64,000 nt of DNA, from assembly GCA_004292755.1 (NCBI GenBank), contig RDXE01000034.1, forward strand, positions 1-64,000. Reading direction: 5' to 3'. The notes under the pieces are model-generated. The model was not told the DNA's origin and did no database searches. It saw only the letters and a list, made by a program, of their open reading frames with translations. Each line of letters starts with the position of its first letter. Position 1 is the first letter of the stretch. This stretch comes from Alphaproteobacteria bacterium. Its GTDB lineage: Bacteria > Pseudomonadota > Alphaproteobacteria > Elsterales > Elsteraceae. The translations under genes were made by a program, and so were the position numbers. Shown piece after piece: positions 1 through 64,000 of the stretch.

Positions 1-578
1 GCCTGCTGAAAGCGGAAATTGACTGGCTGGCCAGGATCGAACCACGCTTCCGGGGCGTTCTCCGCGTTGCGCGCCGAGGCACCCTCGGCGAACACAGTGA
101 CCATCTGGTCGCCAAACACCAGGGAGTTGGCGGAGGTCCGATCAATCGGCGTGCGCACACTCATCCGCCGCTGCTGCACCGGGTCGCATTGGCGTTGGTT
201 CTCGATTTTCTGCAACACCAAAGTCAGGCGCTCCGCCGTCACGCCAGCGCGCAAGCGCGCCTGCAGCAACTCGTAAAGCGGACGGATCGCGCCCGATGGC
301 GTCTCCGCCTCCAGCCGCTGGCGCAGGACGTCCATCTCGCGGGTCAGGCGGGATACCTCGGCGTCCCGTTCGGCGGCGCGGCGCTGCAGGCGCTGCTCTG
401 ATTCCGCCAAATCGGCGATGCGTTGGTTGGCGTCGGTCATGTCGACTTGGCCTTGCTCCAGCCCCAGCCAGTACACGGCCCCAAACGCAGCCAGCAGCAG
501 CAGCATGAGGATCGCGCGCCACACGGCCCGTCGGCGTTGCTGGCGCCGCATCCGATCTTCCCGAAACCCGAAACTCAC
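1..578 (-). CDS. Membrane-anchored coiled-coil protein, 3' end outside window
   Basis: The gene is read from a GTG at 578 and runs off the left edge after 192 codons without a stop. The N-terminus is basic (RRQQRRRAVWR), followed by one hydrophobic segment at about residues 19-36 (AILMLLLLAAFGAVYWLG). A charged heptad-like stretch at about residues 45-80 (LAESEQRLQRRAAERDAEV, then MDVLRQRLEAE) suggests a coiled coil. This fits a single-pass protein with a periplasmic or cytoplasmic coiled coil. A GAGG lies 7 bases upstream of the GTG; an ATG at 551 is a second in-frame start. It follows hutG by 79 bases on the same strand and may be cotranscribed. No family is recognised and no function is proposed. 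Confidence 0.7.
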   Translation of the reverse strand, partial: MSFGFREDRMRRQQRRRAVWRAILMLLLLAAFGAVYWLGLEQGQVDMTDANQRIADLAESEQRLQRRAAERDAEVSRLTREMDVLRQRLEAETPSGAIRPLYELLQARLRAGVTAERLTLVLQKIENQRQCDPVQQRRMSVRTPIDRTSANSLVFGDQMVTVFAEGASARNAENAPEAWFDPGQPVNFRFQQ

Positions 579-657
579 AGCACGCCCTCGTCACTTGCCC
601 GCCGGGTCCCGCCGGACCCAATGCTCGCCCGGACCTTACGGACCCGCTGCGCTGCAC

Positions 658-1482
658 TCAACAGCCGGGATGCGCGCCGGATCCCTGCGCCCAGGTTAAC
701 AACGCCTCCACCACTGGTTTCAGCGCCGCTTCGGCCCGCTGCGCCCGCTCCGGTGCGGGGTCAGCGGGGGCGTTCTCATCCAGATACAGCCGTTGCGCCA
801 ATTCCATCTGCACGGCGTGGATGCCGTCAGCGGGTCGGCCATAGCTGCGCGTGATGTAGCCGCCGCGGAATCGCCCGTTCAGCACCACGCTCTCCCCACT
901 GGCCAGTGCCGCCAGCGCCACCCGCTCAGCCAAGTCTGGCGCGGCCGCTGCCCCCGAATTGGTGCCGATATTGAACACAGGCAGGGTGCCGGGAAACAGC
1001 CGCGCAATCTCGGAGCGGATGGAGTGGGCATCATACAGCACCACCCGCGGATGCAGCGCCCGCAGCCGGGTTAACTCCGCCGCCAAGGCCGTGTGATAGG
1101 GCACAAACCCTGCGGCCACCCGCCGCGCGATCTCGGCTGCGTCCGGCTCATGCCCAGGCCGATACAGCGGGCGACCGTCAAAGGTCTCCATCGGCACCAG
1201 CCCGGTGGTCGCCTGACCCGGATAGAGTGATGCACCAGAGGGGTCGCGGTTCACGTCCACCACGGTGCGAGACCACGGCATGCGCACCAGCGTCGCCCCC
1301 CAGGCCGCGGCAAAGGCGTACAGCTGATCAACCCGCCAGTCGGTATCCAGCAGCGCCAGATCACGGTCGACCAGGGCGGGCAGCAGATCATCCGGCAGGT
1401 CCGTACCCGTGTGCGGCAGGCTTATCAGCAGCGGCGCCTCACCGCGATGCACGATGGGGGAGACGACGGGGTAAACGCTCAT
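658..1482 (-). CDS. hutG: N-formylglutamate amidohydrolase (HutG type)
   Basis: This 274-residue protein matches the N-formylglutamate amidohydrolase family, which hydrolyses N-formyl-L-glutamate to glutamate and formate in the last step of the formimino branch of histidine degradation. Visible family features are the early LPHTG segment, the DTDWRVD and [16 protein letters not shown] stretches, the YDAHSI motif carrying probable metal ligands, and the C-terminal [11 protein letters not shown] followed by a Q-E pair (QMELAQRLY). The chosen ATG at 1482 overlaps the hutI stop in an ATGA, so the two are probably translationally coupled. A longer frame upstream is only overlap with hutI. Neighbouring hutI supports the role; hutH and hutU are not in the window. 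Confidence 0.9.
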
Positions 1483-2681
1483 GCGGGCTCTCCAGCAACA
1501 ATGCGGGCGGCAAGCGGGCTGTAGCCCAGGCGATAGGGCAGTTCGGCCAGCCGCTCCACCTCCCAAATGGCGAGGTCGCAGCGCTTGCCTGGCTCCAGCG
1601 TGCCGATCTGATCCAGCCGCCCCAATGCCTGGGCCGCGTGGCGGGTCACGCCCAGCAGGATTTCATCCACGGTCAGCCGGAACAGCGTGGCCGCCATGCT
1701 CATCACCAGCAGAAGGGAGGTGACAGGCGCCGTGCCGGGGTTGCAATCGCTCGCCAACGCCATCGGCACACCCGCAGCGCGGAACGCGGCAATTGGCGGC
1801 AGTTTAGTTTCGCGCAGGCAGAAAAACGCCGCTGGCAGCAGCACGGCGACGGTCCCCGCAGCAGCCAGCGCCGCAGCATCCGCTGGATCGGTGTATTCCA
1901 CATGATCGACCGACAGCGCGCCATAGGCAGCGGCGAGGCGGCTGCCCCCCAGGTTCGACAACTGCTCGGCATGCAGCTTGACCGGCAGGCCGTGGCGCCG
2001 GGCGGCGTCAAACACCTGGCGGGTCTCTTCCAGGGAGAAGGCGATCCCCTCACAGAACACATCGACGTGATCGGCAAGCCCTCTGGCGGTGATAGCCTCC
2101 AGCATCGCGCCGGTGACGAGGCCGAGATAGTCCGCCCGCGGCATCTCCGGTGGCAGCGCATGGGCGCCGAGGAAGGTGGTGACCACGTTGACCGATCGGT
2201 GCGCTGCCAGCCCGCGCGCGGCCGCCAGCATCCGGCATTCTGCCTCGACCTCCAGGCCATAGCCGGACTTCACCTCCAGAGTGGTCACGCCATCGGCCAG
2301 TAGCCGGTCTAGCCGGGGCAGGCTAGCCGCGATCAAGTCTGGCACGCTGGCCGCCCGCGTTGCCCGCACAGTGGACAGGATGCCCCCGCCAGCAGCCGCG
2401 ATCTCAGCGTAGGAAGCACCGGCCAGCCGCTGTTCAAACTCCGCCGCCCGGTCGCCCGCATAGACCAAGTGAGTGTGGCAATCGATCAACCCCGGCGTGA
2501 CCCAGCGCCCGTCCAGATCGATCACCTCCGGCGCGTCACCGCGCCAGTTGGCGGCCGGGCCAGCATAGGCGATGCGCCCAGCCTTGGTGGCGATCACGCC
2601 ATCCTCCACCACGCCCAAACCAGGAGCATCCGCCCGACACGTCGCCAGCCGCGCCCGCCGCCAAATTCGATCCATCTGCAT
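1479..2681 (-). CDS. hutI: Imidazolonepropionase
   Basis: This 400-residue amidohydrolase converts 4-imidazolone-5-propionate to N-formimino-L-glutamate in histidine catabolism. The N-terminal metal-binding HxH is in [17 protein letters not shown], followed by the EFEQR and [12 protein letters not shown] segments typical of HutI. Further conserved pieces are [25 protein letters not shown] with a metal-ligand His, SVDHVEY and [10 protein letters not shown] with the catalytic Asp. Starts at 2681 (MQMDRIW) and 2675 are both possible; the first gives the usual family length. No clear ribosome binding site is visible. The gene is divergent from the pentapeptide-repeat gene and overlaps hutG by four bases. 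Confidence 0.93.
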
Positions 2682-2794
2682 GGCCAGTCTATACAAGCTG
2701 ACCCGCCCGGCTGTCGAGACGGGGTGAGAGGTGCTAGAGACGTGCCGCCCAGCACCACTGCCAAGACGGAGCAGTTGGTAGAAAGCCGCGTTGT

Positions 2795-4051
2795 GTGTAT
2801 GGTCTTGCCGCCATGCAACCGCGCCGCACCCTCCGACCAAGCATCCATCGCTACCCGCGCAAGCACCCTGCGGATCACTCGCCCGACACCTTGGGCCCCC
2901 TTTGCGACGCCGCCAATGACGCCGCCAAGCGCGAGGTCGCCCAATGGTTCCTGTTCCTGCTGGTGATGCTGGTGCTGTTCACCCTGGTCGGGGGCACCAG
3001 CCACCGGATGCTGTTTCTGGAAGAGCCAATCAAGGTGCCAGTGCTGGAGGTGAACCTGCCGCTGCTGGGCTTCTACTGGGTCGCACCGGCGGTTTTCCTG
3101 CTGATGCATTTCTACGTGCTGGCCCAAGTGCGCGAGCTTGCGCGCAAAGTGACTGCCTATCTGACTGCCGCGGAGCGTGATGCCAACGGCAATACCGCGG
3201 CCTTCCTTGCCCATCGCCATCGCCTGGATATTTTCCCTGTTGTCGGCATGCTCGCCAATCAACGGCTCGGGCAACCGGGCATCGCCATGGCCGCCATGGT
3301 TTTGAGCACCCTGGCGATTATGCCTTTGCTGTTGTTGGTATTCATCCAGGTGCAGTTCCTGCCGTACCATGATGTCGCCACCACATGGTGGCACCGGACC
3401 GCCATCGCTCTTGACCTTGGCCTGCTGTGGTGGCTCTGGCCGCGATCTCAATCCGGCGCCCGTTGGCGCCGCTGGACTCTCCGCGCCGTTGGTGGTGTTA
3501 TGACGGGTTTCGTGGTGGCATTTGCCTTCACCCTTGCATTGATTCCAGAGGAATTTCTCGAAACACAGGCCGATAAGACTATGCCGGTTGCTGCGATTAC
3601 TCGAGAGTTTCTGTTTAATGGGCCACTGGATGAAGTTTCGAGACAGCGCACCAGCATCTTCACAAGAAGCCTTGTTCTTCCCGATGAAAATTTTTTAACT
3701 GCCGAGGAGCAGAAAAAGCTTTCTGAGCTTGGTGACAAAGCACCGGAGACCGGCTTCCGCACGCGCGTCCTCCGTGGTCGTAACCTTCGCTATGCCATCC
3801 TCGATCGCGCCGACCTGCGCTACGCAGATTTGACCGGTGCAAACCTTTCCGATGCCGCTATGATCAATGTAAAGCTTACGCGTGCTAGGCTTGATTCAGC
3901 GAAAATGCAGGGCGCGTCGCTCACCGAAGCGCAAATGCAGGGCGCCACACTTCTTGGCGTGGACGGGTGGCGCCTACACGGACGGGACACTGCAACAAAT
4001 TTTGCAAGACTCGGGGTTTGGTTCGAGCAGCGCTTAATGCGCGAACAGTAG
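2795..4051 (+). CDS. Pentapeptide-repeat membrane protein, truncated by an in-frame stop
   Basis: The protein (up to 418 residues) has several predicted membrane segments in its first 260 residues, for example [17 protein letters not shown] near 51-67, [15 protein letters not shown] near 94-108, [12 protein letters not shown] near 172-183 and [16 protein letters not shown] near 231-246. The C-terminal part carries pentapeptide repeats of the A(D/N)LxX type ([20 protein letters not shown] and on to about residue 385). Such proteins are common in alphaproteobacteria and of unknown role. The start is either the GTG at 2795 or the ATG at 2813; neither has a strong ribosome binding site. The frame stays open beyond the TAG at 4049-4051 apart from one more stop, so the product is probably a shortened version of a protein of about 547 residues. 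Confidence 0.75.
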
Positions 4052-4438
4052 CAACCCCACATAGATCAATGGGTGATGGTCATTCCGGCTGTTGAATTAA
4101 GGGATCGTGCCCGTGAACGCTTGTCAATTTTGCTGGATACTTAAGATCCTGCCAATGCGGAACGTATAAGATTAACCTGGACGAATCATTCACAACATTC
4201 TGATAGTGACTGGAGCAATTTTCTCGGTAATCTCGCTTGTAATCCGTCTGGCAATCGATTCATAGCAAGCGGTATTCTCTGGCGCATCCGCTATGATATT
4301 AGGAGTTTAATACAACCTGAACAAAAATTACTTGTAACACAGATGCTGCAGGACGATTGTGCTGGCGCGAAGGGGTTGACCGCAGACGAACGGAGACTGC
4401 TTGCAGCGATTGCCGCTGGCCACTCTCCACTCCCATAA
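4052..4438 (+). pseudogene. Detached C-terminal part of the pentapeptide-repeat gene
   Basis: Reading on in the same frame after the TAG at 4049 gives a coherent protein-like stretch: QWVMVIPAVELRDRARERL, a TAA at 4142-4144, then about 97 further codons ending in TAA at 4436. It includes LGNLACNPSGNRFIASGI and GAKGLTADERRLLAAIAAG, which recall the C-termini of proteobacterial pentapeptide-repeat membrane proteins (a CxGAKGLT..(D/E) ending). The reading-frame continuity across two stops indicates recent inactivation by point mutations, the second probably from a TAC or TAT tyrosine codon. No start codon with a ribosome binding site is obvious for an independent gene. Confidence 0.7.
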
Positions 4439-4444
4439 CCCCCC

Positions 4445-4771
4445 TCACAACACCAACTCCCGCGCGGCGGTGTCGATGTGGTCCTGCAACCCCGTCCCGA
4501 TGATCGTCCGGTAGAGGGTTACGTCGACGGTGACCGGGAGCAGGCTGTCTTCCAGGGCGAGGCGGATGGCGGCTGCTTCGGTGTCGGTCAGGGGGCTGTC
4601 GAGGAGGAGGTCGATGTCGGACCAGGGGCGCCAGCGACCAGTGGCGCGCGAGCCATAAAGGGCGATGCGGGTCAGGCGGTCCCGATAGGGGGCTAGGGTG
4701 GTGCGCAGGATGGCGAGGTCATCCGCACTCAAGCCGTGATCGAGGGCGGGCGGTGTCGTGGCCAGCGTCAT
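4445..4771 (-). CDS. MNT-type nucleotidyltransferase (HI0073-like, MntA family)
   Basis: This 108-residue protein is a minimal nucleotidyltransferase of the DNA polymerase beta superfamily. The signature ALYGSRATGRWRPWSDIDLLLD contains the GSR(A) loop and the D-x-D metal pair, and VDVTLY offers the third acidic residue. Members pair with a helical HEPN or HI0074 partner and in several studied pairs act as antitoxins that AMPylate or otherwise modify the partner. Here the partner gene lies immediately upstream, its TGA overlapping this ATG as ATGA at 4768-4771, but it is frameshifted. The nucleotidyltransferase frame is intact, so it may be a leftover half of the module. Confidence 0.85.
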   Translation of the reverse strand: MTLATTPPALDHGLSADDLAILRTTLAPYRDRLTRIALYGSRATGRWRPWSDIDLLLDSPLTDTEAAAIRLALEDSLLPVTVDVTLYRTIIGTGLQDHIDTAARELVL

Positions 4772-5186
4772 GGTGATGGCATTTCCCGCTGCAAACGGGC
4801 GGCCAGCTGCTCCAAAGCTGGCAGATAGCGATCTGGCAGCGCAGCCATCACCGCCTCAACGGCCGCGGCTCCATCGGTGTGCGCCAGCTGAGTGCGCGCT
4901 TGCAGCGCCGCCATCCAGGTCGCCGGATCGTCGATCACCCGCGCCGCCCCAGCCGCGCGGATCACTGCGGCCGACGTGATGGTCTGGAGCACCACACCCG
5001 TTGCTCCAGATAGTCTTTCAGCAGTTTCCAACCAAGCTCCCACGTAAAGGCAAACCGTGTGCTCAGCCCCTCGGTCTCAAGCGGGCTGAGCGGACGGGTG
5101 CGCAGAAGGGCAACCCCCTCCTGCACCAGCGAAAGCGCGGTCGTAAAACTCTGTAGGCGGTACTGCCAGCGTGGCGGCGGGGTCAT
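4768..5186 (-). pseudogene. HI0074-type nucleotidyltransferase partner, frameshifted
   Basis: Two overlapping frames together make a typical HI0074-family helical protein. The first part runs from the ATG at 5186 (MTPPPRWQYRLQSF) through TRFAFTWELGWKLLKDYLEQ. The second continues in another frame with GVVLQTITSAAVIRAAGAARV, then WMAALQARTQLAHT, and ends RLQREMPSP at 4768. The join falls near 5000, where GAGCAACGGGTGTGG would restore the family-like sequence LEQQGVVLQ if one base were added before GGG. The lesion is a single-base loss. The DYLE and R-x4-HT-type residues that mark the family are kept. It is either a real pseudogene or a base-calling error; the gene order with the nucleotidyltransferase is that of the two-gene module. 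Confidence 0.8.
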
Positions 5187-5272
5187 GGCGTCAGCATGGC
5201 GCAACGCCTGACCCGCATCAATCCGATGTCGGCCACGCACTCCGGGGAGGGGGGGCCCCTCCCCCGAGGCGA

Positions 5273-7093
5273 TCACACCGCTTCAGCGCGCTTGGAGGCT
5301 TTCTTGCGGTCGTTGATATCCAGCAGGCGCTTGCGCAAGCGGATTGCCTTCGGCGTCACCTCAACCAGCTCGTCATCGGCGATGTAGCTGATCGCTTGCT
5401 CCAGCGACATCAGCCGCGGCGGGGTCAAGCGCACGGCTTCGTCCTTGCCCGAGGCGCGGACGTTGGACAGCTGCTTGCCCTTCAACGGATTGACGTCCAG
5501 ATCGTTGTCGCGGGTGTGCTCCCCGATCAGCATGCCAGCATACACTTGCACGCCGGGCTCAATGAACAGCGGCCCACGCTCTTCCAAGTTCCACAAGGCG
5601 TAGGCGAGCGCTTCGCCATCACCGTTGGAGATCAGCACGCCATTGCGACGCTCCGGAATGGTGCCCTTGTAGGGGGCATAGGCGTGGAACAGCCGCGCCA
5701 TCACACCGGTGCCGCGGGTGTCGGTCAGGAATTCACCCTGGTAGCCGATCAACCCGCGCGAGGGTACGTGGAACACCAGCCGGGTCTTGCCACCACCCGA
5801 CGGGCGCATGTCGGCCATCTCGCCACGGCGCTGGCCCAGCTTTTCCACCACGACGCCTGCGTATTCTTCATCGACGTCGACGACAACTTCTTCAATCGGC
5901 TCCAGCCGCTGGCCGTTCTCGCTCTTTAACAGCACGCGCGGGCGGGAGATCGACAGCTCAAAGCCTTCACGCCGCATGGTCTCGATCAGCACGCCCAGCT
6001 GCAATTCGCCACGGCCCGCCACTTCGAAGGCATCCTTGCCATCGGTTTCAGTGATGCGGATGGCGACATTGCCTTCGGCCTCGCGCATCAACCGGTCGCG
6101 GATCATCCGGCTGGTCACCTTGTCGCCATCGCGACCGGCCAGCGGCGAGTCATTGACCGAGAAGGTCATCGCCAGGGTCGGCGGATCAATCGGCTGCGCG
6201 GGCACCGGGGCCACCACATCGGGTGCGCAGATGGTGTCGGCCACTGTCGGCTTCACCAAACCAGCGATCGCGATGATGTCACCCGCCTCGGCCTCATCAA
6301 TGGGAACCCGTTCCAGCCCGCGGAACGACAAGAGCTTGGTCAGGCGACCCTGCTCGATCAACTCGCCGGTGCGGGTCATCGCCTTGACCGGCATGTTGAC
6401 GCGGGCAATGCCGGTTTGAACCCGACCCGTCAGAATGCGGCCCAGATAGGGGTCGTACTCCAGCGTGGTCGCCAACATGGTGAAGGGTTGCTCCAGGTCC
6501 ACCTTCGGCGGCGGAACATGGGCAACGATCTTCTCAAACAGCGGGGTCAGGCTTTCGCGCGCGCCCGATTCCAGATCATCGGTGGCCCAGCCATTGCGAC
6601 CGCTGGCGAACAGGGTTGGGAAGTCCAGCTGCTCGTCGGTCGCTTCCAACGCGGCGAACAGATCGAACACCATGTCATGCACTTCGTGTGCGCGGGCGTC
6701 GGGGCGATCCACCTTGTTGATCACCACAATGGGACGCAGACCCAGCCGCAGCGCCTTGCCCAGCACGAACTTGGTTTGCGGCATCGGCCCTTCGGCAGCG
6801 TCCACCAGCAGGACGACGCCGTCGACCATGGTCAGAATCCGCTCCACCTCGCCGCCGAAATCGGCGTGGCCGGGCGTGTCGACGATGTTGATGCGCAACC
6901 CGTTCCAATCGACGGAGGTGCACTTGGCCAGAATGGTGATGCCGCGCTCGCGCTCCAAGTCGTTGCTGTCCATCGCGCGCTCAGCCACCTGCTGATTGGC
7001 GCGGAAGGTGCCGGACTGGGCCAGGAGCTTGTCGACCAAGGTCGTCTTGCCATGGTCAACGTGGGCGATGATCGCAATGTTGCGGCGGTCCAT
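5273..7093 (-). CDS. typA: Ribosome-associated translational GTPase TypA/BipA
   Basis: The 606-residue protein is a full-length TypA/BipA GTPase, which acts on the ribosome and supports 50S assembly and stress or cold adaptation. The G domain shows [15 protein letters not shown] (G1), ERGITI (G2), [12 protein letters not shown] (G3) and NKVDRPDAR (G4) in the first 135 residues. The EF-G-like domains follow, with [21 protein letters not shown] and the TypA-specific C-terminal part ([10 protein letters not shown]-like, [20 protein letters not shown]). The C-terminal RLRKRLL and basic tail are typical. The kinase gene lies 12 bases upstream on the same strand, so they may be cotranscribed. Confidence 0.97.
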
Positions 7094-7105
7094 CTGAGGG
7101 CTTCC

Positions 7106-8110
7106 TTAGGCCAGGGCTTCCGGCAGGGCGGCGCGGAAGAGAGAGGGTAGCGGGGTTTCGGGCCGCGCCCCGATGTGTGAAATGATCTCAGCAGCAGCGA
7201 TGGCTCCCGCCTTCGCCATCTGCGCTGGCGACAAGCCACGCGCCCAGGCGTGCAAGAAGCCCGCGGCATAGAGATCGCCGGCACCGGTGGTATCGACCAC
7301 ACGCGCCACTGGCTCTGCCGGAACCGCGACCTGCGTTCCTCCTGCCAGAACAACAGACCCCTGTTCAGACCGGGTGATGGCAATCACCTCGGCCTTGCCC
7401 GCCAAAGCGGCAGCGGCCTCGTCAAAGCTGGCGGCATCAGTCAGCGCCATCGCTTCGGATTCATTGGCGAACAGGATGTCGACATGGTTCTCGACCAAAT
7501 CGCGGAACTCACCCTTATGGCGGTTGACGCAGAAGCTGTCAGACAGCGACAGCGCCACTTTGCCGCCCGCGGCATGAACCGTCTTGGCCGCCTCCCGGAA
7601 GGCCGCCTTCGCGCGTGGCGGGTCGAACAGATAGCCTTCCATATAGACTGCCTTGGTCGCCTTCAGCGCCTCAAAGTCCAGATCTTCAGGCCCCAACTCT
7701 ACACACGCACCCAGATAGGTGCACATGGTGCGATGACCATCGGGGGTGACCAGCACCAAACAGCGCGCAGTCGAGGGGCCGTCCAAGGCTGGCAGCGTGA
7801 CGAAGCGCGCGCCCTGGCTGGTCATATCGTGGCGGAACACCTGGCCCAGCTGATCGGCCTTCACCTTGCCGATATAGGCAACCTTGGAGCCCAACTGAGC
7901 CATCGCCGCCATTGTGTTGCCAGCTGACCCGCCAGACACCTCCACCCCTGGCCCCATCCGGCTGTACAGCTGAAAGGACCGCGCCTCATCCACCAGGATC
8001 ATGGCGTTCTTGGTCAAGTGCTCGCGGACCAGGAAGTCCTCGTCGCAACGGGCAATCACGTCAACAATGGCGTTGCCGATGCCGACAACGTCGAAACGCG
8101 TCTCAGCCAT
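7106..8110 (-). CDS. PfkB-family kinase, adenosine-kinase-like
   Basis: This 334-residue protein is a ribokinase/PfkB-family sugar kinase of the adenosine kinase type found in many alphaproteobacteria. It starts with FDVVGIGNAIVDVIAR, has the substrate-binding VSGGSAGNTMAAMAQLGS, and ends with the family signature VVDTTGAGDLYAAGFLHA, whose Asp is the catalytic base. The likely reaction is ATP-dependent phosphorylation of adenosine or a related nucleoside; the exact substrate cannot be read from sequence. It lies just upstream of typA. The 111-base gap to the ABC gene on its other side contains no further gene. Confidence 0.88.
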   Translation of the reverse strand: MAETRFDVVGIGNAIVDVIARCDEDFLVREHLTKNAMILVDEARSFQLYSRMGPGVEVSGGSAGNTMAAMAQLGSKVAYIGKVKADQLGQVFRHDMTSQGARFVTLPALDGPSTARCLVLVTPDGHRTMCTYLGACVELGPEDLDFEALKATKAVYMEGYLFDPPRAKAAFREAAKTVHAAGGKVALSLSDSFCVNRHKGEFRDLVENHVDILFANESEAMALTDAASFDEAAAALAGKAEVIAITRSEQGSVVLAGGTQVAVPAEPVARVVDTTGAGDLYAAGFLHAWARGLSPAQMAKAGAIAAAEIISHIGARPETPLPSLFRAALPEALA

Positions 8111-8221
8111 GGGTGGGGCGATCCTAGCAGGATGGGTCTAAGGGCGATGGCTCTGTCTTAGCGCGGCGCACTATACGCATCCTTCGCTGCGATGCAACAC
8201 CAGTGGCGACTGGCCACCCGC

Positions 8222-8965
8222 TTAAACCGCCAGCATGGCTCCCCTTGGCGTGATCCGCGGCAAGCCGTCGCTGCCTATGATCACCTCGGCATCAACGCCA
8301 AACACGGTGGCGATCATATCGGCAGTGACCACTTCGGTCGGTGGCCCCAAACTGACCAGCCGACCTGCGGCCAACACCGCGATCCGGTCAGCAAACCGAG
8401 CAGCCGCAGTGATATCGTGCAGAATAACGACCACGGCAATGCCCTGATCGCGCGCTAACCGTCGCAGGACCGTGAGCACTGTAAGTTGATGCCGCAAGTC
8501 TAGCGCACTGATCGGTTCATCGAGCAAAAGAATCGTCGGATCGCCAGCTAAGGCTTGGGCCAGGAAGACCAGTTGGCGCTGGCCGCCACTCAGATCTGCC
8601 AGCCAGCGGTCCGCTAGGTGGGTGCACTGCATCTGCTGCAGTACGGCTGCAACGGCATCAACATCCGCTGCCGAAACCCTTAGTCCAAGCTGTCCCAACC
8701 GGCCAAGCAGCACGGTTTCCATCACCGTCAACGCCGCCCGCGCACCGATATCCTGGGGCATATAGCCAATCCGACCGGTAACGCGTACATGATCGCGCGG
8801 CACCGCGATCAGCCCTGCCATTGCCTTCAGCAGAGAGGACTTGCCGGAGCCGTTGGGACCGATCACTGCCGTGATGGCCCCTGCTGGGATCGCCATCGAG
8901 ATGCGGTCTACCGCGCACTGACCCCCGTACCGAACTGACAGATCGGTGACCTGCAACATCACCAA
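8222..8965 (-). CDS. ABC transporter ATP-binding protein, FecE/BtuD type
   Basis: This 247-residue ATPase belongs to the family that powers uptake of iron chelates, cobalamin and haem. It shows Walker A GPNGSGKSSLLKA near residue 37, the ABC signature LSGGQRQL, Walker B ILLLDEPISALDLRHQ, and the H-loop in ILHDITAAARFADR. It overlaps the permease gene by seven bases and closes the binding-protein, permease, ATPase operon. The specific substrate is not evident. The adjoining Sco and PCuAC genes leave a copper or other metal-chelate role open beside the more usual iron-siderophore role. Confidence 0.9.
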   Translation of the reverse strand: MVMLQVTDLSVRYGGQCAVDRISMAIPAGAITAVIGPNGSGKSSLLKAMAGLIAVPRDHVRVTGRIGYMPQDIGARAALTVMETVLLGRLGQLGLRVSAADVDAVAAVLQQMQCTHLADRWLADLSGGQRQLVFLAQALAGDPTILLLDEPISALDLRHQLTVLTVLRRLARDQGIAVVVILHDITAAARFADRIAVLAAGRLVSLGPPTEVVTADMIATVFGVDAEVIIGSDGLPRITPRGAMLAV

Positions 8966-10023
8966 TACCCCCGGCGCATGCCTAAAATCATCCAGATAAA
9001 GAACGGCACTCCGATCAAAGCTGTGACGATGCCAATTGGAAACACCGCCCCCGGAAGCACGAGCTTGCTAACCAGAGACGATAGGGAGAGTAGCAGAGCG
9101 CCACTGACGGCTGACGCAGGCAGAAACAACCGTTGATCCTCGCCAACCAAAATGCGTGCAATGTGCGGGCCGACCAAGCCAACAAAACCGATGGTGCCAA
9201 CGAAAGCGACTGCCACTCCCGTCAGCACAGAGATGCACACAAAGCACTGAAACCGCAAAGCACGCACATCCACACCCAAACCGGCTGCACGCTCATCACC
9301 AAGCTTCAGTGCTGTCAGCGCCCACGCGTCCCGCAGGATCACTGCCAGAGCAATGATAAACGTCGCCAGGATGATCCACATTTTTGACCAAGTGGCCTTC
9401 TGCAAGCTACCAAACAACCAAAAGACAATTTGCTGCAACGCTTCTTGAGTGGCGACATACTGCAGCAACGCCAGCAAAGCCTGGAATAGGAACAGCAAGG
9501 CAATGCCTGCCAGAACCAACAATTCCGGCGTCGCACCGCGCACTCGACCGATTCCCCAAACGGCTGCGCAAACAATCCCTGAAAACACGCAAGACGCGAT
9601 GGGGATTGCCCAATCCTCGGCAATGCCAAGGCGACTGCCCAGCACAATCACTAGAGCCGCACCAAACCCAGCACCCGCTGACACGCCGAGTGTGTAGCTG
9701 GAGGCGAGCGGATTATTGAGGATGGTTTGCATAATCGCCCCGGACAGGCCAAGGGCGGCGCCGACGGCCAAGGCGATCAGGGCAATCGGCATGCGAATGG
9801 TCCAGACAATCACCTCCGCAGCGGCATCCGACCCACTACCGAACACTGCTGCCGCTACAACTGATAGCGGCAGGAATGAGGGACCAACTGCAATGTCCAG
9901 CACCACCGAGAGCGCCAATCCAACCATGCCCAAAGCAACCATGGCACCGCGGCGAGCGACCATCGCCCGCCACTGGGTCGCAAGCGGGAGTGCCCCGCTT
10001 GCGACCGGTTGCCGTTCAATCAT
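8959..10023 (-). CDS. FecCD-family metal-chelate ABC permease
   Basis: The protein (354 residues from 10023) is a polytopic permease of the FecCD/BtuC family, which forms the homodimeric channel of type II importers. Visible features are the GAIMQTILNNPLASSYTLG segment matching the family consensus GAxxQxxxxNPLAxPxxLG, the loop GDERAAGLGVD, and GLVGPHIARILVGEDQR, typical of the cytoplasmic coupling region. About nine or ten hydrophobic segments are present. The ATG at 10023 overlaps the binding-protein stop as ATGA; an upstream in-frame ATG at 10044 lies inside that gene and is less likely. Only one permease gene is present. Confidence 0.9.
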   Translation of the reverse strand: MIERQPVASGALPLATQWRAMVARRGAMVALGMVGLALSVVLDIAVGPSFLPLSVVAAAVFGSGSDAAAEVIVWTIRMPIALIALAVGAALGLSGAIMQTILNNPLASSYTLGVSAGAGFGAALVIVLGSRLGIAEDWAIPIASCVFSGIVCAAVWGIGRVRGATPELLVLAGIALLFLFQALLALLQYVATQEALQQIVFWLFGSLQKATWSKMWIILATFIIALAVILRDAWALTALKLGDERAAGLGVDVRALRFQCFVCISVLTGVAVAFVGTIGFVGLVGPHIARILVGEDQRLFLPASAVSGALLLSLSSLVSKLVLPGAVFPIGIVTALIGVPFFIWMILGMRRGYW

Positions 10024-11159
10024 GGTTGCAGCGCTACCATCCAAGTGCCTGTGAATGGCACTGGCAAGTAGCGCTGGTGAAACTTGGCAAGATTTGCGAC
10101 TGGGTCAACATCGGCAAACTGAGCCGGATAAAGCCGCTTGGCGATGAATTGCATGGCCGCAAAGTCGAATAGAGTGCGGGCCAAGCCATGCTCCAGCGCA
10201 ATCACATTGCCGCTACGCACCGCTTTCAGCCCAGCCCAACCCGGTCGTTCAGCATAGGGTCGTAGTGTCCGGCGAGTGCCAGCGTCATCCATGTCATATC
10301 CGGTTCGCACCGCAAGGGGTCGGTTCACCCACGACGATCCTGCAATTAGGATCATGTCCGGATTGCTAGCGATCACAGTTTCCGCATTCAGGGGTCCCCA
10401 TGGTCCTGGTATCCGACCCTCGGCGATATTGTTGGCGCCCAGGGTGGTGATGATCTTGCCCCACATCGTATTGTTGTAGGTGTTCCCAATTGTTGCTGGA
10501 CCGGCTTGGCCAAGCTCCACATAGACACTGGGTTTGGGACCCGTCACACGGGCAACACGCGCCAAGACATCGCGATACTCCCGCTCGTACAGACCAGCCA
10601 GCTCCTCGGCACGCGCCTCTGTTCCCATGACCCGACCAATTGCGCGGGTCGAGGCAAGATGTCGTTCCAGTGTCTGGGCGTTGTAGTCTATGACAACGAT
10701 TGGAATGCCAGCAGCTTCGATTTGTGCACGCTGCGTGGTCAGGGTCTGCCACGCCCACTCCGCTAGGATCACAACTGAGGGCCTCAGTGCGATCACCTTT
10801 TCTGCACTGAAACTGTTATCATCGGTATGACCGACATCGGGCATGCCCTGAAGATTTGGGATCACTTGCGCGTAACGACTGAAGATTGCTGGCCGCCACC
10901 CTTCCCACGGTACGCGAGAGATGCCTACCACGCGTGCCCAGCCGTCAACGCCGGCGATGGCGGTGAATTCCTCGTAGTTAAAGTTGATCACGACTCGCTC
11001 GACCTGTGCCGGCAGCGTCACCGTGCGGCCAATCGCGTCTACCACCGTGCCCGCAGCCGGTGTATTGCCCTGAGACAAGGCCGGGGTTGCGCTGACACCG
11101 GTCGCAAGGGCTGCGGCTAACAGTGTGCGCCGAAGCATGGTTTGGTTGATCCTTGGCAT
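10020..11159 (-). CDS. Periplasmic metal-chelate binding protein, FecB/BtuF type
   Basis: The 379-residue protein has a signal peptide (MLRRTLLAAALATGVSATPALSQG) and a TroA/BtuF-type fold suggested by VVDAIGRTVTLPAQVERVV at the start of the mature protein. EEFTAIAGVDGWARVVG, EKVIALRPSVVILAEW and the later NPDMILIAGS follow. The first-lobe segment NFNYEEFTA is unlike the common siderophore binders and may mark a distinct ligand group. A start at 11138 (MLRRT) is an alternative. It sits between the permease gene, which it overlaps, and the PCuAC-like gene 32 bases upstream, so the operon may run through all six genes from 12785 to 8222. Confidence 0.87.
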   Translation of the reverse strand: MPRINQTMLRRTLLAAALATGVSATPALSQGNTPAAGTVVDAIGRTVTLPAQVERVVINFNYEEFTAIAGVDGWARVVGISRVPWEGWRPAIFSRYAQVIPNLQGMPDVGHTDDNSFSAEKVIALRPSVVILAEWAWQTLTTQRAQIEAAGIPIVVIDYNAQTLERHLASTRAIGRVMGTEARAEELAGLYEREYRDVLARVARVTGPKPSVYVELGQAGPATIGNTYNNTMWGKIITTLGANNIAEGRIPGPWGPLNAETVIASNPDMILIAGSSWVNRPLAVRTGYDMDDAGTRRTLRPYAERPGWAGLKAVRSGNVIALEHGLARTLFDFAAMQFIAKRLYPAQFADVDPVANLAKFHQRYLPVPFTGTWMVALQP

Positions 11160-11191
11160 GGATGGGGTCCTCCCGTGACGGTTGTGGTTGC

Positions 11192-11632
11192 TCAGCGCGC
11201 GTAGGGGGCGGTTTCGACCCAGACCTCAATGGTCAGCGGCGGCGCTGTTTGAAAGGTCAGCGTCAGGGCAAATCGGTCCCCGACGGTTAGGGCCTTGGTT
11301 AGGCCAACAAGCCTAAGATGTCGGCGTCCCGGACGCATGGCGAGGGAGGCACCTTGAGCAATGTCAAAGCCGTCCGTGGCACGCTCGCCATCGCGGAACG
11401 CCACGCTGGCCGCAAGAGGCGTAGCGGCCCCAATCAGTCGATCCCGACCGGTGCTGATACCGATGGGCAGGAAGGCCTCGCCGGTGTCACCGGTCGCAGG
11501 GCGGGCCCAGGCGTGACCGATGCTTAACGGACCATGGCGGTAGGAATGGGCGACGACGGTGCCAGGACTCAGCAGCCACGCAAGGCCAAACACCGTCGCC
11601 GCCCGCCGGGAGAGGGCAGCCGCGCGCGTCAT
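11192..11632 (-). CDS. PCuAC-like periplasmic protein lacking the copper ligands
   Basis: This 146-residue exported protein has the PCuAC (DUF461) layout: signal peptide, then LSIGHAWARPATGDTGEAFLPI, a central strand region, and MRPGRRHLRLVGL near residue 110. In true PCuAC chaperones copper is held by an H-x-M / M / H-x-M set. Here the first H-x-M position reads AFRD and the second reads HLRL, so most ligands are missing. It is the second paralogue in the cluster. It could have a structural, partner or different ligand role, or be losing function. The start overlaps the Sco stop as ATGA. Confidence 0.75.
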   Translation of the reverse strand: MTRAAALSRRAATVFGLAWLLSPGTVVAHSYRHGPLSIGHAWARPATGDTGEAFLPIGISTGRDRLIGAATPLAASVAFRDGERATDGFDIAQGASLAMRPGRRHLRLVGLTKALTVGDRFALTLTFQTAPPLTIEVWVETAPYAR

Positions 11633-12291
11633 CCGCGCCCTCCCGAACCGGTGCCGCGCCCGACGAGGCGCCGCAGCTTTTCCAGCGCCGTCGCGTCTGA
11701 CTCGCCATAGGCAATCGTGCCTGCGAAGCGGCCATCGGGCGCCATCAGATAAATCGTAGCCGTGTGATCCATGGTGTAATCTCCTGCACCCGTTGGCACT
11801 TTGGCGTAGAAGGCGTGGTACAGCCGGGCAACATGACGGATTTCATCAGCGGTACCGGTTAGGCCGATCAGCCGGGGATGGAATAAATCCGTGTAGGTGC
11901 GCAGCAGCTCTGGCGTGTCGCGCTCCGGATCGACGCTGACGAAGTAGACGCGAAATTCAGCTGCTGCTGGCCCCAGTGCCTCCAACAGGCGCGCCATGTC
12001 AGACATCGAGGTCGGACACACGTCGGGACAATGCGTGAAACCGAAATACAGCGCAAAAGGTCGCCCAGCGAGGCTGTCGGAGGAGAACGCTCGTCCGTCC
12101 TCATCGGTCAGATTGAATCGACCACCGATGGCAGCACTGGCGTCGCTGGGCAGCGGCGTGGGCGGATGCAGCCAAAGCCACACTGCCGCCACCGCCGTGA
12201 CCAAACTCAGCGCCAAGGTGACGCCCAGTGGCTTCAGCCAGACCCGCCGACGCCGCGATTGGGGAAAAGGCAACCGCGCTGTCATCATCAA
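11629..12291 (-). CDS. SCO1/SenC copper chaperone
   Basis: This 220-residue protein is anchored by an N-terminal hydrophobic segment (PLGVTLALSLVTAVAAVWLWL) and carries a periplasmic thioredoxin-like Sco domain. The copper-binding CxxxC is in FTHCPDVCPTSMSDM and the distal ligand His in MDHTATIYL. SVDPERDTPELLRTY and LTGTADEIRHVARLYHAFY are family segments. Sco proteins deliver Cu to the CuA site of cytochrome c oxidase, working with PCuAC, whose genes flank it on both sides with four-base overlaps. The residue set is complete, so it should be functional. Confidence 0.94.
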   Translation of the reverse strand: MMMTARLPFPQSRRRRVWLKPLGVTLALSLVTAVAAVWLWLHPPTPLPSDASAAIGGRFNLTDEDGRAFSSDSLAGRPFALYFGFTHCPDVCPTSMSDMARLLEALGPAAAEFRVYFVSVDPERDTPELLRTYTDLFHPRLIGLTGTADEIRHVARLYHAFYAKVPTGAGDYTMDHTATIYLMAPDGRFAGTIAYGESDATALEKLRRLVGRGTGSGGRG

Positions 12292-12785
12292 TGCCGATGC
12301 GGTTGACCGTCGGGGCCAGCCCCGGCTGCCCCAACGCGATACTGCACCTGCACCTGGCCTGCTCGCTCGAATACCAGGGTGCCAACGACTGTTTCACCGG
12401 AGACCAGCGGGCGTTGCAACTCCATAAACATCACGTGATAGCCGCCGGGCCGCAATTCGACTGTGCGACCGGGTGGGATCACAAGGCCTTGCTCTAGCGC
12501 GCGCATGCGCATGACCTGACCATCCATACGCATCTCGTGGATTTCTACGCGCCCGGCCACTGCCATGGTGCCGGAGAGCAGCCGATCCGGGGCGGAGCCA
12601 GTATTGCGCACCTGCAGATAGCCACCGCCAACACGCGCACCAGGCGGGGTCGCCCGCGACCAGGGCTGGGTGATCACCAGATCGCCAACGCGAACCTCGT
12701 GCTCGTGGGCGTGGAGTGCGCCCGATAGACCTGAGAACAACAACAATGGAAGCCCGGCGAGGGCCAGCGCGGTACGACGCAACAT
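12288..12785 (-). CDS. PCuAC copper chaperone
   Basis: This 165-residue periplasmic protein has a signal peptide (LALAGLPLLLFSGLSGALHA) and a DUF461 domain. Unlike its paralogue it keeps the copper-binding pattern: VEIHEMRMDGQVMRM contains the first H-x-M and the middle Met, and GGYHVMFMEL the second H-x-M. A His-rich tail (GQPHRH) could bind further metal. PCuAC takes Cu(I) in the periplasm and passes it to Sco and the CuA centre of terminal oxidases. It is the first gene of the tightly coupled PCuAC-Sco-PCuAC-like run. Confidence 0.92.
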   Translation of the reverse strand: MLRRTALALAGLPLLLFSGLSGALHAHEHEVRVGDLVITQPWSRATPPGARVGGGYLQVRNTGSAPDRLLSGTMAVAGRVEIHEMRMDGQVMRMRALEQGLVIPPGRTVELRPGGYHVMFMELQRPLVSGETVVGTLVFERAGQVQVQYRVGAAGAGPDGQPHRH

Positions 12786-12843
12786 CGCGTTTACTCCTTT
12801 TAGGGGTAGGGATAACGGGGCGGGCAGTGTCGAGAGACAGCGT

Positions 12844-13389
12844 TTACGCTGTCAGGGCCGACCGCCCATGCAAGCAAGGACCCTGGCGGTGCACTGGTAG
12901 GTACAAGCCATCGCGCGCCAGTGCCGTGGTCAGACCATCAATCAGCTCTTGACGCTCGCCCGGTGATAGATCGCGACCCAGCACGAGGCGCTGATTACGC
13001 AAGCACGCGGCGAGGGACAAAAGCCCGTGGTCCGGGTCGTCCACCACTTCCAACCGAAGGCCGAACAACGGTAGATAGTCGCGCGCGATCAGCGTACCCT
13101 GCCAGTCATACTGGGTTCGCTCCAACCGACCGGCGGCCACGATTAAGCGCTCCGAGCGGCGGCGATGGCGGCGGCTGACCGCTAAGGCGACCAGCAGACC
13201 CGCTGCATCCAAGCCAACAAACGCGGCAACAATGCCAAGATCGGCCAACAGCAACAGCGCCTGCGAAGCCAACGCCACCAGCGCAATGGTTGCCGCCACT
13301 GGTGTCCATAACGCGTCGGGCAGAGATTGGTGTGGAGTCAGCACAGTATCGAACAGGCTGATAGAAACGGGTGGGTGGCACGCCACCAT
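12844..13389 (-). CDS. DUF2244-like membrane protein
   Basis: The protein resembles the DUF2244 family of alphaproteobacterial inner-membrane proteins. It starts near ISLFDTVLTPHQSLP, which fits the F.a.LtPHrSL opening of the family. Two hydrophobic segments follow (ATIALVALASQALLLLAD and GIVAAFVGLDAAGLLVALAV), and then a soluble domain with YDWQGTLIARDYLPLFGLRLEVV. The family is often found near haem-copper oxidase or respiratory genes but has no defined activity. The ATG at 13389 places the conserved opening near the N-terminus; an ATG at 13437 adds 16 residues. It lies 58 bases upstream of the PCuAC gene on the same strand. Confidence 0.7.
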   Translation of the reverse strand: MVACHPPVSISLFDTVLTPHQSLPDALWTPVAATIALVALASQALLLLADLGIVAAFVGLDAAGLLVALAVSRRHRRRSERLIVAAGRLERTQYDWQGTLIARDYLPLFGLRLEVVDDPDHGLLSLAACLRNQRLVLGRDLSPGERQELIDGLTTALARDGLYLPVHRQGPCLHGRSALTA

Positions 13390-13558
13390 CTCCCGCGATG
13401 CGTCCAGAGCAAGGCTGGACGAAGGGCAAACGTCCATCGAAACGATACCTAGTCGGCGGGCGAAGGCGCTTTGGGGGCGCCAAACCCACTGTCACTGGTT
13501 TGGCATGGCCGCAGGCAACGCTGACCATACCCGGCACCAATTAATCGGTGCAGACGAC

Positions 13559-13966
13559 CTAGCTGAGGCGGATGGCGGGGGGAGCGCGGGCGCGTACTGG
13601 CGCGCTGAGGATGACCGCGCGCTGAGGCGTACCAACTTTCGGCTTTGCAACCCGTTGGTCGGCGGGCGGCAGCACCACGATGCTGGGGCCGGGCAATAGA
13701 CCAGGCGCCGCAACCAAGCGACAGGCCTCGCACCCGCCACTCCCGTCGAGGGCGGCGGGTGATGGATCGTCCATACCAGTGCGGCACAGCACTGGCACGG
13801 TTCCATCTGGCAGCGCGTAGGCGCTCAGATCGGGGGAGCCTGGGCGTGCGATCGCGCCACCGTGATGGGCGAACCCAACCAGCAGCATCGCCAGCGCATA
13901 AAGCGCAACGGTAACCGCTCGTAGACCCCAACAGTGGCGCAGCCAACTCATAGGGTGACGCTGCAC
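13559..13966 (-). CDS. DUF2946-like exported or membrane protein
   Basis: This 135-residue protein has one N-terminal hydrophobic segment (AVTVALYALAMLLVGFAHHGGA). A short domain follows with two probable metal or disulfide cysteines in GGCEACRLVAAPGLLP and another in VPVLCRTG. This pattern recalls DUF2946, small proteins frequently encoded beside TonB receptors and copper genes. Its position at the head of the Sco/PCuAC block supports a link to copper or metal handling, but no activity is known. It is followed by a 122-base gap before the DUF2244-like gene. Confidence 0.6.
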   Translation of the reverse strand: MQRHPMSWLRHCWGLRAVTVALYALAMLLVGFAHHGGAIARPGSPDLSAYALPDGTVPVLCRTGMDDPSPAALDGSGGCEACRLVAAPGLLPGPSIVVLPPADQRVAKPKVGTPQRAVILSAPVRARAPPAIRLS

Positions 13967-14046
13967 CCTCCTGCCCCAGCGGTCAAGCCAGACGGAAGCG
14001 TACCCGGTGCGCCAGACTGAAGCGGCGCCGGCCCGATCCGGCTGGG

Positions 14047-14658
14047 TCAGGGAGCCGGCGGCTTGGTGCGCAAGGCTGCCATCACCGCCTCCATGCTTGT
14101 CAGCAAACGGGTGCGCAGCGTTGCGTCCTCTGGAAAGTCAGCCAGCTCAAATGCCGCCTGATCGAGGGCGCCAAACAGCAAGATCGCCAGCCCGTGGGAG
14201 TCCATCGGCTGGATCAGACCCGCCTGGATCAGGCTCGCCACCTCCTCGTGAAAGAAGGCAAACGCGCTTTCGCGGTCACGCGCGCGCATCTCCGCCAACC
14301 CGATCACACGGGGGCCATCGAGCAGGAGGATTTGGCGCATGGCCGGGTCTTCGGTGGACGATAGATAGGCCCGCCAGATCGCCGAGAACCGTGCCCAAGG
14401 CTCGCCGTCGCCTGCAACGGCCTCAGCAATGCGGGCCACCAGGGCGTCCTGCCAGGCATCGTGAACCGCGATGAACAAGGCGCGTTTGGAGCCGAAGTGA
14501 TCAAACACCGCACCGTGCGAGACACCCGCAGCCTCGGCGATGGCTTGAGCCGACACCGCGTCAAAACCGTGCGCCTCAAACAGGGATTTCGCCGCCGCCA
14601 GGATCGCACTCCTGGTTGCCTGTCGCATGTCAGCGTTGCGGCCCTTTGCTTTCGGCAT
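14047..14658 (-). CDS. TetR-family transcriptional regulator
   Basis: This 203-residue repressor has the TetR DNA-binding domain at residues 11-60: RSAILAAAKSLFEAHGFDAVSAQAIAEAAGVSHGAVFDHFGSKRAL, containing the HTH. The C-terminal domain is a helical ligand-binding region with no recognisable specificity. It is divergent from the SRPBCC and MGMT-like genes, and a palindrome lies 24 bases upstream of its start, so autoregulation and control of the divergent pair are likely. A basic N-terminal MPKAKGRN precedes the domain. Confidence 0.92.
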   Translation of the reverse strand: MPKAKGRNADMRQATRSAILAAAKSLFEAHGFDAVSAQAIAEAAGVSHGAVFDHFGSKRALFIAVHDAWQDALVARIAEAVAGDGEPWARFSAIWRAYLSSTEDPAMRQILLLDGPRVIGLAEMRARDRESAFAFFHEEVASLIQAGLIQPMDSHGLAILLFGALDQAAFELADFPEDATLRTRLLTSMEAVMAALRTKPPAP

Positions 14659-14681
14659 GATCTCCCGCTCTCGGTTTATAT

Positions 14682-14694
14682 TGACTATCAGTCA
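14682..14694. promoter_or_regulatory. Probable TetR operator
   Basis: TGACT-ATC-AGTCA is a perfect five-base inverted repeat with a three-base spacer, set in AT-rich sequence between the divergent tetR (start 14658) and SRPBCC (start 14766) genes. TGACN3GTCA-like cores are common in TetR operators, so binding by the adjacent regulator is the simplest reading. Confidence 0.6.
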
Positions 14695-14765
14695 GAAAAA
14701 CTCTACCGCTCCGTCGTCAATCCCTCCCACCGACGCTGACCCCAGCCAGACTGAGTGCGACCCCG

Positions 14766-15263
14766 ATGCGGACTGTCCTGCTGACGCTGATTGCTGGCCT
14801 GCTGCTGCTCACCTTTGGGGTCTTCACGTGGGCTGCCATCCTCCCGGCAACCACCACCGCCAGCAAGGCGGTCCTGATCCCAGCACCGATCACCCAGGTC
14901 TTCGCCCGCGTGACCGACCCAGCCAGTCAGGTGCAGTGGCGCCGCGACATCACGGCTGTGACGCTGGTAGACGGCCCCCAAACTTGGCTTGAAACCACCC
15001 GGCAGGGCTTGTCGTTGACCATGCGCGAAGTCGCGAAGGAGCACCCGACTCGCTATGCAATCCAGTTCACCTCTCCCCACGGGTTTCAGGGGGAGTGGGT
15101 CGGTCTCTTCCGCGCAGATGGTGACCAGACCATGCTGCATGTCACCGAAACGGTGACGGTGGACGGGTGGTTGAACCGGGTGCTGGCCCGACTGTTTTCA
15201 CCGCCCGGCGCGCATCTGGACCTCTACCTCGCCGATTTGATGGCTGCGATGGAGCGCCGATAA
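14766..15263 (+). CDS. SRPBCC-family protein with N-terminal membrane segment
   Basis: This 165-residue protein has an N-terminal hydrophobic segment (VLLTLIAGLLLLTFGVFTWAAI) and a START/SRPBCC-like domain beginning with ASKAVLIPAPITQVFARVTDPASQVQWRRDI, as in polyketide-cyclase/dehydrase-like proteins. It ends with the usual long C-terminal helix (LDLYLADLMAAMERR). Such domains bind hydrophobic ligands; the ligand is unknown. The TAATG overlap with the next gene shows tight coupling. Its promoter region contains the putative TetR operator. Confidence 0.8.
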   Translation: MRTVLLTLIAGLLLLTFGVFTWAAILPATTTASKAVLIPAPITQVFARVTDPASQVQWRRDITAVTLVDGPQTWLETTRQGLSLTMREVAKEHPTRYAIQFTSPHGFQGEWVGLFRADGDQTMLHVTETVTVDGWLNRVLARLFSPPGAHLDLYLADLMAAMERR

Positions 15264-15679
15264 TGCCGAAAACCTGGAGTCAGAAGTTCGAAGGCGGCAA
15301 ACCACCTCATGTCGTCACGCTGGAGGCTGCCTTTGCCGGTGTCCCGCCGGGTGCCAAGCTGCTGATCGCTTCGCCAAAGCTGCTGGCACAAAAAATCGCC
15401 ACCATCCCCGAAGGCCAAGTCCGCGATGTTGTGGAGCTTCGACGCGAGCTTGCCCAGGAGCATGGCGCTGACGCGACCTGCCCAGTCTCAACGGCAATCT
15501 TTCTGCGAATCACAGCCGAGGCTGCCCTGGAGCAACTGGCCAAGGGCACGCCCGTCGCGCAGATCACACCATTCTGGCGGGCGGTGACACCGGGTTCAAA
15601 GCTTGCGCAGAAGCTGTCCTGCGGCGATGATTTCCTGCGCCACCAACGGGCGTTGGAAGCTGCCAGCACTGCCGCCTGA
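15263..15679 (+). CDS. MGMT-family (Atl-like) DNA-binding protein
   Basis: The 138-residue protein resembles small MGMT-family proteins annotated as methylated-DNA cysteine methyltransferase-like. PEGQVRDVVELRRELAQEHG matches the helix-turn-helix that begins the MGMT DNA-binding domain, and ADATCPVSTAIFLRI corresponds to the active-site region, with Cys followed by Pro rather than the PCHR of true alkyltransferases. ITPFWRAVTPG matches a conserved downstream piece. It may recognise alkylated DNA without repairing it, like Atl proteins, though this is inference. The start at 15263 overlaps the preceding stop as TAATG. Confidence 0.65.
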   Translation: MPKTWSQKFEGGKPPHVVTLEAAFAGVPPGAKLLIASPKLLAQKIATIPEGQVRDVVELRRELAQEHGADATCPVSTAIFLRITAEAALEQLAKGTPVAQITPFWRAVTPGSKLAQKLSCGDDFLRHQRALEAASTAA

Positions 15680-15776
15680 TCTCTGGAAGGGATCACCCAG
15701 ACCAACCCTGGTCAATCGGCCATTGCGCCCTATACCTGCGATAGGGGCCTGTTGCTCCGACGCGGTTGGAGGGGGG

Positions 15777-16358
15777 ATGACCCACAGGATGGTACGGCGG
15801 GTGCACCACTGGGCCTTGGCGATCCTGATGCTGCTGGCTCTATTGCACAGCGTTCCAGCAATAGCAGCCGAGGAAGACGGGTGGGCGGCATTGAGAGCAG
15901 GCGGCGTCGTGCTGTTCCGCCACGCCATCGCACCGGGTGGCGGCGACCCCCTTGGTATGCGTCTTGGAGACTGTGCCACCCAACGCAATCTGGACACTGT
16001 CGGTCGCGCCCAGGCTCGTCGGATCGGTGAGGCGTTTTCAGCCCGCGGACTATCGGTTGGCCGGGTGCTCACCTCCCAATGGTGTCGCACTCGCGAGACA
16101 GCCGAACTCGCCTTTCCCGGACGCACCGAGGACGAGCCAGCCTTTAACTCTTTCTTCAGTGATCGCTCACGCCAGGACACTCAGACGGCCGCGGCCCGAC
16201 AGGTGCTGGATGCTTGGCGCGGGCCGGGCGCACTGGTCATTGTTACGCACCAAGTGAACATCACAGCGCTGACCGGCATCGTGCCCGCCTCGGGCGAAGG
16301 GATCGTGCTTGCGCGCACGCCAACGGGGTGGAGCGTCGCTGGGCGGATTCTGCCCTGA
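15777..16358 (+). CDS. Exported histidine-phosphatase-family protein
   Basis: The 193-residue protein starts at ATG 15777 behind a GGAGGGGGG run; an ATG at 15789 is possible. It has a signal peptide (ALAILMLLALLHSVPAIAAE) and a histidine-phosphatase domain. The nucleophile motif reads VVLFRHAIAPGGGDP, the exported-subfamily version of RHG, and the second catalytic His is in VIVTHQVNITALTG. TSQWCRTRETAELAF supplies the conserved Arg. The substrate is unknown. The gene is convergent with hemY. Confidence 0.85.
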   Translation: MTHRMVRRVHHWALAILMLLALLHSVPAIAAEEDGWAALRAGGVVLFRHAIAPGGGDPLGMRLGDCATQRNLDTVGRAQARRIGEAFSARGLSVGRVLTSQWCRTRETAELAFPGRTEDEPAFNSFFSDRSRQDTQTAAARQVLDAWRGPGALVIVTHQVNITALTGIVPASGEGIVLARTPTGWSVAGRILP

Positions 16359-16368
16359 CAGACAGGGC
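16352..16368. terminator. Short hairpin between convergent genes
   Basis: GCCCTG-ACAGA-CAGGGC spans the end of the histidine-phosphatase gene and the last base of hemY. It could act as a bidirectional terminator, but the stem is only six pairs and there is no T-run. Confidence 0.3.
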
Positions 16369-17723
16369 TAGCGCGCTGGCGGCAGAGCGACGGTGTCCGG
16401 CACCAAGGTCACCAAGCCACCCCCGGCGACCCCTGCCCCGGCAGTGCGCCACGTCAAGCTGTCGATGGCACCGCACGCGCCGCAAACTGGCGCCCAGGTC
16501 GGCTGGATCATGCCGCAGCTGGTGCAGTGCCAGTGCGGATCGTCCGGGGCCTCGCTCGCCCTCTCCCGCAGACTGATCGCTTGTTCACGATGGTCGAACC
16601 CATCGCCTTCGGCCCGCGCCAGTCCGCGTAATGCCCGGCGCGGGTGACCGGGGTCGGCCCGCAGGGCATCTTCGAAGTGCCGCTTGGCTTCACCCCACAG
16701 CTTGGCATCCAGCGCCGTGACACCCAGGATCATGTGGCTTTCCACATGATCTGCCGCCATTCCGGCCAGACGTTCGGCACGCTTGAAGCGATCCAAGGCA
16801 TCACCTTCAACTGCAGCCAAATAGGCAGCGGCCAGATCCGGATGCGGATTGGTGCGCCACAGCGCCTCCACAGCCGCCAAGGCTTTGCTGCGCTTGCCCA
16901 CCTGGGCTTCCAGTCGCGCCAGTGCCACCACAGCTGGCACGAACTGGGGGGCCGCTTGCGCTGCCACCCGCGCATGGCGGAGTGCGGTGGCGGGTGCCCC
17001 CTCACGCTCCGCCTGCCCGGCGAGAGCGAGGGCGACGGTTGCTTGACGCTGGGCCAGGACGGCAGGCTCCAACGCGCGCACGCGACCAAGCGCTGTCAGT
17101 ACGCTGGCAGCTTCGCCCCAAGCCCCCTGGCGGCAATGCAGATCAAACAGGATTTGCAGCACCCAAGGCGTATTGGGTGCCAGCGCCCGCGCCTCACGCG
17201 CATGGGTGAGAGCCGCGGCCAAGTCACCCCGCTGAAGGGCAAGCCGCAACAAGCCGCGCCGCCCCAGAAACGCGGTCTCCTCCTCGTCCAACAGCGCCTT
17301 GAACCGCTCCTCTGCCTGAGCGGCGTCGCCCTCGGCCGCCAACGCCTGGGCCTGCAGAAGCTTGGCCAAACTGGCGGATTCCGGCAGGCTGTCGATCCGC
17401 TCGGCTGCCCGTGCGGCTTCGCCCGTGCGACCCGCCGCCAACGCCGTCAGTCCCCTGGTCAGTGCACGAAGCCCCCGGCGCTCCCGTCGCCGCTGTATGC
17501 CACGGCCGATCCGTCCCGGCACTGCCAACACCCAGCCGAACGCCCGCCACAGGGCCGTCAGCAGGCCAACCAGCATGAGAGTCGCAACCAGCGCTACGGC
17601 AACGCTGGTATCAACCCGCCAACCCAGCCAATCAAAGCCGATGCGCCCAGGATTCTCCACCAGGAACACCACGGCAGCCACCAGCAGGACCGCTAGTACC
17701 AGAAAGCGGATCAAGCGCAACAT
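16368..17723 (-). CDS. hemY: HemY-like TPR membrane protein
   Basis: The 451-residue protein has the HemY_N layout: two transmembrane segments (LIRFLVLAVLLVAAVVFLVEN and VAVALVATLMLVGLLTALW), a short basic region, then a long TPR-like helical domain. The last 70 residues add HWHCTSCGMIQPTWAPVCGACG, a two-CxxC zinc-ribbon-like element typical of the alphaproteobacterial form. The role is unclear: the proteobacterial hemY lies in haem operons and has been linked to haem biosynthesis, but it is not a protoporphyrinogen oxidase. It lies four bases downstream of the hemD fusion gene. Confidence 0.88.
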   Translation of the reverse strand: MLRLIRFLVLAVLLVAAVVFLVENPGRIGFDWLGWRVDTSVAVALVATLMLVGLLTALWRAFGWVLAVPGRIGRGIQRRRERRGLRALTRGLTALAAGRTGEAARAAERIDSLPESASLAKLLQAQALAAEGDAAQAEERFKALLDEEETAFLGRRGLLRLALQRGDLAAALTHAREARALAPNTPWVLQILFDLHCRQGAWGEAASVLTALGRVRALEPAVLAQRQATVALALAGQAEREGAPATALRHARVAAQAAPQFVPAVVALARLEAQVGKRSKALAAVEALWRTNPHPDLAAAYLAAVEGDALDRFKRAERLAGMAADHVESHMILGVTALDAKLWGEAKRHFEDALRADPGHPRRALRGLARAEGDGFDHREQAISLRERASEAPDDPHWHCTSCGMIQPTWAPVCGACGAIDSLTWRTAGAGVAGGGLVTLVPDTVALPPAR

Positions 17724-17726
17724 GGC

Positions 17727-19649
17727 TCAGCCCCCCCGGCTGGCATCGGCCAACCCTTGCACGGCCTGACGGCTGAGCAAGCCCAAAACCCGCTCCACCT
17801 CCAGCCGGGCGCGTGCTGCACTGATCCAGGGGGCAAGCCCGCGGCTGGCCGCCGCGTCCACTCCGTCCAAGGCGGCCAAGGCACCCGCAAGGTCCCGCGC
17901 CTCCAGGCGGGTCGTGGCACGCGCCAAACGGCTGTCCAGATCGGTGCCTGCGTCGTCGCCGACACCGGTGCGCCGCACCACCACCAGACCCGTCAGGAAC
18001 GCCATCACCTCGCCCTGCCAACCCGAGCGTTCAGCCGCTGCCACCTGGCGCTTTGCCGCCAAGGCCGCCTCTGGAAAGCTGGTAACCAAGCTATCAAGGG
18101 ACGCGACACCACCGGCATGAACGCTCAAGCCCTGCGCCAGCGCGCGGGCCTCACCCTCCAGCAAAGCAATCAACGCGGTCAACGGCGCCTGGAAGCCGCC
18201 CCGCCCGGCGGCATCAGCCACCTGAGCAACCGCCAGCGCCTGGGCTGCGCGACGCGCAAGCCCGGCATCGCCCCGCGCACTGGTCGCGGCCTCAACCTGA
18301 CGCTGCTGGACCGCGGCGATCTGCTCCGCCAAGCGCCCCAGCCGCTGTTCCAAAGGTGACAGGTCTGGCGTCGGCGTCTGTGCTGATTCCAACGCCGCCA
18401 GCCGATTGGCGAGGCGCTCCACCTCCTCCCGCGCCGCGGTGACTGCTGTGAGGTCAGGCACAGTCACCGAGGGTGCCGTCGCCGCTGCTAAGCTGTCACT
18501 GCGCGCTGCTAAGGCCTGCAGGCTGCGCTCCACAGCCTCCAGTCGCGCGCCAAGTCGAGGGTCGGTCGCCGCTTGAGTCGAGGCGGCTGGCACCGCGGCA
18601 CTGGTGGGCGCGCCGCCGCGCTCCAACGCGGCAAGGCGCCGTTCCACCGGACCGAAGTCGGGCGGTGGCACCATCAAAGGCAGCCAGGTCGGTGCCGTCG
18701 CAATGGTGAGGGCGGCACCACACACTGCGCCCAAGGCTCCAGCGAGCCACGGAGCAACACCCGCCCCGCGGCGCGCAGGCGCCGGAATTGTAAGGAGTTC
18801 TGCCGTAGGCAAAGCCTCTCCCGCCCCTGCCGCGGGCGTTGAGGCGGGAGAGGGTTCGCCCGGCGCCGCGTGTGTGGGTTCCGGTTCGCTGGGCGCGGGA
18901 GTCCGCTCGGGTGCAGTGGCCACGGCCTCTCCTTTCCTCAGGGCGTCCAGTGCCCGTAGCAACGCGGGTTGATCTGGGCTGTCCGCAATGGCAACGGCCT
19001 TAAAGCCCAAATGGACCAGCGGCTCCGATGCCGCCTTTGACAGACATACCGCAGTTGCACCATGCAGGCGAGCCGTCAACTTGGCTGTCAGAATCTGCTG
19101 GGCCAGCAGGCGCGCGCTCCGCGGGGAATAGACCAACACATAGTCGACACTGCCAGCTTCCAACGCGGCTTCAGCCTCGGCTGGCAGAGCCTCGACCGGA
19201 ACAGCCTCGTAAACCACGGCCCGCACCACGTCGAACCCAGCAGTCCCCAGCAGACCAGCCAGATCACCCGCCACTTCTCTGCCAGAGACGTGCAGCAGGC
19301 GGCCATCCTCGGGCTTGGCATCTGTGATCACGGTTGTTGCCAGCGAGGCGACATCACCCTCAGCAGCAATCACCACGGCGAAGCCAACCGCCTCGGCGGC
19401 GGCTGCGGTGGCCGCGCCAACTGCGAACACCGCGAGGTCGCGCTTGTCCGACAGGGCAGCAAACGCTCGCACCCCATTGGCGGAGGTGAACAAGAGCCCC
19501 TGCACCCGCGCCAAGTCTGGCAAGGCGGCGCCAGCAACTGGTCGGACCGCCATCACGGGGGCCACCAGCGGCTGATACCCCAGCGCGCGCAACTGCTCTG
19601 CCAGCGGTTCGGCATCCGCCTCGGGACGGGTGATCAGAACAACGCTCAC
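17727..19649 (-). CDS. hemD: Uroporphyrinogen-III synthase fused to mitofilin-like domain
   Basis: The 640-residue product has an N-terminal HemD domain (about 1-240), with ITRPEADAEPLAEQLRALG, LLFTSANGVRAF, LLHVSGREVAGDLAGLL and YVLVYSPRSARLLA. It should cyclise hydroxymethylbilane to uroporphyrinogen III. A Pro/Ala-rich linker follows, then a membrane segment (GVAPWLAGALGAVCGAALTIA near 300) and a mitofilin-like C-terminal half with coiled coil (AREEVERLANRLAALE) and helical region to the end. Such fusions or adjacent pairs are known in alphaproteobacteria, where the mitofilin homologue shapes intracytoplasmic membranes. The GTG start at 19649 overlaps the hemC stop as GTGA. Confidence 0.9.
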   Translation of the reverse strand: MSVVLITRPEADAEPLAEQLRALGYQPLVAPVMAVRPVAGAALPDLARVQGLLFTSANGVRAFAALSDKRDLAVFAVGAATAAAAEAVGFAVVIAAEGDVASLATTVITDAKPEDGRLLHVSGREVAGDLAGLLGTAGFDVVRAVVYEAVPVEALPAEAEAALEAGSVDYVLVYSPRSARLLAQQILTAKLTARLHGATAVCLSKAASEPLVHLGFKAVAIADSPDQPALLRALDALRKGEAVATAPERTPAPSEPEPTHAAPGEPSPASTPAAGAGEALPTAELLTIPAPARRGAGVAPWLAGALGAVCGAALTIATAPTWLPLMVPPPDFGPVERRLAALERGGAPTSAAVPAASTQAATDPRLGARLEAVERSLQALAARSDSLAAATAPSVTVPDLTAVTAAREEVERLANRLAALESAQTPTPDLSPLEQRLGRLAEQIAAVQQRQVEAATSARGDAGLARRAAQALAVAQVADAAGRGGFQAPLTALIALLEGEARALAQGLSVHAGGVASLDSLVTSFPEAALAAKRQVAAAERSGWQGEVMAFLTGLVVVRRTGVGDDAGTDLDSRLARATTRLEARDLAGALAALDGVDAAASRGLAPWISAARARLEVERVLGLLSRQAVQGLADASRGG

Positions 19650-20653
19650 CGAGACACCTTCGGCGCCGCACCGGGGGCCATCCCCCCAGCTTGAGGCCCC
19701 TCGAAATGCGGGCCAGCAAACCACCGGGGATCCGCACTGGCCTTCAAGCGGGCGCCGATTTCAGCCCCCAAGGCTGCCGCGTCGCTGATTGACGCGTCGC
19801 CGCGATCGCGGCGCATGTCGCCACCATCGGGGCGCACGACCAACCCCTCCAGCACCAGCCGGTCGCCGACCAGTCGCGCGTGGCCGCCAATCGGGGTGCG
19901 ACAACTGCCATCAAGGGCCGCAAGCATGGCCCGCTCTGCCACCACGCGGTGGCGTGTCTCGGCATGGTCAAGTGGCGCAAGCCACGCAGCGGTATCCGCA
20001 TCGTCAGCCCGGATTTCCAACCCGATGGCCCCCTGGGCAACAGCGGGCAACATCTCCTGCTCGCTCAGAAGCGCTGTCGCGCGGTCGGCTAGCCCCAGCC
20101 GGGACAGCCCCGCCAGCGCCAGCAGGGTGGCATCAGCCTCTCCGGCTGCGATCTTTGCAAGGCGTGTGTCAACATTGCCGCGCAACGACACGACCTGGAG
20201 ATCGGGACGCGCCGCGAGAATCTGTGCCGCCCGCCGGGGTGAGGAGGTCCCAACCCGCGCTGCCGCTGGCAGATCCGCCAACCCTGTGACGGGGGTCTGA
20301 CTGATCAAGCAATCGCGCGCATCCTCCCGCACCAAAAACGCGGCGAGCCTCAATCCCGGCGGCAGAAAGCTTGGGACGTCTTTCAAGGAATGCACGGCGA
20401 CGTCAACCTCGCCCGCCAGCAGCGCTGCCTCAATCTCCTTGGTAAACAGGCCCTTGCCACCGATCTCGTACAAGGGGCGATCGGTCACGGCATCGCCCGT
20501 GGTCCGGATCACGACAGTTTCCAGCGCACCTGGTGCCGCCAGCGCCGGATGAGCCGCAGCCAGCAGCCGGGCCGTTTCGGCCGCCTGCCACAACGCCAGC
20601 TTGGAGCCGCGCGTGCCAATCCGCAGCGGTCGTGCAAGAACCCCACCCATCAT
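19646..20653 (-). CDS. hemC: Hydroxymethylbilane synthase (porphobilinogen deaminase)
   Basis: This 335-residue enzyme joins four porphobilinogen units into hydroxymethylbilane. Clear motifs are RIGTRGSKLALWQA, GGKGLFTKEIE, VHSLKDVPSFLP, GTSSPRRAAQI and SLRGNVDTRLAK. ALDGSCRTPIGGHA contains the Cys that carries the dipyrromethane cofactor. The product feeds the HemD domain encoded by the next, overlapping gene. Start choice between adjacent ATGs at 20653 and 20650 does not matter. It is divergent from tsaD, a conserved alphaproteobacterial arrangement. Confidence 0.96.
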   Translation of the reverse strand: MMGGVLARPLRIGTRGSKLALWQAAETARLLAAAHPALAAPGALETVVIRTTGDAVTDRPLYEIGGKGLFTKEIEAALLAGEVDVAVHSLKDVPSFLPPGLRLAAFLVREDARDCLISQTPVTGLADLPAAARVGTSSPRRAAQILAARPDLQVVSLRGNVDTRLAKIAAGEADATLLALAGLSRLGLADRATALLSEQEMLPAVAQGAIGLEIRADDADTAAWLAPLDHAETRHRVVAERAMLAALDGSCRTPIGGHARLVGDRLVLEGLVVRPDGGDMRRDRGDASISDAAALGAEIGARLKASADPRWFAGPHFEGPQAGGMAPGAAPKVSR

Positions 20654-21120
20654 GATCTGCTGCTACCCTTCCTCAGCCGCAGCGATCATGGCCGCATCCG
20701 CCCCGCCACTCCAGACCGTTCCACTGCCCGCCCGCTTGCGGCACGTCAGCGCGGCAGCAACGCCGCGCGCAGTGGCTCACTCAAACGAGTGCGGTCACCC
20801 GATGGCTGGCAGACGCCGTGACGGACAACCGCCCCCGCGAGAAACAGCGATTCCTGCTGTCAATGGCTGAGTGCCGCCTCGCGACGCTGGCTGATCCTCA
20901 GGCGGGGATTGGAGAGACCAAGTGTCCGCAACCGATCGCGGCGTGATGCATGATTCGGCACCTCGGGACCACGAACCGCCGTCGTGACAAGCCTCTTGGT
21001 CAGTCGCCCGCTGCTTGCCTCAGGATCGCCAGAATGAAAAACCTGAGTCGTTGGCACGAACGAGATCAGCAACAGACCAGTCCCTGGACGCACCACGGAA
21101 CGGTTTGCTACATCCCAGCG
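20654..21120. other. Non-coding gap between divergent hemC and tsaD
   Basis: These 467 bases contain no open frame that looks like a gene on either strand and no RNA gene that could be recognised. They must hold the promoters of hemC and tsaD, but no clear -35/-10 pair was found. The in-frame extension of tsaD upstream of 21121 has no family-like sequence. Confidence 0.5.
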
Positions 21121-22146
21121 ATGCGGGTGCTGGGCATTGAAACCTCCTGCGATGAGACCGCGGCGGCGATTGTTGATGATGATCGGCGCATTCTGGCCAA
21201 TCGCGTGCTGTCGCAGGATGAACGGCATCGGCCCTTTGGCGGTGTGGTGCCTGAGATCGCCGCGCGCGCTCATTTGGATGCGCTGGATGACATCGTTGCC
21301 GGAGCGCTGGGCGATGCCGGCCTTACCTTGGCGGAGGTAGACGGTATCGCCGCCACCGCCGGGCCAGGATTGATCGGTGGCGTCATCGTTGGCTGCACCT
21401 TTGCCAAGGCGCTGGCGCTGGCGGCCAACAAGCCTTTCCTCGGGGTCAATCACCTGGAGGGGCACGCGCTGACCGTGCGCCTGACCGATGGCATCGCGTT
21501 TCCCTATCTCTTGCTGCTGGTCTCAGGCGGGCATTGCCAGTTGCTTGCGGTCGAAGGGCTTGGCCGCTATCGGCGTTTGGGCGGCACAATCGATGATGCC
21601 GCGGGAGAGGCCTTCGACAAGGTGGCCAAGCTGCTGAACCTCGGATTTCCTGGCGGGCCAGCCGTCGAGCGGGCAGCACTGGCAGGCAATCCAAGCCGCT
21701 TTACCCTGCCGCGGCCGCTGCTGGGGCGACCGGGGTGCGATTTCTCCTTCTCGGGCTTGAAAACCGCTGTGCGGCTCCTGGCTGAAGCTGAGCCGGAGGC
21801 GGTGGCCGACATTGCCGCTGGGTTCCAGGCGGCCGTTGGCGATGTCTTGGCTGATCGCACGCGCAACGCCCTGGCCATCGTGGCGCAAGATTGGAAGGGA
21901 CAGCACCCGTTGGTGGTGGCGGGGGGAGTGGCCGCCAATCAGGCCCTGCGCCACCGGTTGCTGAGCGTCGCGGCCGAAGCCGGGGTACCGCTCGTGGTCC
22001 CCCCGCCGCGGCTGTGCACCGACAATGGCGCGATGATCGCCTGGGCGGGGTTGGAGCGGCTGGCCGCTGGGCAGCGCGACTCGCTTTCACTCGCTCCACG
22101 TCCACGCTGGCCGCTGGAGGACTTGACAGAATGCTCGCCCAACTGA
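21121..22146 (+). CDS. tsaD: tRNA N6-threonylcarbamoyladenosine transferase subunit TsaD
   Basis: The 341-residue protein is the catalytic subunit that transfers threonylcarbamoyl to A37 of ANN-decoding tRNAs. It begins [17 protein letters not shown], contains [26 protein letters not shown] with the metal-binding Hxxx[32 protein letters not shown] and the late [15 protein letters not shown]. It is of normal length from the ATG at 21121. Its end overlaps the isochorismatase-family gene by 16 bases. Confidence 0.96.
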
Positions 22147-22697
22147 TCCGACCCAGTGATGTTCTGCTGTTGGTGGTGGATGTGCAGGAAAAGCTGGTGC
22201 CTGCGATCGCGCGGCACACTGCCCTGCTGCAACGGGTGATGCTGTTGATGCAGGCCGCCACAGCCACCGGGGTGCCAACCCTGGCGACCGAGCATTGCGC
22301 GGACAAGATCGGCCCACTGCTGCCCGAGATCACGCAGCACCTCACCCAGCCGCCCCTCGCCAAGCGCAGCTTTGATGCGACCCAGGCGCCGGGCACCCTC
22401 GCCCGCCTGCGGCAAGCCCTGCGGCCAAGCATCGCCTTGGTGGGTATGGAGGCGCATGTCTGCGTGCTGCACACCGCGCTGGGGCTGCAGGCAGCGGGGT
22501 GGCAGGTTGGGTTGGTGGCCGACGCTGTCGGCAGTCGGCGGGAGGAAGACCGGGCTACAGCGCTGTCCCTCGCCGCGGCAAACAACATGGCGGTCATACC
22601 CGCCGAGACGTTGGTGTTCGGGTGGCTGGGCAGCGCCGACCATCCAGCCTTCCGTCCCGTGCTGGCGGGCGTGCGCGCGCTATCAGACTCGCCATAA
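22131..22697 (+). CDS. Isochorismatase-family cysteine hydrolase
   Basis: The 188-residue protein has the YcaC/nicotinamidase-like fold: [16 protein letters not shown] with the catalytic Asp, LAKRSFDAT with a candidate Lys, and [19 protein letters not shown] with the nucleophile Cys. The C-terminal [11 protein letters not shown] and [23 protein letters not shown] also match. Members of this YcaC-like group hydrolyse small amides of unknown identity. It begins inside the end of tsaD, so translation may be coupled. Confidence 0.88.
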
Positions 22698-22813
22698 CCG
22701 ACACTGGCACAGGTTCCCTGCAAAGGGGGTTGCGCCCGACGGCCCGCCTGCTGTCCCATGCCGCGTGTTCAGGCTGGTGGCCCAACCCACGAGCAGCCGA
22801 TTGGGAGCGCGTC

Positions 22814-23080
22814 ATGAGCATTCTGTCAGACCTCAGCCACTGGCTACACGATATGGTCAAAGGCCTGCACGACACCCACGAAGACCCGATTGATGATGAT
22901 GCATTCTATCTGGAGAAATACCCCGACCTCGCGCTGTTGAGCGACGAGGACATCCACGGCATTGCCGAGCATTATATCAGCCGGATGGATTACACCCAAT
23001 CAGCCATGCACACCGTACGCGACCACCTGTTTCGCCTGCGCGCCGTCGCCCGCGGCGAAACACCCCCTGACGGTGCGTGA
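22814..23080 (+). CDS. Small acidic protein of unknown function
   Basis: This 88-residue gene starts at ATG 22814 (MSILSDLSHWLHD). The product is acidic and probably helical, with HEDPIDDDAFYLEKYPDLALLSDEDIH in its middle and a basic end (FRLRAVARGE). No signal peptide, membrane segment or known family is visible. It follows the isochorismatase-family gene by 116 bases and is the last intact gene before the prophage remnant. Confidence 0.55.
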   Translation: MSILSDLSHWLHDMVKGLHDTHEDPIDDDAFYLEKYPDLALLSDEDIHGIAEHYISRMDYTQSAMHTVRDHLFRLRAVARGETPPDGA

Positions 23081-23153
23081 TCGCGGGGGTCAGCGTTCGC
23101 TGGAGGTTGGGCCAGTCGGCATTCCACCGGCGCGACCTCCCGGCGCGCCCCCC

Positions 23154-23308
23154 CGGCGCGACGTCACCGCCGACACCGGCCGCACTGTCAGCAGGCCAAC
23201 GAATGTCGTGGCGCTTCTAAGCGACGCGGCTGAAGAGCGCGCGGCCCACGATGCGGGCATCGGCTTGGCACGGGATCGGCACCACGGAAATCTCAAGTAG
23301 TTCCTGGT
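23154..23308 (-). pseudogene. Broken second copy of the prohead-protease linker region
   Basis: Read on the minus strand this gives QELLEISVVPIPCQADARIV, then GRALFSRVA, a TAG, KRHDIRWPAD and a degraded Gly-rich end. It matches the protease-muramidase gene at about 25390-25609, but lacks 63 bases (21 codons) present there between the two GR(A/S)L-like points. It has one stop where the intact gene has Glu. It has no N-terminal or catalytic part. This is the debris of a duplicated or displaced protease gene. Confidence 0.85.
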
Positions 23309-23436
23309 GTTTCCGATACTGATGAACATACCGGACAGTGAAAGATGCACTCAAAAATCGCGCGAAACTAGAGGGGTAGGAATTGTAATTAGCATGCTTT
23401 CAGCCGGCTATGCAAAGTCTTTTCTTCTATGGAATC

Positions 23437-24363
23437 TTACTCAGATCGCCGTTCTTTTGGTCGAGGTCTGCAGATATTATGCATGTGAGCAATCGGATGA
23501 GCTGTCAGAGGGGCATCTGGAGCCAGCCGCGTGACTTGAATGATTGATTGATTTAGGCAATCAGGGCTCAATGGTTTGTGAACACTCTTTGATTCCTCCG
23601 ATACTGACACAATCATATCGCCAATTCCATCTCCGTCAAAGTCACCAAAGGCAACTAAGTAGGCTCCAAATATCGTAACCGAAGCATTTGTGCGATCCGC
23701 GAGAGACAATCTGATAGTATATCGAAACATCAGTCGCCCATAATCCTGTGGAAGATCGACCAGATGAGCGCCAAATGGCCACAAATCAACAAATGTCATT
23801 TGATCTGGCCGATTTTTAGACGGTATACTATTCAATCTGTTTATCATCGAATCGGATAGTCGCTGCGTCATCAACGGCACAGTTTTTATATATTCAAAAA
23901 ACGCTCTTTGGTAGTCCATGAAATTAAAATTTGGACTCTTTAGGGCAATTTGCGTCATATCGGAATCGCAAAAGGTATATGTATATAAATCCACCCCCCG
24001 TGTATCTACTTCCATCCGCTGACTGCCGCGTATCTCAAATAACTCTTTGCATGTTGAGACAGTTTTCCAGCCACTTTTCGTTCTGACGCGGATCTCTGGC
24101 AACTTTCGGGAGGAAGAATTTCGTATCTGTAGAAGTTCATCACCTTCATAATCTTGATTTTTTAATACTCCTGGACTGTATGTCTTCATCTTGATAAACC
24201 TAGCGTCAAGCCATTCTTGATTAAGCTCCTTAAGCGTCGCTGCCCGAAGATCGCTATCTTTTAACGCAATCTGTGGCTGGTCTTGTGTCATCTGACCTGC
24301 CACTGTGACTGGAAAGCCGAATGTGAGCATGAATGCCAAAGCAATTTTCCTAGATTTGGACAC
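23437..24363 (-). CDS. Exported protein of unknown function, candidate immunity protein
   Basis: The 308-residue protein starts at a GTG (24363) with GAGGGG seven bases upstream. It has a signal peptide (SRKIALAFMLTFGFPVTVAGQ) and a globular domain ending with the calcium-loop-like VAFGDFDGDGIGDMIVSVSE, as seen in FG-GAP-type proteins. Base composition is clearly lower in GC than the neighbours, a sign of transfer. It lies directly downstream of the muramidase-fusion gene on the same strand. A periplasmic location beside a peptidoglycan-degrading domain suggests an immunity or inhibitor role, but no known inhibitor family is recognised, so this is inference. Confidence 0.65.
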   Translation of the reverse strand: MSKSRKIALAFMLTFGFPVTVAGQMTQDQPQIALKDSDLRAATLKELNQEWLDARFIKMKTYSPGVLKNQDYEGDELLQIRNSSSRKLPEIRVRTKSGWKTVSTCKELFEIRGSQRMEVDTRGVDLYTYTFCDSDMTQIALKSPNFNFMDYQRAFFEYIKTVPLMTQRLSDSMINRLNSIPSKNRPDQMTFVDLWPFGAHLVDLPQDYGRLMFRYTIRLSLADRTNASVTIFGAYLVAFGDFDGDGIGDMIVSVSEESKSVHKPLSPDCLNQSIIQVTRLAPDAPLTAHPIAHMHNICRPRPKERRSE

Positions 24364-24455
24364 CGCTCTACCCCTCGGGTGTTGATGCCAGAATTGCAGT
24401 TACTCAGTATGGTAATTGGTACTCGGTATTGCGGCCCGCTTCAACGGGCGAGGAG

Positions 24456-24487
24456 TCACATCTGACCTGCAACTAGGCCAGATGTGA
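24456..24487. repeat. Nine-base inverted repeat TCACATCTG/CAGATGTGA
   Basis: The arms at 24456-24464 and 24479-24487 are perfect complements with a 14-base loop, extendable by one G-C pair. It lies in the 283-base gap between the fusion gene and the exported-protein gene. It could be a transcription pause, an attenuator or a mobile-element end; there is no T-run. Confidence 0.5.
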
Positions 24488-24548
24488 CCGTGGCAGCGCC
24501 CGTCTGTAGATGATGCGCACTCCCCTGCCGCGGAAACAAGTCGGCGTC

Positions 24549-24590
24549 GTGGATCAAATCAGACGGTTTGATCTGTCGGGTCTGATCCAC
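24549..24590. repeat. Overlapping inverted repeats with alternative pairings
   Basis: GTGGATCA (24549-24556) pairs with TGATCCAC (24583-24590), and TCAGAC (24559-24564) with GTCTGA (24580-24585). GATCAAA (24552-24558) can instead pair with TTTGATC (24567-24573). These choices exclude one another, so the RNA or single-stranded DNA could switch structure. It sits just downstream of the protease-muramidase gene. Confidence 0.45.
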
Positions 24591-24646
24591 TAAGCATTGT
24601 CTTGTGGGCTGGTTCACGTACCGGTTGGCAGGAGATACTTCTGCCT

Positions 24647-26080
24647 TTACTGATGGCGTCTCAGGTACGCTATTTCTTTCTCAAAGCGCTTAGGGTCAGA
24701 TTTGGCGCCCTCAAGCGCTTTAATCATTGCGCCTCTGTCGCCTGTTTTCACCGCTTCCCACAATCGTCTCACCTCGTCGTCTCTGTTGGTACTGGTCGCT
24801 CCAGTCGGTCCGACTCGCCACGCGAGTGACATGGCAATGGTTTGCATATCTGGAGGAAGTGACGTAAACGGTTTTCCGGTTTGGCGCTCATAATTCTTTG
24901 ACAAGATACCATAGTGATACTTTATTCTTGCGTCTGTTATCTCCATTATCTCTTCGTTTGACAAATTTAACTGCTCTCTATTCAATCTATCCCGAAGCGA
25001 TGGCTCTTTCTCCATTGTTTTTCCCACCCAAGGATCCAATTTGTTTTGCAGACCTTTGGAAAGTTCACCCAATTCGCCCTTCCCAAGCGCACCTAAATTG
25101 ATTCCTGGTCCAACGGTCACGCCATTTTTCCCTCCACCTGGGATATGCGGCCCTATGTTGAACTGGTTTTCGAGAAATCGAATCTGCTCCCAGTCGATGC
25201 TCCCTGTATCAGCACGCGGTGGCAGCCGGAGGCCTGGGTTGCCGGGCCCTCCAGAGGTAGGATCTCCGTCCTGAGCACCGCGACGGTTGGCCGGCGGAGA
25301 CGGAGGGGTCGTCCGAGAAGCAGGCGCCGGACTGGCAGTCGGTCTGCCGGTCTGAGCGGTGAGCGGCGTGGTTTGTCCACCACCTCCAACGCCCGGTGCG
25401 AATTGACCTCCGACGCCGTCGGGGCTGCCAGCAGGCCAACGGATGTCGTGGCGCTTTTCAACGACGCGGCTGAAGAGCGCGCGAGCGATACCGCGGCCAA
25501 TGTGCTGGGCCAACGCCAGCCGCGGCGAACGGGGGGAGAGCGAGCGGCCCACGATGCGGGCGTCGGGTTGGCACGGGATCGGCACCACGGAAATCTCAAG
25601 CAGTTCCTGGGTCAGGATGTCCTTGCCGCCTTTGCGCGTCGGCTCCGACGAGCGCACCCAGGTCAGCGGGCGGAAGCCAACCGACACGGCATTCAGATAG
25701 CCATCGGCAATCAGGCGGAACACTTGGTCCGCAAAGGGATATGTGGCCGCGTCGGCGAATTGCAGCACAGCTGTCAGCCGACCATTGCGCACGCTCACCT
25801 CCAGTGCCCGGCCGATCGGCGGGTCGCGGTCGCGGTGGGCGAACAGCACCACGGGGTTGCGGCGGTAGGCGTCCAACTGCCAGCCCTCGACCAGCACGCG
25901 GTCGCCTGCGCGGTCAATCAATTCGGTCGACGCCACCACGGCCACCGTGCGCCGGACCCGATCCACTGCACCGGCAGGCACTGTGGCGAGGCTGCGCAAC
26001 AGGCCGTTGGGGTGGTCGGTCTCGGGCAGGATAGCGGGAGAAGTGATGAACGGGCGCGTGCGGTCGGTCAGCGTGCTCAT
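24647..26080 (-). CDS. HK97-type prohead protease fused to a pesticin-like muramidase domain
   Basis: The 477-residue product begins at ATG 26080 with GGAG seven bases upstream. Residues of about 30-185 form a phage prohead protease: VVASTELIDRAGDRVLVEGW, NPVVLFAHRDRDPPIGRAL with the catalytic His, GYLNAVSVGFRPL with the nucleophile Ser, and LLEISVVPIPCQPDA. A linker (RWPAGSPDGVGGQFAPG, then Gly/Pro/Thr-rich) leads to a C-terminal domain of about 180 residues with FLENQF, NGVTVGPGINLGAL, LSNEEIMEI and FTSLPPDMQTIAMSLAWRVG. That domain resembles the pesticin C-terminal lysozyme fold (PF16754). The position matching pesticin Asp207 is Asn here, so activity is uncertain. The tail DNA is AT-richer than the protease half, suggesting a swapped module. 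Confidence 0.8.
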   Translation of the reverse strand: MSTLTDRTRPFITSPAILPETDHPNGLLRSLATVPAGAVDRVRRTVAVVASTELIDRAGDRVLVEGWQLDAYRRNPVVLFAHRDRDPPIGRALEVSVRNGRLTAVLQFADAATYPFADQVFRLIADGYLNAVSVGFRPLTWVRSSEPTRKGGKDILTQELLEISVVPIPCQPDARIVGRSLSPRSPRLALAQHIGRGIARALFSRVVEKRHDIRWPAGSPDGVGGQFAPGVGGGGQTTPLTAQTGRPTASPAPASRTTPPSPPANRRGAQDGDPTSGGPGNPGLRLPPRADTGSIDWEQIRFLENQFNIGPHIPGGGKNGVTVGPGINLGALGKGELGELSKGLQNKLDPWVGKTMEKEPSLRDRLNREQLNLSNEEIMEITDARIKYHYGILSKNYERQTGKPFTSLPPDMQTIAMSLAWRVGPTGATSTNRDDEVRRLWEAVKTGDRGAMIKALEGAKSDPKRFEKEIAYLRRHQ

Positions 26081-26112
26081 GGGTCGTCTCCAGTGTGAAA
26101 CGGGGGTGAGGG

Positions 26113-27522
26113 TTACCAAGCGTTCCAAGCCGCCACGGGGCGATCCGCATCGGCGAAGGCGAGCAGCAGGGCATCGGCGCGGTCGGGCGAGCGGCCAAGC
26201 TCCGCGCGCGCCGCGGCTTTGGCCTCCAAGGCAATCCGCCCGCGGCCATCAAGGCCCCAGCGCAGACGCGCCATCTCGGCGATCAAGCTGTCGTCATCGG
26301 GCAGGTCGAGGTCGCCTGCCTCCGCCCGCTCGCGCAGGCGCCACCACAACTCGGCCCGGCGATTGACAAAGCGGTCGCTGGCTTGGGCCGCCCGCGCGAC
26401 ATTGATGCCGGTCACCGGCAGCCCACTCGCGCGCAGCACATCGACCAGGCCAGCGCCAAGGCCGATCTCATCCACTTTGATCGCCGTGGCCGTTGTCTCC
26501 GCCATCGCGGTGCGCACCGCGGCCGCAAGACCGGGGATATCCAACCCGTGATGCACGCCAACAATGCGGCCCACGGCACCGCGGCGGACTGCGATCACGC
26601 TGGCGTCCGGGCCGAAGCGTGCGACATCGACGCCAAGTTCAATCGGCAGACCCGGCAGCAGAGCGGCTCGGCGCGCACGCTCCAACACCGCTGGCGCCAG
26701 TAGCGCATCGGCTGCGACATCGGGAAAGCGCCCGCGCACCTTGGCCTGCCACAGCGCCGAGCCCTCGCCCCAGCGCGCCGCCATCTCCTCTGCCCACAGG
26801 CGGGAGACTAGCAGCGGCGCCAATGCCTTCGGTACCACTTCGCCCGTGAAATCGGGTGTGGCATGGGCATCAATCGGCAACACGCACCAGCCACTCTCCT
26901 CCGCACAGACACCGGCGAAGGCAGACAGCGGGTCGTCGGGGTTACCAATTGCCAGAAAGCGCGCCTGCGGCGTGGTCAGCAGCGTCTCGGCGGCATCCCA
27001 CAGCGGTTTGGGAATGCCGCACGCCTCATCAAACACCACCAGCACATGGCGGGCGTGAATCCCCTGGAACGCTGTGCCATCGGTATCGGCCGGTTTGCGC
27101 CCGAACCCAACCAGACGGCGTCCGATCCGCCATTCGGTCTGGCTCAGCGTGCCGGGCAGGCGCCCGCGGGCATGGGCGCGTGCAATCTCCCGCCATAGGA
27201 TGGCCCGCACTTGTGCGAAGGTGGGGGCGGAGGTGACAACGAACACCTCATCGGCAGGCCGGGTTGCCACCCACCACGCCACGAGACGCGAGGCGAGGAA
27301 TGACTTGCCGGCCCCATGGCAAGATGGCACGGCCACCCGGCGCTGGTGCACCAAGCTGCGCGCAATCTCCTGCTGGCGCGACCACAGATGCTCCCGCAGC
27401 ACGGTGGTAACGAAGCCAACGGGATCGGTTGCCCAGCGGGTCAGACGCGGGTCGGCGTCGCCCCGCCGGTGACTCAAGGCCTGACGCAGCGTCGCGGCCA
27501 AGCGAGGCAGAGGATCGGTCAT
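26113..27522 (-). CDS. Phage terminase large subunit
   Basis: The 469-residue protein is a packaging ATPase-nuclease. The ATPase domain shows VAVPSCHGAGKSFLASR (Walker A), HVLVVFDEACGIP (Walker B with catalytic Glu) and LAIGNPDDPLSAF (coupling motif). The nuclease domain begins LPIELGVDVARFGPDAS, with the first acidic residue, KVDEIGLGAGLVD the second, and SPDRADALLLAFA the third. All motifs are intact. The start at 27522 has GGAG seven bases upstream; an ATG at 27588, overlapping the small-subunit stop, would add 22 residues. It lies 32 bases upstream of the protease gene, where a portal gene would be expected. Confidence 0.92.
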   Translation of the reverse strand: MTDPLPRLAATLRQALSHRRGDADPRLTRWATDPVGFVTTVLREHLWSRQQEIARSLVHQRRVAVPSCHGAGKSFLASRLVAWWVATRPADEVFVVTSAPTFAQVRAILWREIARAHARGRLPGTLSQTEWRIGRRLVGFGRKPADTDGTAFQGIHARHVLVVFDEACGIPKPLWDAAETLLTTPQARFLAIGNPDDPLSAFAGVCAEESGWCVLPIDAHATPDFTGEVVPKALAPLLVSRLWAEEMAARWGEGSALWQAKVRGRFPDVAADALLAPAVLERARRAALLPGLPIELGVDVARFGPDASVIAVRRGAVGRIVGVHHGLDIPGLAAAVRTAMAETTATAIKVDEIGLGAGLVDVLRASGLPVTGINVARAAQASDRFVNRRAELWWRLRERAEAGDLDLPDDDSLIAEMARLRWGLDGRGRIALEAKAAARAELGRSPDRADALLLAFADADRPVAAWNAW

Positions 27523-27584
27523 GCACAGGCTCCAATGACGCCAGAGAGCAGCAGTAGGAGAGAGGCGCGGCCCGCGGCCTCGGC

Positions 27585-28040
27585 TCATTCCTCCTCAGGC
27601 GGGGCGGTATCGCTTTGGGTGCCGCCGAGGGCGGTGATCAGCGCCTCCATCTCGGCGTCGGACAGGCGCAGGACGTCGCTCGGCTCTACGCCGCGCTTGG
27701 CCCGGAACATGCCAAGCTCGCGGCCCAGCAGTTCCAGCGCCTTCAAGGCGACCGACTCGCGCCCGCTACTGCCCGTCGCCCGACCCTTGCCCCGCCCTTT
27801 GGCCAGCGGCTCTTGCATCGCGCGTTCAAACACTGCGCGGAGCTGGGTCACCACCCAGGCGCGATTGACCTCCGTACCGCCGCGCAGTTCGCGCACGCGG
27901 GCACGAATGTCGGGGCGCGCAGCAAGGCGAGTCACGCCGGCCGCGGTGTAGCCGGTCCGTTCGGCAATGGCGGCATGGTCCAGCCCAGACGCAAGCGCCT
28001 CGGCCACCGCCTCGTGGCGTTGGTTGGTCAAGTCCGGCAT
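27585..28040 (-). CDS. Probable terminase small subunit
   Basis: The 151-residue protein starts MPDLTNQRHEAVAEALASG, followed by AAIAERTGYTAAGVTRLAARPDIRARV, a helix-turn-helix of the type used by terminase small subunits to bind the packaging site. The remainder is helical and charged (FERAMQEP, ALELLGRELGMFRA) and ends in an acidic tail. Its position directly upstream of the large subunit is the main support. The TGA at 27585 is overlapped by an in-frame ATG of the large-subunit frame. Confidence 0.72.
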   Translation of the reverse strand: MPDLTNQRHEAVAEALASGLDHAAIAERTGYTAAGVTRLAARPDIRARVRELRGGTEVNRAWVVTQLRAVFERAMQEPLAKGRGKGRATGSSGRESVALKALELLGRELGMFRAKRGVEPSDVLRLSDAEMEALITALGGTQSDTAPPEEE

Positions 28041-28350
28041 GGGAGGGTCACTTCGCTGACAAGGAGGCAGCAGGCCGTGGCCTTGTGGACCGTAGAGTCC
28101 AAGACCAACTGAGGCTGCGGGATACAAAGCGGGAGAATAGAAAAGCTCTAGCGATGCGCGCCGCGCTGTGTCAAGTCAAAACAGAACGAACCCTGAACAC
28201 TGGTGCCCAACTGCCAACCGTGACACCCCTGCGACACAAACAAGCGGCCATTCCGGTTGGCGTTATGGGCCGTGTTGTCCTAAACCCTGTCTGCGCCGCG
28301 GCGGCGAAAAGCCGCGGGCCATCTCTCCCCTGGTGAAAGGCATTCGTGCC
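28041..28350. other. Gap between prophage remnant and lpdA, with a GC-rich hairpin
   Basis: No gene is visible in these 310 bases. CCGCGGC (28296-28302) and GCCGCGG (28311-28317) form a seven-pair hairpin around GGCGAAAA, 33 bases before the lpdA start. It may affect lpdA mRNA or mark a site from the mobile element. The lpdA promoter is not evident. Confidence 0.45.
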
Positions 28351-29757
28351 ATGGCGTCCTACGATCTGGTGGTAATCGGCTCTGGCCCCGGCGGCTATGT
28401 GGCAGCGATCCGTGCGGCTCAACTTGGCCTCTCGGTCGCCTGTGTGGAAAAGCGCGCAACGCTGGGCGGTACCTGCCTCAACATCGGCTGCATCCCATCC
28501 AAGGCATTGCTGCAATCCTCCGAGCGGTACGAGGCCGCCAAGCACCATTTGGCGGACCATGGCGTCCAAGTCGGCTCAGTGAAGCTGGACCTCGCCCAGA
28601 TGATGGCCCGCAAGGACAAGGTGGTGGAGGCCAACACCAAGGGTGTTGAGTTCCTGTTCAAGAAGAACAAGGTGCGCGCCGTTGCCGGGACGGGTCGAAT
28701 CACTGGCCCCAACAGCGTTACCGTGGCGCTGACCGCTGGTGGCGAAGAAGTGCTGGAGACCAAGGCGATCCTGATCGCCACGGGCTCCGACAGCGTGTCG
28801 CTGCCGGGTGTTGAGATTGATGAAGAGCGGGTGGTCTCCTCCACCGGCGGCCTCACGCTGAAGGCCGTGCCGAAGCATCTGGTGGTGATCGGTGCGGGCT
28901 ATATCGGCCTGGAGATGGGCTCGGTCTGGGGTCGCCTCGGGGCGGAGGTGACGGTGGTTGAGTATCTTGACCGCATCACGCCGACCATGGATGGCGAGAC
29001 GGCCAAGACCCTGCAGCGCATCCTGGAAAAGCAAGGCATGAAGTTCCGCCTCGGCACCAAGGTGACCAAGGTTGATACGTCGTCCAAGAAGGGCGTCACC
29101 CTCACCGTTGAACCCGCTGCTGGTGGTGCGGCTGAGACCATTGCTTGCGATGTCGTGCTGGTGGCGGTTGGCCGTCGTCCCTATGTCGATGGGCTCGGTC
29201 TGGCCGAGGTTGGCGTGACCGTGGATGAGCGTGGCCGGGTGCCGGTGGACCACCACTTCCGCACCAACGTGCCATCGATCTTCGCCATTGGCGACGTGAT
29301 CCCCGGTGCCATGCTGGCACACAAGGCCGAAGACGAAGGGGTGGCCGTGGCCGAACTGCTGGCCGGCCACGCAGGCCACGTGAATTACGACGTCATTCCC
29401 GCCGTGATCTACACCGCGCCCGAGGTCGGCTCAGTCGGCAAGACCGAGGAAGAGTTGAAGGCAGCCGGGATCGCCTACAAGGTTGGCAAGTTCCCGTTCA
29501 CTGCCAATGGCCGCGCGCGGGCCAACGGCGCGACAGACGGGTTCGCCAAGATCCTGGCCGACAAGACCACCGACCGCGTGCTGGGCGCCCACATCATCGG
29601 CCCGGAAGCTGGCACCCTGATCGCCGAAATCGCCGTCGCGATGGAGTTCGGCGCCTCGGCCGAAGACGTCGCCCGCACCTGCCACGCCCACCCCACCCTG
29701 AACGAGGCCGTCAAAGAAGCCGCCCTCGCCGTGGATGGCCGCGCGCTGCATATGTAA
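28351..29757 (+). CDS. lpdA: Dihydrolipoyl dehydrogenase
   Basis: The 468-residue flavoprotein is the E3 component of 2-oxoacid dehydrogenase complexes, reoxidising dihydrolipoyl groups with NAD+. It has the FAD-binding [23 protein letters not shown] and the redox disulfide [16 protein letters not shown]. The NAD-binding site is [22 protein letters not shown], and the second FAD site is [21 protein letters not shown]. The C-terminal [15 protein letters not shown] holds the catalytic His-Glu pair. Start at 28351 gives the standard length. No other subunit gene is adjacent, because the prophage remnant lies upstream and a catabolic operon downstream on the other strand. Confidence 0.96.
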
Positions 29758-29770
29758 GACCTGGGTCCAG

Positions 29771-29797
29771 TCAGGCGGGGTGTTGAGCCCCGCCTGA
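29771..29797. terminator. Hairpin between lpdA and the convergent hydrolase gene
   Basis: TCAGGCGGGG (29771-29780) and CCCCGCCTGA (29788-29797) form a perfect ten-pair stem with a seven-base loop. It lies 14 bases after lpdA and includes the last codons of the convergent hydrolase gene. It probably terminates in at least one direction, though there is no T-run. Confidence 0.6.
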
Positions 29798-30484
29798 TCC
29801 CTCACTCCACGCCAGCAACGCGGCCCAGGTGGCCTCGGGTTGTTCGAGGGTGGGGAGGTGGCCTGCCTCTTCGATGATGACCAAGCGGCTGGCGGGCAGC
29901 AGGCGGTGCATGGTCTCGTGCCGGTCGAGCGGGCACAGGCGGTCGTGGCGCCCCATTAGGACCAAGGCGGGGCCGGGATAGGCGGCCAGCGCGTCGCACT
30001 GGTCGGGCCGCGTGCTGAGGGCGTTGGACTGTCGGGCGAACACCTCAGGGCCAAGGGCCAGCGCCATGGCAAGGCAGAGGTCAAGCACGGCTTGGTTGCG
30101 CGGGCCGGGGGCCAAGTAATGGGGCTTCATCTCCTCCCGCATCACACCGGCCAAGTCGCCAGCCAGCGCGCGGGCGATTTGGGGTGGGCGGCGCTGCCGC
30201 ACCGCGTCTGTCTCCGCAAAGGGGTTGGTGTCCAACAGGGCCAGACGCTCCACCCGCTCCGGTGCCTGGCGCACCACCTCCATCGCCACAATGCCGCCCA
30301 TGCTGAGGCCCGCTAGGTGAAAGCGCGGCGGGGCGTCCGCCAGCAGAGCCGCCGCGAGGGCGGGCACGCTGTCCGCTTCCGTGCAAGGGGCGTGGATCAC
30401 CATCCGCCGCGCCAGCGCGTCCGGCAACGGGCCCCACAGCCTTGCGTCGCACATCATGCCGGGGATCAGCACCAGCGGCGTCAT
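29771..30484 (-). CDS. Alpha/beta hydrolase
   Basis: The 237-residue protein has the alpha/beta-hydrolase features LVLIPGMMCDARLW (oxyanion region), HLAGLSMGGIVAMEVV with the nucleophile Ser in GLSMG, LVLMGRHDRLCPLDRH with the acid residue, and EEAGHLPTLEQPE with the catalytic His. It is an esterase, lactonase or related enzyme of unknown substrate. It is the last gene of the catabolic operon, 29 bases after the MetE-like gene, and could hydrolyse an ester or lactone formed in that pathway. Confidence 0.85.
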   Translation of the reverse strand: MTPLVLIPGMMCDARLWGPLPDALARRMVIHAPCTEADSVPALAAALLADAPPRFHLAGLSMGGIVAMEVVRQAPERVERLALLDTNPFAETDAVRQRRPPQIARALAGDLAGVMREEMKPHYLAPGPRNQAVLDLCLAMALALGPEVFARQSNALSTRPDQCDALAAYPGPALVLMGRHDRLCPLDRHETMHRLLPASRLVIIEEAGHLPTLEQPEATWAALLAWSEGSGGAQHPA

Positions 30485-30513
30485 CGCCCCACCTCCCCCT
30501 CCCCTCCCCTGTG

Positions 30514-31635
30514 TCAGGAGACCAGTCGGGCGCCGTCCTTCAGGGTTTTCAGCTTGGCCCAGGCGATATCTGGGTCAACCGCACCATAGCCGGCAAAGGT
30601 CCCAAATCCGCAGTCGGAGCCTGCAATCACGCGATCAACGCCAACAATCGCCGTAAACCGCTCCAGCCGCTGGCGCACCAGTTCGGGGTGTTCAATGAAG
30701 TTGGTGGTGGTGTCAACGGCACCGGGCACCAGCACCTTGTCGTCGGGAATCTCGCGGGCACGATCCTGAAACACCACCCACTCATGGCCGTGGCGCGGAT
30801 TGGCGGTCTCAAACAAAATGTAGCGCGCGGGCACCCGCATCAGCAGCGGGAACACCTTGGCCATATCGATATCGCAGCAATGCGGCCCCTCATAATTGCC
30901 CCAGCAGATGTGCAGACGGATGCGATCCTGCGGCAGGCCTGCCAGCGCGTGCTGCAATGCCTCCACATGCAGGCCCGCAACGGCCAGGAACTCCTCATCC
31001 GACAGGTGGGTGAACAGCATGTGGCGAGAGAGGGCCAGGTCAGGGCAATCGAGTTGCAAGTCCAGACCAGACTCGAGGATCGTGCGGTACTCCTCGCGCA
31101 TCGCCTCGGCCAAGGCCTCCAGATAGGCCTCACGGGTTGGGTAATAGGCGTTCTGCAAGAACAGCGAGATAACGCCGGGCGAGGCTGCATTCATAAAGCC
31201 GCGGGTAACGCCATGGGCCGCCATTGCTGCCTGCAGCGCTGCGATATCCTTCTGCAACTCCCCCTGCCCTTTCGACACCACAGGGCCGACGCATTGCGGA
31301 CGCGCGTACTGAGGCGTGCCACCCGACTTGGCGATCCGCTCAAGAAACCGCGGAAACATCTTCAAGTCGGCAGGTGGATTGCGCGGGCTGTCACCGTCAA
31401 AGCCGGTGTAGCGGTCTTTGACATAGGTGGCGTAGGAGATTTTGGACGTCTCCCCATCGGATACGATGTCAACACCCGCCGCCACCTGCTGGCCAACCAC
31501 ATCCATCACAGCCGCCGCCATCGCGGCATCAAAGGCGGCTTGGTCATACGCCTGCCCACGCTCCCGCGCGAACAGGAAATCCACCACGGTTTGCGAGCGC
31601 GGCAACGAGCCGACATGGGTGGCAAGCAAAGCCAT
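30514..31635 (-). CDS. MetE-like (cobalamin-independent methionine synthase family) methyltransferase
   Basis: The 373-residue protein corresponds to the C-terminal catalytic half of MetE. It starts with LATHVGSLPRSQTVVDFL, has VSDGETSKISYATYV, and keeps the zinc-site motifs: the His and Cys of RLHICWGNYEGPH and the Cys of VIAGSDCGFGTFAGYG, with ETANPRHGHEW between. There is no N-terminal tetrahydrofolate-binding half, as in core-MetE or YxjG-type proteins, which move methyl groups between unusual donors and thiols. In this operon it may demethylate the imported substrate or a product of it. Confidence 0.82.
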   Translation of the reverse strand: MALLATHVGSLPRSQTVVDFLFARERGQAYDQAAFDAAMAAAVMDVVGQQVAAGVDIVSDGETSKISYATYVKDRYTGFDGDSPRNPPADLKMFPRFLERIAKSGGTPQYARPQCVGPVVSKGQGELQKDIAALQAAMAAHGVTRGFMNAASPGVISLFLQNAYYPTREAYLEALAEAMREEYRTILESGLDLQLDCPDLALSRHMLFTHLSDEEFLAVAGLHVEALQHALAGLPQDRIRLHICWGNYEGPHCCDIDMAKVFPLLMRVPARYILFETANPRHGHEWVVFQDRAREIPDDKVLVPGAVDTTTNFIEHPELVRQRLERFTAIVGVDRVIAGSDCGFGTFAGYGAVDPDIAWAKLKTLKDGARLVS

Positions 31636-31650
31636 TGGTTCCCCCCTTCC

Positions 31651-32619
31651 CTACAGCAGCCGACCGGTTGCCCCGGCTGGATCATCCGTGCCAATCACGC
31701 GATACAGCGATGCCTCCCCCGTCATGGAGGGGGCCAGACTATGCGCCAAGCCCGGTGGCACCGCGGCCGTGTCGCCGGGGTTCAGCACTGTGCTGCCGCC
31801 CTGCCACGCCAGACGCCAGTGGCCGCGCATCGGCATCAGCACTTCGTGGCGGTCGAACTGGTACGGTGTGTCAGGCAACGAGCCGCGGGTGAGCAGCTCC
31901 ACCTCGAACCCTGGCCGGTCGCGCAGCTTACCCTCAGCTCCAATCACCTTGGCGGGCTGCCGGTCGGCCAGCGCCATCAAGTCCCAGTAGCGGGCGATGT
32001 GGTTGGGAATCACCTCGGCCGTGGATGGCTCAGCGAACGCCGCGGCTTCGGCATCGCTTAACAGCGGCATGGGCGCCACCCCCTCGGGCAGCTGCTCGCC
32101 GCGCTTGGTATCGTAGAGGCGACCATTCTCCCCCAGCACAAGGCCGTGGGCACGCGCGTCTTCGATCACCTGCGGCGCCCAGATCACGCCCCCCCCGGCG
32201 TCATCGCCGCCCAGGATCGCCATGATCATCCCGTAGTCGGTGCCGATGTTCTCAAAGCCCCGGAACACCCCGGTGGGGATGTTGAACAGGTCGCCCTCCT
32301 CCAACACCACCTCGCCAGCCGTGCCCCAGCGGCCCCAGAAGAAGCGCCAGCGCCCGGTCAGAACAAAAAACACCTCGGCTGTGCGGTGGGTGTGCAGGGA
32401 GTTGCGACAGCGCGGCGGCTGACCGGCGGCACCGATGTTGAACCCCGGCGTCTCCCGAATATGAACGAATTGATCCGGGCTTTCCGACACGCCAGCCCCA
32501 ATGATCGTGAAGTTTTCCTTCTGATCAGAGCCAGGCGTATGGGCATCAATGAACGCGGTTTTGCAGGGCCGCAGTTCGCCATAGCGAACGATGCGGGCTT
32601 CCATTTCGGCAGGAGTCAT
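31651..32619 (-). CDS. Double-cupin domain protein
   Basis: The 322-residue protein has two cupin barrels. The first includes SLHTHRTAEVFFVLTGRW with metal-ligand candidates H-x-H and E, then GDLFNIPTGVFRGFENI. The second includes YQFDRHEVLMPMRGHWRLAW and NPGDTAAVPPGLAHSL. It could be a dioxygenase, isomerase or sugar-binding cupin; the sequence does not decide. It overlaps the SnoaL di-domain gene by four bases (ATGA) and lies 15 bases before the MetE-like gene. Confidence 0.82.
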   Translation of the reverse strand: MTPAEMEARIVRYGELRPCKTAFIDAHTPGSDQKENFTIIGAGVSESPDQFVHIRETPGFNIGAAGQPPRCRNSLHTHRTAEVFFVLTGRWRFFWGRWGTAGEVVLEEGDLFNIPTGVFRGFENIGTDYGMIMAILGGDDAGGGVIWAPQVIEDARAHGLVLGENGRLYDTKRGEQLPEGVAPMPLLSDAEAAAFAEPSTAEVIPNHIARYWDLMALADRQPAKVIGAEGKLRDRPGFEVELLTRGSLPDTPYQFDRHEVLMPMRGHWRLAWQGGSTVLNPGDTAAVPPGLAHSLAPSMTGEASLYRVIGTDDPAGATGRLL

Positions 32620-33605
32620 AACGCACCTGTGTGCAGCAGGATCTGCTTCCAGATCGCAACGTCATCGAACAGCGTGTACTCGCGGCGCACGCTCACCCCA
32701 CCGGGGCCATAGGGCCCGAATTCAGCATGGCTGAGGCCCATCACATGCACCTCAGCACCAGTGGGAGGGCCAAAACTGCCCCATCCATCATGGCGCCCGT
32801 CCAGTGACCAACGGATCGCCGCGCGCGGCGGCATCATGCCACCCTCCATCCCGATTTGGTGGTGGATGGTGAACCGGGCGGAGGGAAAGGCAGAGCGCAA
32901 GCCAACCCAGAACGCGGTCACCGCGTCCCACCCAGCGGCTTCGACTGCCCCCGGATAGGCACCCAGCACTGCGCGGTCATAGTTCTGATGAATGTGTTGG
33001 AACTCGGCAGCCATGATCCGGGTCAGCCCGTCGGCATAGCGGTGGCCCCATTCACTGCTGTTACCACGGCCACGATAGACCGGCGGGATATCGGTGGCAG
33101 GCGTGAGCGGACGCTTGGCCGCAGCGGGCCCGCCCTCACGCTCGATCAACCGCCACGCATACTCCTTCGGCACCATGCCCAATTGGCGCACGATGCCACC
33201 ATAGTCGCGGATCAACCATTCATCATAAATTGTGTCGGCCTTGGCCGCACAATCTGCAATGATGCGAATGTTGAACCGCTTGCCAGTCGCCGGGCCAAAC
33301 GCCCCATCTGCCAGATGAGTCCCAGTGGAGATGATGCGGTGGGAGGACAGGAATCCATGCTCCGCATCCTCCGAAAAAATCACATCTTCGGCGTAGAGTT
33401 GCCGGTCAGGAAACTCATGAATCGTCGCCATAGTGGCGGCAATCACGGCTTGATTTCCGATACTCGCACCCATGGGGGAGCGCACTGGAATCTCAGGCGC
33501 GTAGTAATGATTCAGGGTTGCGATGCCCCGATCTTCCCAAATTTCTTTGGTGATATCGATGATATAGTCGCGAAACTCTGGCCATCGGTTGGAAAAGCTG
33601 GTCAT
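32616..33605 (-). CDS. SnoaL-like protein with two NTF2-type domains
   Basis: The 329-residue protein appears to contain two SnoaL/NTF2-like units. The first covers IIDITKEIWEDRGIATLNHYY, FPDRQLYAEDVIF and SSHRIISTGTHL; the second FQHIHQNYDRAVLGAYPGAVEAAGW, FPSARFTIHHQIG and IRWSLDGRHDGWG. SnoaL-like folds serve as ester cyclases, dehydratases and isomerases. It is one of three SnoaL-type genes around the same LacI gene. The substrate is unknown. Confidence 0.8.
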   Translation of the reverse strand: MTSFSNRWPEFRDYIIDITKEIWEDRGIATLNHYYAPEIPVRSPMGASIGNQAVIAATMATIHEFPDRQLYAEDVIFSEDAEHGFLSSHRIISTGTHLADGAFGPATGKRFNIRIIADCAAKADTIYDEWLIRDYGGIVRQLGMVPKEYAWRLIEREGGPAAAKRPLTPATDIPPVYRGRGNSSEWGHRYADGLTRIMAAEFQHIHQNYDRAVLGAYPGAVEAAGWDAVTAFWVGLRSAFPSARFTIHHQIGMEGGMMPPRAAIRWSLDGRHDGWGSFGPPTGAEVHVMGLSHAEFGPYGPGGVSVRREYTLFDDVAIWKQILLHTGAL

Positions 33606-33645
33606 AGATCATATCCCTTTCGGACACACGGCAACACGCACACGC

Positions 33646-34698
33646 CTAACCACCTGCGCGCGTCGACCCGCGCACGATCAACTCGCCAGGAATGCGGACA
33701 TGGCTGGGGTTGGTATTGCCTTCAATCTGGCCCAACAGCGTGGCAACTGTCGCCTCCACCATCGCCTCAACGGGTTGGCGGATCGTGGTCAAGTTGTAGG
33801 AGGGCCACGCCGCCATCGGTACATCGTCATAGCCGATGATCGACACGTCCTCCGGCACCCGGACCCCCTGGCGATGGACCAGTTCGTCCATGACGGCAAA
33901 GGCCATGTGATCATTGCCCACGAAGATCGCATCGGGCCGGACGGAGCCAGTCCACAGGCCGTGCGCCACTGCAGCAGCGCGCTCCCGGCTATATTCCCCG
34001 TCGATCATCGCGAGCGGCGCGAGCCCTTGGGCTGCCAGGCCCGCCTGAAACCCCTGGGCGCGATCCCGACCAGTGGAGGATTGCTGCCAGCCCATGATGT
34101 GGGCGATGCGTCGATGGCCAGTCTGGATCAGATACTCCGCCACTTGGCGGCCGCCCTGATCATTGTCGGAAGTCACCTCGCTCAAGCGCGGGTCATTCTG
34201 GCCGCGGTTGAACATCACCACCGGGATGCCGGCAGCCTGACAGCGCGAGGTTAGGTCATTGGTCATCGCGACAGAGGCGGTGATGATCCCGTCGACTTGA
34301 TAGTCCAGCAGTTCCCCAACCACGGTCTCAACATTGTCAGCGGCATTGCCCGCCATGAAGATAAGGATGTGATACCCGCGATCCTGCAGCGCATTGGACA
34401 GGCGTTCCAGGGCAACGGGATAGAACTGGTTCTCCAGATAGGCCACCACCAGGCCGATGATCCGGCTGCGGCCAGTGATCATTGCTCGCGCCAGCACATT
34501 AGGGCGATAGCCCAGGGACTCGGCCGCTGCACGCACCTTGGCGACGGTGCGCGCTGAGGCAGAGGCACCAGGGGTGAACACACGCGACACAGCCGATTGC
34601 GATACCCCGGCCAAGCGGGCAACGTCCGCGCTGGTCACCCGTTCGGTCAGACGGGCAGGACCGATCTCGTTCACCAGCGGGCCGGGTGCATCGGTCAT
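33646..34698 (-). CDS. LacI-family transcriptional regulator
   Basis: The 350-residue regulator has the LacI headpiece near residues 18-70: RVTSADVARLAGVSQSAVSRVF, then SARTVAKVRAAAESLGYRPNVLARAM. A periplasmic-binding-protein-like effector domain follows (IIGLVVAYLENQFYPVAL, DGIITASVAM, DAIFVGNDHMAFAVMDEL, VSIIGYDDVPMAAWPSYNLTTIRQP). The effector should be a sugar-like substrate of this operon. The ATG at 34698 overlaps the SDR stop as ATGA. Two LacI-type operators at 41770-41809 are its probable targets. Confidence 0.94.
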   Translation of the reverse strand: MTDAPGPLVNEIGPARLTERVTSADVARLAGVSQSAVSRVFTPGASASARTVAKVRAAAESLGYRPNVLARAMITGRSRIIGLVVAYLENQFYPVALERLSNALQDRGYHILIFMAGNAADNVETVVGELLDYQVDGIITASVAMTNDLTSRCQAAGIPVVMFNRGQNDPRLSEVTSDNDQGGRQVAEYLIQTGHRRIAHIMGWQQSSTGRDRAQGFQAGLAAQGLAPLAMIDGEYSRERAAAVAHGLWTGSVRPDAIFVGNDHMAFAVMDELVHRQGVRVPEDVSIIGYDDVPMAAWPSYNLTTIRQPVEAMVEATVATLLGQIEGNTNPSHVRIPGELIVRGSTRAGG

Positions 34699-35477
34699 TC
34701 GGCCGTCCACCCGCCATCGATCAGCAAATGGGTGCCGGTCATCAACGCCGAGGCGTCGGAGGCGAGAAACACCACCGGCCCCATCAAATCCTCAACCTCC
34801 CCCACTCGGCCCAGCTTGATCTTGGACAGGATCCAGGCCTTGCGCTCTGGGATCGCGAGGGTTTTCTCGGCCAGCGGCGTGCGAATGAAGGTTGGGCACA
34901 GCGTGTTGACGCGAATACCATGGGGACCCCACTCCACCGCCATGGCTTTGGTCATCCCCTCCAGCGCGTGCTTGGTTGCGCAGTAAACCGCGCGGTCCGG
35001 CCCACCAACCAACCCCATCTGGGAGGAAATGTTGATCAAGGACCCAGGCTTGCCTGCCGCCACCAGTCCACGCGCCACAGCACGGGTGATGAAGTACGCC
35101 GCGCGCACGTTCAGGTCCATGACCGCGTCGTAGTCGGCCGGTTCGGTGGCCAACGCTGGAGAGTGGCGGGCCAAACCGGCGGAGTTGACCAGCACATCAA
35201 ACGGCCCCTCGGCCGCGATCATCTGCTCCGTGGCCTCACAGTCAGTGATGTCAAGCGCGCGGGCCTCGGCTGCCCCCCCTGCCTCCCGAATAGCGTGGGT
35301 GACAGCCTCTAACTCCGCGGCCCTGCGTGCCACCAGGGTGACCGCTGCACCGGCCTCAGCCAGAGCGGCCGCTGCCGCCAAGCCAATACCAGACGACGCC
35401 CCGGTCACCAGCGCGCGGCGGCCATCCAGCCGAAACGACGGCGTGCGCGGCAACCGCAGCGCGGCATCCAGGCTCAT
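34695..35477 (-). CDS. Short-chain dehydrogenase/reductase
   Basis: The 260-residue SDR has the NAD(P)-binding RALVTGASSGIGLAAAAALAEAG, VNSAGLA, catalytic Ser in LINISSQMGLVGG, YCATKHALEGMTKA with Tyr and Lys, and the C-terminal LIDGGWTAE. The start at 35477 shares a base with the stop of the HisD-like gene (TGATG), so they are coupled. It probably oxidises or epimerises a hydroxyl of the imported compound together with that dehydrogenase. Confidence 0.92.
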   Translation of the reverse strand: MSLDAALRLPRTPSFRLDGRRALVTGASSGIGLAAAAALAEAGAAVTLVARRAAELEAVTHAIREAGGAAEARALDITDCEATEQMIAAEGPFDVLVNSAGLARHSPALATEPADYDAVMDLNVRAAYFITRAVARGLVAAGKPGSLINISSQMGLVGGPDRAVYCATKHALEGMTKAMAVEWGPHGIRVNTLCPTFIRTPLAEKTLAIPERKAWILSKIKLGRVGEVEDLMGPVVFLASDASALMTGTHLLIDGGWTAE

Positions 35478-36787
35478 CACTCGGCCGCCATGCCGTAGGG
35501 AACATTGCGACGGCCATAGCGCCGCACACGCACGTTGCACTGCTCCGCGTGCCCAACAAACCCCTCAAGCATGCACAGTCGGGAGCCATACTCCCCAATC
35601 ATCGCTGCCGCTTCATCGGTCAGCACCCTCTGATAGCTGTGGGTCTTCAGAAACTTGCCGACCCACAAGCCACCGGTATACCGCCCGGCACGCCGCGTCG
35701 GCAGAGTGTGATTGGTGCCGATGACTTTGTCGCCATTGGCAACATTGGTGCGTGCGCCCAAGAACAGCGCGCCGTAGGAATGCATGTGCTCAAGATACCA
35801 ATCATCCCGATCGGTCATCACTTGCACATGCTCGTAGGCCATTTGATTGGCGACCTGCAGCATTTCCTCATGGGTGTCGCACAGGATGACGTCGCCATAG
35901 TCACGCCAGCTGGCCGCCGCGGTGTCAGCGGTTGGCAGAATGGTCAGCAAGCGCTCCACCTCGGCAATCGTCGCCTCAGCCAGAGTGCGGGAGGTGGTGA
36001 TCAAGCACGCAGGTGAGTTATAGCCATGCTCGGCCTGTCCCAAGAGGTCCGTCGCGCACAGCTCGGCGTCCACGGTATCATCGACAATCAGCATGGTTTC
36101 AGTGGGGCCCGCGAACAGATCAATACCGACGCGCCCGAACAACTGCCGCTTGGCCTCCGCCACATAGGCATTTCCGGGACCCACCAGCATGTCGACTGGG
36201 CGGATCGTCTCTGTCCCAAGCGCCATTGCACCCACGGCTTGAATGCCGCCCAGCACATAGATCTCATGCGCACCACCCAGATGCATCGCCGCCACGATGG
36301 CGGGGTGGGGCTCCCCATTGACGGGAGGAGCGGAGGCAACAATCCGCGGCACACCTGCAACAGAAGCGGTCAACACCGACATATGCGCGGAGGCGACCAT
36401 CGGAAACTTGCCACCAGGCACATAGCAACCGACCGACTGGACAGGAATATTGCGATGCCCCAGCACCACCCCCGGCAGGGTCTCGACCTCGACATCCTGC
36501 ATGGTCGCGCGTTGCGCTTCAGCGAATCGGCGGATTTGCGCCTGGGCGAAGCGAATATCATCCATGTCGCGCTGGCTGACCTTGCTCATCGCCGCTTCGA
36601 TCTCAGATGCGGACAACCGCAGGCTGGCGGGCGCGTAGCCGTCGAACTTTTGTGCCAAGGCGCGCACGGCGGTATCGCCTCGCGCTTCAATGTCAGCCAG
36701 GATCGCCTCCACTGTGGTGCGTACCTTGGCGTCATCCTCCGCCCGATCCTGGGGAGGCTTGCCCGACTTCAGGGAGATGATTGCCAT
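35477..36787 (-). CDS. HisD-family dehydrogenase (HpsN-like)
   Basis: The 436-residue protein is a histidinol-dehydrogenase homologue: [78 protein letters not shown] and [28 protein letters not shown]. The late GTNHTLPT and [14 protein letters not shown] resemble the sulfopropanediol dehydrogenase HpsN and related catabolic HisD homologues more than biosynthetic HisD, and its operon is catabolic. These enzymes take an alcohol through the aldehyde to the acid with two NAD+. The substrate here is unknown. Start 36787 (MAIISLK) fits the family. Confidence 0.85.
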
Positions 36788-36797
36788 GTTCGGACCC

Positions 36798-37307
36798 TCA
36801 CGAGGCTGACCCCGGCGGCGCCGGGGGGAGTTTTTCACCACGGTCAAAGGCTTCCCAGCCCTCACCGTCAAACACGTCGCGGCCCAGCTGCGCCAGCACG
36901 GCTGCGAAGTCGACGAATACGGGGTTATCGATGATCCGCCCGTCTTCGACGCGCCAGAAGTCCATGTAGGGGATCATCACCCGCTTGCCGGTGGGCTGGA
37001 TGCCCATGAAGACTCCCGAGTGGGTTGCCTCGATTGCCCCGAAGCAGGCGGCCCACGGACCATCGGCGATCATCTGCTCGGTCTGATACACCCGGTCGGT
37101 GAAGGCCGCCCGCAACGGCACTTGCCAATTGCGGCGAAACGCGGCGAGGCCTTGCTTGGTGCCGCAGCCAACATTGCCTCGCCAGACGAAGGCCTCGTGG
37201 AAATGGGCGGCCATGTCATTGGAGTTGGCGCCCAGCGCCGCCTCCATACGCTGCACCACCGCCAGCGTGGCCTCTGACTGGGCACGGTGATCCAACCCCG
37301 CGCTCAT
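36798..37307 (-). CDS. SnoaL-like / ester cyclase family protein
   Basis: The 169-residue single-domain protein has the SnoaL pattern: [30 protein letters not shown], then [33 protein letters not shown], which is typical of the family (HxGxFxGIxPTGkxV..xxxDFwRxxdGkI). It may catalyse an isomerisation, cyclisation or dehydration step. It overlaps the ABC ATPase stop by four bases and precedes the HisD-like gene by ten bases. Confidence 0.85.
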
Positions 37308-38362
37308 GACAGCGACCGCGGCAGACGCTGGCCACTGGCTGCGTCAAACAAGTGGCACAGGCTCGCCGGCACATGGGCCGACAGGGTGGCACCGATCGGG
37401 GCAGAGAAATCCTTCGCGGCTTTGATGGCGGCAAAGGCCCCTCCACCCAACTGCAAGGTTGCCATGGAGGAGTCACCCAACAATTCCATCGAATAGACCG
37501 GCGCTGCGATTTCGCCCTCGGCCACGATGGCCGCATCCTCCGCCCGGAACCCAAGGGTGACCGGGCCATTGGGGCAGACGAACCCTGGCACCCGCACGCC
37601 GGGGGCCGAGAACACGCCACCCTGCACCTCGCCTGGGATCAGGTTCATGGCCGGGTTGCCAATGAACGAGGCGACAAAGGTGTTGGCTGGTTGGTCATAG
37701 ATCTGCAGCGGCGTGCCCACCTGCTGCACCTCGCCCTTGTTCATCACCACCACGCGATCTGCCAGCGTCATTGCTTCGATTTGATCGTGGGTGACGTAGA
37801 TGGTGGTGGTTTTCAGCTCATGATGCAGGTTCTTGATCTGGGCACGCGTGGAAACACGCAGCTTGGCATCCAGGTTCGACAGAGGCTCGTCCATCAAGAA
37901 CACCCGCGGCTTGCGCACAATCGCGCGCGCCAGCGCCACGCGCTGGCGTTGCCCACCCGATAGGGCGGCGGGCTTGCGGTCCAGGAGTTCGGTCAACTCA
38001 ACGGTCTGTGCCGCCCGCATCACCCGCTCGTGATGATCCGCTTCGGGGATTTTGCGCACTTTCAGGGGAAAGCGGATGTTTTCGTACACCGTCATGGTCG
38101 GATACAGCCCATAGGACTGAAACACCATGGCGATGTCCCGATCCTTCGGGTCCAGATCATTGACCACACGATTGCCAACGCGGATTTCGCCCTCGCTCAC
38201 ATCCTCCAGGCCCGCGATCATCCGCATGGTGGTGGTCTTGCCGCAGCCAGACGGGCCCAGCAGCACCAGGAACTCGCCATCGGCGATGGTCAAGTTCAAG
38301 GTTTTCACGCCGACCACGCCGCCCCAGCGCTTCGACAGATTGATCAGCTGGATGTCGGCCAT
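37304..38362 (-). CDS. CUT1-type sugar ABC transporter ATPase (UgpC/MalK-like)
   Basis: The 352-residue ATPase has Walker [19 protein letters not shown], the Q-loop, signature [15 protein letters not shown] and Walker [17 protein letters not shown]. The switch His is in [18 protein letters not shown]. Past about residue 235 it carries a TOBE-like regulatory domain as in MalK and UgpC. It energises uptake by the two adjacent permeases and the binding protein, which together form a carbohydrate-type importer. Spacing to the upstream permease gene is three bases. Confidence 0.95.
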
Positions 38363-38365
38363 AGC

Positions 38366-39250
38366 TTACCCCTTCACCGCGCCAGCCGTGAGGCCGGAGA
38401 CGATTTGGCGTTGGAAGAACATCACCAGCAAAAACAACGGTGCCGTCACCGACACCACTGCTGCGACGGCAAACATCACATTGCCTTCCGTCTGGGTCGT
38501 GCCCAGGAAGCTGGCGATCTTGGGAATCATGGTCTGATTTTCCTTGGACAGCAGCATCGCCGTGACCACGAAGTCATTGTAAGCCAGCAGGAAGGAGAAC
38601 AACCCCGTGGTGATCACTCCCGGCCACATCACCGGGATGATCACGTGACGAAAAGCTTGGAACTGGGTGCAGCCGTCCACCCGTGCACTCTCATCCAAGT
38701 CCTTCGGGATGTTCTTGAAGAACGCTGTCAGCATCCACAGCGTGAAGGGCTGATTGATCGCCACCAGCACAATGATCGCCGTGCCAAGATGACCCCACAG
38801 GTTCCACTGATAGAACGGCAGCAGATAACCAGACACCAGGGTGATCGGCGGCATGGCGCGAAACACCAGGGCCAGGATCAACAGCCAGAACGTATAGCGA
38901 TAGGTCGACCGGCTGAGGGCATAGCCGCCCAACGTGCCAAAGGTCAGCGAGATCACGACCACCGAGACAACCACAAGCCCGGTGTTGAGGGAGGAACGCC
39001 AAAACTCCTCCTGCACCCAGGCGCCGTAATAGCCAGCACCCGTGAAGGCGCTGCCATGGTCCGCCAGGGTCAAGGGGCCGAACAGGGCGTTTTGCCAACT
39101 GGCTTTGGAGAAGAAGTCCCCCTCCACTTTGAAGCTGCCCCAGAGCGTCCAGGCAAAGGGGAAGATCGCCAAGATCAACCACAGCACAAGAAACCCAGTC
39201 AGCAGCAACGCAAGCGGCAGGGGGCGCCGCTCCTGTCGAGAGGAGATCAT
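38366..39250 (-). CDS. CUT1-type sugar ABC permease (MalG-like)
   Basis: The 294-residue membrane protein has six predicted membrane segments and the EAA loop LDESARVDGCTQFQAFRHVIIPVMWPG, which contacts the ATPase. It opens LPLALLLTGFLVLWLILAIFPFAWTLW and ends MFFQRQIVSGLTAGAVKG, a typical MalG-family C-terminus. The ATG at 39250 overlaps the upstream permease stop as ATGA. Confidence 0.93.
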   Translation of the reverse strand: MISSRQERRPLPLALLLTGFLVLWLILAIFPFAWTLWGSFKVEGDFFSKASWQNALFGPLTLADHGSAFTGAGYYGAWVQEEFWRSSLNTGLVVVSVVVISLTFGTLGGYALSRSTYRYTFWLLILALVFRAMPPITLVSGYLLPFYQWNLWGHLGTAIIVLVAINQPFTLWMLTAFFKNIPKDLDESARVDGCTQFQAFRHVIIPVMWPGVITTGLFSFLLAYNDFVVTAMLLSKENQTMIPKIASFLGTTQTEGNVMFAVAAVVSVTAPLFLLVMFFQRQIVSGLTAGAVKG

Positions 39251-40278
39251 CGCCCACTCCCTGTGCCGAATTGGCGCCAAGTCCGCACCAAGGCCGGTGC
39301 CAGCAACACCAACACGCCCACAATCGTCAGCACCGAGGTGGCGGCAGCAGACGACAAGCGCCGCGTCTCCCCGCCCAAATCCGAATAGATGAAGTACGAC
39401 AAGGATTGGGCGTGCGCCGCAGCGTTGAAACTGACGATTGGCTCAAACACGCGGAAGTTATCCATGATCTTGATCAAGAACATGAACACTGTCAGCGGCA
39501 TCAGGTGCGGTAGAACAATGTATCGAATGCGTTGCCAGCGTGAGGCACCGTCCAGCCGTGCGCTTTCCAAACTATCCTGTGGCACAGTCTGCAAACCAGC
39601 ATAGTACACGACAAACGCAAAGGGAGAGGTGGACCAGATGCCATACACAATCAGCATGATCCACGTCAGGGGTGTTGAGGCTTTCAGAGACAAATCAGGA
39701 TCATTTGCGACCCATTGCACCGCAGCCCCAATAATCCCGCGGGAATCTACCATCCAGAACAGGATCAAAGCACCAACCAACGGCGTCACAATCATCGGCA
39801 ACAGCGAGAAGAAAATGACCGGCCCCCGAAACAACCGCGGGATGGCGTTAACCGCTAAGGCCACCACAAAGCCTAACAGGATCGATAACGGCGTAACGAA
39901 CGCCATGTAGGTCAAGGTGAAGAACAGCGCCTTGTAAAAAGGCAGCGACATCACTCGGTCAATGAAGGCGCCCAAAGTAGTGGTGCGTTGCCAGGCTTCA
40001 GCAATCTCGCCAAACGCCAGATGCGATTGATCGGTATAAATGCCCAAGCCGACAAACCGACCGAGCGGGCGCTCTTCTTGCAGCTTCGCCGTCGCAGCTT
40101 GGTCAATCACGGTGGATTTGGTGCAGCCGAATGGCGTGCAGTTTTCCACTTCGACCACCACACGACCATGGGGGGCGTGGACCGACTGGATCAGCACGGA
40201 GATCATCGGCAGAGCGATGAACAACAGCATCGCCGTTGCAGATGGCAGGAAGAACCTGAGGAACGTGCCGTGAGTCAT
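39247..40278 (-). CDS. CUT1-type sugar ABC permease (MalF-like)
   Basis: The 343-residue permease has an N-terminal membrane segment, then an unusual periplasmic insert of about 90 residues with a possible disulfide (ENCTPFGCTKS), then the transport core. The EAA loop is DSLESARLDGASRWQRIRYIVLPHLMP. Loops of this kind occur in some MalF-like proteins and may contact the binding protein. It starts 126 bases after the binding-protein gene, with a strong hairpin between them. Confidence 0.92.
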   Translation of the reverse strand: MTHGTFLRFFLPSATAMLLFIALPMISVLIQSVHAPHGRVVVEVENCTPFGCTKSTVIDQAATAKLQEERPLGRFVGLGIYTDQSHLAFGEIAEAWQRTTTLGAFIDRVMSLPFYKALFFTLTYMAFVTPLSILLGFVVALAVNAIPRLFRGPVIFFSLLPMIVTPLVGALILFWMVDSRGIIGAAVQWVANDPDLSLKASTPLTWIMLIVYGIWSTSPFAFVVYYAGLQTVPQDSLESARLDGASRWQRIRYIVLPHLMPLTVFMFLIKIMDNFRVFEPIVSFNAAAHAQSLSYFIYSDLGGETRRLSSAAATSVLTIVGVLVLLAPALVRTWRQFGTGSGR

Positions 40279-40366
40279 GCCCCCTCCTTCGGCGCCGCGG
40301 CGCCAGCGGGCAGATGCGAAATGGCAGCGGTGCGCGGTGTTTGGTCAGCAGGACCAACAGCAGCAA

Positions 40367-40388
40367 GGTGGCGACTGCTGTCGCCACC
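40367..40388 (-). promoter_or_regulatory. Stem-loop between binding-protein and permease genes
   Basis: GGTGGCGAC and GTCGCCACC form a perfect nine-pair stem with a four-base loop, 16 bases after the binding-protein stop. Such elements after the binding-protein gene commonly protect its mRNA or reduce read-through, making more binding protein than permease. No T-run follows. Confidence 0.6.
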
Positions 40389-40403
40389 CGCTTGTGTTGT
40401 TGG

Positions 40404-41687
40404 CTACTTCAGGAAGCCTTTTTCCGTGGCAGCCGTGCTGTAGGCCTTTTCGATGTCCGCCAGCGTGGTTGCGGCATCCTTGCGGCCCTGGAAGAAGGCG
40501 GCCAAGCCATCACCCAACGCCGTGTGCAGCAAGCCCATGTACGGCAGCATCGGATAGGGCTTGGTGCCCATCGCGACGCTCTGGATCACGCCCTGGTTGA
40601 CCGGTGCCGGGCGATAGCCCGCGATCATCCACACAGCCTGCCCCATGGTTTCATCGGTCAGGATCGAGGGGGAGATGCCGTTCTTCAACGCCAGGAACGT
40701 CGCACGGGCGTCATCATCGGAGATGTTGCGCGCAACGGTCCAACCATCCCACCACAGGGTGGTGGCTGGGATGCTGCCGCCGCCCACTGTCATCGGACCG
40801 GCAACGGCCGTGTTGTCAGCGACGCGCGGATCATTCCCCTCACGCCCCATCAGCACGCCGGTACGTGAGCCCCACATGTTCATCATCGCCACATTGCCAG
40901 CACGCCATTCGGCCGAGGTGGCGTTGGAGTCGTGGGTCAGGAAGTCGGGGTGCATCAGCTCAGACAATTGCTTCAGAACCGTCAGCGTCGCCACCCCTTG
41001 CGGGTTGTTGATCGCGACTTCCGGGCTGCCCGGCTTAAAGAACTCACCACCATGACCAAGGTACATGTTGATGAACTCTTGGGCGAGGTTCCAGCCAGAC
41101 TGGAACGCGCCACCAATTGGATTGCGCAGGATGCCGCGCTCGCGGATCAGGCGACCGATGCGGATCATGTCCTCATAGGTCTTCGGCGGCTGAGCGCCCA
41201 CCTGGTCCAGGATATCCTTGCGATAGACTAGATGCTGGGCATTCGCCATGAAGGCCACGGCCATCACCCGACCATCAATGGTCACCAGCTGGTTGCGCGG
41301 GATGTCCTGGCCGTGGGCCGCGATCAGCGCATCCAGTGGCCGGATCACATTCTCGTTGATCAGCGCCACAATTGACGATGTGGCAACAATCGCCGAAGTG
41401 TATTCAGCCGGGTTCCCCTGCATGCCAGCCACATTGATGCGCTGGTGATTGGCCGTCAGGTTGGAGCGCACAGTCAAGCTGCCGGTTTGGCAGCGTGCGG
41501 CATTGGCTGCCACTGTGCGAATCGCTGGGAATTCATTGCCAACGATGTTCACCCGCCCAGTGGTGACACCGCAGTTTACCTGTGCCGCTGCTGGCGCCGC
41601 CGCCGTCAGGGCTGCCACCAGCACAGTGCTGGCAAGGCCCGCCACAACAGTCGCCCGCGGCATGGCCCGATTCATTATGGACAACAT
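40404..41687 (-). CDS. Extracellular sugar-binding protein of CUT1 ABC transporter
   Basis: The 427-residue protein begins at ATG 41687 behind GGGAGTGG. A signal peptide (ATVVAGLASTVLVAALTAAAPAAAQ) precedes a family-1 solute-binding domain: NVAGMQGNPAEYTSAIVATSSIVALINE, LDALIAAHG, MAVAFMANAQHLVYRKDILDQVG and FINMYLGHGGEFF. These are the periplasmic maltose-binding-type features of UgpB/MalE-like proteins, which hold sugars, polyols or glycerophosphates. The ligand is not evident. It is the first gene of the operon and faces the LacI-type operators. Confidence 0.9.
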   Translation of the reverse strand: MLSIMNRAMPRATVVAGLASTVLVAALTAAAPAAAQVNCGVTTGRVNIVGNEFPAIRTVAANAARCQTGSLTVRSNLTANHQRINVAGMQGNPAEYTSAIVATSSIVALINENVIRPLDALIAAHGQDIPRNQLVTIDGRVMAVAFMANAQHLVYRKDILDQVGAQPPKTYEDMIRIGRLIRERGILRNPIGGAFQSGWNLAQEFINMYLGHGGEFFKPGSPEVAINNPQGVATLTVLKQLSELMHPDFLTHDSNATSAEWRAGNVAMMNMWGSRTGVLMGREGNDPRVADNTAVAGPMTVGGGSIPATTLWWDGWTVARNISDDDARATFLALKNGISPSILTDETMGQAVWMIAGYRPAPVNQGVIQSVAMGTKPYPMLPYMGLLHTALGDGLAAFFQGRKDAATTLADIEKAYSTAATEKGFLK

Positions 41688-41769
41688 CAGCCACTCCCTC
41701 CCCCAAAAGGTTGGCGGCGGGACCCTCCCCCCGCGGCCAAAACCGTTCGCCCAATCAGGCAATCACGTC

Positions 41770-41785
41770 TTGCAAACGTATGCAA
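41770..41785. promoter_or_regulatory. LacI-type operator 1
   Basis: TTGCAAACGTATGCAA is close to the palindromic LacI/GalR consensus built on a central CG. It lies 83 bases upstream of the binding-protein start and 77 bases upstream of the divergent SnoaL gene. The regulator gene in the same operon is the likely binder. Confidence 0.75.
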
Positions 41786-41793
41786 CCGCGATC

Positions 41794-41809
41794 TTGCATA
41801 CGTTTGCAA
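41794..41809. promoter_or_regulatory. LacI-type operator 2
   Basis: TTGCATACGTTTGCAA is the exact reverse complement of operator 1, with centres 24 bp apart. The mirror arrangement suits coordinate control of the two divergent promoters. Confidence 0.75.
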
Positions 41810-41861
41810 TCTGCGGAACAGTCGTCCCTGCGGGCCGCGGCCCAAACTGGGGGGTGACACA

Positions 41862-42941
41862 ATGGTTCCAGGGTTTGATCCGGGGGCGTCGCCCTCCCCC
41901 ACAGTGCGCCGCGCAGTGCATCAGCGCCTGACCACCCTGGCCGAAGCATCCCCCGCGGCCAGCGAGGCCGCCCTGGCCGCCCTGGCCAGGCCCGATGCGC
42001 TGTGGCGGGTCGCCCACCCCATCAATCACTGCACCGGCTTGGCCGAGGTGCTGACCCGCGCGCTCCTGCCCCTGAAACATGCGTTCCCCGATCTGGAACG
42101 GCGGGATGTGATCTTCGTCGGTGGTTGCTACCAGGGACGAAGCTACCTCGCCGCTGTCGGCCATTATTGCGGCACCATGCGGGGGGATTGGCTCGGGATC
42201 CCCGCCACCCGCCGACCGATCTATCTGCGCTATGGCGAAGTATACCAGATCGATGGTGAGGGCGCGGTGGTCCAGGCCACTCTGTTGTGGGATGTGCTGG
42301 ACGTGATGCGTCAGGCGGGCGTTTGGCCGCTGGTGCCCCCGCTCGGCAGCCCGGAACAGTGGCCCGCCCCGCTCACGGCGGACGGGATCCGTTTTGACCT
42401 TTCAGACCCTGCCGACGCCCAGGCTAGCATCACCCAAACCATCGCCATGCACGGCACTCTGGCGGAGTTCAAGGATCGCACCCAGCTCAGCCGCGAGAAC
42501 TTGATCGCCATGCCCCAACGTGCCCACTGGCACCCGCGCATGATGTGGTACGGCCCTGCGGGCATCGGCACGACCCGCGGGTTAGACGGATTTGTCGACG
42601 GCCATCAACTGCCCTTCCGCATCGCCTTCGACCGCCCACAAGGCAGCTTTGAGGAGGTACAAGCCGAGCGCGCGCGCCACGGCGCTGGGCACTATATCCG
42701 CATCGGCGACGGCCCCTACTCCGTCACCGGTGGCTGGCCCTCGGTCTATGCCATCCACGCCGGTGGCGGTTTCTGCGGCTTACCACCAACGGGTCGGCCG
42801 GTGACCATGCGGGTGATGGATTTTTACCTCCACCATGAGGGGCTGATCCGCGAAAACTGGGTTCCCCTCGACATGCTCGATCTCTTGCAGCAAATGGGTT
42901 TCGACGCCCTTGCCCGGATGGCCGAGGTGCTGCGCCGGTAG
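41862..42941 (+). CDS. SnoaL-like / polyketide-cyclase-like protein, divergent gene
   Basis: The 359-residue protein from ATG 41862 appears to contain two NTF2-type units: one around ALWRVAHPINHCTGLAEVLTRALLPLKHAFPDLERR, and a second with MHGTLAEFKDRTQLS, GFVDGHQLPFRIAF and MRVMDFYLHHEGLIRENWVPLDML. It resembles the 329- and 169-residue proteins in the operon, and is probably a paralogue acting on the same compound. GGGGTGA lies just upstream of the start. Expression is probably under the LacI-type operators. Confidence 0.82.
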   Translation: MVPGFDPGASPSPTVRRAVHQRLTTLAEASPAASEAALAALARPDALWRVAHPINHCTGLAEVLTRALLPLKHAFPDLERRDVIFVGGCYQGRSYLAAVGHYCGTMRGDWLGIPATRRPIYLRYGEVYQIDGEGAVVQATLLWDVLDVMRQAGVWPLVPPLGSPEQWPAPLTADGIRFDLSDPADAQASITQTIAMHGTLAEFKDRTQLSRENLIAMPQRAHWHPRMMWYGPAGIGTTRGLDGFVDGHQLPFRIAFDRPQGSFEEVQAERARHGAGHYIRIGDGPYSVTGGWPSVYAIHAGGGFCGLPPTGRPVTMRVMDFYLHHEGLIRENWVPLDMLDLLQQMGFDALARMAEVLRR

Positions 42942-42977
42942 CACAGGGTCCCAAGCATACGGCAGGCGGAGGCGACC

Positions 42978-45773
42978 TCAACCTGGGAACAAGGTGAAAT
43001 CGCTCAACGCCAGAGAGGTCACGCCCGGCAGAATTGCGATTGTCTGCAAACTACCTCCAGCAACAAAAGCATCATCATCATAAACAATCCGCGTCTCAGT
43101 TGGGCTGCTGATGAAATAAAATGCACGATTGCCGCCGGTATAGGAACTTGTGATCTGCGCTATCCTTTCATCAATTGCAACCAAGTTGGCAGGAGTGAAG
43201 GTAACGTCCGTACCGCTAATGGCATAGGCAGAGGAAACGCCACTGGTGAGCGTTGGCACTGTCAGGCTGGCAAGGTTTGTTGCGAGTGTGTTGGCTGGAT
43301 TGACTGCTTGGCCCTGGAACCCTGTGGGCAGCACCAACGGGTTCGCGAAGAAGCTGTTGGTCAGTCCAATCCGATCCTGCCCTGGGGTGAAGTCAGTGAC
43401 GAGATCCCAGGAGCCGACGATAAAACTGTCAGCGCCTGTCCCACCGGTCAGGGTGTCCGCCCCTTGACCGCCCTGCAGGGTATCGGCGCCATCACCGCCC
43501 GTGATGGTATCGCGACCAAAACCACCGCTCAGCATGTCATTCCCTGAGCCACCGTTGACGACGTTGTGAGTCCCTTGCGAAACCACGGCGTCGGTGGTGG
43601 AGGCATTCAGCACCTGGTCGCGGGCGAAGCCAGTTTGAATGCGTCCGACCCAGCCTGGATTGGCGGTCAGCGCGGTTTCCAGCGTTGTTGCGTCGGCTGC
43701 ATTCAATTGAATGGTCAACACACTGGCATCACTGGCCAGAACCGCGCTCTGCACCGTCGCAAGGCTCAGGGGAATGTCGGTGCCATCTGCGCCGTTGTTG
43801 GTGAGATCGAAGACAAAGCGACCAAGATCCAGCCGTGTGCGGAAATCAACTGCCGCTGGATTGCTCAGCTCGTTGGTCCCCAGCATGTTTCGAAGCGCCA
43901 GACCATCGATCAGCAACTGATCACTGGCAGCCAGATACTGAATACCTTGGAACGAAACCGACGGTGCGGTCCCGTCAATCACAATTGCCGCATTGGCAGC
44001 CAAAGACCCCGTGGCTGTTCCAGTCGGCACTGTTGGCGTGACCGGACGACCGAACTGGTCGGAAATGCTACCGCCGATCACCTGCAAGGCCACGCTGGAT
44101 TGTGCATCCAAGTCGGTGGAGTTTTGACCGCTGGCAACAGTGTAGGAAAAGGTGAGTGTGTTGGTGCCACTGCCGGAGGCATAGGTGGCTGTTCCCCCGC
44201 TCGATAAGGCGAGGGTTGGCGCCCCGGTCACGGTGACGGTGCCGCCAAACTGTACCGTGACCGAAACAGTCTGCCCAATGCCCCGCGCGACCGACGGGGT
44301 GGGTGATCCGAGCGCAACCACACCCACAGTTGCAACTGCGCCAACGGTTGCTTGAACCGTGCCACTGGCAGCAGAACTGTTGCCCGCCACGTCCGATGCA
44401 AATCCAGCCACCATGGTCAAGCGGTCAAACGTGCCATCCGCGGACCCAAAGCCGCTGAGACCGGTCAATGCGGCGCGCGCAGCGCTGGTCAAGGAGAGCA
44501 CCAGAGACGTGTCAGAGTTAACCGTGGCATCACTAAAGCTCGACGCGCCAAGCGTGGCGTCGATTGTGCCGTCATTGTTCAGATCAAGCGAGATCGCCGA
44601 ACCACCGAGGCGTGACAGGATCGAGCCGGAGTTGTTGCCAAACGGCAAGAACCCGCTGAAGCCCGCACCCGTCAGGGTCAAGGTGCTGGCGTCGGTGGCG
44701 AACCCAGCGCTTGTCAGCGTGGGCGCAGGCGCCTGCCCGTCGATCACGGCTGTGCTGGTGCCGCTTAACGACTTGGCCGATCCAACGGATGGCAGCGTCA
44801 ACACAGCCTCGCGACCCGTCAGGGAGCGCATCGTCACACCAGAAGCCAGCGCCAAAGCGCTGGTGCTGGTGTAGTCCAACTCCAATGTCTGAGCGGCACC
44901 GGAGTAGGTGTAGGTAAACTGCAGGGTGTTGGTACCAGAGCCACCGGCATAGGCCACAGGGCCGGGACCATTGATACCCAAAGACACAGGGTCAACACCG
45001 CTCGTCGCACCAGCAACCACCACGGGTTGGTCGAACGCAACGGAAATCGTCACGCTTTGACCCATCCGATACTCGCCCGACGGCGCGGTGACCGACAGGA
45101 CAACCGGGTCAGTCCGACCCGCAAACGCGCTTCCCAAGGGCGTGTCAGGCGGCAGCGTCAAACCGGATGGTACGGCCAAGGGGGGTGCCGTGGCAGGGCC
45201 AACCCAGTCATTGGGGATGGTCGACCCATAGCGCTGCCACAAGGCGGTGAGGTCCGTTCCCGTCGGTGGTGTGAACCCTGGCGTAAAGATGGCGACGTCA
45301 GTCACTCGATCAAACGCCGTTTCCAGGTTTCCACTTGCAATTGCTGCTGTGAATACGGGGTCGTAGGCGAAATTTGCCAAAGAAATCCCATTGCCAAGTG
45401 CTCGTGGCTCCTTAATCCCGAAAGTTACAAAATGGTCCCAAGCAGTCATTTGGCCGGCAAAAACTGCTCCGGCAACGTCTGGATTGGCACTGAGATAGGC
45501 ACTCGGACTGAAAACCGCCGATGCAGTTCGCCCTTCCACGCGACCAAAGGCTTGGTGATGGCCGAACGCTGTGGTGGAGCCCGCAGCCACAGCACTGGCC
45601 ACGTCTGGATTCTGCTGAAGGTAGAGTTTGGTGTCAAAAAATGCACTGGGGTCGCGTCCCTCCCGCCGACCGAACACTTCAAAGTGCTGCTCCGCCGTGA
45701 AGGCACCTGCAGTCACAGCAGCTGCTACATCAGGGTTGCGCGACAGGTAGAAGCTGGAATCGAAGCGCGACAT
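42978..45773 (-). CDS. RTX-type secreted protein with N-terminal NPDV repeats
   Basis: The 931-residue protein has no classical signal peptide. The first 140 residues are three repeats of the form YLxxNPDVAxAVxAGxxTAxxHFxxFGxxEGR. Two Ig-like regions follow, about 215-350 (VSVTAPSGEYRMGQSVTISVAFDQPV) and about 490-615 (VARGIGQTVSVTVQFGG), each ending with a VIDG(Q/T)AP boundary, and there are inserts with Asp/Asn loops such as LDLNNDGTID. Near 730-770 lie the RTX nonapeptides (GGSGNDMLSGGFGRDTITGGDGADTLQGG), followed by a C-terminal region that should carry the uncleaved type I secretion signal. It is probably an extracellular adhesin or matrix protein. No transporter genes for its export are in the window. 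Confidence 0.88.
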   Translation of the reverse strand: MSRFDSSFYLSRNPDVAAAVTAGAFTAEQHFEVFGRREGRDPSAFFDTKLYLQQNPDVASAVAAGSTTAFGHHQAFGRVEGRTASAVFSPSAYLSANPDVAGAVFAGQMTAWDHFVTFGIKEPRALGNGISLANFAYDPVFTAAIASGNLETAFDRVTDVAIFTPGFTPPTGTDLTALWQRYGSTIPNDWVGPATAPPLAVPSGLTLPPDTPLGSAFAGRTDPVVLSVTAPSGEYRMGQSVTISVAFDQPVVVAGATSGVDPVSLGINGPGPVAYAGGSGTNTLQFTYTYSGAAQTLELDYTSTSALALASGVTMRSLTGREAVLTLPSVGSAKSLSGTSTAVIDGQAPAPTLTSAGFATDASTLTLTGAGFSGFLPFGNNSGSILSRLGGSAISLDLNNDGTIDATLGASSFSDATVNSDTSLVLSLTSAARAALTGLSGFGSADGTFDRLTMVAGFASDVAGNSSAASGTVQATVGAVATVGVVALGSPTPSVARGIGQTVSVTVQFGGTVTVTGAPTLALSSGGTATYASGSGTNTLTFSYTVASGQNSTDLDAQSSVALQVIGGSISDQFGRPVTPTVPTGTATGSLAANAAIVIDGTAPSVSFQGIQYLAASDQLLIDGLALRNMLGTNELSNPAAVDFRTRLDLGRFVFDLTNNGADGTDIPLSLATVQSAVLASDASVLTIQLNAADATTLETALTANPGWVGRIQTGFARDQVLNASTTDAVVSQGTHNVVNGGSGNDMLSGGFGRDTITGGDGADTLQGGQGADTLTGGTGADSFIVGSWDLVTDFTPGQDRIGLTNSFFANPLVLPTGFQGQAVNPANTLATNLASLTVPTLTSGVSSAYAISGTDVTFTPANLVAIDERIAQITSSYTGGNRAFYFISSPTETRIVYDDDAFVAGGSLQTIAILPGVTSLALSDFTLFPG

Positions 45774-45990
45774 AGTTAACCTACTGCAGTCTTTAAAGTT
45801 ACCGCCAGACCACGGTTGGCGCGCTCATATCAAAGCCATTTAACGACTTCAAGGCGAAATATACTGACACGATCGTCGCATCTGCTTATTTTAGGTATAA
45901 ACTTCGGGGTTTTTGCAGCCCCTGGGCTCGCGTTGCTCGCACCAACTGCCGCAGAACTCCAGATCAGTGACTCACGGGTAGGGGGCTCGG
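45774..45990. other. AT-richer gap upstream of the RTX gene
   Basis: These 217 bases lie between the RTX gene start and the end of the histidine-kinase gene. No open frame is convincing. The RTX promoter must lie here, but no pair of -35/-10 boxes was certain. Confidence 0.4.
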
Positions 45991-47262
45991 CTAAGCACAG
46001 GCTGACCAGGACAAGGTCACGCTCGTCCCCACATCGACCGACGATTTGACCGTCACGGTTCCAGCCATCTGGGCCATCAAGCCTGCGGTGATATACAGAC
46101 CCAATCCTGCGCCAGGATAGGCACCATGGATTGCATTGCTGGCGCGGTAATGAGCATGAGCAACATGGCGAACCTCCGAGGCGGGGATACCAATCCCGCT
46201 GTCAACCACGGTGATGTCCACGCAACCATCGCGTGGTCTAACTGCGATCTCGCAGCGCACCGTCTGGTGCGGGCGGCTGAACTTGATACTGTTGGAGATT
46301 GCGCCACAGATGCAGGTGACAATAGCACTGGGGTCACCCATGACACGCGGACGAAGCAAACCTGACGGCGGGGCCACCAAGTCGATCCTGCGCTTCGCCG
46401 CCACTGGTGCCATCACTTGGATCGCCTGGACCAGCGACTCCTGAATATCAACTGAGCGGCAAACTGTCGATATCTGGCCTGTCGCCAAATGACTGTAAAA
46501 CAAAACCTGTTCAATTGTGTCACATACGGTCTGGCCTGCGTCAACGATACAGGTAGCGTAATCTTGCAGTTTCTCCGGATCTATTGCAACGGGATGGCGA
46601 CGTAACAATTCCGCGAACCCAATGACAGTATTCAATGGTGTGCGCACGCCATGAGACAAATACGTTGCGAACCGCTGGCGAATTGATAGCGCGTCCTGTG
46701 CTGCGATCAGAGCATCATGCGTATCCTGGCGCAATTCCTCCACCAGCAGGGCGGCCAAGTGACCACTCACCTGATCCTCTGCCAAGTCTGTCAGTCGCCG
46801 CAGCAGCGGTCGATCCGATGGCCCAAAGGCCCCCTCCTGGTCACTCACAGCGACCAATGCGCCTGCAATCTGGCCCGCCACCCGGATCGGCATGGCCAGC
46901 AGGGATCGGACTGGACACCCATCCACGCACACCCCTTGCAACCAGTCCGGCAGGGGTTGACCACTGGTATCAATCGCCTGTTCGTCACCGGAGGCCCGCC
47001 ACAGATCCAGCACCGTGTGCAGCCAGCGAGCGGGGTTCGCCTCAAGGCGCTGGCGCACCGGCAGGCCCAACAGGGCCGCCTCGCCAAACCCAACGATGGC
47101 CTTGGGGCAGGTCAGAACGTCCTGCACCAAACTGGTGACCCGATCAAAGCGCGGCGCCAGCCCAGACCTCAGCAGTGGCAGCAACACTGGCGGAACAACT
47201 GAAGATAGAATATCTGTGCAATCGGCGGTGTCGGTGGAGTCCACCGTATCAGGCGAAGCCAT
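45991..47262 (-). CDS. GAF-containing histidine kinase
   Basis: The 423-residue soluble protein has a GAF-like sensor region near residues 35-175 (RSLLAMPIRVAGQIAGALVAVSDQ). The kinase core follows, with the phosphoacceptor His in YLSHGVRTPLNTVIGFAELL. The ATP-binding domain has an N box (AISNSIKFS), a G1 box (VVDSGIGIPAS) and GAGLGLYITAGL. The H-box has Gly-Val where most have Glu-Leu after His. It has no receiver domain and no response regulator nearby. It follows the chemoreceptor gene by 70 bases and may be its downstream output or an independent sensor. Confidence 0.88.
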   Translation of the reverse strand: MASPDTVDSTDTADCTDILSSVVPPVLLPLLRSGLAPRFDRVTSLVQDVLTCPKAIVGFGEAALLGLPVRQRLEANPARWLHTVLDLWRASGDEQAIDTSGQPLPDWLQGVCVDGCPVRSLLAMPIRVAGQIAGALVAVSDQEGAFGPSDRPLLRRLTDLAEDQVSGHLAALLVEELRQDTHDALIAAQDALSIRQRFATYLSHGVRTPLNTVIGFAELLRRHPVAIDPEKLQDYATCIVDAGQTVCDTIEQVLFYSHLATGQISTVCRSVDIQESLVQAIQVMAPVAAKRRIDLVAPPSGLLRPRVMGDPSAIVTCICGAISNSIKFSRPHQTVRCEIAVRPRDGCVDITVVDSGIGIPASEVRHVAHAHYRASNAIHGAYPGAGLGLYITAGLMAQMAGTVTVKSSVDVGTSVTLSWSACA

Positions 47263-47332
47263 GATGCCTCCTCAGCGGTCGCCGGGTGACCAGCGCAGCA
47301 CTGCTGAGCGGGCCCCCAGGTCGACGCTCAAA

Positions 47333-49192
47333 TTATGCGGCGCGAATACTGGATAAAAACCGATCGACCTCGGTGGTCAGTCGTTGTGATTGCGCAGCAA
47401 GACTGTTAGCGCCACTTTCCAAGCTGTGTGCGGCACTACCAGTCTCTTGGGCACCGCGACTGACATCGGCCACAGTTTCCGTCACCGAGTGCGTGCCCTC
47501 GGCTGCTTGCTGAACATTGCGTGCAATCTCAGCCGTTGCCGCCTGCTGCTCTTCCACTGCAGCGGCGATGATGGTCGCAATTTGGTCGATGCGCACAATG
47601 GTGGCGCCAATGCCCCGAATGGCCTGCACCGCGTTGGAGGTTGCGCTCTGCATGCCTGCCACTTGCGCAGCGATTTCTTCGGTTGCCTTCGAGGTTTGGG
47701 CCGCCAAGGTCTTCACCTCCGACGCCACAACGGCAAAGCCGCGCCCCGCTTCGCCCGCACGGGCCGCCTCGATGGTGGCATTCAAGGCCAGCATGTGGGT
47801 TTGCTCGGCGATCTCATTGATCAGGTCAAGCACACCCCCAATGGCCCGCGCCCCCTCGGCAAGACTTTCAACCAAGTGATCGGTGCGCTGTGCTTCTTCA
47901 ACGGCACCACCGGCGATCCGACCACTCTCCGACACTTGCCGCCCGATTTCCGCAATGGAGGCTGCCAGCTCATTGGCTGCAGCAGCAACGGTCTGCACAT
48001 TTGCGCTGGCCTGTTCAGCGCTGCTGGCAACGTGGGCAGTCAGGCGCGTGGCGTCTTGCGCGATGGAGGATACCTGACGGGCCGCCACAGTGATCGTACC
48101 CGCACGGGCGCTGACATCCTCCGCAACGCCCTTGACGCTGCTTTCAAACTCCGTGGCAAGCTTTGCGAGCTCCGCCCGGCGCTGGGCCTCGGCCGCCGCT
48201 TTGGCTTCATCTTGGGCGTGACGAAGCTGCCGGTTTTCCAGCGCTTGATCGCGGAACACCTGCAAGGCCGTCAACATCTGGCCCACTTCATCACGTCCAG
48301 CCGCTGGGATCGGGTGATCCAACTCGTCGCGCGCTAGGGCCCCCATGGCGGCAATCGCCCGGTTCAGAGGGCGGGTGATCATGCGCGTCCCGGCAAGCAC
48401 CGCCATCAGCACCGATACCACCAGCACCGAGGCTACCAACGCAAGCGACATGAGTTGGCGCTGTTCGTCCTCCGCCTCGATCTTCACGAGCCGTTGATCA
48501 GCACGCTCGTTGGCATCCTTCACCACGGCGTCGGCCATATCCGACAAGGCCTGGCTCAACTCGCGCATCGCATTGGTCACACCAGCCACCCGCGCCCGCT
48601 CTTCAAAAACCAGATTGTTGGCGGCCCCGTCGAACTCATTGGACCGGATCAGTGCGATGGTTCGCATGCTGGATTCCTGGGCGAAGGCCCACAGGTTCGG
48701 CAGCATGACCCGCAACCGCTCGACCCGGGCCAAGTGGCCTTCGACCCGCCGCGCCTGTGAGAGCAGTTCGATGTCACCCTCAAAGGCCTTGGCCACACTG
48801 CCGCGCACCCGCATCAACTCCACCAATGCCGACGTTGTCCGGTCCACCTCATTGATTGCTTGTGTCACGGCATTGGCGGTCCTGACCGACTGCACCAGGG
48901 TTGCCTGCGTGCGTGCCGCAATTGTGCCACCATGTGCCTCTACATATCCAAGGACTGACAGCTGGACGCCATTCATCGCGCCTTGCACTGCGTCAATCGT
49001 CTGGATCAATTGTGTGCGTCGATCTTCATCTTCAGCGGTGGCGTGGCGTTCAGCCGCGACCGCGGCATCGTGGGAGGAATCCTCCACCACGTTGATGCTC
49101 ATGAGGGCCAGAAGCGGCAGGATCACGATCAGAGCCAAGCGAACGCTGATCCGATGCCGCAGCCCGACCGGCTGGGCGAGAATGGTGGTCAT
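47333..49192 (-). CDS. Methyl-accepting chemotaxis protein
   Basis: The 619-residue receptor has an N-terminal membrane segment (VRLALIVILPLLALMSI), an extended helical periplasmic domain and a second membrane segment (LMSLALVASVLVVSVLMAVLAG). The HAMP domain contains RMITRPLNRAIAAMGALARDELDHPIP, and a long coiled-coil signalling domain follows. The hairpin tip reads INEIAEQTHMLALNATIEAARAGEAGRGFAVVASEVK, the conserved CheA/CheW contact, with His in place of the common Asn. The sensed signal is unknown. The exported 299-residue protein encoded 25 bases upstream could be its periplasmic partner. Confidence 0.95.
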   Translation of the reverse strand: MTTILAQPVGLRHRISVRLALIVILPLLALMSINVVEDSSHDAAVAAERHATAEDEDRRTQLIQTIDAVQGAMNGVQLSVLGYVEAHGGTIAARTQATLVQSVRTANAVTQAINEVDRTTSALVELMRVRGSVAKAFEGDIELLSQARRVEGHLARVERLRVMLPNLWAFAQESSMRTIALIRSNEFDGAANNLVFEERARVAGVTNAMRELSQALSDMADAVVKDANERADQRLVKIEAEDEQRQLMSLALVASVLVVSVLMAVLAGTRMITRPLNRAIAAMGALARDELDHPIPAAGRDEVGQMLTALQVFRDQALENRQLRHAQDEAKAAAEAQRRAELAKLATEFESSVKGVAEDVSARAGTITVAARQVSSIAQDATRLTAHVASSAEQASANVQTVAAAANELAASIAEIGRQVSESGRIAGGAVEEAQRTDHLVESLAEGARAIGGVLDLINEIAEQTHMLALNATIEAARAGEAGRGFAVVASEVKTLAAQTSKATEEIAAQVAGMQSATSNAVQAIRGIGATIVRIDQIATIIAAAVEEQQAATAEIARNVQQAAEGTHSVTETVADVSRGAQETGSAAHSLESGANSLAAQSQRLTTEVDRFLSSIRAA

Positions 49193-49217
49193 GATGAACC
49201 TCCTGTCAGTCGGCCAA

Positions 49218-50117
49218 TCAGCGGAGCTGATCGAGGGTAGCTTGGGCAGTGCGGATGGCAGAGTGAACGTGGGATGGTGTCATCCCGACACCCGCCTCCA
49301 CCCCAACCGGAGCAGCGGCAGGGGCGACGATGGAGCGGATCGCGCGGACATCGGCCAACACGACTCTCAACGCATCCACCACATGCTGCGGCGTCACCTG
49401 CCCCGCTGCTGCCTCCAACTTGACGACACCGCCTGATGGCGCCAGAGCCGGACGGCGCTCCACCACCTCGGCCAAGGCATGGCTGAATGCGACGGCAGCC
49501 TGAAGGGAATCCTGCGGGGTTCGACCCGGCTCGATTGGCATCGGCCACGCTTCCTCACCGACAGCGAGGGCTTGGCGCACGGCCTCCATCTCCTGACCCA
49601 GCACGCTGGCAACCGCAGCGGCATCGTTCGGCACCTGAGGTGGCACACCCAGACTGACCAGGGCTGTGATCACGGTGGCCAACACCTGCACCACATCCCC
49701 TGGTGTCGATCCGTCCTTGAGTGCGGGTGCCGGTGGCAGCGCTGGTGCGCCATACAGCGGCGCGAGATCGGACGCAGCGATCACAGTGCGCTGCACAAGC
49801 GCCTGCACCATAGCAGGCATGACCTCCCCGCGGGGCAGATCAGGCAGTGGCACCTCGTCTTGACCCAGCAGCCGACGCAGCAAATTGATGCGGTTGGCCA
49901 CCTCACGCGCGCTCTCATACGCGTGGCGGGGCCGACGGGCCGCCGCGGCGCTCGTCGGCTGTACGGTTGGCGCCACAAGGCTCGCCCGCTGATAGGTGTT
50001 CAACACGCCCAGCAGATGCTCCGCCGCCTGACGCGAGTGTCCTGGTGTCTGCGCGCTTGCAGCTCCCCCAACACCGAGGATGGCGGTCACAACCGCCACA
50101 GCAATAAATTGATTCAT
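49218..50117 (-). CDS. Exported helical protein of unknown function
   Basis: The 299-residue product from ATG 50117 has a signal peptide (NQFIAVAVVTAILGVGGAASAQ) and a mature part rich in Ala, Val and helix. Two loosely similar segments occur: PLPDLPRGEVMPAMVQALVQRTV and the later QVTPQHVVDALRVVLADVRAI, each a D/T-P-x-x-V-x-x-A-L-R-type helix. No catalytic motif is visible. It is the first gene of the chemoreceptor and kinase operon, so a ligand-binding or receptor-contact role in the periplasm is plausible but unproven. Confidence 0.6.
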   Translation of the reverse strand: MNQFIAVAVVTAILGVGGAASAQTPGHSRQAAEHLLGVLNTYQRASLVAPTVQPTSAAAARRPRHAYESAREVANRINLLRRLLGQDEVPLPDLPRGEVMPAMVQALVQRTVIAASDLAPLYGAPALPPAPALKDGSTPGDVVQVLATVITALVSLGVPPQVPNDAAAVASVLGQEMEAVRQALAVGEEAWPMPIEPGRTPQDSLQAAVAFSHALAEVVERRPALAPSGGVVKLEAAAGQVTPQHVVDALRVVLADVRAIRSIVAPAAAPVGVEAGVGMTPSHVHSAIRTAQATLDQLR

Positions 50118-50190
50118 TCTAAACGCCCCTCCCACCGAGCGAGTGAAGAGGGATAGTTCGGATCACAGGCTATACAACTGCACAATTAGT

Positions 50191-50206
50191 ACGGATATCG
50201 ATCCGT
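50191..50206. repeat. Palindrome ACGGATATCGATCCGT
   Basis: Six-base arms ACGGAT/ATCCGT around ATCG lie between ccrM and the exported-protein gene. It could be an operator for the chemoreceptor operon or a weak end to ccrM transcription. There is no T-run. Confidence 0.35.
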
Positions 50207-50231
50207 GCGTTATGATTGAGCAAACCCCACG

Positions 50232-51383
<1,152 letters not shown>

Positions 51384-51396
51384 TTAGTGTCTTTTC

Positions 51397-51987
51397 TTAA
51401 AGTGACATCTCCGCTTGACGAAGCGCACCAAAGCTCCGCCGGTGGTGCGGCGTCGGGCCAAGGCGCCCCAACGCCTGACGGTGCTCGGCAGTGGGGTAAC
51501 CCATGTTGCGTTCCCACCCGAAACCCGGCCAGCGGCGGGCAAGCGCCAGCATGGCGCGATCGCGCACCACTTTGGCGATGATTGAGGCCGCGGCGATCGC
51601 GGGCTCGCTGGCGTCGCCCTTGATGATCGCTCGCGCCTCGCAGCCAAGACCGGGAGGGACGCGATTGCCATCGATCAAGGCGAGGTCCGGCGGCATCGGC
51701 AGGCGCGCAATCGCGCGCCGCATCGCCAGGAAGGTGGCTTGCAGAATGTTCAACTGGTCAATTTCAGCCACGCTGGCGGCGCCAAGGGCGATCTGGCAGC
51801 CGCCATCGGCCCGCAGAACTGCCGCGAGGCGCTGCCGCTCCATCGCGGACAAGGCCTTGCTGTCCGCCACGCCAAGTGCGCGCCACTGCGCGTTGGACCC
51901 CAGAGGCAGAACAACCGCCGCGGCGACCACAGGCCCGGCCAGCGGGCCGCGGCCAACTTCATCCACACCTGCGATGACCAACGGCAC
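51397..51987 (-). CDS. rnhB: Ribonuclease HII
   Basis: The 196-residue enzyme removes RNA from RNA-DNA hybrids. IAGVDEVGRGPLAGPVVAAAV has the catalytic Asp-Glu, and LALIDGN and KGDASEPAIAAASIIAKVVRD follow with further acidic residues. The end GYPTAEHRQALGRLGPTPHHRRSF is typical. There is no ATG near the family start, so the GTG at 51987 (VPLVIAGVDE) is used. It lies 20 bases after the small membrane-protein gene, and 61 bases before ccrM, a common alphaproteobacterial pair. Confidence 0.93.
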   Translation of the reverse strand: MPLVIAGVDEVGRGPLAGPVVAAAVVLPLGSNAQWRALGVADSKALSAMERQRLAAVLRADGGCQIALGAASVAEIDQLNILQATFLAMRRAIARLPMPPDLALIDGNRVPPGLGCEARAIIKGDASEPAIAAASIIAKVVRDRAMLALARRWPGFGWERNMGYPTAEHRQALGRLGPTPHHRRSFGALRQAEMSL

Positions 51988-52007
51988 GGGCGCCGCAGAC
52001 CGTCGGC

Positions 52008-52235
52008 CTACCACCGCCTGGGCGGAGCGATCCGGTCGCGCGGCCAGTCCAAGAAGGCGAACAGCCACAGGCCGACGATCCACACCGGCGGTGCCAGTGC
52101 GACCAGACCCCACCAGCCCGATAAGCCTGCCTTCCGCGCCACTCGGGCGGTCGCCCACATCGCCACGATGAAGTAGGGAATGGCGACGATGACGAACAGC
52201 GTCCACCCGATCAGGGCAATGAAGAACTCGATCAT
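52008..52235 (-). CDS. Small membrane protein, 75 residues
   Basis: The product starts MIEFFIALIGWTLFVIVAIPYFIVAMWATARV, has two predicted membrane segments, the second near LVALAPPVWIVGLWLFAFLDW, and ends in a basic tail. It overlaps the preceding small gene as ATGA at 52232-52235, so the two are coupled. No family is recognised with confidence. A pair of tiny membrane proteins between rlmN and rnhB suggests a helper of membrane or secretion function, not a link to RNA modification. Confidence 0.65.
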   Translation of the reverse strand: MIEFFIALIGWTLFVIVAIPYFIVAMWATARVARKAGLSGWWGLVALAPPVWIVGLWLFAFLDWPRDRIAPPRRW

Positions 52236-52405
52236 CGCGCCTCGCGCTCCCAGCGCGACACTGCCAGGATCAACACCACCAGGGCAACGCCGATCCAGGG
52301 GATAATGGCCAACAAGGCCAAAGGCTTGGGTAAGCCCGCGCGGCCACAGATCACCCATAAGGGTAGGATGGCAAGGAACCCCAGCCACCACAGCAATGCA
52401 TCCAT
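52232..52405 (-). CDS. Very small membrane protein, 57 residues
   Basis: From ATG 52405 the frame gives MDALLWWLGFLAILPLWVI, then CGRAGLPKPLALL, AIIPWIGVALVVLILAVSRW and EREAR before TGA. There are two hydrophobic segments around a short polar turn. The start lies three bases after the rlmN stop and the end overlaps the next gene by ATGA, which supports its reality despite its length. No known family is evident. Confidence 0.6.
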   Translation of the reverse strand: MDALLWWLGFLAILPLWVICGRAGLPKPLALLAIIPWIGVALVVLILAVSRWEREAR

Positions 52406-52407
52406 GC

Positions 52408-53571
52408 TCAGGCCATCGCCTCCGCTGCCAGACGGCGCACCCGATCCGCTGCGCGCTCCTTCTGGCTTTCACTTCTCAGTTGTCCGCACGCGGCCAGAAT
52501 GTCACGACCGCGCGGCGTCCGCACGGGCGAGGCGTAGCCAGCGGCATTGACGATATCGCCAAAGGTCTGGATCGTCGCCGCCGACGAGCATTCGTAGGGG
52601 GCTCCCGGCCACGCGTTGAACGGGATCAAGTTCACCTTGGCGGGGATACCCTCCAACAGCCGCACAAGCGCGCGCGCCTCGGCTGGGCTGTCATTCACGC
52701 CCTTCAGCATCACATACTCAAAGGTGATCCGACGGGCATTGGACAGGCCGGGATAGCGCCGACATGCATCCAGCAGCATCGCAATGGGATACTTGCGATT
52801 GAGTGGCACCAACACATCGCGCACCTCGTCGGTGACAGCGTGCAAGGAGATGGCGAGGTTCACCCCCAACTCCGCCCCGCACTGCTCAATCATCGGCACA
52901 ACGCCCGAGGTTGACAGCGTGATCCGGCGCTTGGAGATCGCAATCCCTTCGTGATCCATCACGATCTTCAGGGCTTTCGCGACAGCGTCGTAGTTATACA
53001 GCGGCTCGCCCATGCCCATCATGACGATGTTGGACAATAGCCGCTCGTCCTTGGGCGAGGGCCATTCGCCCAGCTTGTCGCGGGCCAGCATCACCTGGCC
53101 GACAATCTCGGCGGCGGTCAAGTTGCGCACCAGCTTCTGGGTGCCGGTGTGGCAAAACCGGCAGGTCAAGGTGCAGCCCACTTGGGAGGACACGCACAGC
53201 GTGCCGCGATCCTCTTCCGGGATATGTACCGCTTCGATCTCGCTGCCATCATCGCAGCGCAGCAGCCACTTGCGGGTGCCGTCAATGCTTTGCAGGTCTT
53301 TGGTCACATCGGGACGGGCAACTGAGAACCGCTCCGCCAGGGCAGCCCGCAACTCCTTCGCCAGCGTGGTCATCTGCGCGAAGTCCTGTTCGCCGCGATG
53401 ATAAATCCAATGCCACAGTTGGCGTGCCCGGAAGGCGGGTTGACCAATCTCCGCCAGGGCCGCGGTCAATTCCGCCCGGTCAAGGCCAACCAAGCAGGGC
53501 AGCCCCGCTGGTGCTGCGGGTGGCCGCTCTAGGATGGCGGTTTCAGGAACAAGCGACTGGACCGCGGGCAT
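52408..53571 (-). CDS. rlmN: Dual-specificity 23S rRNA/tRNA adenine-C2 methyltransferase RlmN
   Basis: The 387-residue radical-SAM enzyme methylates A2503 of 23S rRNA and A37 of some tRNAs. The cluster motif is [11 protein letters not shown] (CxxxCxxC), preceded by [10 protein letters not shown]. The N-terminal part has [40 protein letters not shown] and [15 protein letters not shown] are typical. The second catalytic Cys is in ILAACGQLR near the C-terminus. The other Cys that forms the mixed disulfide is in the same region. It heads the run of two tiny genes, rnhB and ccrM. Confidence 0.96.
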
Positions 53572-53674
53572 CGGCGTCTCACAACAACAAGGGCTGGACG
53601 GTAGATTGGGACGACCCTACCCAACGCCAAGGCATGTACGCAATTGCGCCGATGTCCGGGGCCGATTTCTGCAG

Positions 53675-54112
53675 CTAGCGCTGCTTGAGCAGGTCGCGGA
53701 TTTCAGCCAGCAGCACCTCCTGTGGGGAGGGTGGCGGCGGTGAAGCCGGAGGCGCGGGGGCGGCCTCCTTCGCCGTCATGAAGCGATTGACGTTCTTCAC
53801 CAGGATGAACACGGCAAACGCGACGATCAGGAATTTGATGCAGGCGTTGATGAACAGCCCGACATTCATCGTCACGGCGCCAGCCTTCTGCGCTTCCTCC
53901 ACAGTGGCAAACGGCCCGCCCGCTGGCGCAGACTTCAACGTGATGAAGATGTTGGAGAAATCAACACCACCAATCAGCAGTCCAAGCGGCGGCATCAGCA
54001 GATCATTCACCAGCGATGTCACAATCGCCGTAAACGCTGCGCCGATGATGATACCGACCGCAAGGTCCAGCACGTTGCCACGCGAAATGAACGCCTTGAA
54101 CTCGTCGATCAT
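53675..54112 (-). CDS. mscL: Large-conductance mechanosensitive channel MscL
   Basis: The 145-residue inner-membrane channel opens on hypo-osmotic shock. It begins [27 protein letters not shown], with the first membrane segment containing the Gly/Ala gate, then a periplasmic loop and the second segment ([20 protein letters not shown]). The C-terminal part is a Pro-rich linker and short amphipathic helix ([12 protein letters not shown]). All parts are intact and of usual length. Confidence 0.96.
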
Positions 54113-54257
54113 GTTTGCCTCCCGCTCAGCAACACGCTGATATCAGGAGTTGGTCAGAACCAGCATCAAACTGCAAGCGACTCGCGTTGTTTTACACCAA
54201 CAGGCATTGGCGCCACGGCTGTTGGCAAGCGATCGATTGACCCGCGCCTGTCATCAC

Positions 54258-54282
54258 CACCCAGCAGTGACACACCTGGGTG
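54258..54282. terminator. Weak hairpin after gshB
   Basis: CACCCAG (54258-54264) and CTGGGTG (54276-54282) form a seven-pair stem just downstream of the gshB stop. A GTGACA/TGTCAC pair overlaps it and could form instead. It may end gshB transcription, but there is no T-run. Confidence 0.3.
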
Positions 54283-54289
54283 CTGTCAC

Positions 54290-55237
54290 TTACGCAGACT
54301 GGCGCTTTTCCTCAATCCGGTCCCAGATCGCACGCTCCAGATGCACGCCATCCAGCCGCGCGACCTCCTGCAAGCCCGTTGGGGAGGTCACGTTGATCTC
54401 GGTCAGCCAGTCACCGATCACATCAATGCCAACAAAAATCAGCCCCTGGTCCCGCAAGGTCGGGCCGATGCGGCGGCAGATTTCTTCCTCCCGCGGCGTC
54501 AGAGCCGTTTTCACTGGCTGCCCGCCGACATGCATGTTGGCGCGCGCCTCGCCTGCAGCGGGCACCCGCAGGATTGCGCCCATCGGTTCGCCGTCGACGA
54601 GAATGATGCGCTTGTCACCAGCGCGCACGGCTGGCTCATAGCGCTGGATCATCAGGGGCTCACGCGTGCGGGCGGCAAACATCTCCAAGAGTGCCGTCAG
54701 ATTCTCGTCCCCCGGCGTGATGTGGAACACGCCAGCACCACCATTGCCGAACAGGGGCTTCACAATAATGTCCTGAAACTCGGCGCGGAAGGCGCGGATT
54801 TCGTCCCACCGACTGGTGATCAGCGTGGGCGGCATCAAGTCGGGGAAGTGAGTGACCAAAAGTTTTTCTGGTGCGTTGCGCACCGAGGTTGGGTTGTTCA
54901 CCACCAATGTTTTGGGGTGGATGTGATCCAGCAGGTGCGTGGTGGTAATGTAGCCCATGTCGAACGGCGGGTCCTGGCGCAGCAACACCACGTCCATCGT
55001 GCCAAGGTCCACCCGCTCTGGTTCGCCCAGGGTGAAGTGGTCACCCTTTACCCGCCGAACCTCCAACGCGCGGACGGTGGCGAACAGTCGCCCGCGATCC
55101 AACGCTAAATCCCCGGGCAAATAGTGCCAAAGCCGATGCCCGCGCCGCTGCGCCTCCAGCGCCAACACAAAGCTGCTGTCCCCATCAATTGAGACGCTCT
55201 CGATCGGGTCCATCTGTATGGCAACGGCAAGGGACAT
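54290..55237 (-). CDS. gshB: Glutathione synthetase
   Basis: The 315-residue ATP-grasp ligase joins gamma-glutamylcysteine and glycine. It starts [23 protein letters not shown] and contains [19 protein letters not shown] and [16 protein letters not shown]. The ATP-grasp motifs include [36 protein letters not shown] and [21 protein letters not shown]. Start 55237 fits the family; upstream in-frame ATG at 55300 is not needed. The pseudogene for Fic lies upstream on the same strand. Confidence 0.96.
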
Positions 55238-55336
55238 GGACGCACTCCGGTCAGGGCTTTGGCTGGGCGGCAGTGGATCATCGCACTGGCGCCCACGCAA
55301 CTGGGTTGTCTGATCAGGAACCGCGGCAGGACAGGC

Positions 55337-56535
55337 TCAAGCCTGCTCCGGAAACAAGCCCGGCATCCAGCGTGACGCCAAAGCAGCTGGGAACGCCAAC
55401 ATGAAGGGCGCCCGGTCGCCGTCAGACTGCAAGACCCCACGCGTCATTAAGCCACCGGTCACCCGCCGGGCTTGACGATCAGACACCCCCAGCAAACCAG
55501 CCACCTCCCCGCGCGGAATCTCGCCACGATACAATAGGGCGTCCAGCACGATGCCGGACTTGGGCGACAAGGCGCCGGTCCGAGCCTCTTCTTCTGCCCA
55601 GGCCAAAATGCGCGAGCGCAGGCGATCCGGCTGGATCAAGGACTCCATGAACGTTACTTGGTTCAGGCACGTCTCCAAAAAGAATCTGGTGAAGGCAACC
55701 AGAGCCTCCTCACTCAACGCACCCCGCTCGCCCAAGTCATTGCGCGGGGTTGGTCGCAGGCGGCGAGGTGCGCCTTGTACTCGAATACCCGCCGCGCAAG
55801 GCCGCAGGCGACCGACCACAAACCACCGGTTTCCAACTGTTGATTGAACATGGCATGTGACATCAACCGGGCGACACGACCATTGCCATCTGCAAACGGA
55901 TGGATCCAAAGCAGTCGATGATGCGCTGCAGCACTGCCGATCACGCTCTCCAGCTTGCCCTTCGTGGAAAACACGTCAGCAAAGCGGTTCAGAAACCGCG
56001 GGACCGCACCTGGACTGATGGCAATATGACGACCCACTTGGACGAAGCTGGTCCGCAACTGCCCGGGGATCACACGATGCTCTACCCCTGTTTGGGGACT
56101 ACGCACCACCAGCAACTCCGACGGCAGGTCTTGACAGAACCGCTCGTGAATCTCTCGCAGCGTCGTCACATCGGTCGGGCGGCCCACTATACCGCCAGCG
56201 TCGATCCAAGCCTGCACGGCGATATGGGCTTTGGCTTCCAATTGCAAAGTGCGGCTCTGGGGGTCTGCGCTGTAGTCGCCCTTCAAAGCCCGCTCGATAT
56301 CAACCGGGTGGGTATCGTGCCCCTCAATCAAGTTGCTGTAGTAACAATTCATGGCCCGCACCAGCGTCGCAAGCGACGTTGCGACGCCGATTGGCAGGCT
56401 ACGCCGGAAACCAGAGGTGCGAGAGCCAAGGTCCAGCGCCAGATCGGCGAGCGCCGCCCTGCCCCTCACCGACTCTCCCAATACGACCGGCTCCATCGCA
56501 GAGACCGGTTCGTCCTGATCAATGACCGCGTTCAT
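55337..56535 (-). pseudogene. Fic-family AMP transferase gene, frameshifted
   Basis: The first frame (from ATG 56535) encodes a Fic protein: the class II inhibitory motif SNLIEG in CYYSNLIEGHDTHP, a Fic core with RLLWIHPFADGNGRVARL (HxFx(D/E)GNGRxxR), and then YKAHLAACDQPR. After that the frame is lost. A second frame continues with NDLGERGALSEEALVAFTRFFLET, LIQPDRLRSRILAW and EIPRGEVAGLLGVSDRQARRVT, a winged-helix C-terminus, ending at 55337. Intact relatives have DQPRRNDL, so one C of a CGCCGC has probably been lost near 55743-55747. The lesion is one base; it might be real decay or a read error. Confidence 0.85.
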
Positions 56536-56770
56536 GTCCGGTTAAATAATCCGAGTGATATGCTTGAAACCATTGTTTTCACGAACAGAATTCAGCGGGA
56601 GAAGGCTCCAGATCGGCATCGATGTCCGCTTCAATGTCCGGAGCCATGACCGGCTCTGGGATTCGGGTCAGTCACGCGCCATCGGCGCCAGTCACATCGC
56701 CTGTCACCAGCACGACAATGACCCCCCCACCCGGTTTGCAGCCCTGAGCAAACACACTACCTTGAGCGCG

Positions 56771-57412
56771 ATGGACACCCAATCGCTCGGCATCCCCTCG
56801 CCCCGCCCGCTGCCGCCTGCTCGGCTGATCGTCGGCATCACCGGCGCCTCTGGAATCCCCTACGGTGTACGCCTGTTACAGGTGCTGCAGCCGCTGCCAG
56901 TGGAAACCCATCTGGTCATCTCTCGCTCCGCCAAGGTGACGATGGCGTGGGAGAGTGAGTGGAAACCCGCTGCCGTGGAGGCACTGGCCGACCGGGTGCA
57001 TCAGAATGATGACATCGCGGCCTGCGTCTCCTCCGGTTCCTATCGCACGCTGGGGATGGTGGTGGCACCGTGCTCGATGAAAACCCTGGCTGAAATCGCA
57101 ACTGGGGTTACCTCCACCCTAATCGCCCGCGCAGCTGACGTGGTGTTGAAGGAACGGCGGCGGCTGGTGCTGGTGACGCGCGAGGCACCATTGCATCTGG
57201 GCCACCTGCGCAACATGGTTGCCGCGACTGAGATGGGGGCCGTGATCTTCCCTCCCGTGCCAGCGTTCTACGCCAAGCCACAGAGTCTGGAAGATATGGT
57301 CGACCACACCGTCGGTCGTGTGCTCGACCTGTTCGATCTGGAGGTTGGCCTCGCCGCCCGCTGGCGGGAGGACCCCGCGGTCAGCGCGCCAGACCAGAAG
57401 AGCGCCCCTTGA
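56771..57412 (+). CDS. ubiX: Flavin prenyltransferase UbiX
   Basis: The 213-residue protein makes prenylated FMN, the cofactor of UbiD-type decarboxylases in ubiquinone synthesis. It shows [64 protein letters not shown] and [18 protein letters not shown], all in family order. Start 56771 (MDTQSLG) is chosen; upstream in-frame codons lack family similarity. No ubiD is adjacent. The rplU promoter overlaps the end of this gene. Confidence 0.95.
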
Positions 57413-57436
57413 CGCCCGGTTCGCCATCGGTATAGT
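57409..57436 (+). promoter_or_regulatory. Sigma-70-type promoter for rplU-rpmA
   Basis: TTGACG (57409-57414) and TATAGT (57431-57436) are separated by 16 bases, close to consensus. The -35 box touches the ubiX stop. The transcript would have a leader of about 55 bases before rplU at 57498. Confidence 0.75.
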
Positions 57437-57497
57437 CGCGGCCTCCCGGGTGAGGAGCCCCTCCCATCCGCATCGCTTTTGTTTTCGGGTCCGTGTC

Positions 57498-57806
57498 ATG
57501 TACGCAGTGGTCAAGACCGGTGGCAAGCAGTACCGGGTGGCGCAAGACGACGTCATCACCGTCGAAAAGCTGGTCGGCGACGCCGGCACAGAAGTGCAAC
57601 TCTCCGAGGTGCTGATGGTCTCCAACGACCAGGGCGTCATGCTGGGTGATGCGCTGAAGGCAACCTCCGTGACGGCGGAGATCGTGCGTCAGGCTCGCGG
57701 CCCGAAGATCATCATCTTCAAGAAGCGCCGTCGGCAGAACTCACGCCGCAAGAACGGTCATCGCCAGGATCTCACCATCCTGAAGATCACCGGCATCAGC
57801 GCCTAA
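57498..57806 (+). CDS. rplU: 50S ribosomal protein L21
   Basis: The 102-residue protein has the L21 features [28 protein letters not shown] and the basic [20 protein letters not shown] segment, followed by [10 protein letters not shown]21 binds 23S rRNA domain II beside L20. It is followed by rpmA 21 bases later in the universal rplU-rpmA arrangement, transcribed from the promoter at 57409. Confidence 0.98.
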
Positions 57807-57827
57807 TCGAGGGATAGGAGCACTCCC

Positions 57828-58121
57828 ATGGCACATAAAAAGGCAGGCGGCTCGTCCCGCAACGGTCGCGATAGCGCCGGTCGTCGTCTGGGCGTGAAGC
57901 GCTTTGGCGGTGAAGTTGTGCGCGCTGGCAACATCCTGGTCCGCCAACGCGGTACCAAGATGGATCCGGGCAAGAATGTCGGCATGGGCCGGGATCACAC
58001 CCTGTTCGCCCTGATCGACGGCGAGGTCTCCTTCCACAAGACCCGCGACGTCGTGCGCGTCGATGTGCTGCCATTGGCCGCCAATGATGACCGACCGGCC
58101 CAGGCGGCTGCTGCCGAGTAA
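57828..58121 (+). CDS. rpmA: 50S ribosomal protein L27
   Basis: The 97-residue protein starts [28 protein letters not shown], whose N-terminal tail reaches the peptidyl transferase centre. It continues with [28 protein letters not shown]. An Ala-rich C-terminal tail is added. No N-terminal cleavage extension of the Firmicutes type is present. Confidence 0.98.
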
Positions 58122-58124
58122 CTG

Positions 58125-58146
58125 ACTGGTCCAGCTCTGGACCAGT
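58125..58146. repeat. Ten-base inverted repeat after rpmA
   Basis: ACTGGTCCAG and CTGGACCAGT are perfect complements separated by two bases, four bases after the rpmA stop. It can form a hairpin of about nine pairs but has no T-run, so it may be a pause or processing site. Confidence 0.5.
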
Positions 58147-58195
58147 TGGTTAAGGCACCAGCCGCGGGCCTATGCCCCTGGTGCCACACGGCTGA

Positions 58196-60495
<2,300 letters not shown>

Positions 60496-60498
60496 TCC

Positions 60499-61779
60499 AT
60501 GCCCGACGCGCTCTCCCCCACCGGCAGCGGCGATCTTGCCACCCTGATGACCGACATCGGGCGCCGGGCGCGCGCGGCATCAGCCATGCTGGCTACCGCC
60601 GGGGCTAATCAGCGCCGGTCCGCCCTGGTGGCAGCCGCACGGCATCTGCGCGCGCAGGCCGACACCATCCTGGCCGCCAATGCCGAGGACCTCGCCCGCG
60701 CCAGTGACCTTGCGAGCAATCTGCGCGACCGGCTGGCGCTCTCGCCCCAGCGGGTGGAGGCAATGGCCCAGGGTCTGGATGACATTGCGGCCCAGCCCGA
60801 CCCGGTTGGCGAGGTGATGGAGCAGTGGACCCGGCCCAACGGCCTGCACTTCAGCAAGGTGCGCGTACCGCTGGGCGTGATCGGCGTGATCTACGAAAGC
60901 CGCCCGAATGTCACAGCCGATGCCGGTGCGCTGTGCATCAAGTCTGGCAATGCCGCGATTTTGCGTGGTGGCTCGGAAAGTGCTGCCAGCTCTGCGGCCA
61001 TCCTCGCCTGCCTGAGGCAGGGTCTGGCGGATGTCGGCTTGCCCGAGGATGCAGTACAGGGCCTGCCGACGACCGACCGGGCAGCCGTCGGCCATCTGTT
61101 GCGCATGGCGGAGTATGTCGACGTCATCGTCCCGCGCGGGGGCAAAGGGCTGATCGCACGCGTCCAGGAGGACAGCCGGGTGCCGGTGCTGGCTCACCTG
61201 GACGGCAACTGCCACGTCTATGTCCACCAGGACGCTGACTTGGAGATGGCTGCAGCCGTGTTACTGAACGCCAAGCTGCGCCGCACCTCCGTCTGCGGGG
61301 CAACGGAATCGCTGCTGATCGATGGGGCAATTGCCGCGCGGGCCCTGCCCCGTCTGGTCCCGATGCTGTTGGAAGCTGGCTGTGCCGTGCGCGGCGATGG
61401 CGCCGTCCAGGCAGTCGATCCCCGCGTCACCGCGGCAACCGATGCCGATTGGGGCACGGAGTATCTGGACGCTGTGCTGTCGGCCGCGGTGGTGCCAAAC
61501 CTCTCCGCCGCCATTGCCTGGATCAATCGCCACGGCAGCCATCACACCGACGCCATCATCACCCAATCCCAGGCGGCGGCCGATCAGTTCCTCGCCGAGG
61601 TGGACAGCGCGATTGTGCTGGTCAATGCCTCGACCCAATTCGCCGATGGGGGGGAGTTCGGCTTTGGTGCAGAGATTGGCATCTCGACCGGGCGGCTGCA
61701 TGCCCGTGGCCCAGTGGGCGCGCGGGAGTTGACCAGCTTCAAGTATCAGGTGCGTGGCACCGGTCAGGTTCGCCCCTGA
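60499..61779 (+). CDS. proA: Glutamate-5-semialdehyde dehydrogenase
   Basis: The 426-residue enzyme reduces glutamyl-5-phosphate to the semialdehyde with NADPH. It contains [38 protein letters not shown], and the active-site Cys in [27 protein letters not shown]-like [16 protein letters not shown] and [23 protein letters not shown] follow. GGAGG precedes the start. Confidence 0.97.
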
Positions 61780-61838
61780 TCAGCCATCTCCTCAGCCGGT
61801 CTCCTGCCAGCCGCTTTCCCCTGGCGGCGTTGCGGCGT

Positions 61839-62426
61839 GTGCGCCTGACCATCGGCCTGCTTGGCGGTTCGTTCAATCCGGCCCACAGCGGCCATCGAGA
61901 GGTGTCGCTGTCGGCCCTGCGGCGCTTGAAGCTCGATCAAGTGTGGTGGCTGGTCAGCCCACAGAACCCGTTGAAGCCGACGGCGGGCATGGCACCGTTG
62001 GATGCCCGTCTGCGTCAGGCGCGGATCGTCGCTCAAGATCGCCGCATCTGGGTCAGCGATATCGAACGGCCCTTGGGCACCCGCTACACGGCAGACACGC
62101 TGCGGCGCTTGGTGCAACTCTGCCCTGGCGTCCGCTTCGTCTGGTTGATGGGCGCCGATAATCTGGCGGGCATCCATCGCTGGCGCGCGTGGCGACACAT
62201 CTTCGAGACCCTGCCGATTGCCGTTCTGGCTCGTCCCGCCTATGCTCACGCCGCGCTGGCGGGACGGGCAGCCCGGGTGTTTCGTGCCGCGCGCGTGCCG
62301 GAGGCACAGGCTCGCTCGCTCGCGCGCAGATGCCCGCCGGCCTGGACATTCCTTCACACCCGGCTCGACCCGACCTCGGCGACCGATTTGCGCCGCCGCG
62401 GTCAGGGAGTACCCCATCAGGAGTAA
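61839..62426 (+). CDS. nadD: Nicotinate-nucleotide adenylyltransferase
   Basis: The protein (195 residues from GTG 61839) adenylylates nicotinate mononucleotide in NAD synthesis. It shows LTIGLLGGSFNPAHSGHREVS with the HxGH-type site, WWLVSPQNPLKP, ERPLGTRYTADTLRRL, FVWLMGADNLAGIHRWRAW, and the end DPTSATDLRRRG matching the S-(S/A)-T-x-(I/L)-R motif. There is no ATG in the expected area; TTG at 61830 is the other choice. The gap to proA is 59 bases. Confidence 0.93.
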   Translation: MRLTIGLLGGSFNPAHSGHREVSLSALRRLKLDQVWWLVSPQNPLKPTAGMAPLDARLRQARIVAQDRRIWVSDIERPLGTRYTADTLRRLVQLCPGVRFVWLMGADNLAGIHRWRAWRHIFETLPIAVLARPAYAHAALAGRAARVFRAARVPEAQARSLARRCPPAWTFLHTRLDPTSATDLRRRGQGVPHQE

Positions 62427-62482
62427 CCACCATCCCTTCTCGCCGCCCCTCCTCCCGTCCGATTGCGCAACGCCCGGTTCGG

Positions 62483-62938
62483 GTGCAGATCACACCTCCG
62501 ACAGCGGCCCCACCCGGTCCGACTACGGAGCAGATTACCGCGTGGCTGGAGCTTGCGCGCACGTCGCTGGATGACGACAAGGCGGAGGCGATCACCGTCA
62601 TCGACCTTGCCGGTCGCTCCACGATTGCCGATTACATGGTGGTCGCCTCCGGCCGCTCCACCCGTCAGGTGGCTGCAATGGCAGAGCATCTGCGCCAGAA
62701 GCTGTTGGCCGCGGGCTGTGCCGAGGTGCGGGTGGAAGGGTTGACACGAGCCGACTGGGTGTTGATCGACACCGGCGATCTGGTGATCCACTTGTTCCGT
62801 CCCGAAGTGCGCGCCTTCTACAACATCGAGAAGCTTTGGGGCTTGGACCTGCCCGTGGAACTGCGCGCGGTTGAGCCCGCCCCACCAACAGACGACGAGC
62901 CGGACGACTTTTCCGACTTCGACGACGCGGAGGATTGA
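62483..62938 (+). CDS. rsfS: Ribosomal silencing factor RsfS
   Basis: The product (151 residues from GTG 62483) is the RsfS/DUF143 factor that binds L14 and blocks subunit joining. Family segments are TSLDDDKAEAITVIDLAGRSTIADYMVVASGRSTRQVAAMAEHL, EGLTRADWVLIDTGDLVIHLFRPEVRAFYNIEKLWG. The acidic tail (TDDEPDDFSDFDDAED) is an extension. No ATG lies between the nadD stop and the domain. An AGGAG at 62419 precedes an ATC at 62432, eight bases on and in frame, so the true start is uncertain. Confidence 0.9.
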   Translation: MQITPPTAAPPGPTTEQITAWLELARTSLDDDKAEAITVIDLAGRSTIADYMVVASGRSTRQVAAMAEHLRQKLLAAGCAEVRVEGLTRADWVLIDTGDLVIHLFRPEVRAFYNIEKLWGLDLPVELRAVEPAPPTDDEPDDFSDFDDAED

Positions 62939-62939
62939 T

Positions 62940-63392
62940 CTGCGCCTGTTGCTGCTGGCCTGCGGGCGCCTCCGCGACCCGGCCCTGATCAGCCTGTGGC
63001 GGGACTATGCCGGTCGCCTGCCGGGCGGCATCGACGTGGTGGAGATTGATGTGCGCGGACGCTCCGCACCCGACACACGGCGGGAGGAAAGTCGGCGCAT
63101 CCTTGATGCCGTGCCCGGAGGCGCGCGTCTGGTGGCCCTCGATCGCACGGGGCGCACGCTCGACAGCCCTGGATTCGCACAAACCCTTACCCGCTGGCGG
63201 GATGATGGCTGCGCTGTCGCTGCCTTCGCCATCGGCGGCGCCGATGGGCATGAGGCAGAGGTGCTGGCGCGCGCCGATCTGGCCTTGAGCTTTGGTCCGA
63301 TGACCTTCCCTCACCTGCTGGCGCGCGTCATGCTGGCGGAACAGCTGTGGCGTGCCCACGCCATTCGCACGGGTCACCCCTACCACCACTAG
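62940..63392 (+). CDS. rlmH: 23S rRNA pseudouridine-1915 N3-methyltransferase RlmH
   Basis: The 150-residue SPOUT methyltransferase follows rsfS directly. LRLLLLACGRLRDPALISLW is the family opening, GARLVALDRTGRTLDSPGFAQ the middle, and FAIGGADGHEAEVLARADLALSFGPMTFPHLLARVMLAEQLWRA the knot. No ATG, GTG or TTG occupies the right position. A CTG at 62940, with GGAGG six bases upstream, gives the expected N-terminus; ATT at 62934 is another option. Confidence 0.92.
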   Translation: MRLLLLACGRLRDPALISLWRDYAGRLPGGIDVVEIDVRGRSAPDTRREESRRILDAVPGGARLVALDRTGRTLDSPGFAQTLTRWRDDGCAVAAFAIGGADGHEAEVLARADLALSFGPMTFPHLLARVMLAEQLWRAHAIRTGHPYHH

Positions 63393-63428
63393 ATCGGTTT
63401 TTTTCGCGATGGCTCATCGAAACCGATC
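63392..63428 (+). promoter_or_regulatory. Long hairpin upstream of cobyrinate synthase gene
   Basis: GATCGGTTT and AAACCGATC form a nine-pair stem, and CGATG/CATCG can pair inside it. It starts at the rlmH stop and ends 15 bases before the next start, just before its GGGAGG. It may terminate the rlmH transcript or regulate the next gene. It does not resemble a cobalamin riboswitch. Confidence 0.5.
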
Positions 63429-63443
63429 CAGGGAGGTCACGCG

Positions 63444-64000
63444 ATGACAGTTCCCTCGCTGATCCTCTCGGCTCCCGGCTCCGGAAGCGGCAAGACCATC
63501 GCCGCGACTGGAATATTGCGCGCCTTCGCGCGGCGCGGTGTGCGCGTCGGCGCGGCCAAGTCTGGACCAGACTATATCGATGGCGGCTTCCTCGCGGCTG
63601 CGGCTGGGGTTGGACGCAGCAACCTGGACGTCTGGTCCATGCGCTCTGGCACACTCGCGACCGAGGTGAGCCGCCACCACGGGTTTGACCTACTGCTGAT
63701 CGAAGGGGCGGTTGGCCTGTTCGATGGCATTGGCTTTGAAGGGCGCGGCTCAACGGCCGATCTCGCCGCAGCCCTTGGCGCTCCCGTGGTTTTGGTGCTG
63801 GACGCCCGCGGCGCCGCCACGTCCCTGGCAGCGACCTTGCTGGGCTTTCGCCAGTTCCGGCGCGATGTCACGGTCAGCGGCGTGATCGCCAGTCGTGTCG
63901 GTGGCCCGGCCCATGCGGACACCATTGCGCGCGCCTGCATGGCCGCCTGTCCCGACGTTGCATTCTTAGGCTGCCTGCCGCGCGATGATGGCTTGGTGCT
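63444..64000 (+). CDS. cobB: Cobyrinate a,c-diamide synthase, C-terminal part outside window
   Basis: The 185 visible residues match the N-terminal dethiobiotin-synthetase-like domain of CobB/CbiA, which amidates cobyrinate at positions a and c in cobalamin synthesis. The P-loop is LILSAPGSGSGKTIAATGILRAF. VGAAKSGPDYIDGGFLAAAAG and NLDVWSMRSG contact the substrate. LLLIEGAVGLFDGIG and PVVLVLDARG follow. The glutaminase half is beyond the edge. GGGAGG precedes ATG 63444. Confidence 0.9.
   Translation, partial: MTVPSLILSAPGSGSGKTIAATGILRAFARRGVRVGAAKSGPDYIDGGFLAAAAGVGRSNLDVWSMRSGTLATEVSRHHGFDLLLIEGAVGLFDGIGFEGRGSTADLAAALGAPVVLVLDARGAATSLAATLLGFRQFRRDVTVSGVIASRVGGPAHADTIARACMAACPDVAFLGCLPRDDGLV

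What the first reader, a model, noticed from the sequence alone, without database searches (positions are those of the whole stretch)
24647..26080. Prohead protease fused to a pesticin-like muramidase with a replaced catalytic residue
One uninterrupted frame joins a prohead protease with its likely catalytic residues in place to a Gly/Pro/Thr-rich linker and a C-terminal domain resembling pesticin lysozyme. Capsid protease and cell-wall hydrolase functions are not normally joined. The C-terminal DNA is AT-richer, as if swapped in. The position matching pesticin Asp207 reads Asn in TVGPGINLG, so the domain may be inactive or use another residue.
Basis: partly seen in the sequence, partly recalled or inferred. 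Interest (0 to 1): 0.75.

Follow-up and report, generated by a model that had tools for sequence, protein, structure and literature searches.

The report
Phage capsid protease carrying swappable toxin
An alphaproteobacterium carries a phage capsid-processing protease whose tail end has been swapped for a cell-wall-cutting, toxin-like domain, followed by a likely antidote gene and a broken leftover of the protease, which suggests that leftover phage parts serve as carriers for exchangeable antibacterial weapons.

Summary
On the minus strand (26080-24647) one open frame joins an S78 prohead protease to a Gly/Pro/Thr linker and a Pesticin (PF16754) domain (E=1.2e-14). The domain's DNA is 48.5% GC against 68% for the carrier. 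Glu304 and Thr322 are kept; the Asp207 position is Asn328.

The surroundings change the meaning. Downstream lies an AT-rich gene for a predicted secreted protein (candidate periplasmic immunity), then a broken duplicate of the protease's own 3' part: the layout of polymorphic toxin loci. The portal protein of the same phage-derived module repeats it: this genome has portal, linker, unknown tail, small gene, portal remnant; a congener has two portal copies with different tails plus an array of related small genes, before the same connector gene. TerS-TerL-protease beside lpd is conserved in the two species; TerL is under purifying selection.

Best reading: a polymorphic toxin/immunity cassette on a prohead protease in a domesticated, GTA-like module; a variant of phage-capsid (MuF-type) toxin systems with new carriers. 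Delivery by particles, identity of the immunity protein and activity with Asn328 are inferred. None of 20 other long-frame S78 proteins inspected, from 385 alphaproteobacterial genomes, shows a recognisable toxin tail.

The parts
25385..26080 (-). Carrier: S78 (HK97-type) prohead protease, residues 1-232, ending in the motif WPAGSPDGVGGQFAPG (215-230)
   Evidence: PF04586 1.2e-6, phrog_617/phrog_80 head protease 3e-23/3e-18; 45% identity to Komagataeibacter phage phiKM1 head maturation protease
25205..25384 (-). Gly/Pro/Thr-rich linker, residues 233-292
   Evidence: translation; GC 0.70, GC3 0.55
24647..25204 (-). Pesticin-like muramidase domain, residues 293-477, plus stop; Glu304, Thr322, Asn328 in place of Asp
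   Evidence: PF16754 1.2e-14, phrog_24780 3.5e-7, Foldseek to pesticin, GC 0.485
25097..25099 (-). Codon 328, Asn at the position of pesticin Asp207
   Evidence: alignments
23437..24363 (-). Candidate immunity protein, 308 aa, signal-peptide-like N-terminus (MSKSRKIALAFMLTFGFPVTVAG), weak FG-GAP match, GC 0.436
   Evidence: ORF, FG-GAP E=0.0011 below cut-off, GC; no homologue in 385 alphaproteobacterial genomes, plasmids or viral contigs. Signal peptide judged by eye
23130..23308 (-). Degenerate duplicate of the carrier's 3' part (LLEISVVPIPCQADARIVGRALFSRVA*KRHDIRWPADSAAGVGGD): internal deletion and a stop
   Evidence: 91% over 81 nt and 84% over 92 nt; alignment; only other match in the genome
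26113..27588 (-). Terminase large subunit; syntenic in congener G001 (77% identity, dN/dS 0.17)
   Evidence: phrog_2 6.6e-32
27585..28127 (-). Terminase small subunit (probable start ATG 28040)
   Evidence: phrog_11494 9.5e-9, phrog_51 1.3e-7; G001 orthologue in L040

Best explanation
The gene is a polymorphic toxin whose carrier is the prohead protease of a domesticated phage (GTA-like) module. Shown: protease, linker and pesticin-type muramidase are one protein; a gene for a probably secreted protein follows; then comes a broken copy of the carrier's end, as left when a new tail-plus-immunity cassette recombines into the carrier. Inferred: the protease part takes the toxin into the prohead; after assembly the toxin is freed or ejected with the particle and cuts peptidoglycan in the periplasm of a target cell; the downstream secreted protein protects kin there. 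The portal protein of the same module carries other tails with different small neighbour genes in the same layout.
For: Single frame with PF04586 and PF16754; GC step from 0.68 to 0.485 at the domain border; neighbour gene with signal-like N-terminus and matching low GC; carrier remnant after it. Same layout on the portal in this genome: portal C-terminus, RVPAGNPGGGRW linker, unknown tail, small gene, portal remnant, then connector and tail genes. Congener G001: two portal copies (95-97% identity each to a composite portal query) with different tails, each followed by a related small gene (54% identity), then two more relatives of those genes, then the same connector gene as here. Other PF16754 genes in the class also sit beside genes for predicted secreted or lipoproteins, and one in the same family is next to a PAAR/DUF4123 gene. 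Precedents: VgrG3cp pesticin effector with immunity TsiV3cp (PMC9927483); MuF capsid-protein toxins with immunity (PMC5576092, PMC11699363); orphan rhs fragments used for tail exchange (PMC3967940). TerL under purifying selection.
Against: Asn at the Asp207 position: D207A pesticin is titled inactive in the PDB and D867A abolishes VgrG3cp activity. The immunity assignment rests on position, composition and a by-eye signal peptide only; no homologue was found and its fold prediction failed. No second protease-toxin fusion was found. The congener's protease is cut off at a contig end after about 28 residues. Particle production is not shown.
Confidence: 0.66

Rival explanations
1. A virion-internal peptidoglycan hydrolase: the muramidase rides in the head on the protease and opens the cell wall during DNA entry, with no role as a weapon.
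For: [quoted passage not shown] PF16754-like domains also occur in Vibrio and Pelagibacter phages, some annotated lysozyme.
Against: It predicts neither a secreted neighbour protein, nor a displaced carrier remnant, nor different tails at the portal of the same module with small neighbour genes.
Confidence: 0.14
2. A decaying or inactive fusion: the cassette was captured by recombination, lost the catalytic Asp, and the locus is a fossil.
For: Asn328 in place of Asp; broken carrier copy beside it.
Against: The long frame, the neighbour gene and both other catalytic residues are intact; TerL is under purifying selection. A lysozyme-like phage endolysin without catalytic aspartate is described (PMC5674055, title and abstract).
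Confidence: 0.17
3. Assembly chimera joining a prophage fragment to an unrelated gene.
For: Draft assembly of 95 contigs with breaks near repeated carrier sequence.
Against: The gene lies inside a 101 kb contig; frame, start and linker are coherent and an independent homologous remnant lies 2.2 kb away.
Confidence: 0.03

Closest known systems
MuF phage-capsid polymorphic toxins (e.g. Bxa, Apk2)
   Same: Head structural protein as N-terminal carrier, variable C-terminal toxin, adjacent small gene(s); immunity demonstrated for Bxa and Apk2 (PMC5576092, PMC11699363)
   Different: Carrier here is the S78 prohead protease (and, elsewhere in the genome, the portal), not MuF; the module looks domesticated and is split over separate contigs
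Pesticin / VgrG3cp-TsiV3cp
   Same: PF16754 muramidase domain; in VgrG3cp also a C-terminal tail on a delivery protein with a downstream immunity gene (PMC9927483)
   Different: No receptor-binding or VgrG part; catalytic Asp replaced by Asn; immunity candidate has no match found
Rhs/CDI loci with orphan modules
   Same: Displaced carrier fragment near the toxin and its neighbour gene, as in orphan rhs-CT (PMC3967940)
   Different: Carrier and presumed delivery route are phage head parts; the remnant here has lost any tail of its own
Protease-capsid fusion proteins of phages and of Elstera relatives (NF045541, phrog_617)
   Same: Same protease type at the N-terminus
   Different: Tail here is a muramidase; the capsid protein is a separate gene on another contig
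Portal fusions to PBECR or 2H domains in polyvalent proteins
   Same: Head protein fused to an effector domain (PMC5512222)
   Different: Those are seen as phage effectors against the host; here neighbour genes and carrier remnants suggest toxin/immunity exchange

Membership tests
Pesticin domain family (PF16754) | Profile match above curated cut-off | tested here: met
   55 bits vs 25.8, E=1.2e-14
Pesticin domain family (PF16754) | Catalytic Glu, Thr, Asp (E178, T201, D207) | tested here: not met
   Glu304 and Thr322 present, Asp is Asn328; domain-family membership is claimed, active-muramidase status is not
Pesticin domain family (PF16754) | Peptidoglycan cleavage | not testable with these tools
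   needs assay
S78 prohead protease | Profile match and catalytic His/Ser | tested here: met
   PF04586 29 bits vs 21; His82 and Ser133 motifs by eye
Polymorphic toxin system | Conserved carrier with variable C-terminal toxins | tested here: inconclusive
   Shown for portal copies in G001 and G000 though those tails match no known toxin family; protease seen with this tail in one genome only
Polymorphic toxin system | Cognate immunity gene downstream | tested here: inconclusive
   Secreted-type gene in position, no homologue or activity test
Polymorphic toxin system | Displaced carrier fragments or orphan cassettes | tested here: met
   Protease remnant and portal remnant
MuF toxin family | MuF domain at N-terminus | tested here: not met
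   No MuF match in the protein
Gene transfer agent | Vertically inherited, selected phage structural genes among host genes | tested here: inconclusive
   Synteny by lpd in two species and TerL dN/dS 0.17
Gene transfer agent | Particles that package and transfer host DNA | not testable with these tools
   needs experiment

The most novel reading that the evidence does not exclude
A domesticated phage particle (gene-transfer-agent-like) in this genus is armed with exchangeable antibacterial toxins fused to two of its head proteins, protease and portal, so that it kills or poisons recipients lacking the matching immunity and spares kin.
Probability: 0.27. Interest if true: 0.87.

Novelty: new variant of a known kind. 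Interest (0 to 1): 0.64.

Why it matters
Phage-borne polymorphic toxins are known on MuF proteins, and delivery by the particle remains a hypothesis for them. A prohead protease is made to enter the prohead, so a toxin fused to it gives a direct, testable route into the particle. Finding the same layout on the portal of the same module suggests that head proteins in general can serve as toxin carriers and that domesticated phage modules may be kept for competition as well as, or instead of, gene transfer.

Tried and rejected
C-terminal domain against phages, plasmids and viral contigs: no match. Alignment A2 too divergent for a collection scan. PADLOC: nothing. Candidate immunity protein: no homologue and an unusable fold; it does not resemble the neighbour genes of other PF16754 domains. 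TerL scan of genome contigs: 18 loci, naming Elstera litoralis as a relative; in the four loci I read, no protease with a toxin tail was seen. Survey of S78 proteases in 385 alphaproteobacterial genomes: about 130 matches in 109 genomes; 20 regions, most with long frames, were fetched, and all tails read by eye were capsid-like, scaffold-like, short or undefined; of nine scanned by Pfam five had capsid domains and four no further tail domain. Two of those four (L121, L125) have long tails without a Pfam match (L121 resembles the capsid-type tails of L132 and L136 by eye), so an unknown toxin in L125 is not strictly excluded. Portal tails of G000 and G001 have no family match; my impression that one of them looks like a BECR-type RNase was not tested.

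Full report
Observation. The region holds one minus-strand frame, 26080 to 24647, of 477 codons without a stop. Pfam finds a caudoviral prohead serine protease (PF04586) and a Pesticin domain (PF16754, E=1.2e-14, well above its cut-off); PHROGs agrees on head protease, and adds phrog_24780 over 295-474. Sequence search of the PDB reaches pesticin only weakly, but a single-sequence model of the domain, though of low confidence (pLDDT 57), has pesticin structures as its nine best Foldseek matches and T4 lysozyme further down. GC falls from 0.68-0.70 in carrier and linker to 0.485 in the domain; third-position GC from 0.80 to 0.50.

Active site. Pesticin needs E178, T201 and D207 (PMC9927483; PDB titles). 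Aligned with six other PF16754-type domains, Glu304 and Thr322 are kept, and Asn328 replaces an Asp that the other six have. The effect is unknown: D to A abolishes pesticin-like activity, D to N was not found in the papers searched, and one lysozyme-like endolysin without the aspartate is described (PMC5674055, title and abstract only).

Surroundings. Order on the minus strand: TerS, TerL, protease-pesticin, a 308-aa gene with a signal-peptide-like start and GC 0.436, then a 0.18 kb remnant matching the carrier from LLEISVVPIPCQ to the GGQF motif at 84-91% identity with an internal deletion and a stop. Beyond it are host-type genes. In the congener G001, lpd, TerS, TerL and the first residues of the protease keep the same order until the contig ends (L040; start of the protease read by eye from the raw sequence). 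TerL is 77% identical with dN/dS 0.17; lpd gives 0.11.

The rest of the module. No portal or capsid gene lies in the window. A capsid gene and the portal N-terminus sit at the end of contig C38, and contig C91 begins with a portal C-terminus followed by RVPAGNPGGGRW, a proline-rich linker, an unknown tail of lower GC, a small gene of GC 0.46, a portal remnant with a stop, then tail terminator, minor tail protein, tape measure and fibre genes. I infer that C38 and C91 are neighbours broken at repeated portal sequence. In G001, contig C159 has two portal copies, 97% and 95% identical to a composite query made from both species (about 90% alike to each other over 494 aligned bases including linker), with different tails, each followed by a related small gene (54% identity), then two more genes of that family, then the same connector gene as in C91. 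Repeated carriers with different tails and arrays of related small genes are what polymorphic toxin loci look like (PMC3482391, PMC3967940). The small genes at the portal have no evident signal peptide, while the gene after the muramidase does; this fits cytosolic and periplasmic targets, but it is a by-eye judgement.

Use of the domain elsewhere. In the same family, G005 has a PF16754 protein next to a PAAR/DUF4123 gene, the setting of a type VI secretion effector. Several other PF16754 genes in the class have neighbours with signal or lipoprotein-like starts. The domain also occurs in phages, some annotated as lysozyme, so an endolysin origin is possible.

Rarity. In 385 alphaproteobacterial genomes PF04586 matched about 130 times in 109 genomes. 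Twenty further regions, mostly with long frames, were fetched; their tails were read by eye and nine were scanned: five had capsid domains, four had no further domain. In the phage records the listed matches cover only the protease part, about a third of the protein or less, and none covers 80% of it. The fusion is thus rare, and seen in one genome.

Mechanism. The likeliest account is a toxin/immunity cassette recombined onto the protease of a domesticated head module. The remnant points to a past exchange at the stretch (end of protease plus GGQF motif) where carrier and tail meet. Inclusion in particles follows from what prohead proteases do in known phages, not from data here. A virion-internal wall hydrolase and a dead fusion remain possible and are listed as rivals.

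Literature limits. Searches of the open library found MuF carriers and portal fusions, and no paper joining prohead protease and polymorphic toxin beyond a reference-list entry or unrelated mentions; subscription papers were not searched.

Noticed in passing
G001 contig C159 (L061:1-4921): Tandem portal genes with different C-terminal tails and an array of four related small genes (54% to about 30% identity), directly before a conserved connector gene.
   Followed up: partly
G000 contigs C38 and C91 (L059:1-2257, L060:1-14188): Capsid, portal with tail, and a siphovirus-like tail gene set lie away from TerS-TerL-protease; a split, domesticated GTA-like module. Contig break falls inside the portal.
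   Followed up: partly
G005 C20, G007 C13, G008 (L038, L039, L041): Relatives have portal, protease-capsid fusion and tail genes beside argG, with TerL about 5 kb away; another dispersed phage module shared within a genus.
   Followed up: partly
G005:C33 (L043:4768-7972): PAAR/DUF4123 gene followed by a PF16754 protein and a 366-aa gene: a likely type VI secretion muramidase effector.
   Followed up: partly
window 24455-24488: 14-nt inverted repeat between toxin and candidate immunity gene; a near copy of part of it recurs at 24289-24304 inside that gene.
   Followed up: no
L011:68-4699: Viral contig with a 1543-aa protein just before a prohead protease; it carries a GHPFRGNQW motif and a C-terminal stretch that looks like an ADP-ribosyltransferase by eye.
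   Followed up: no
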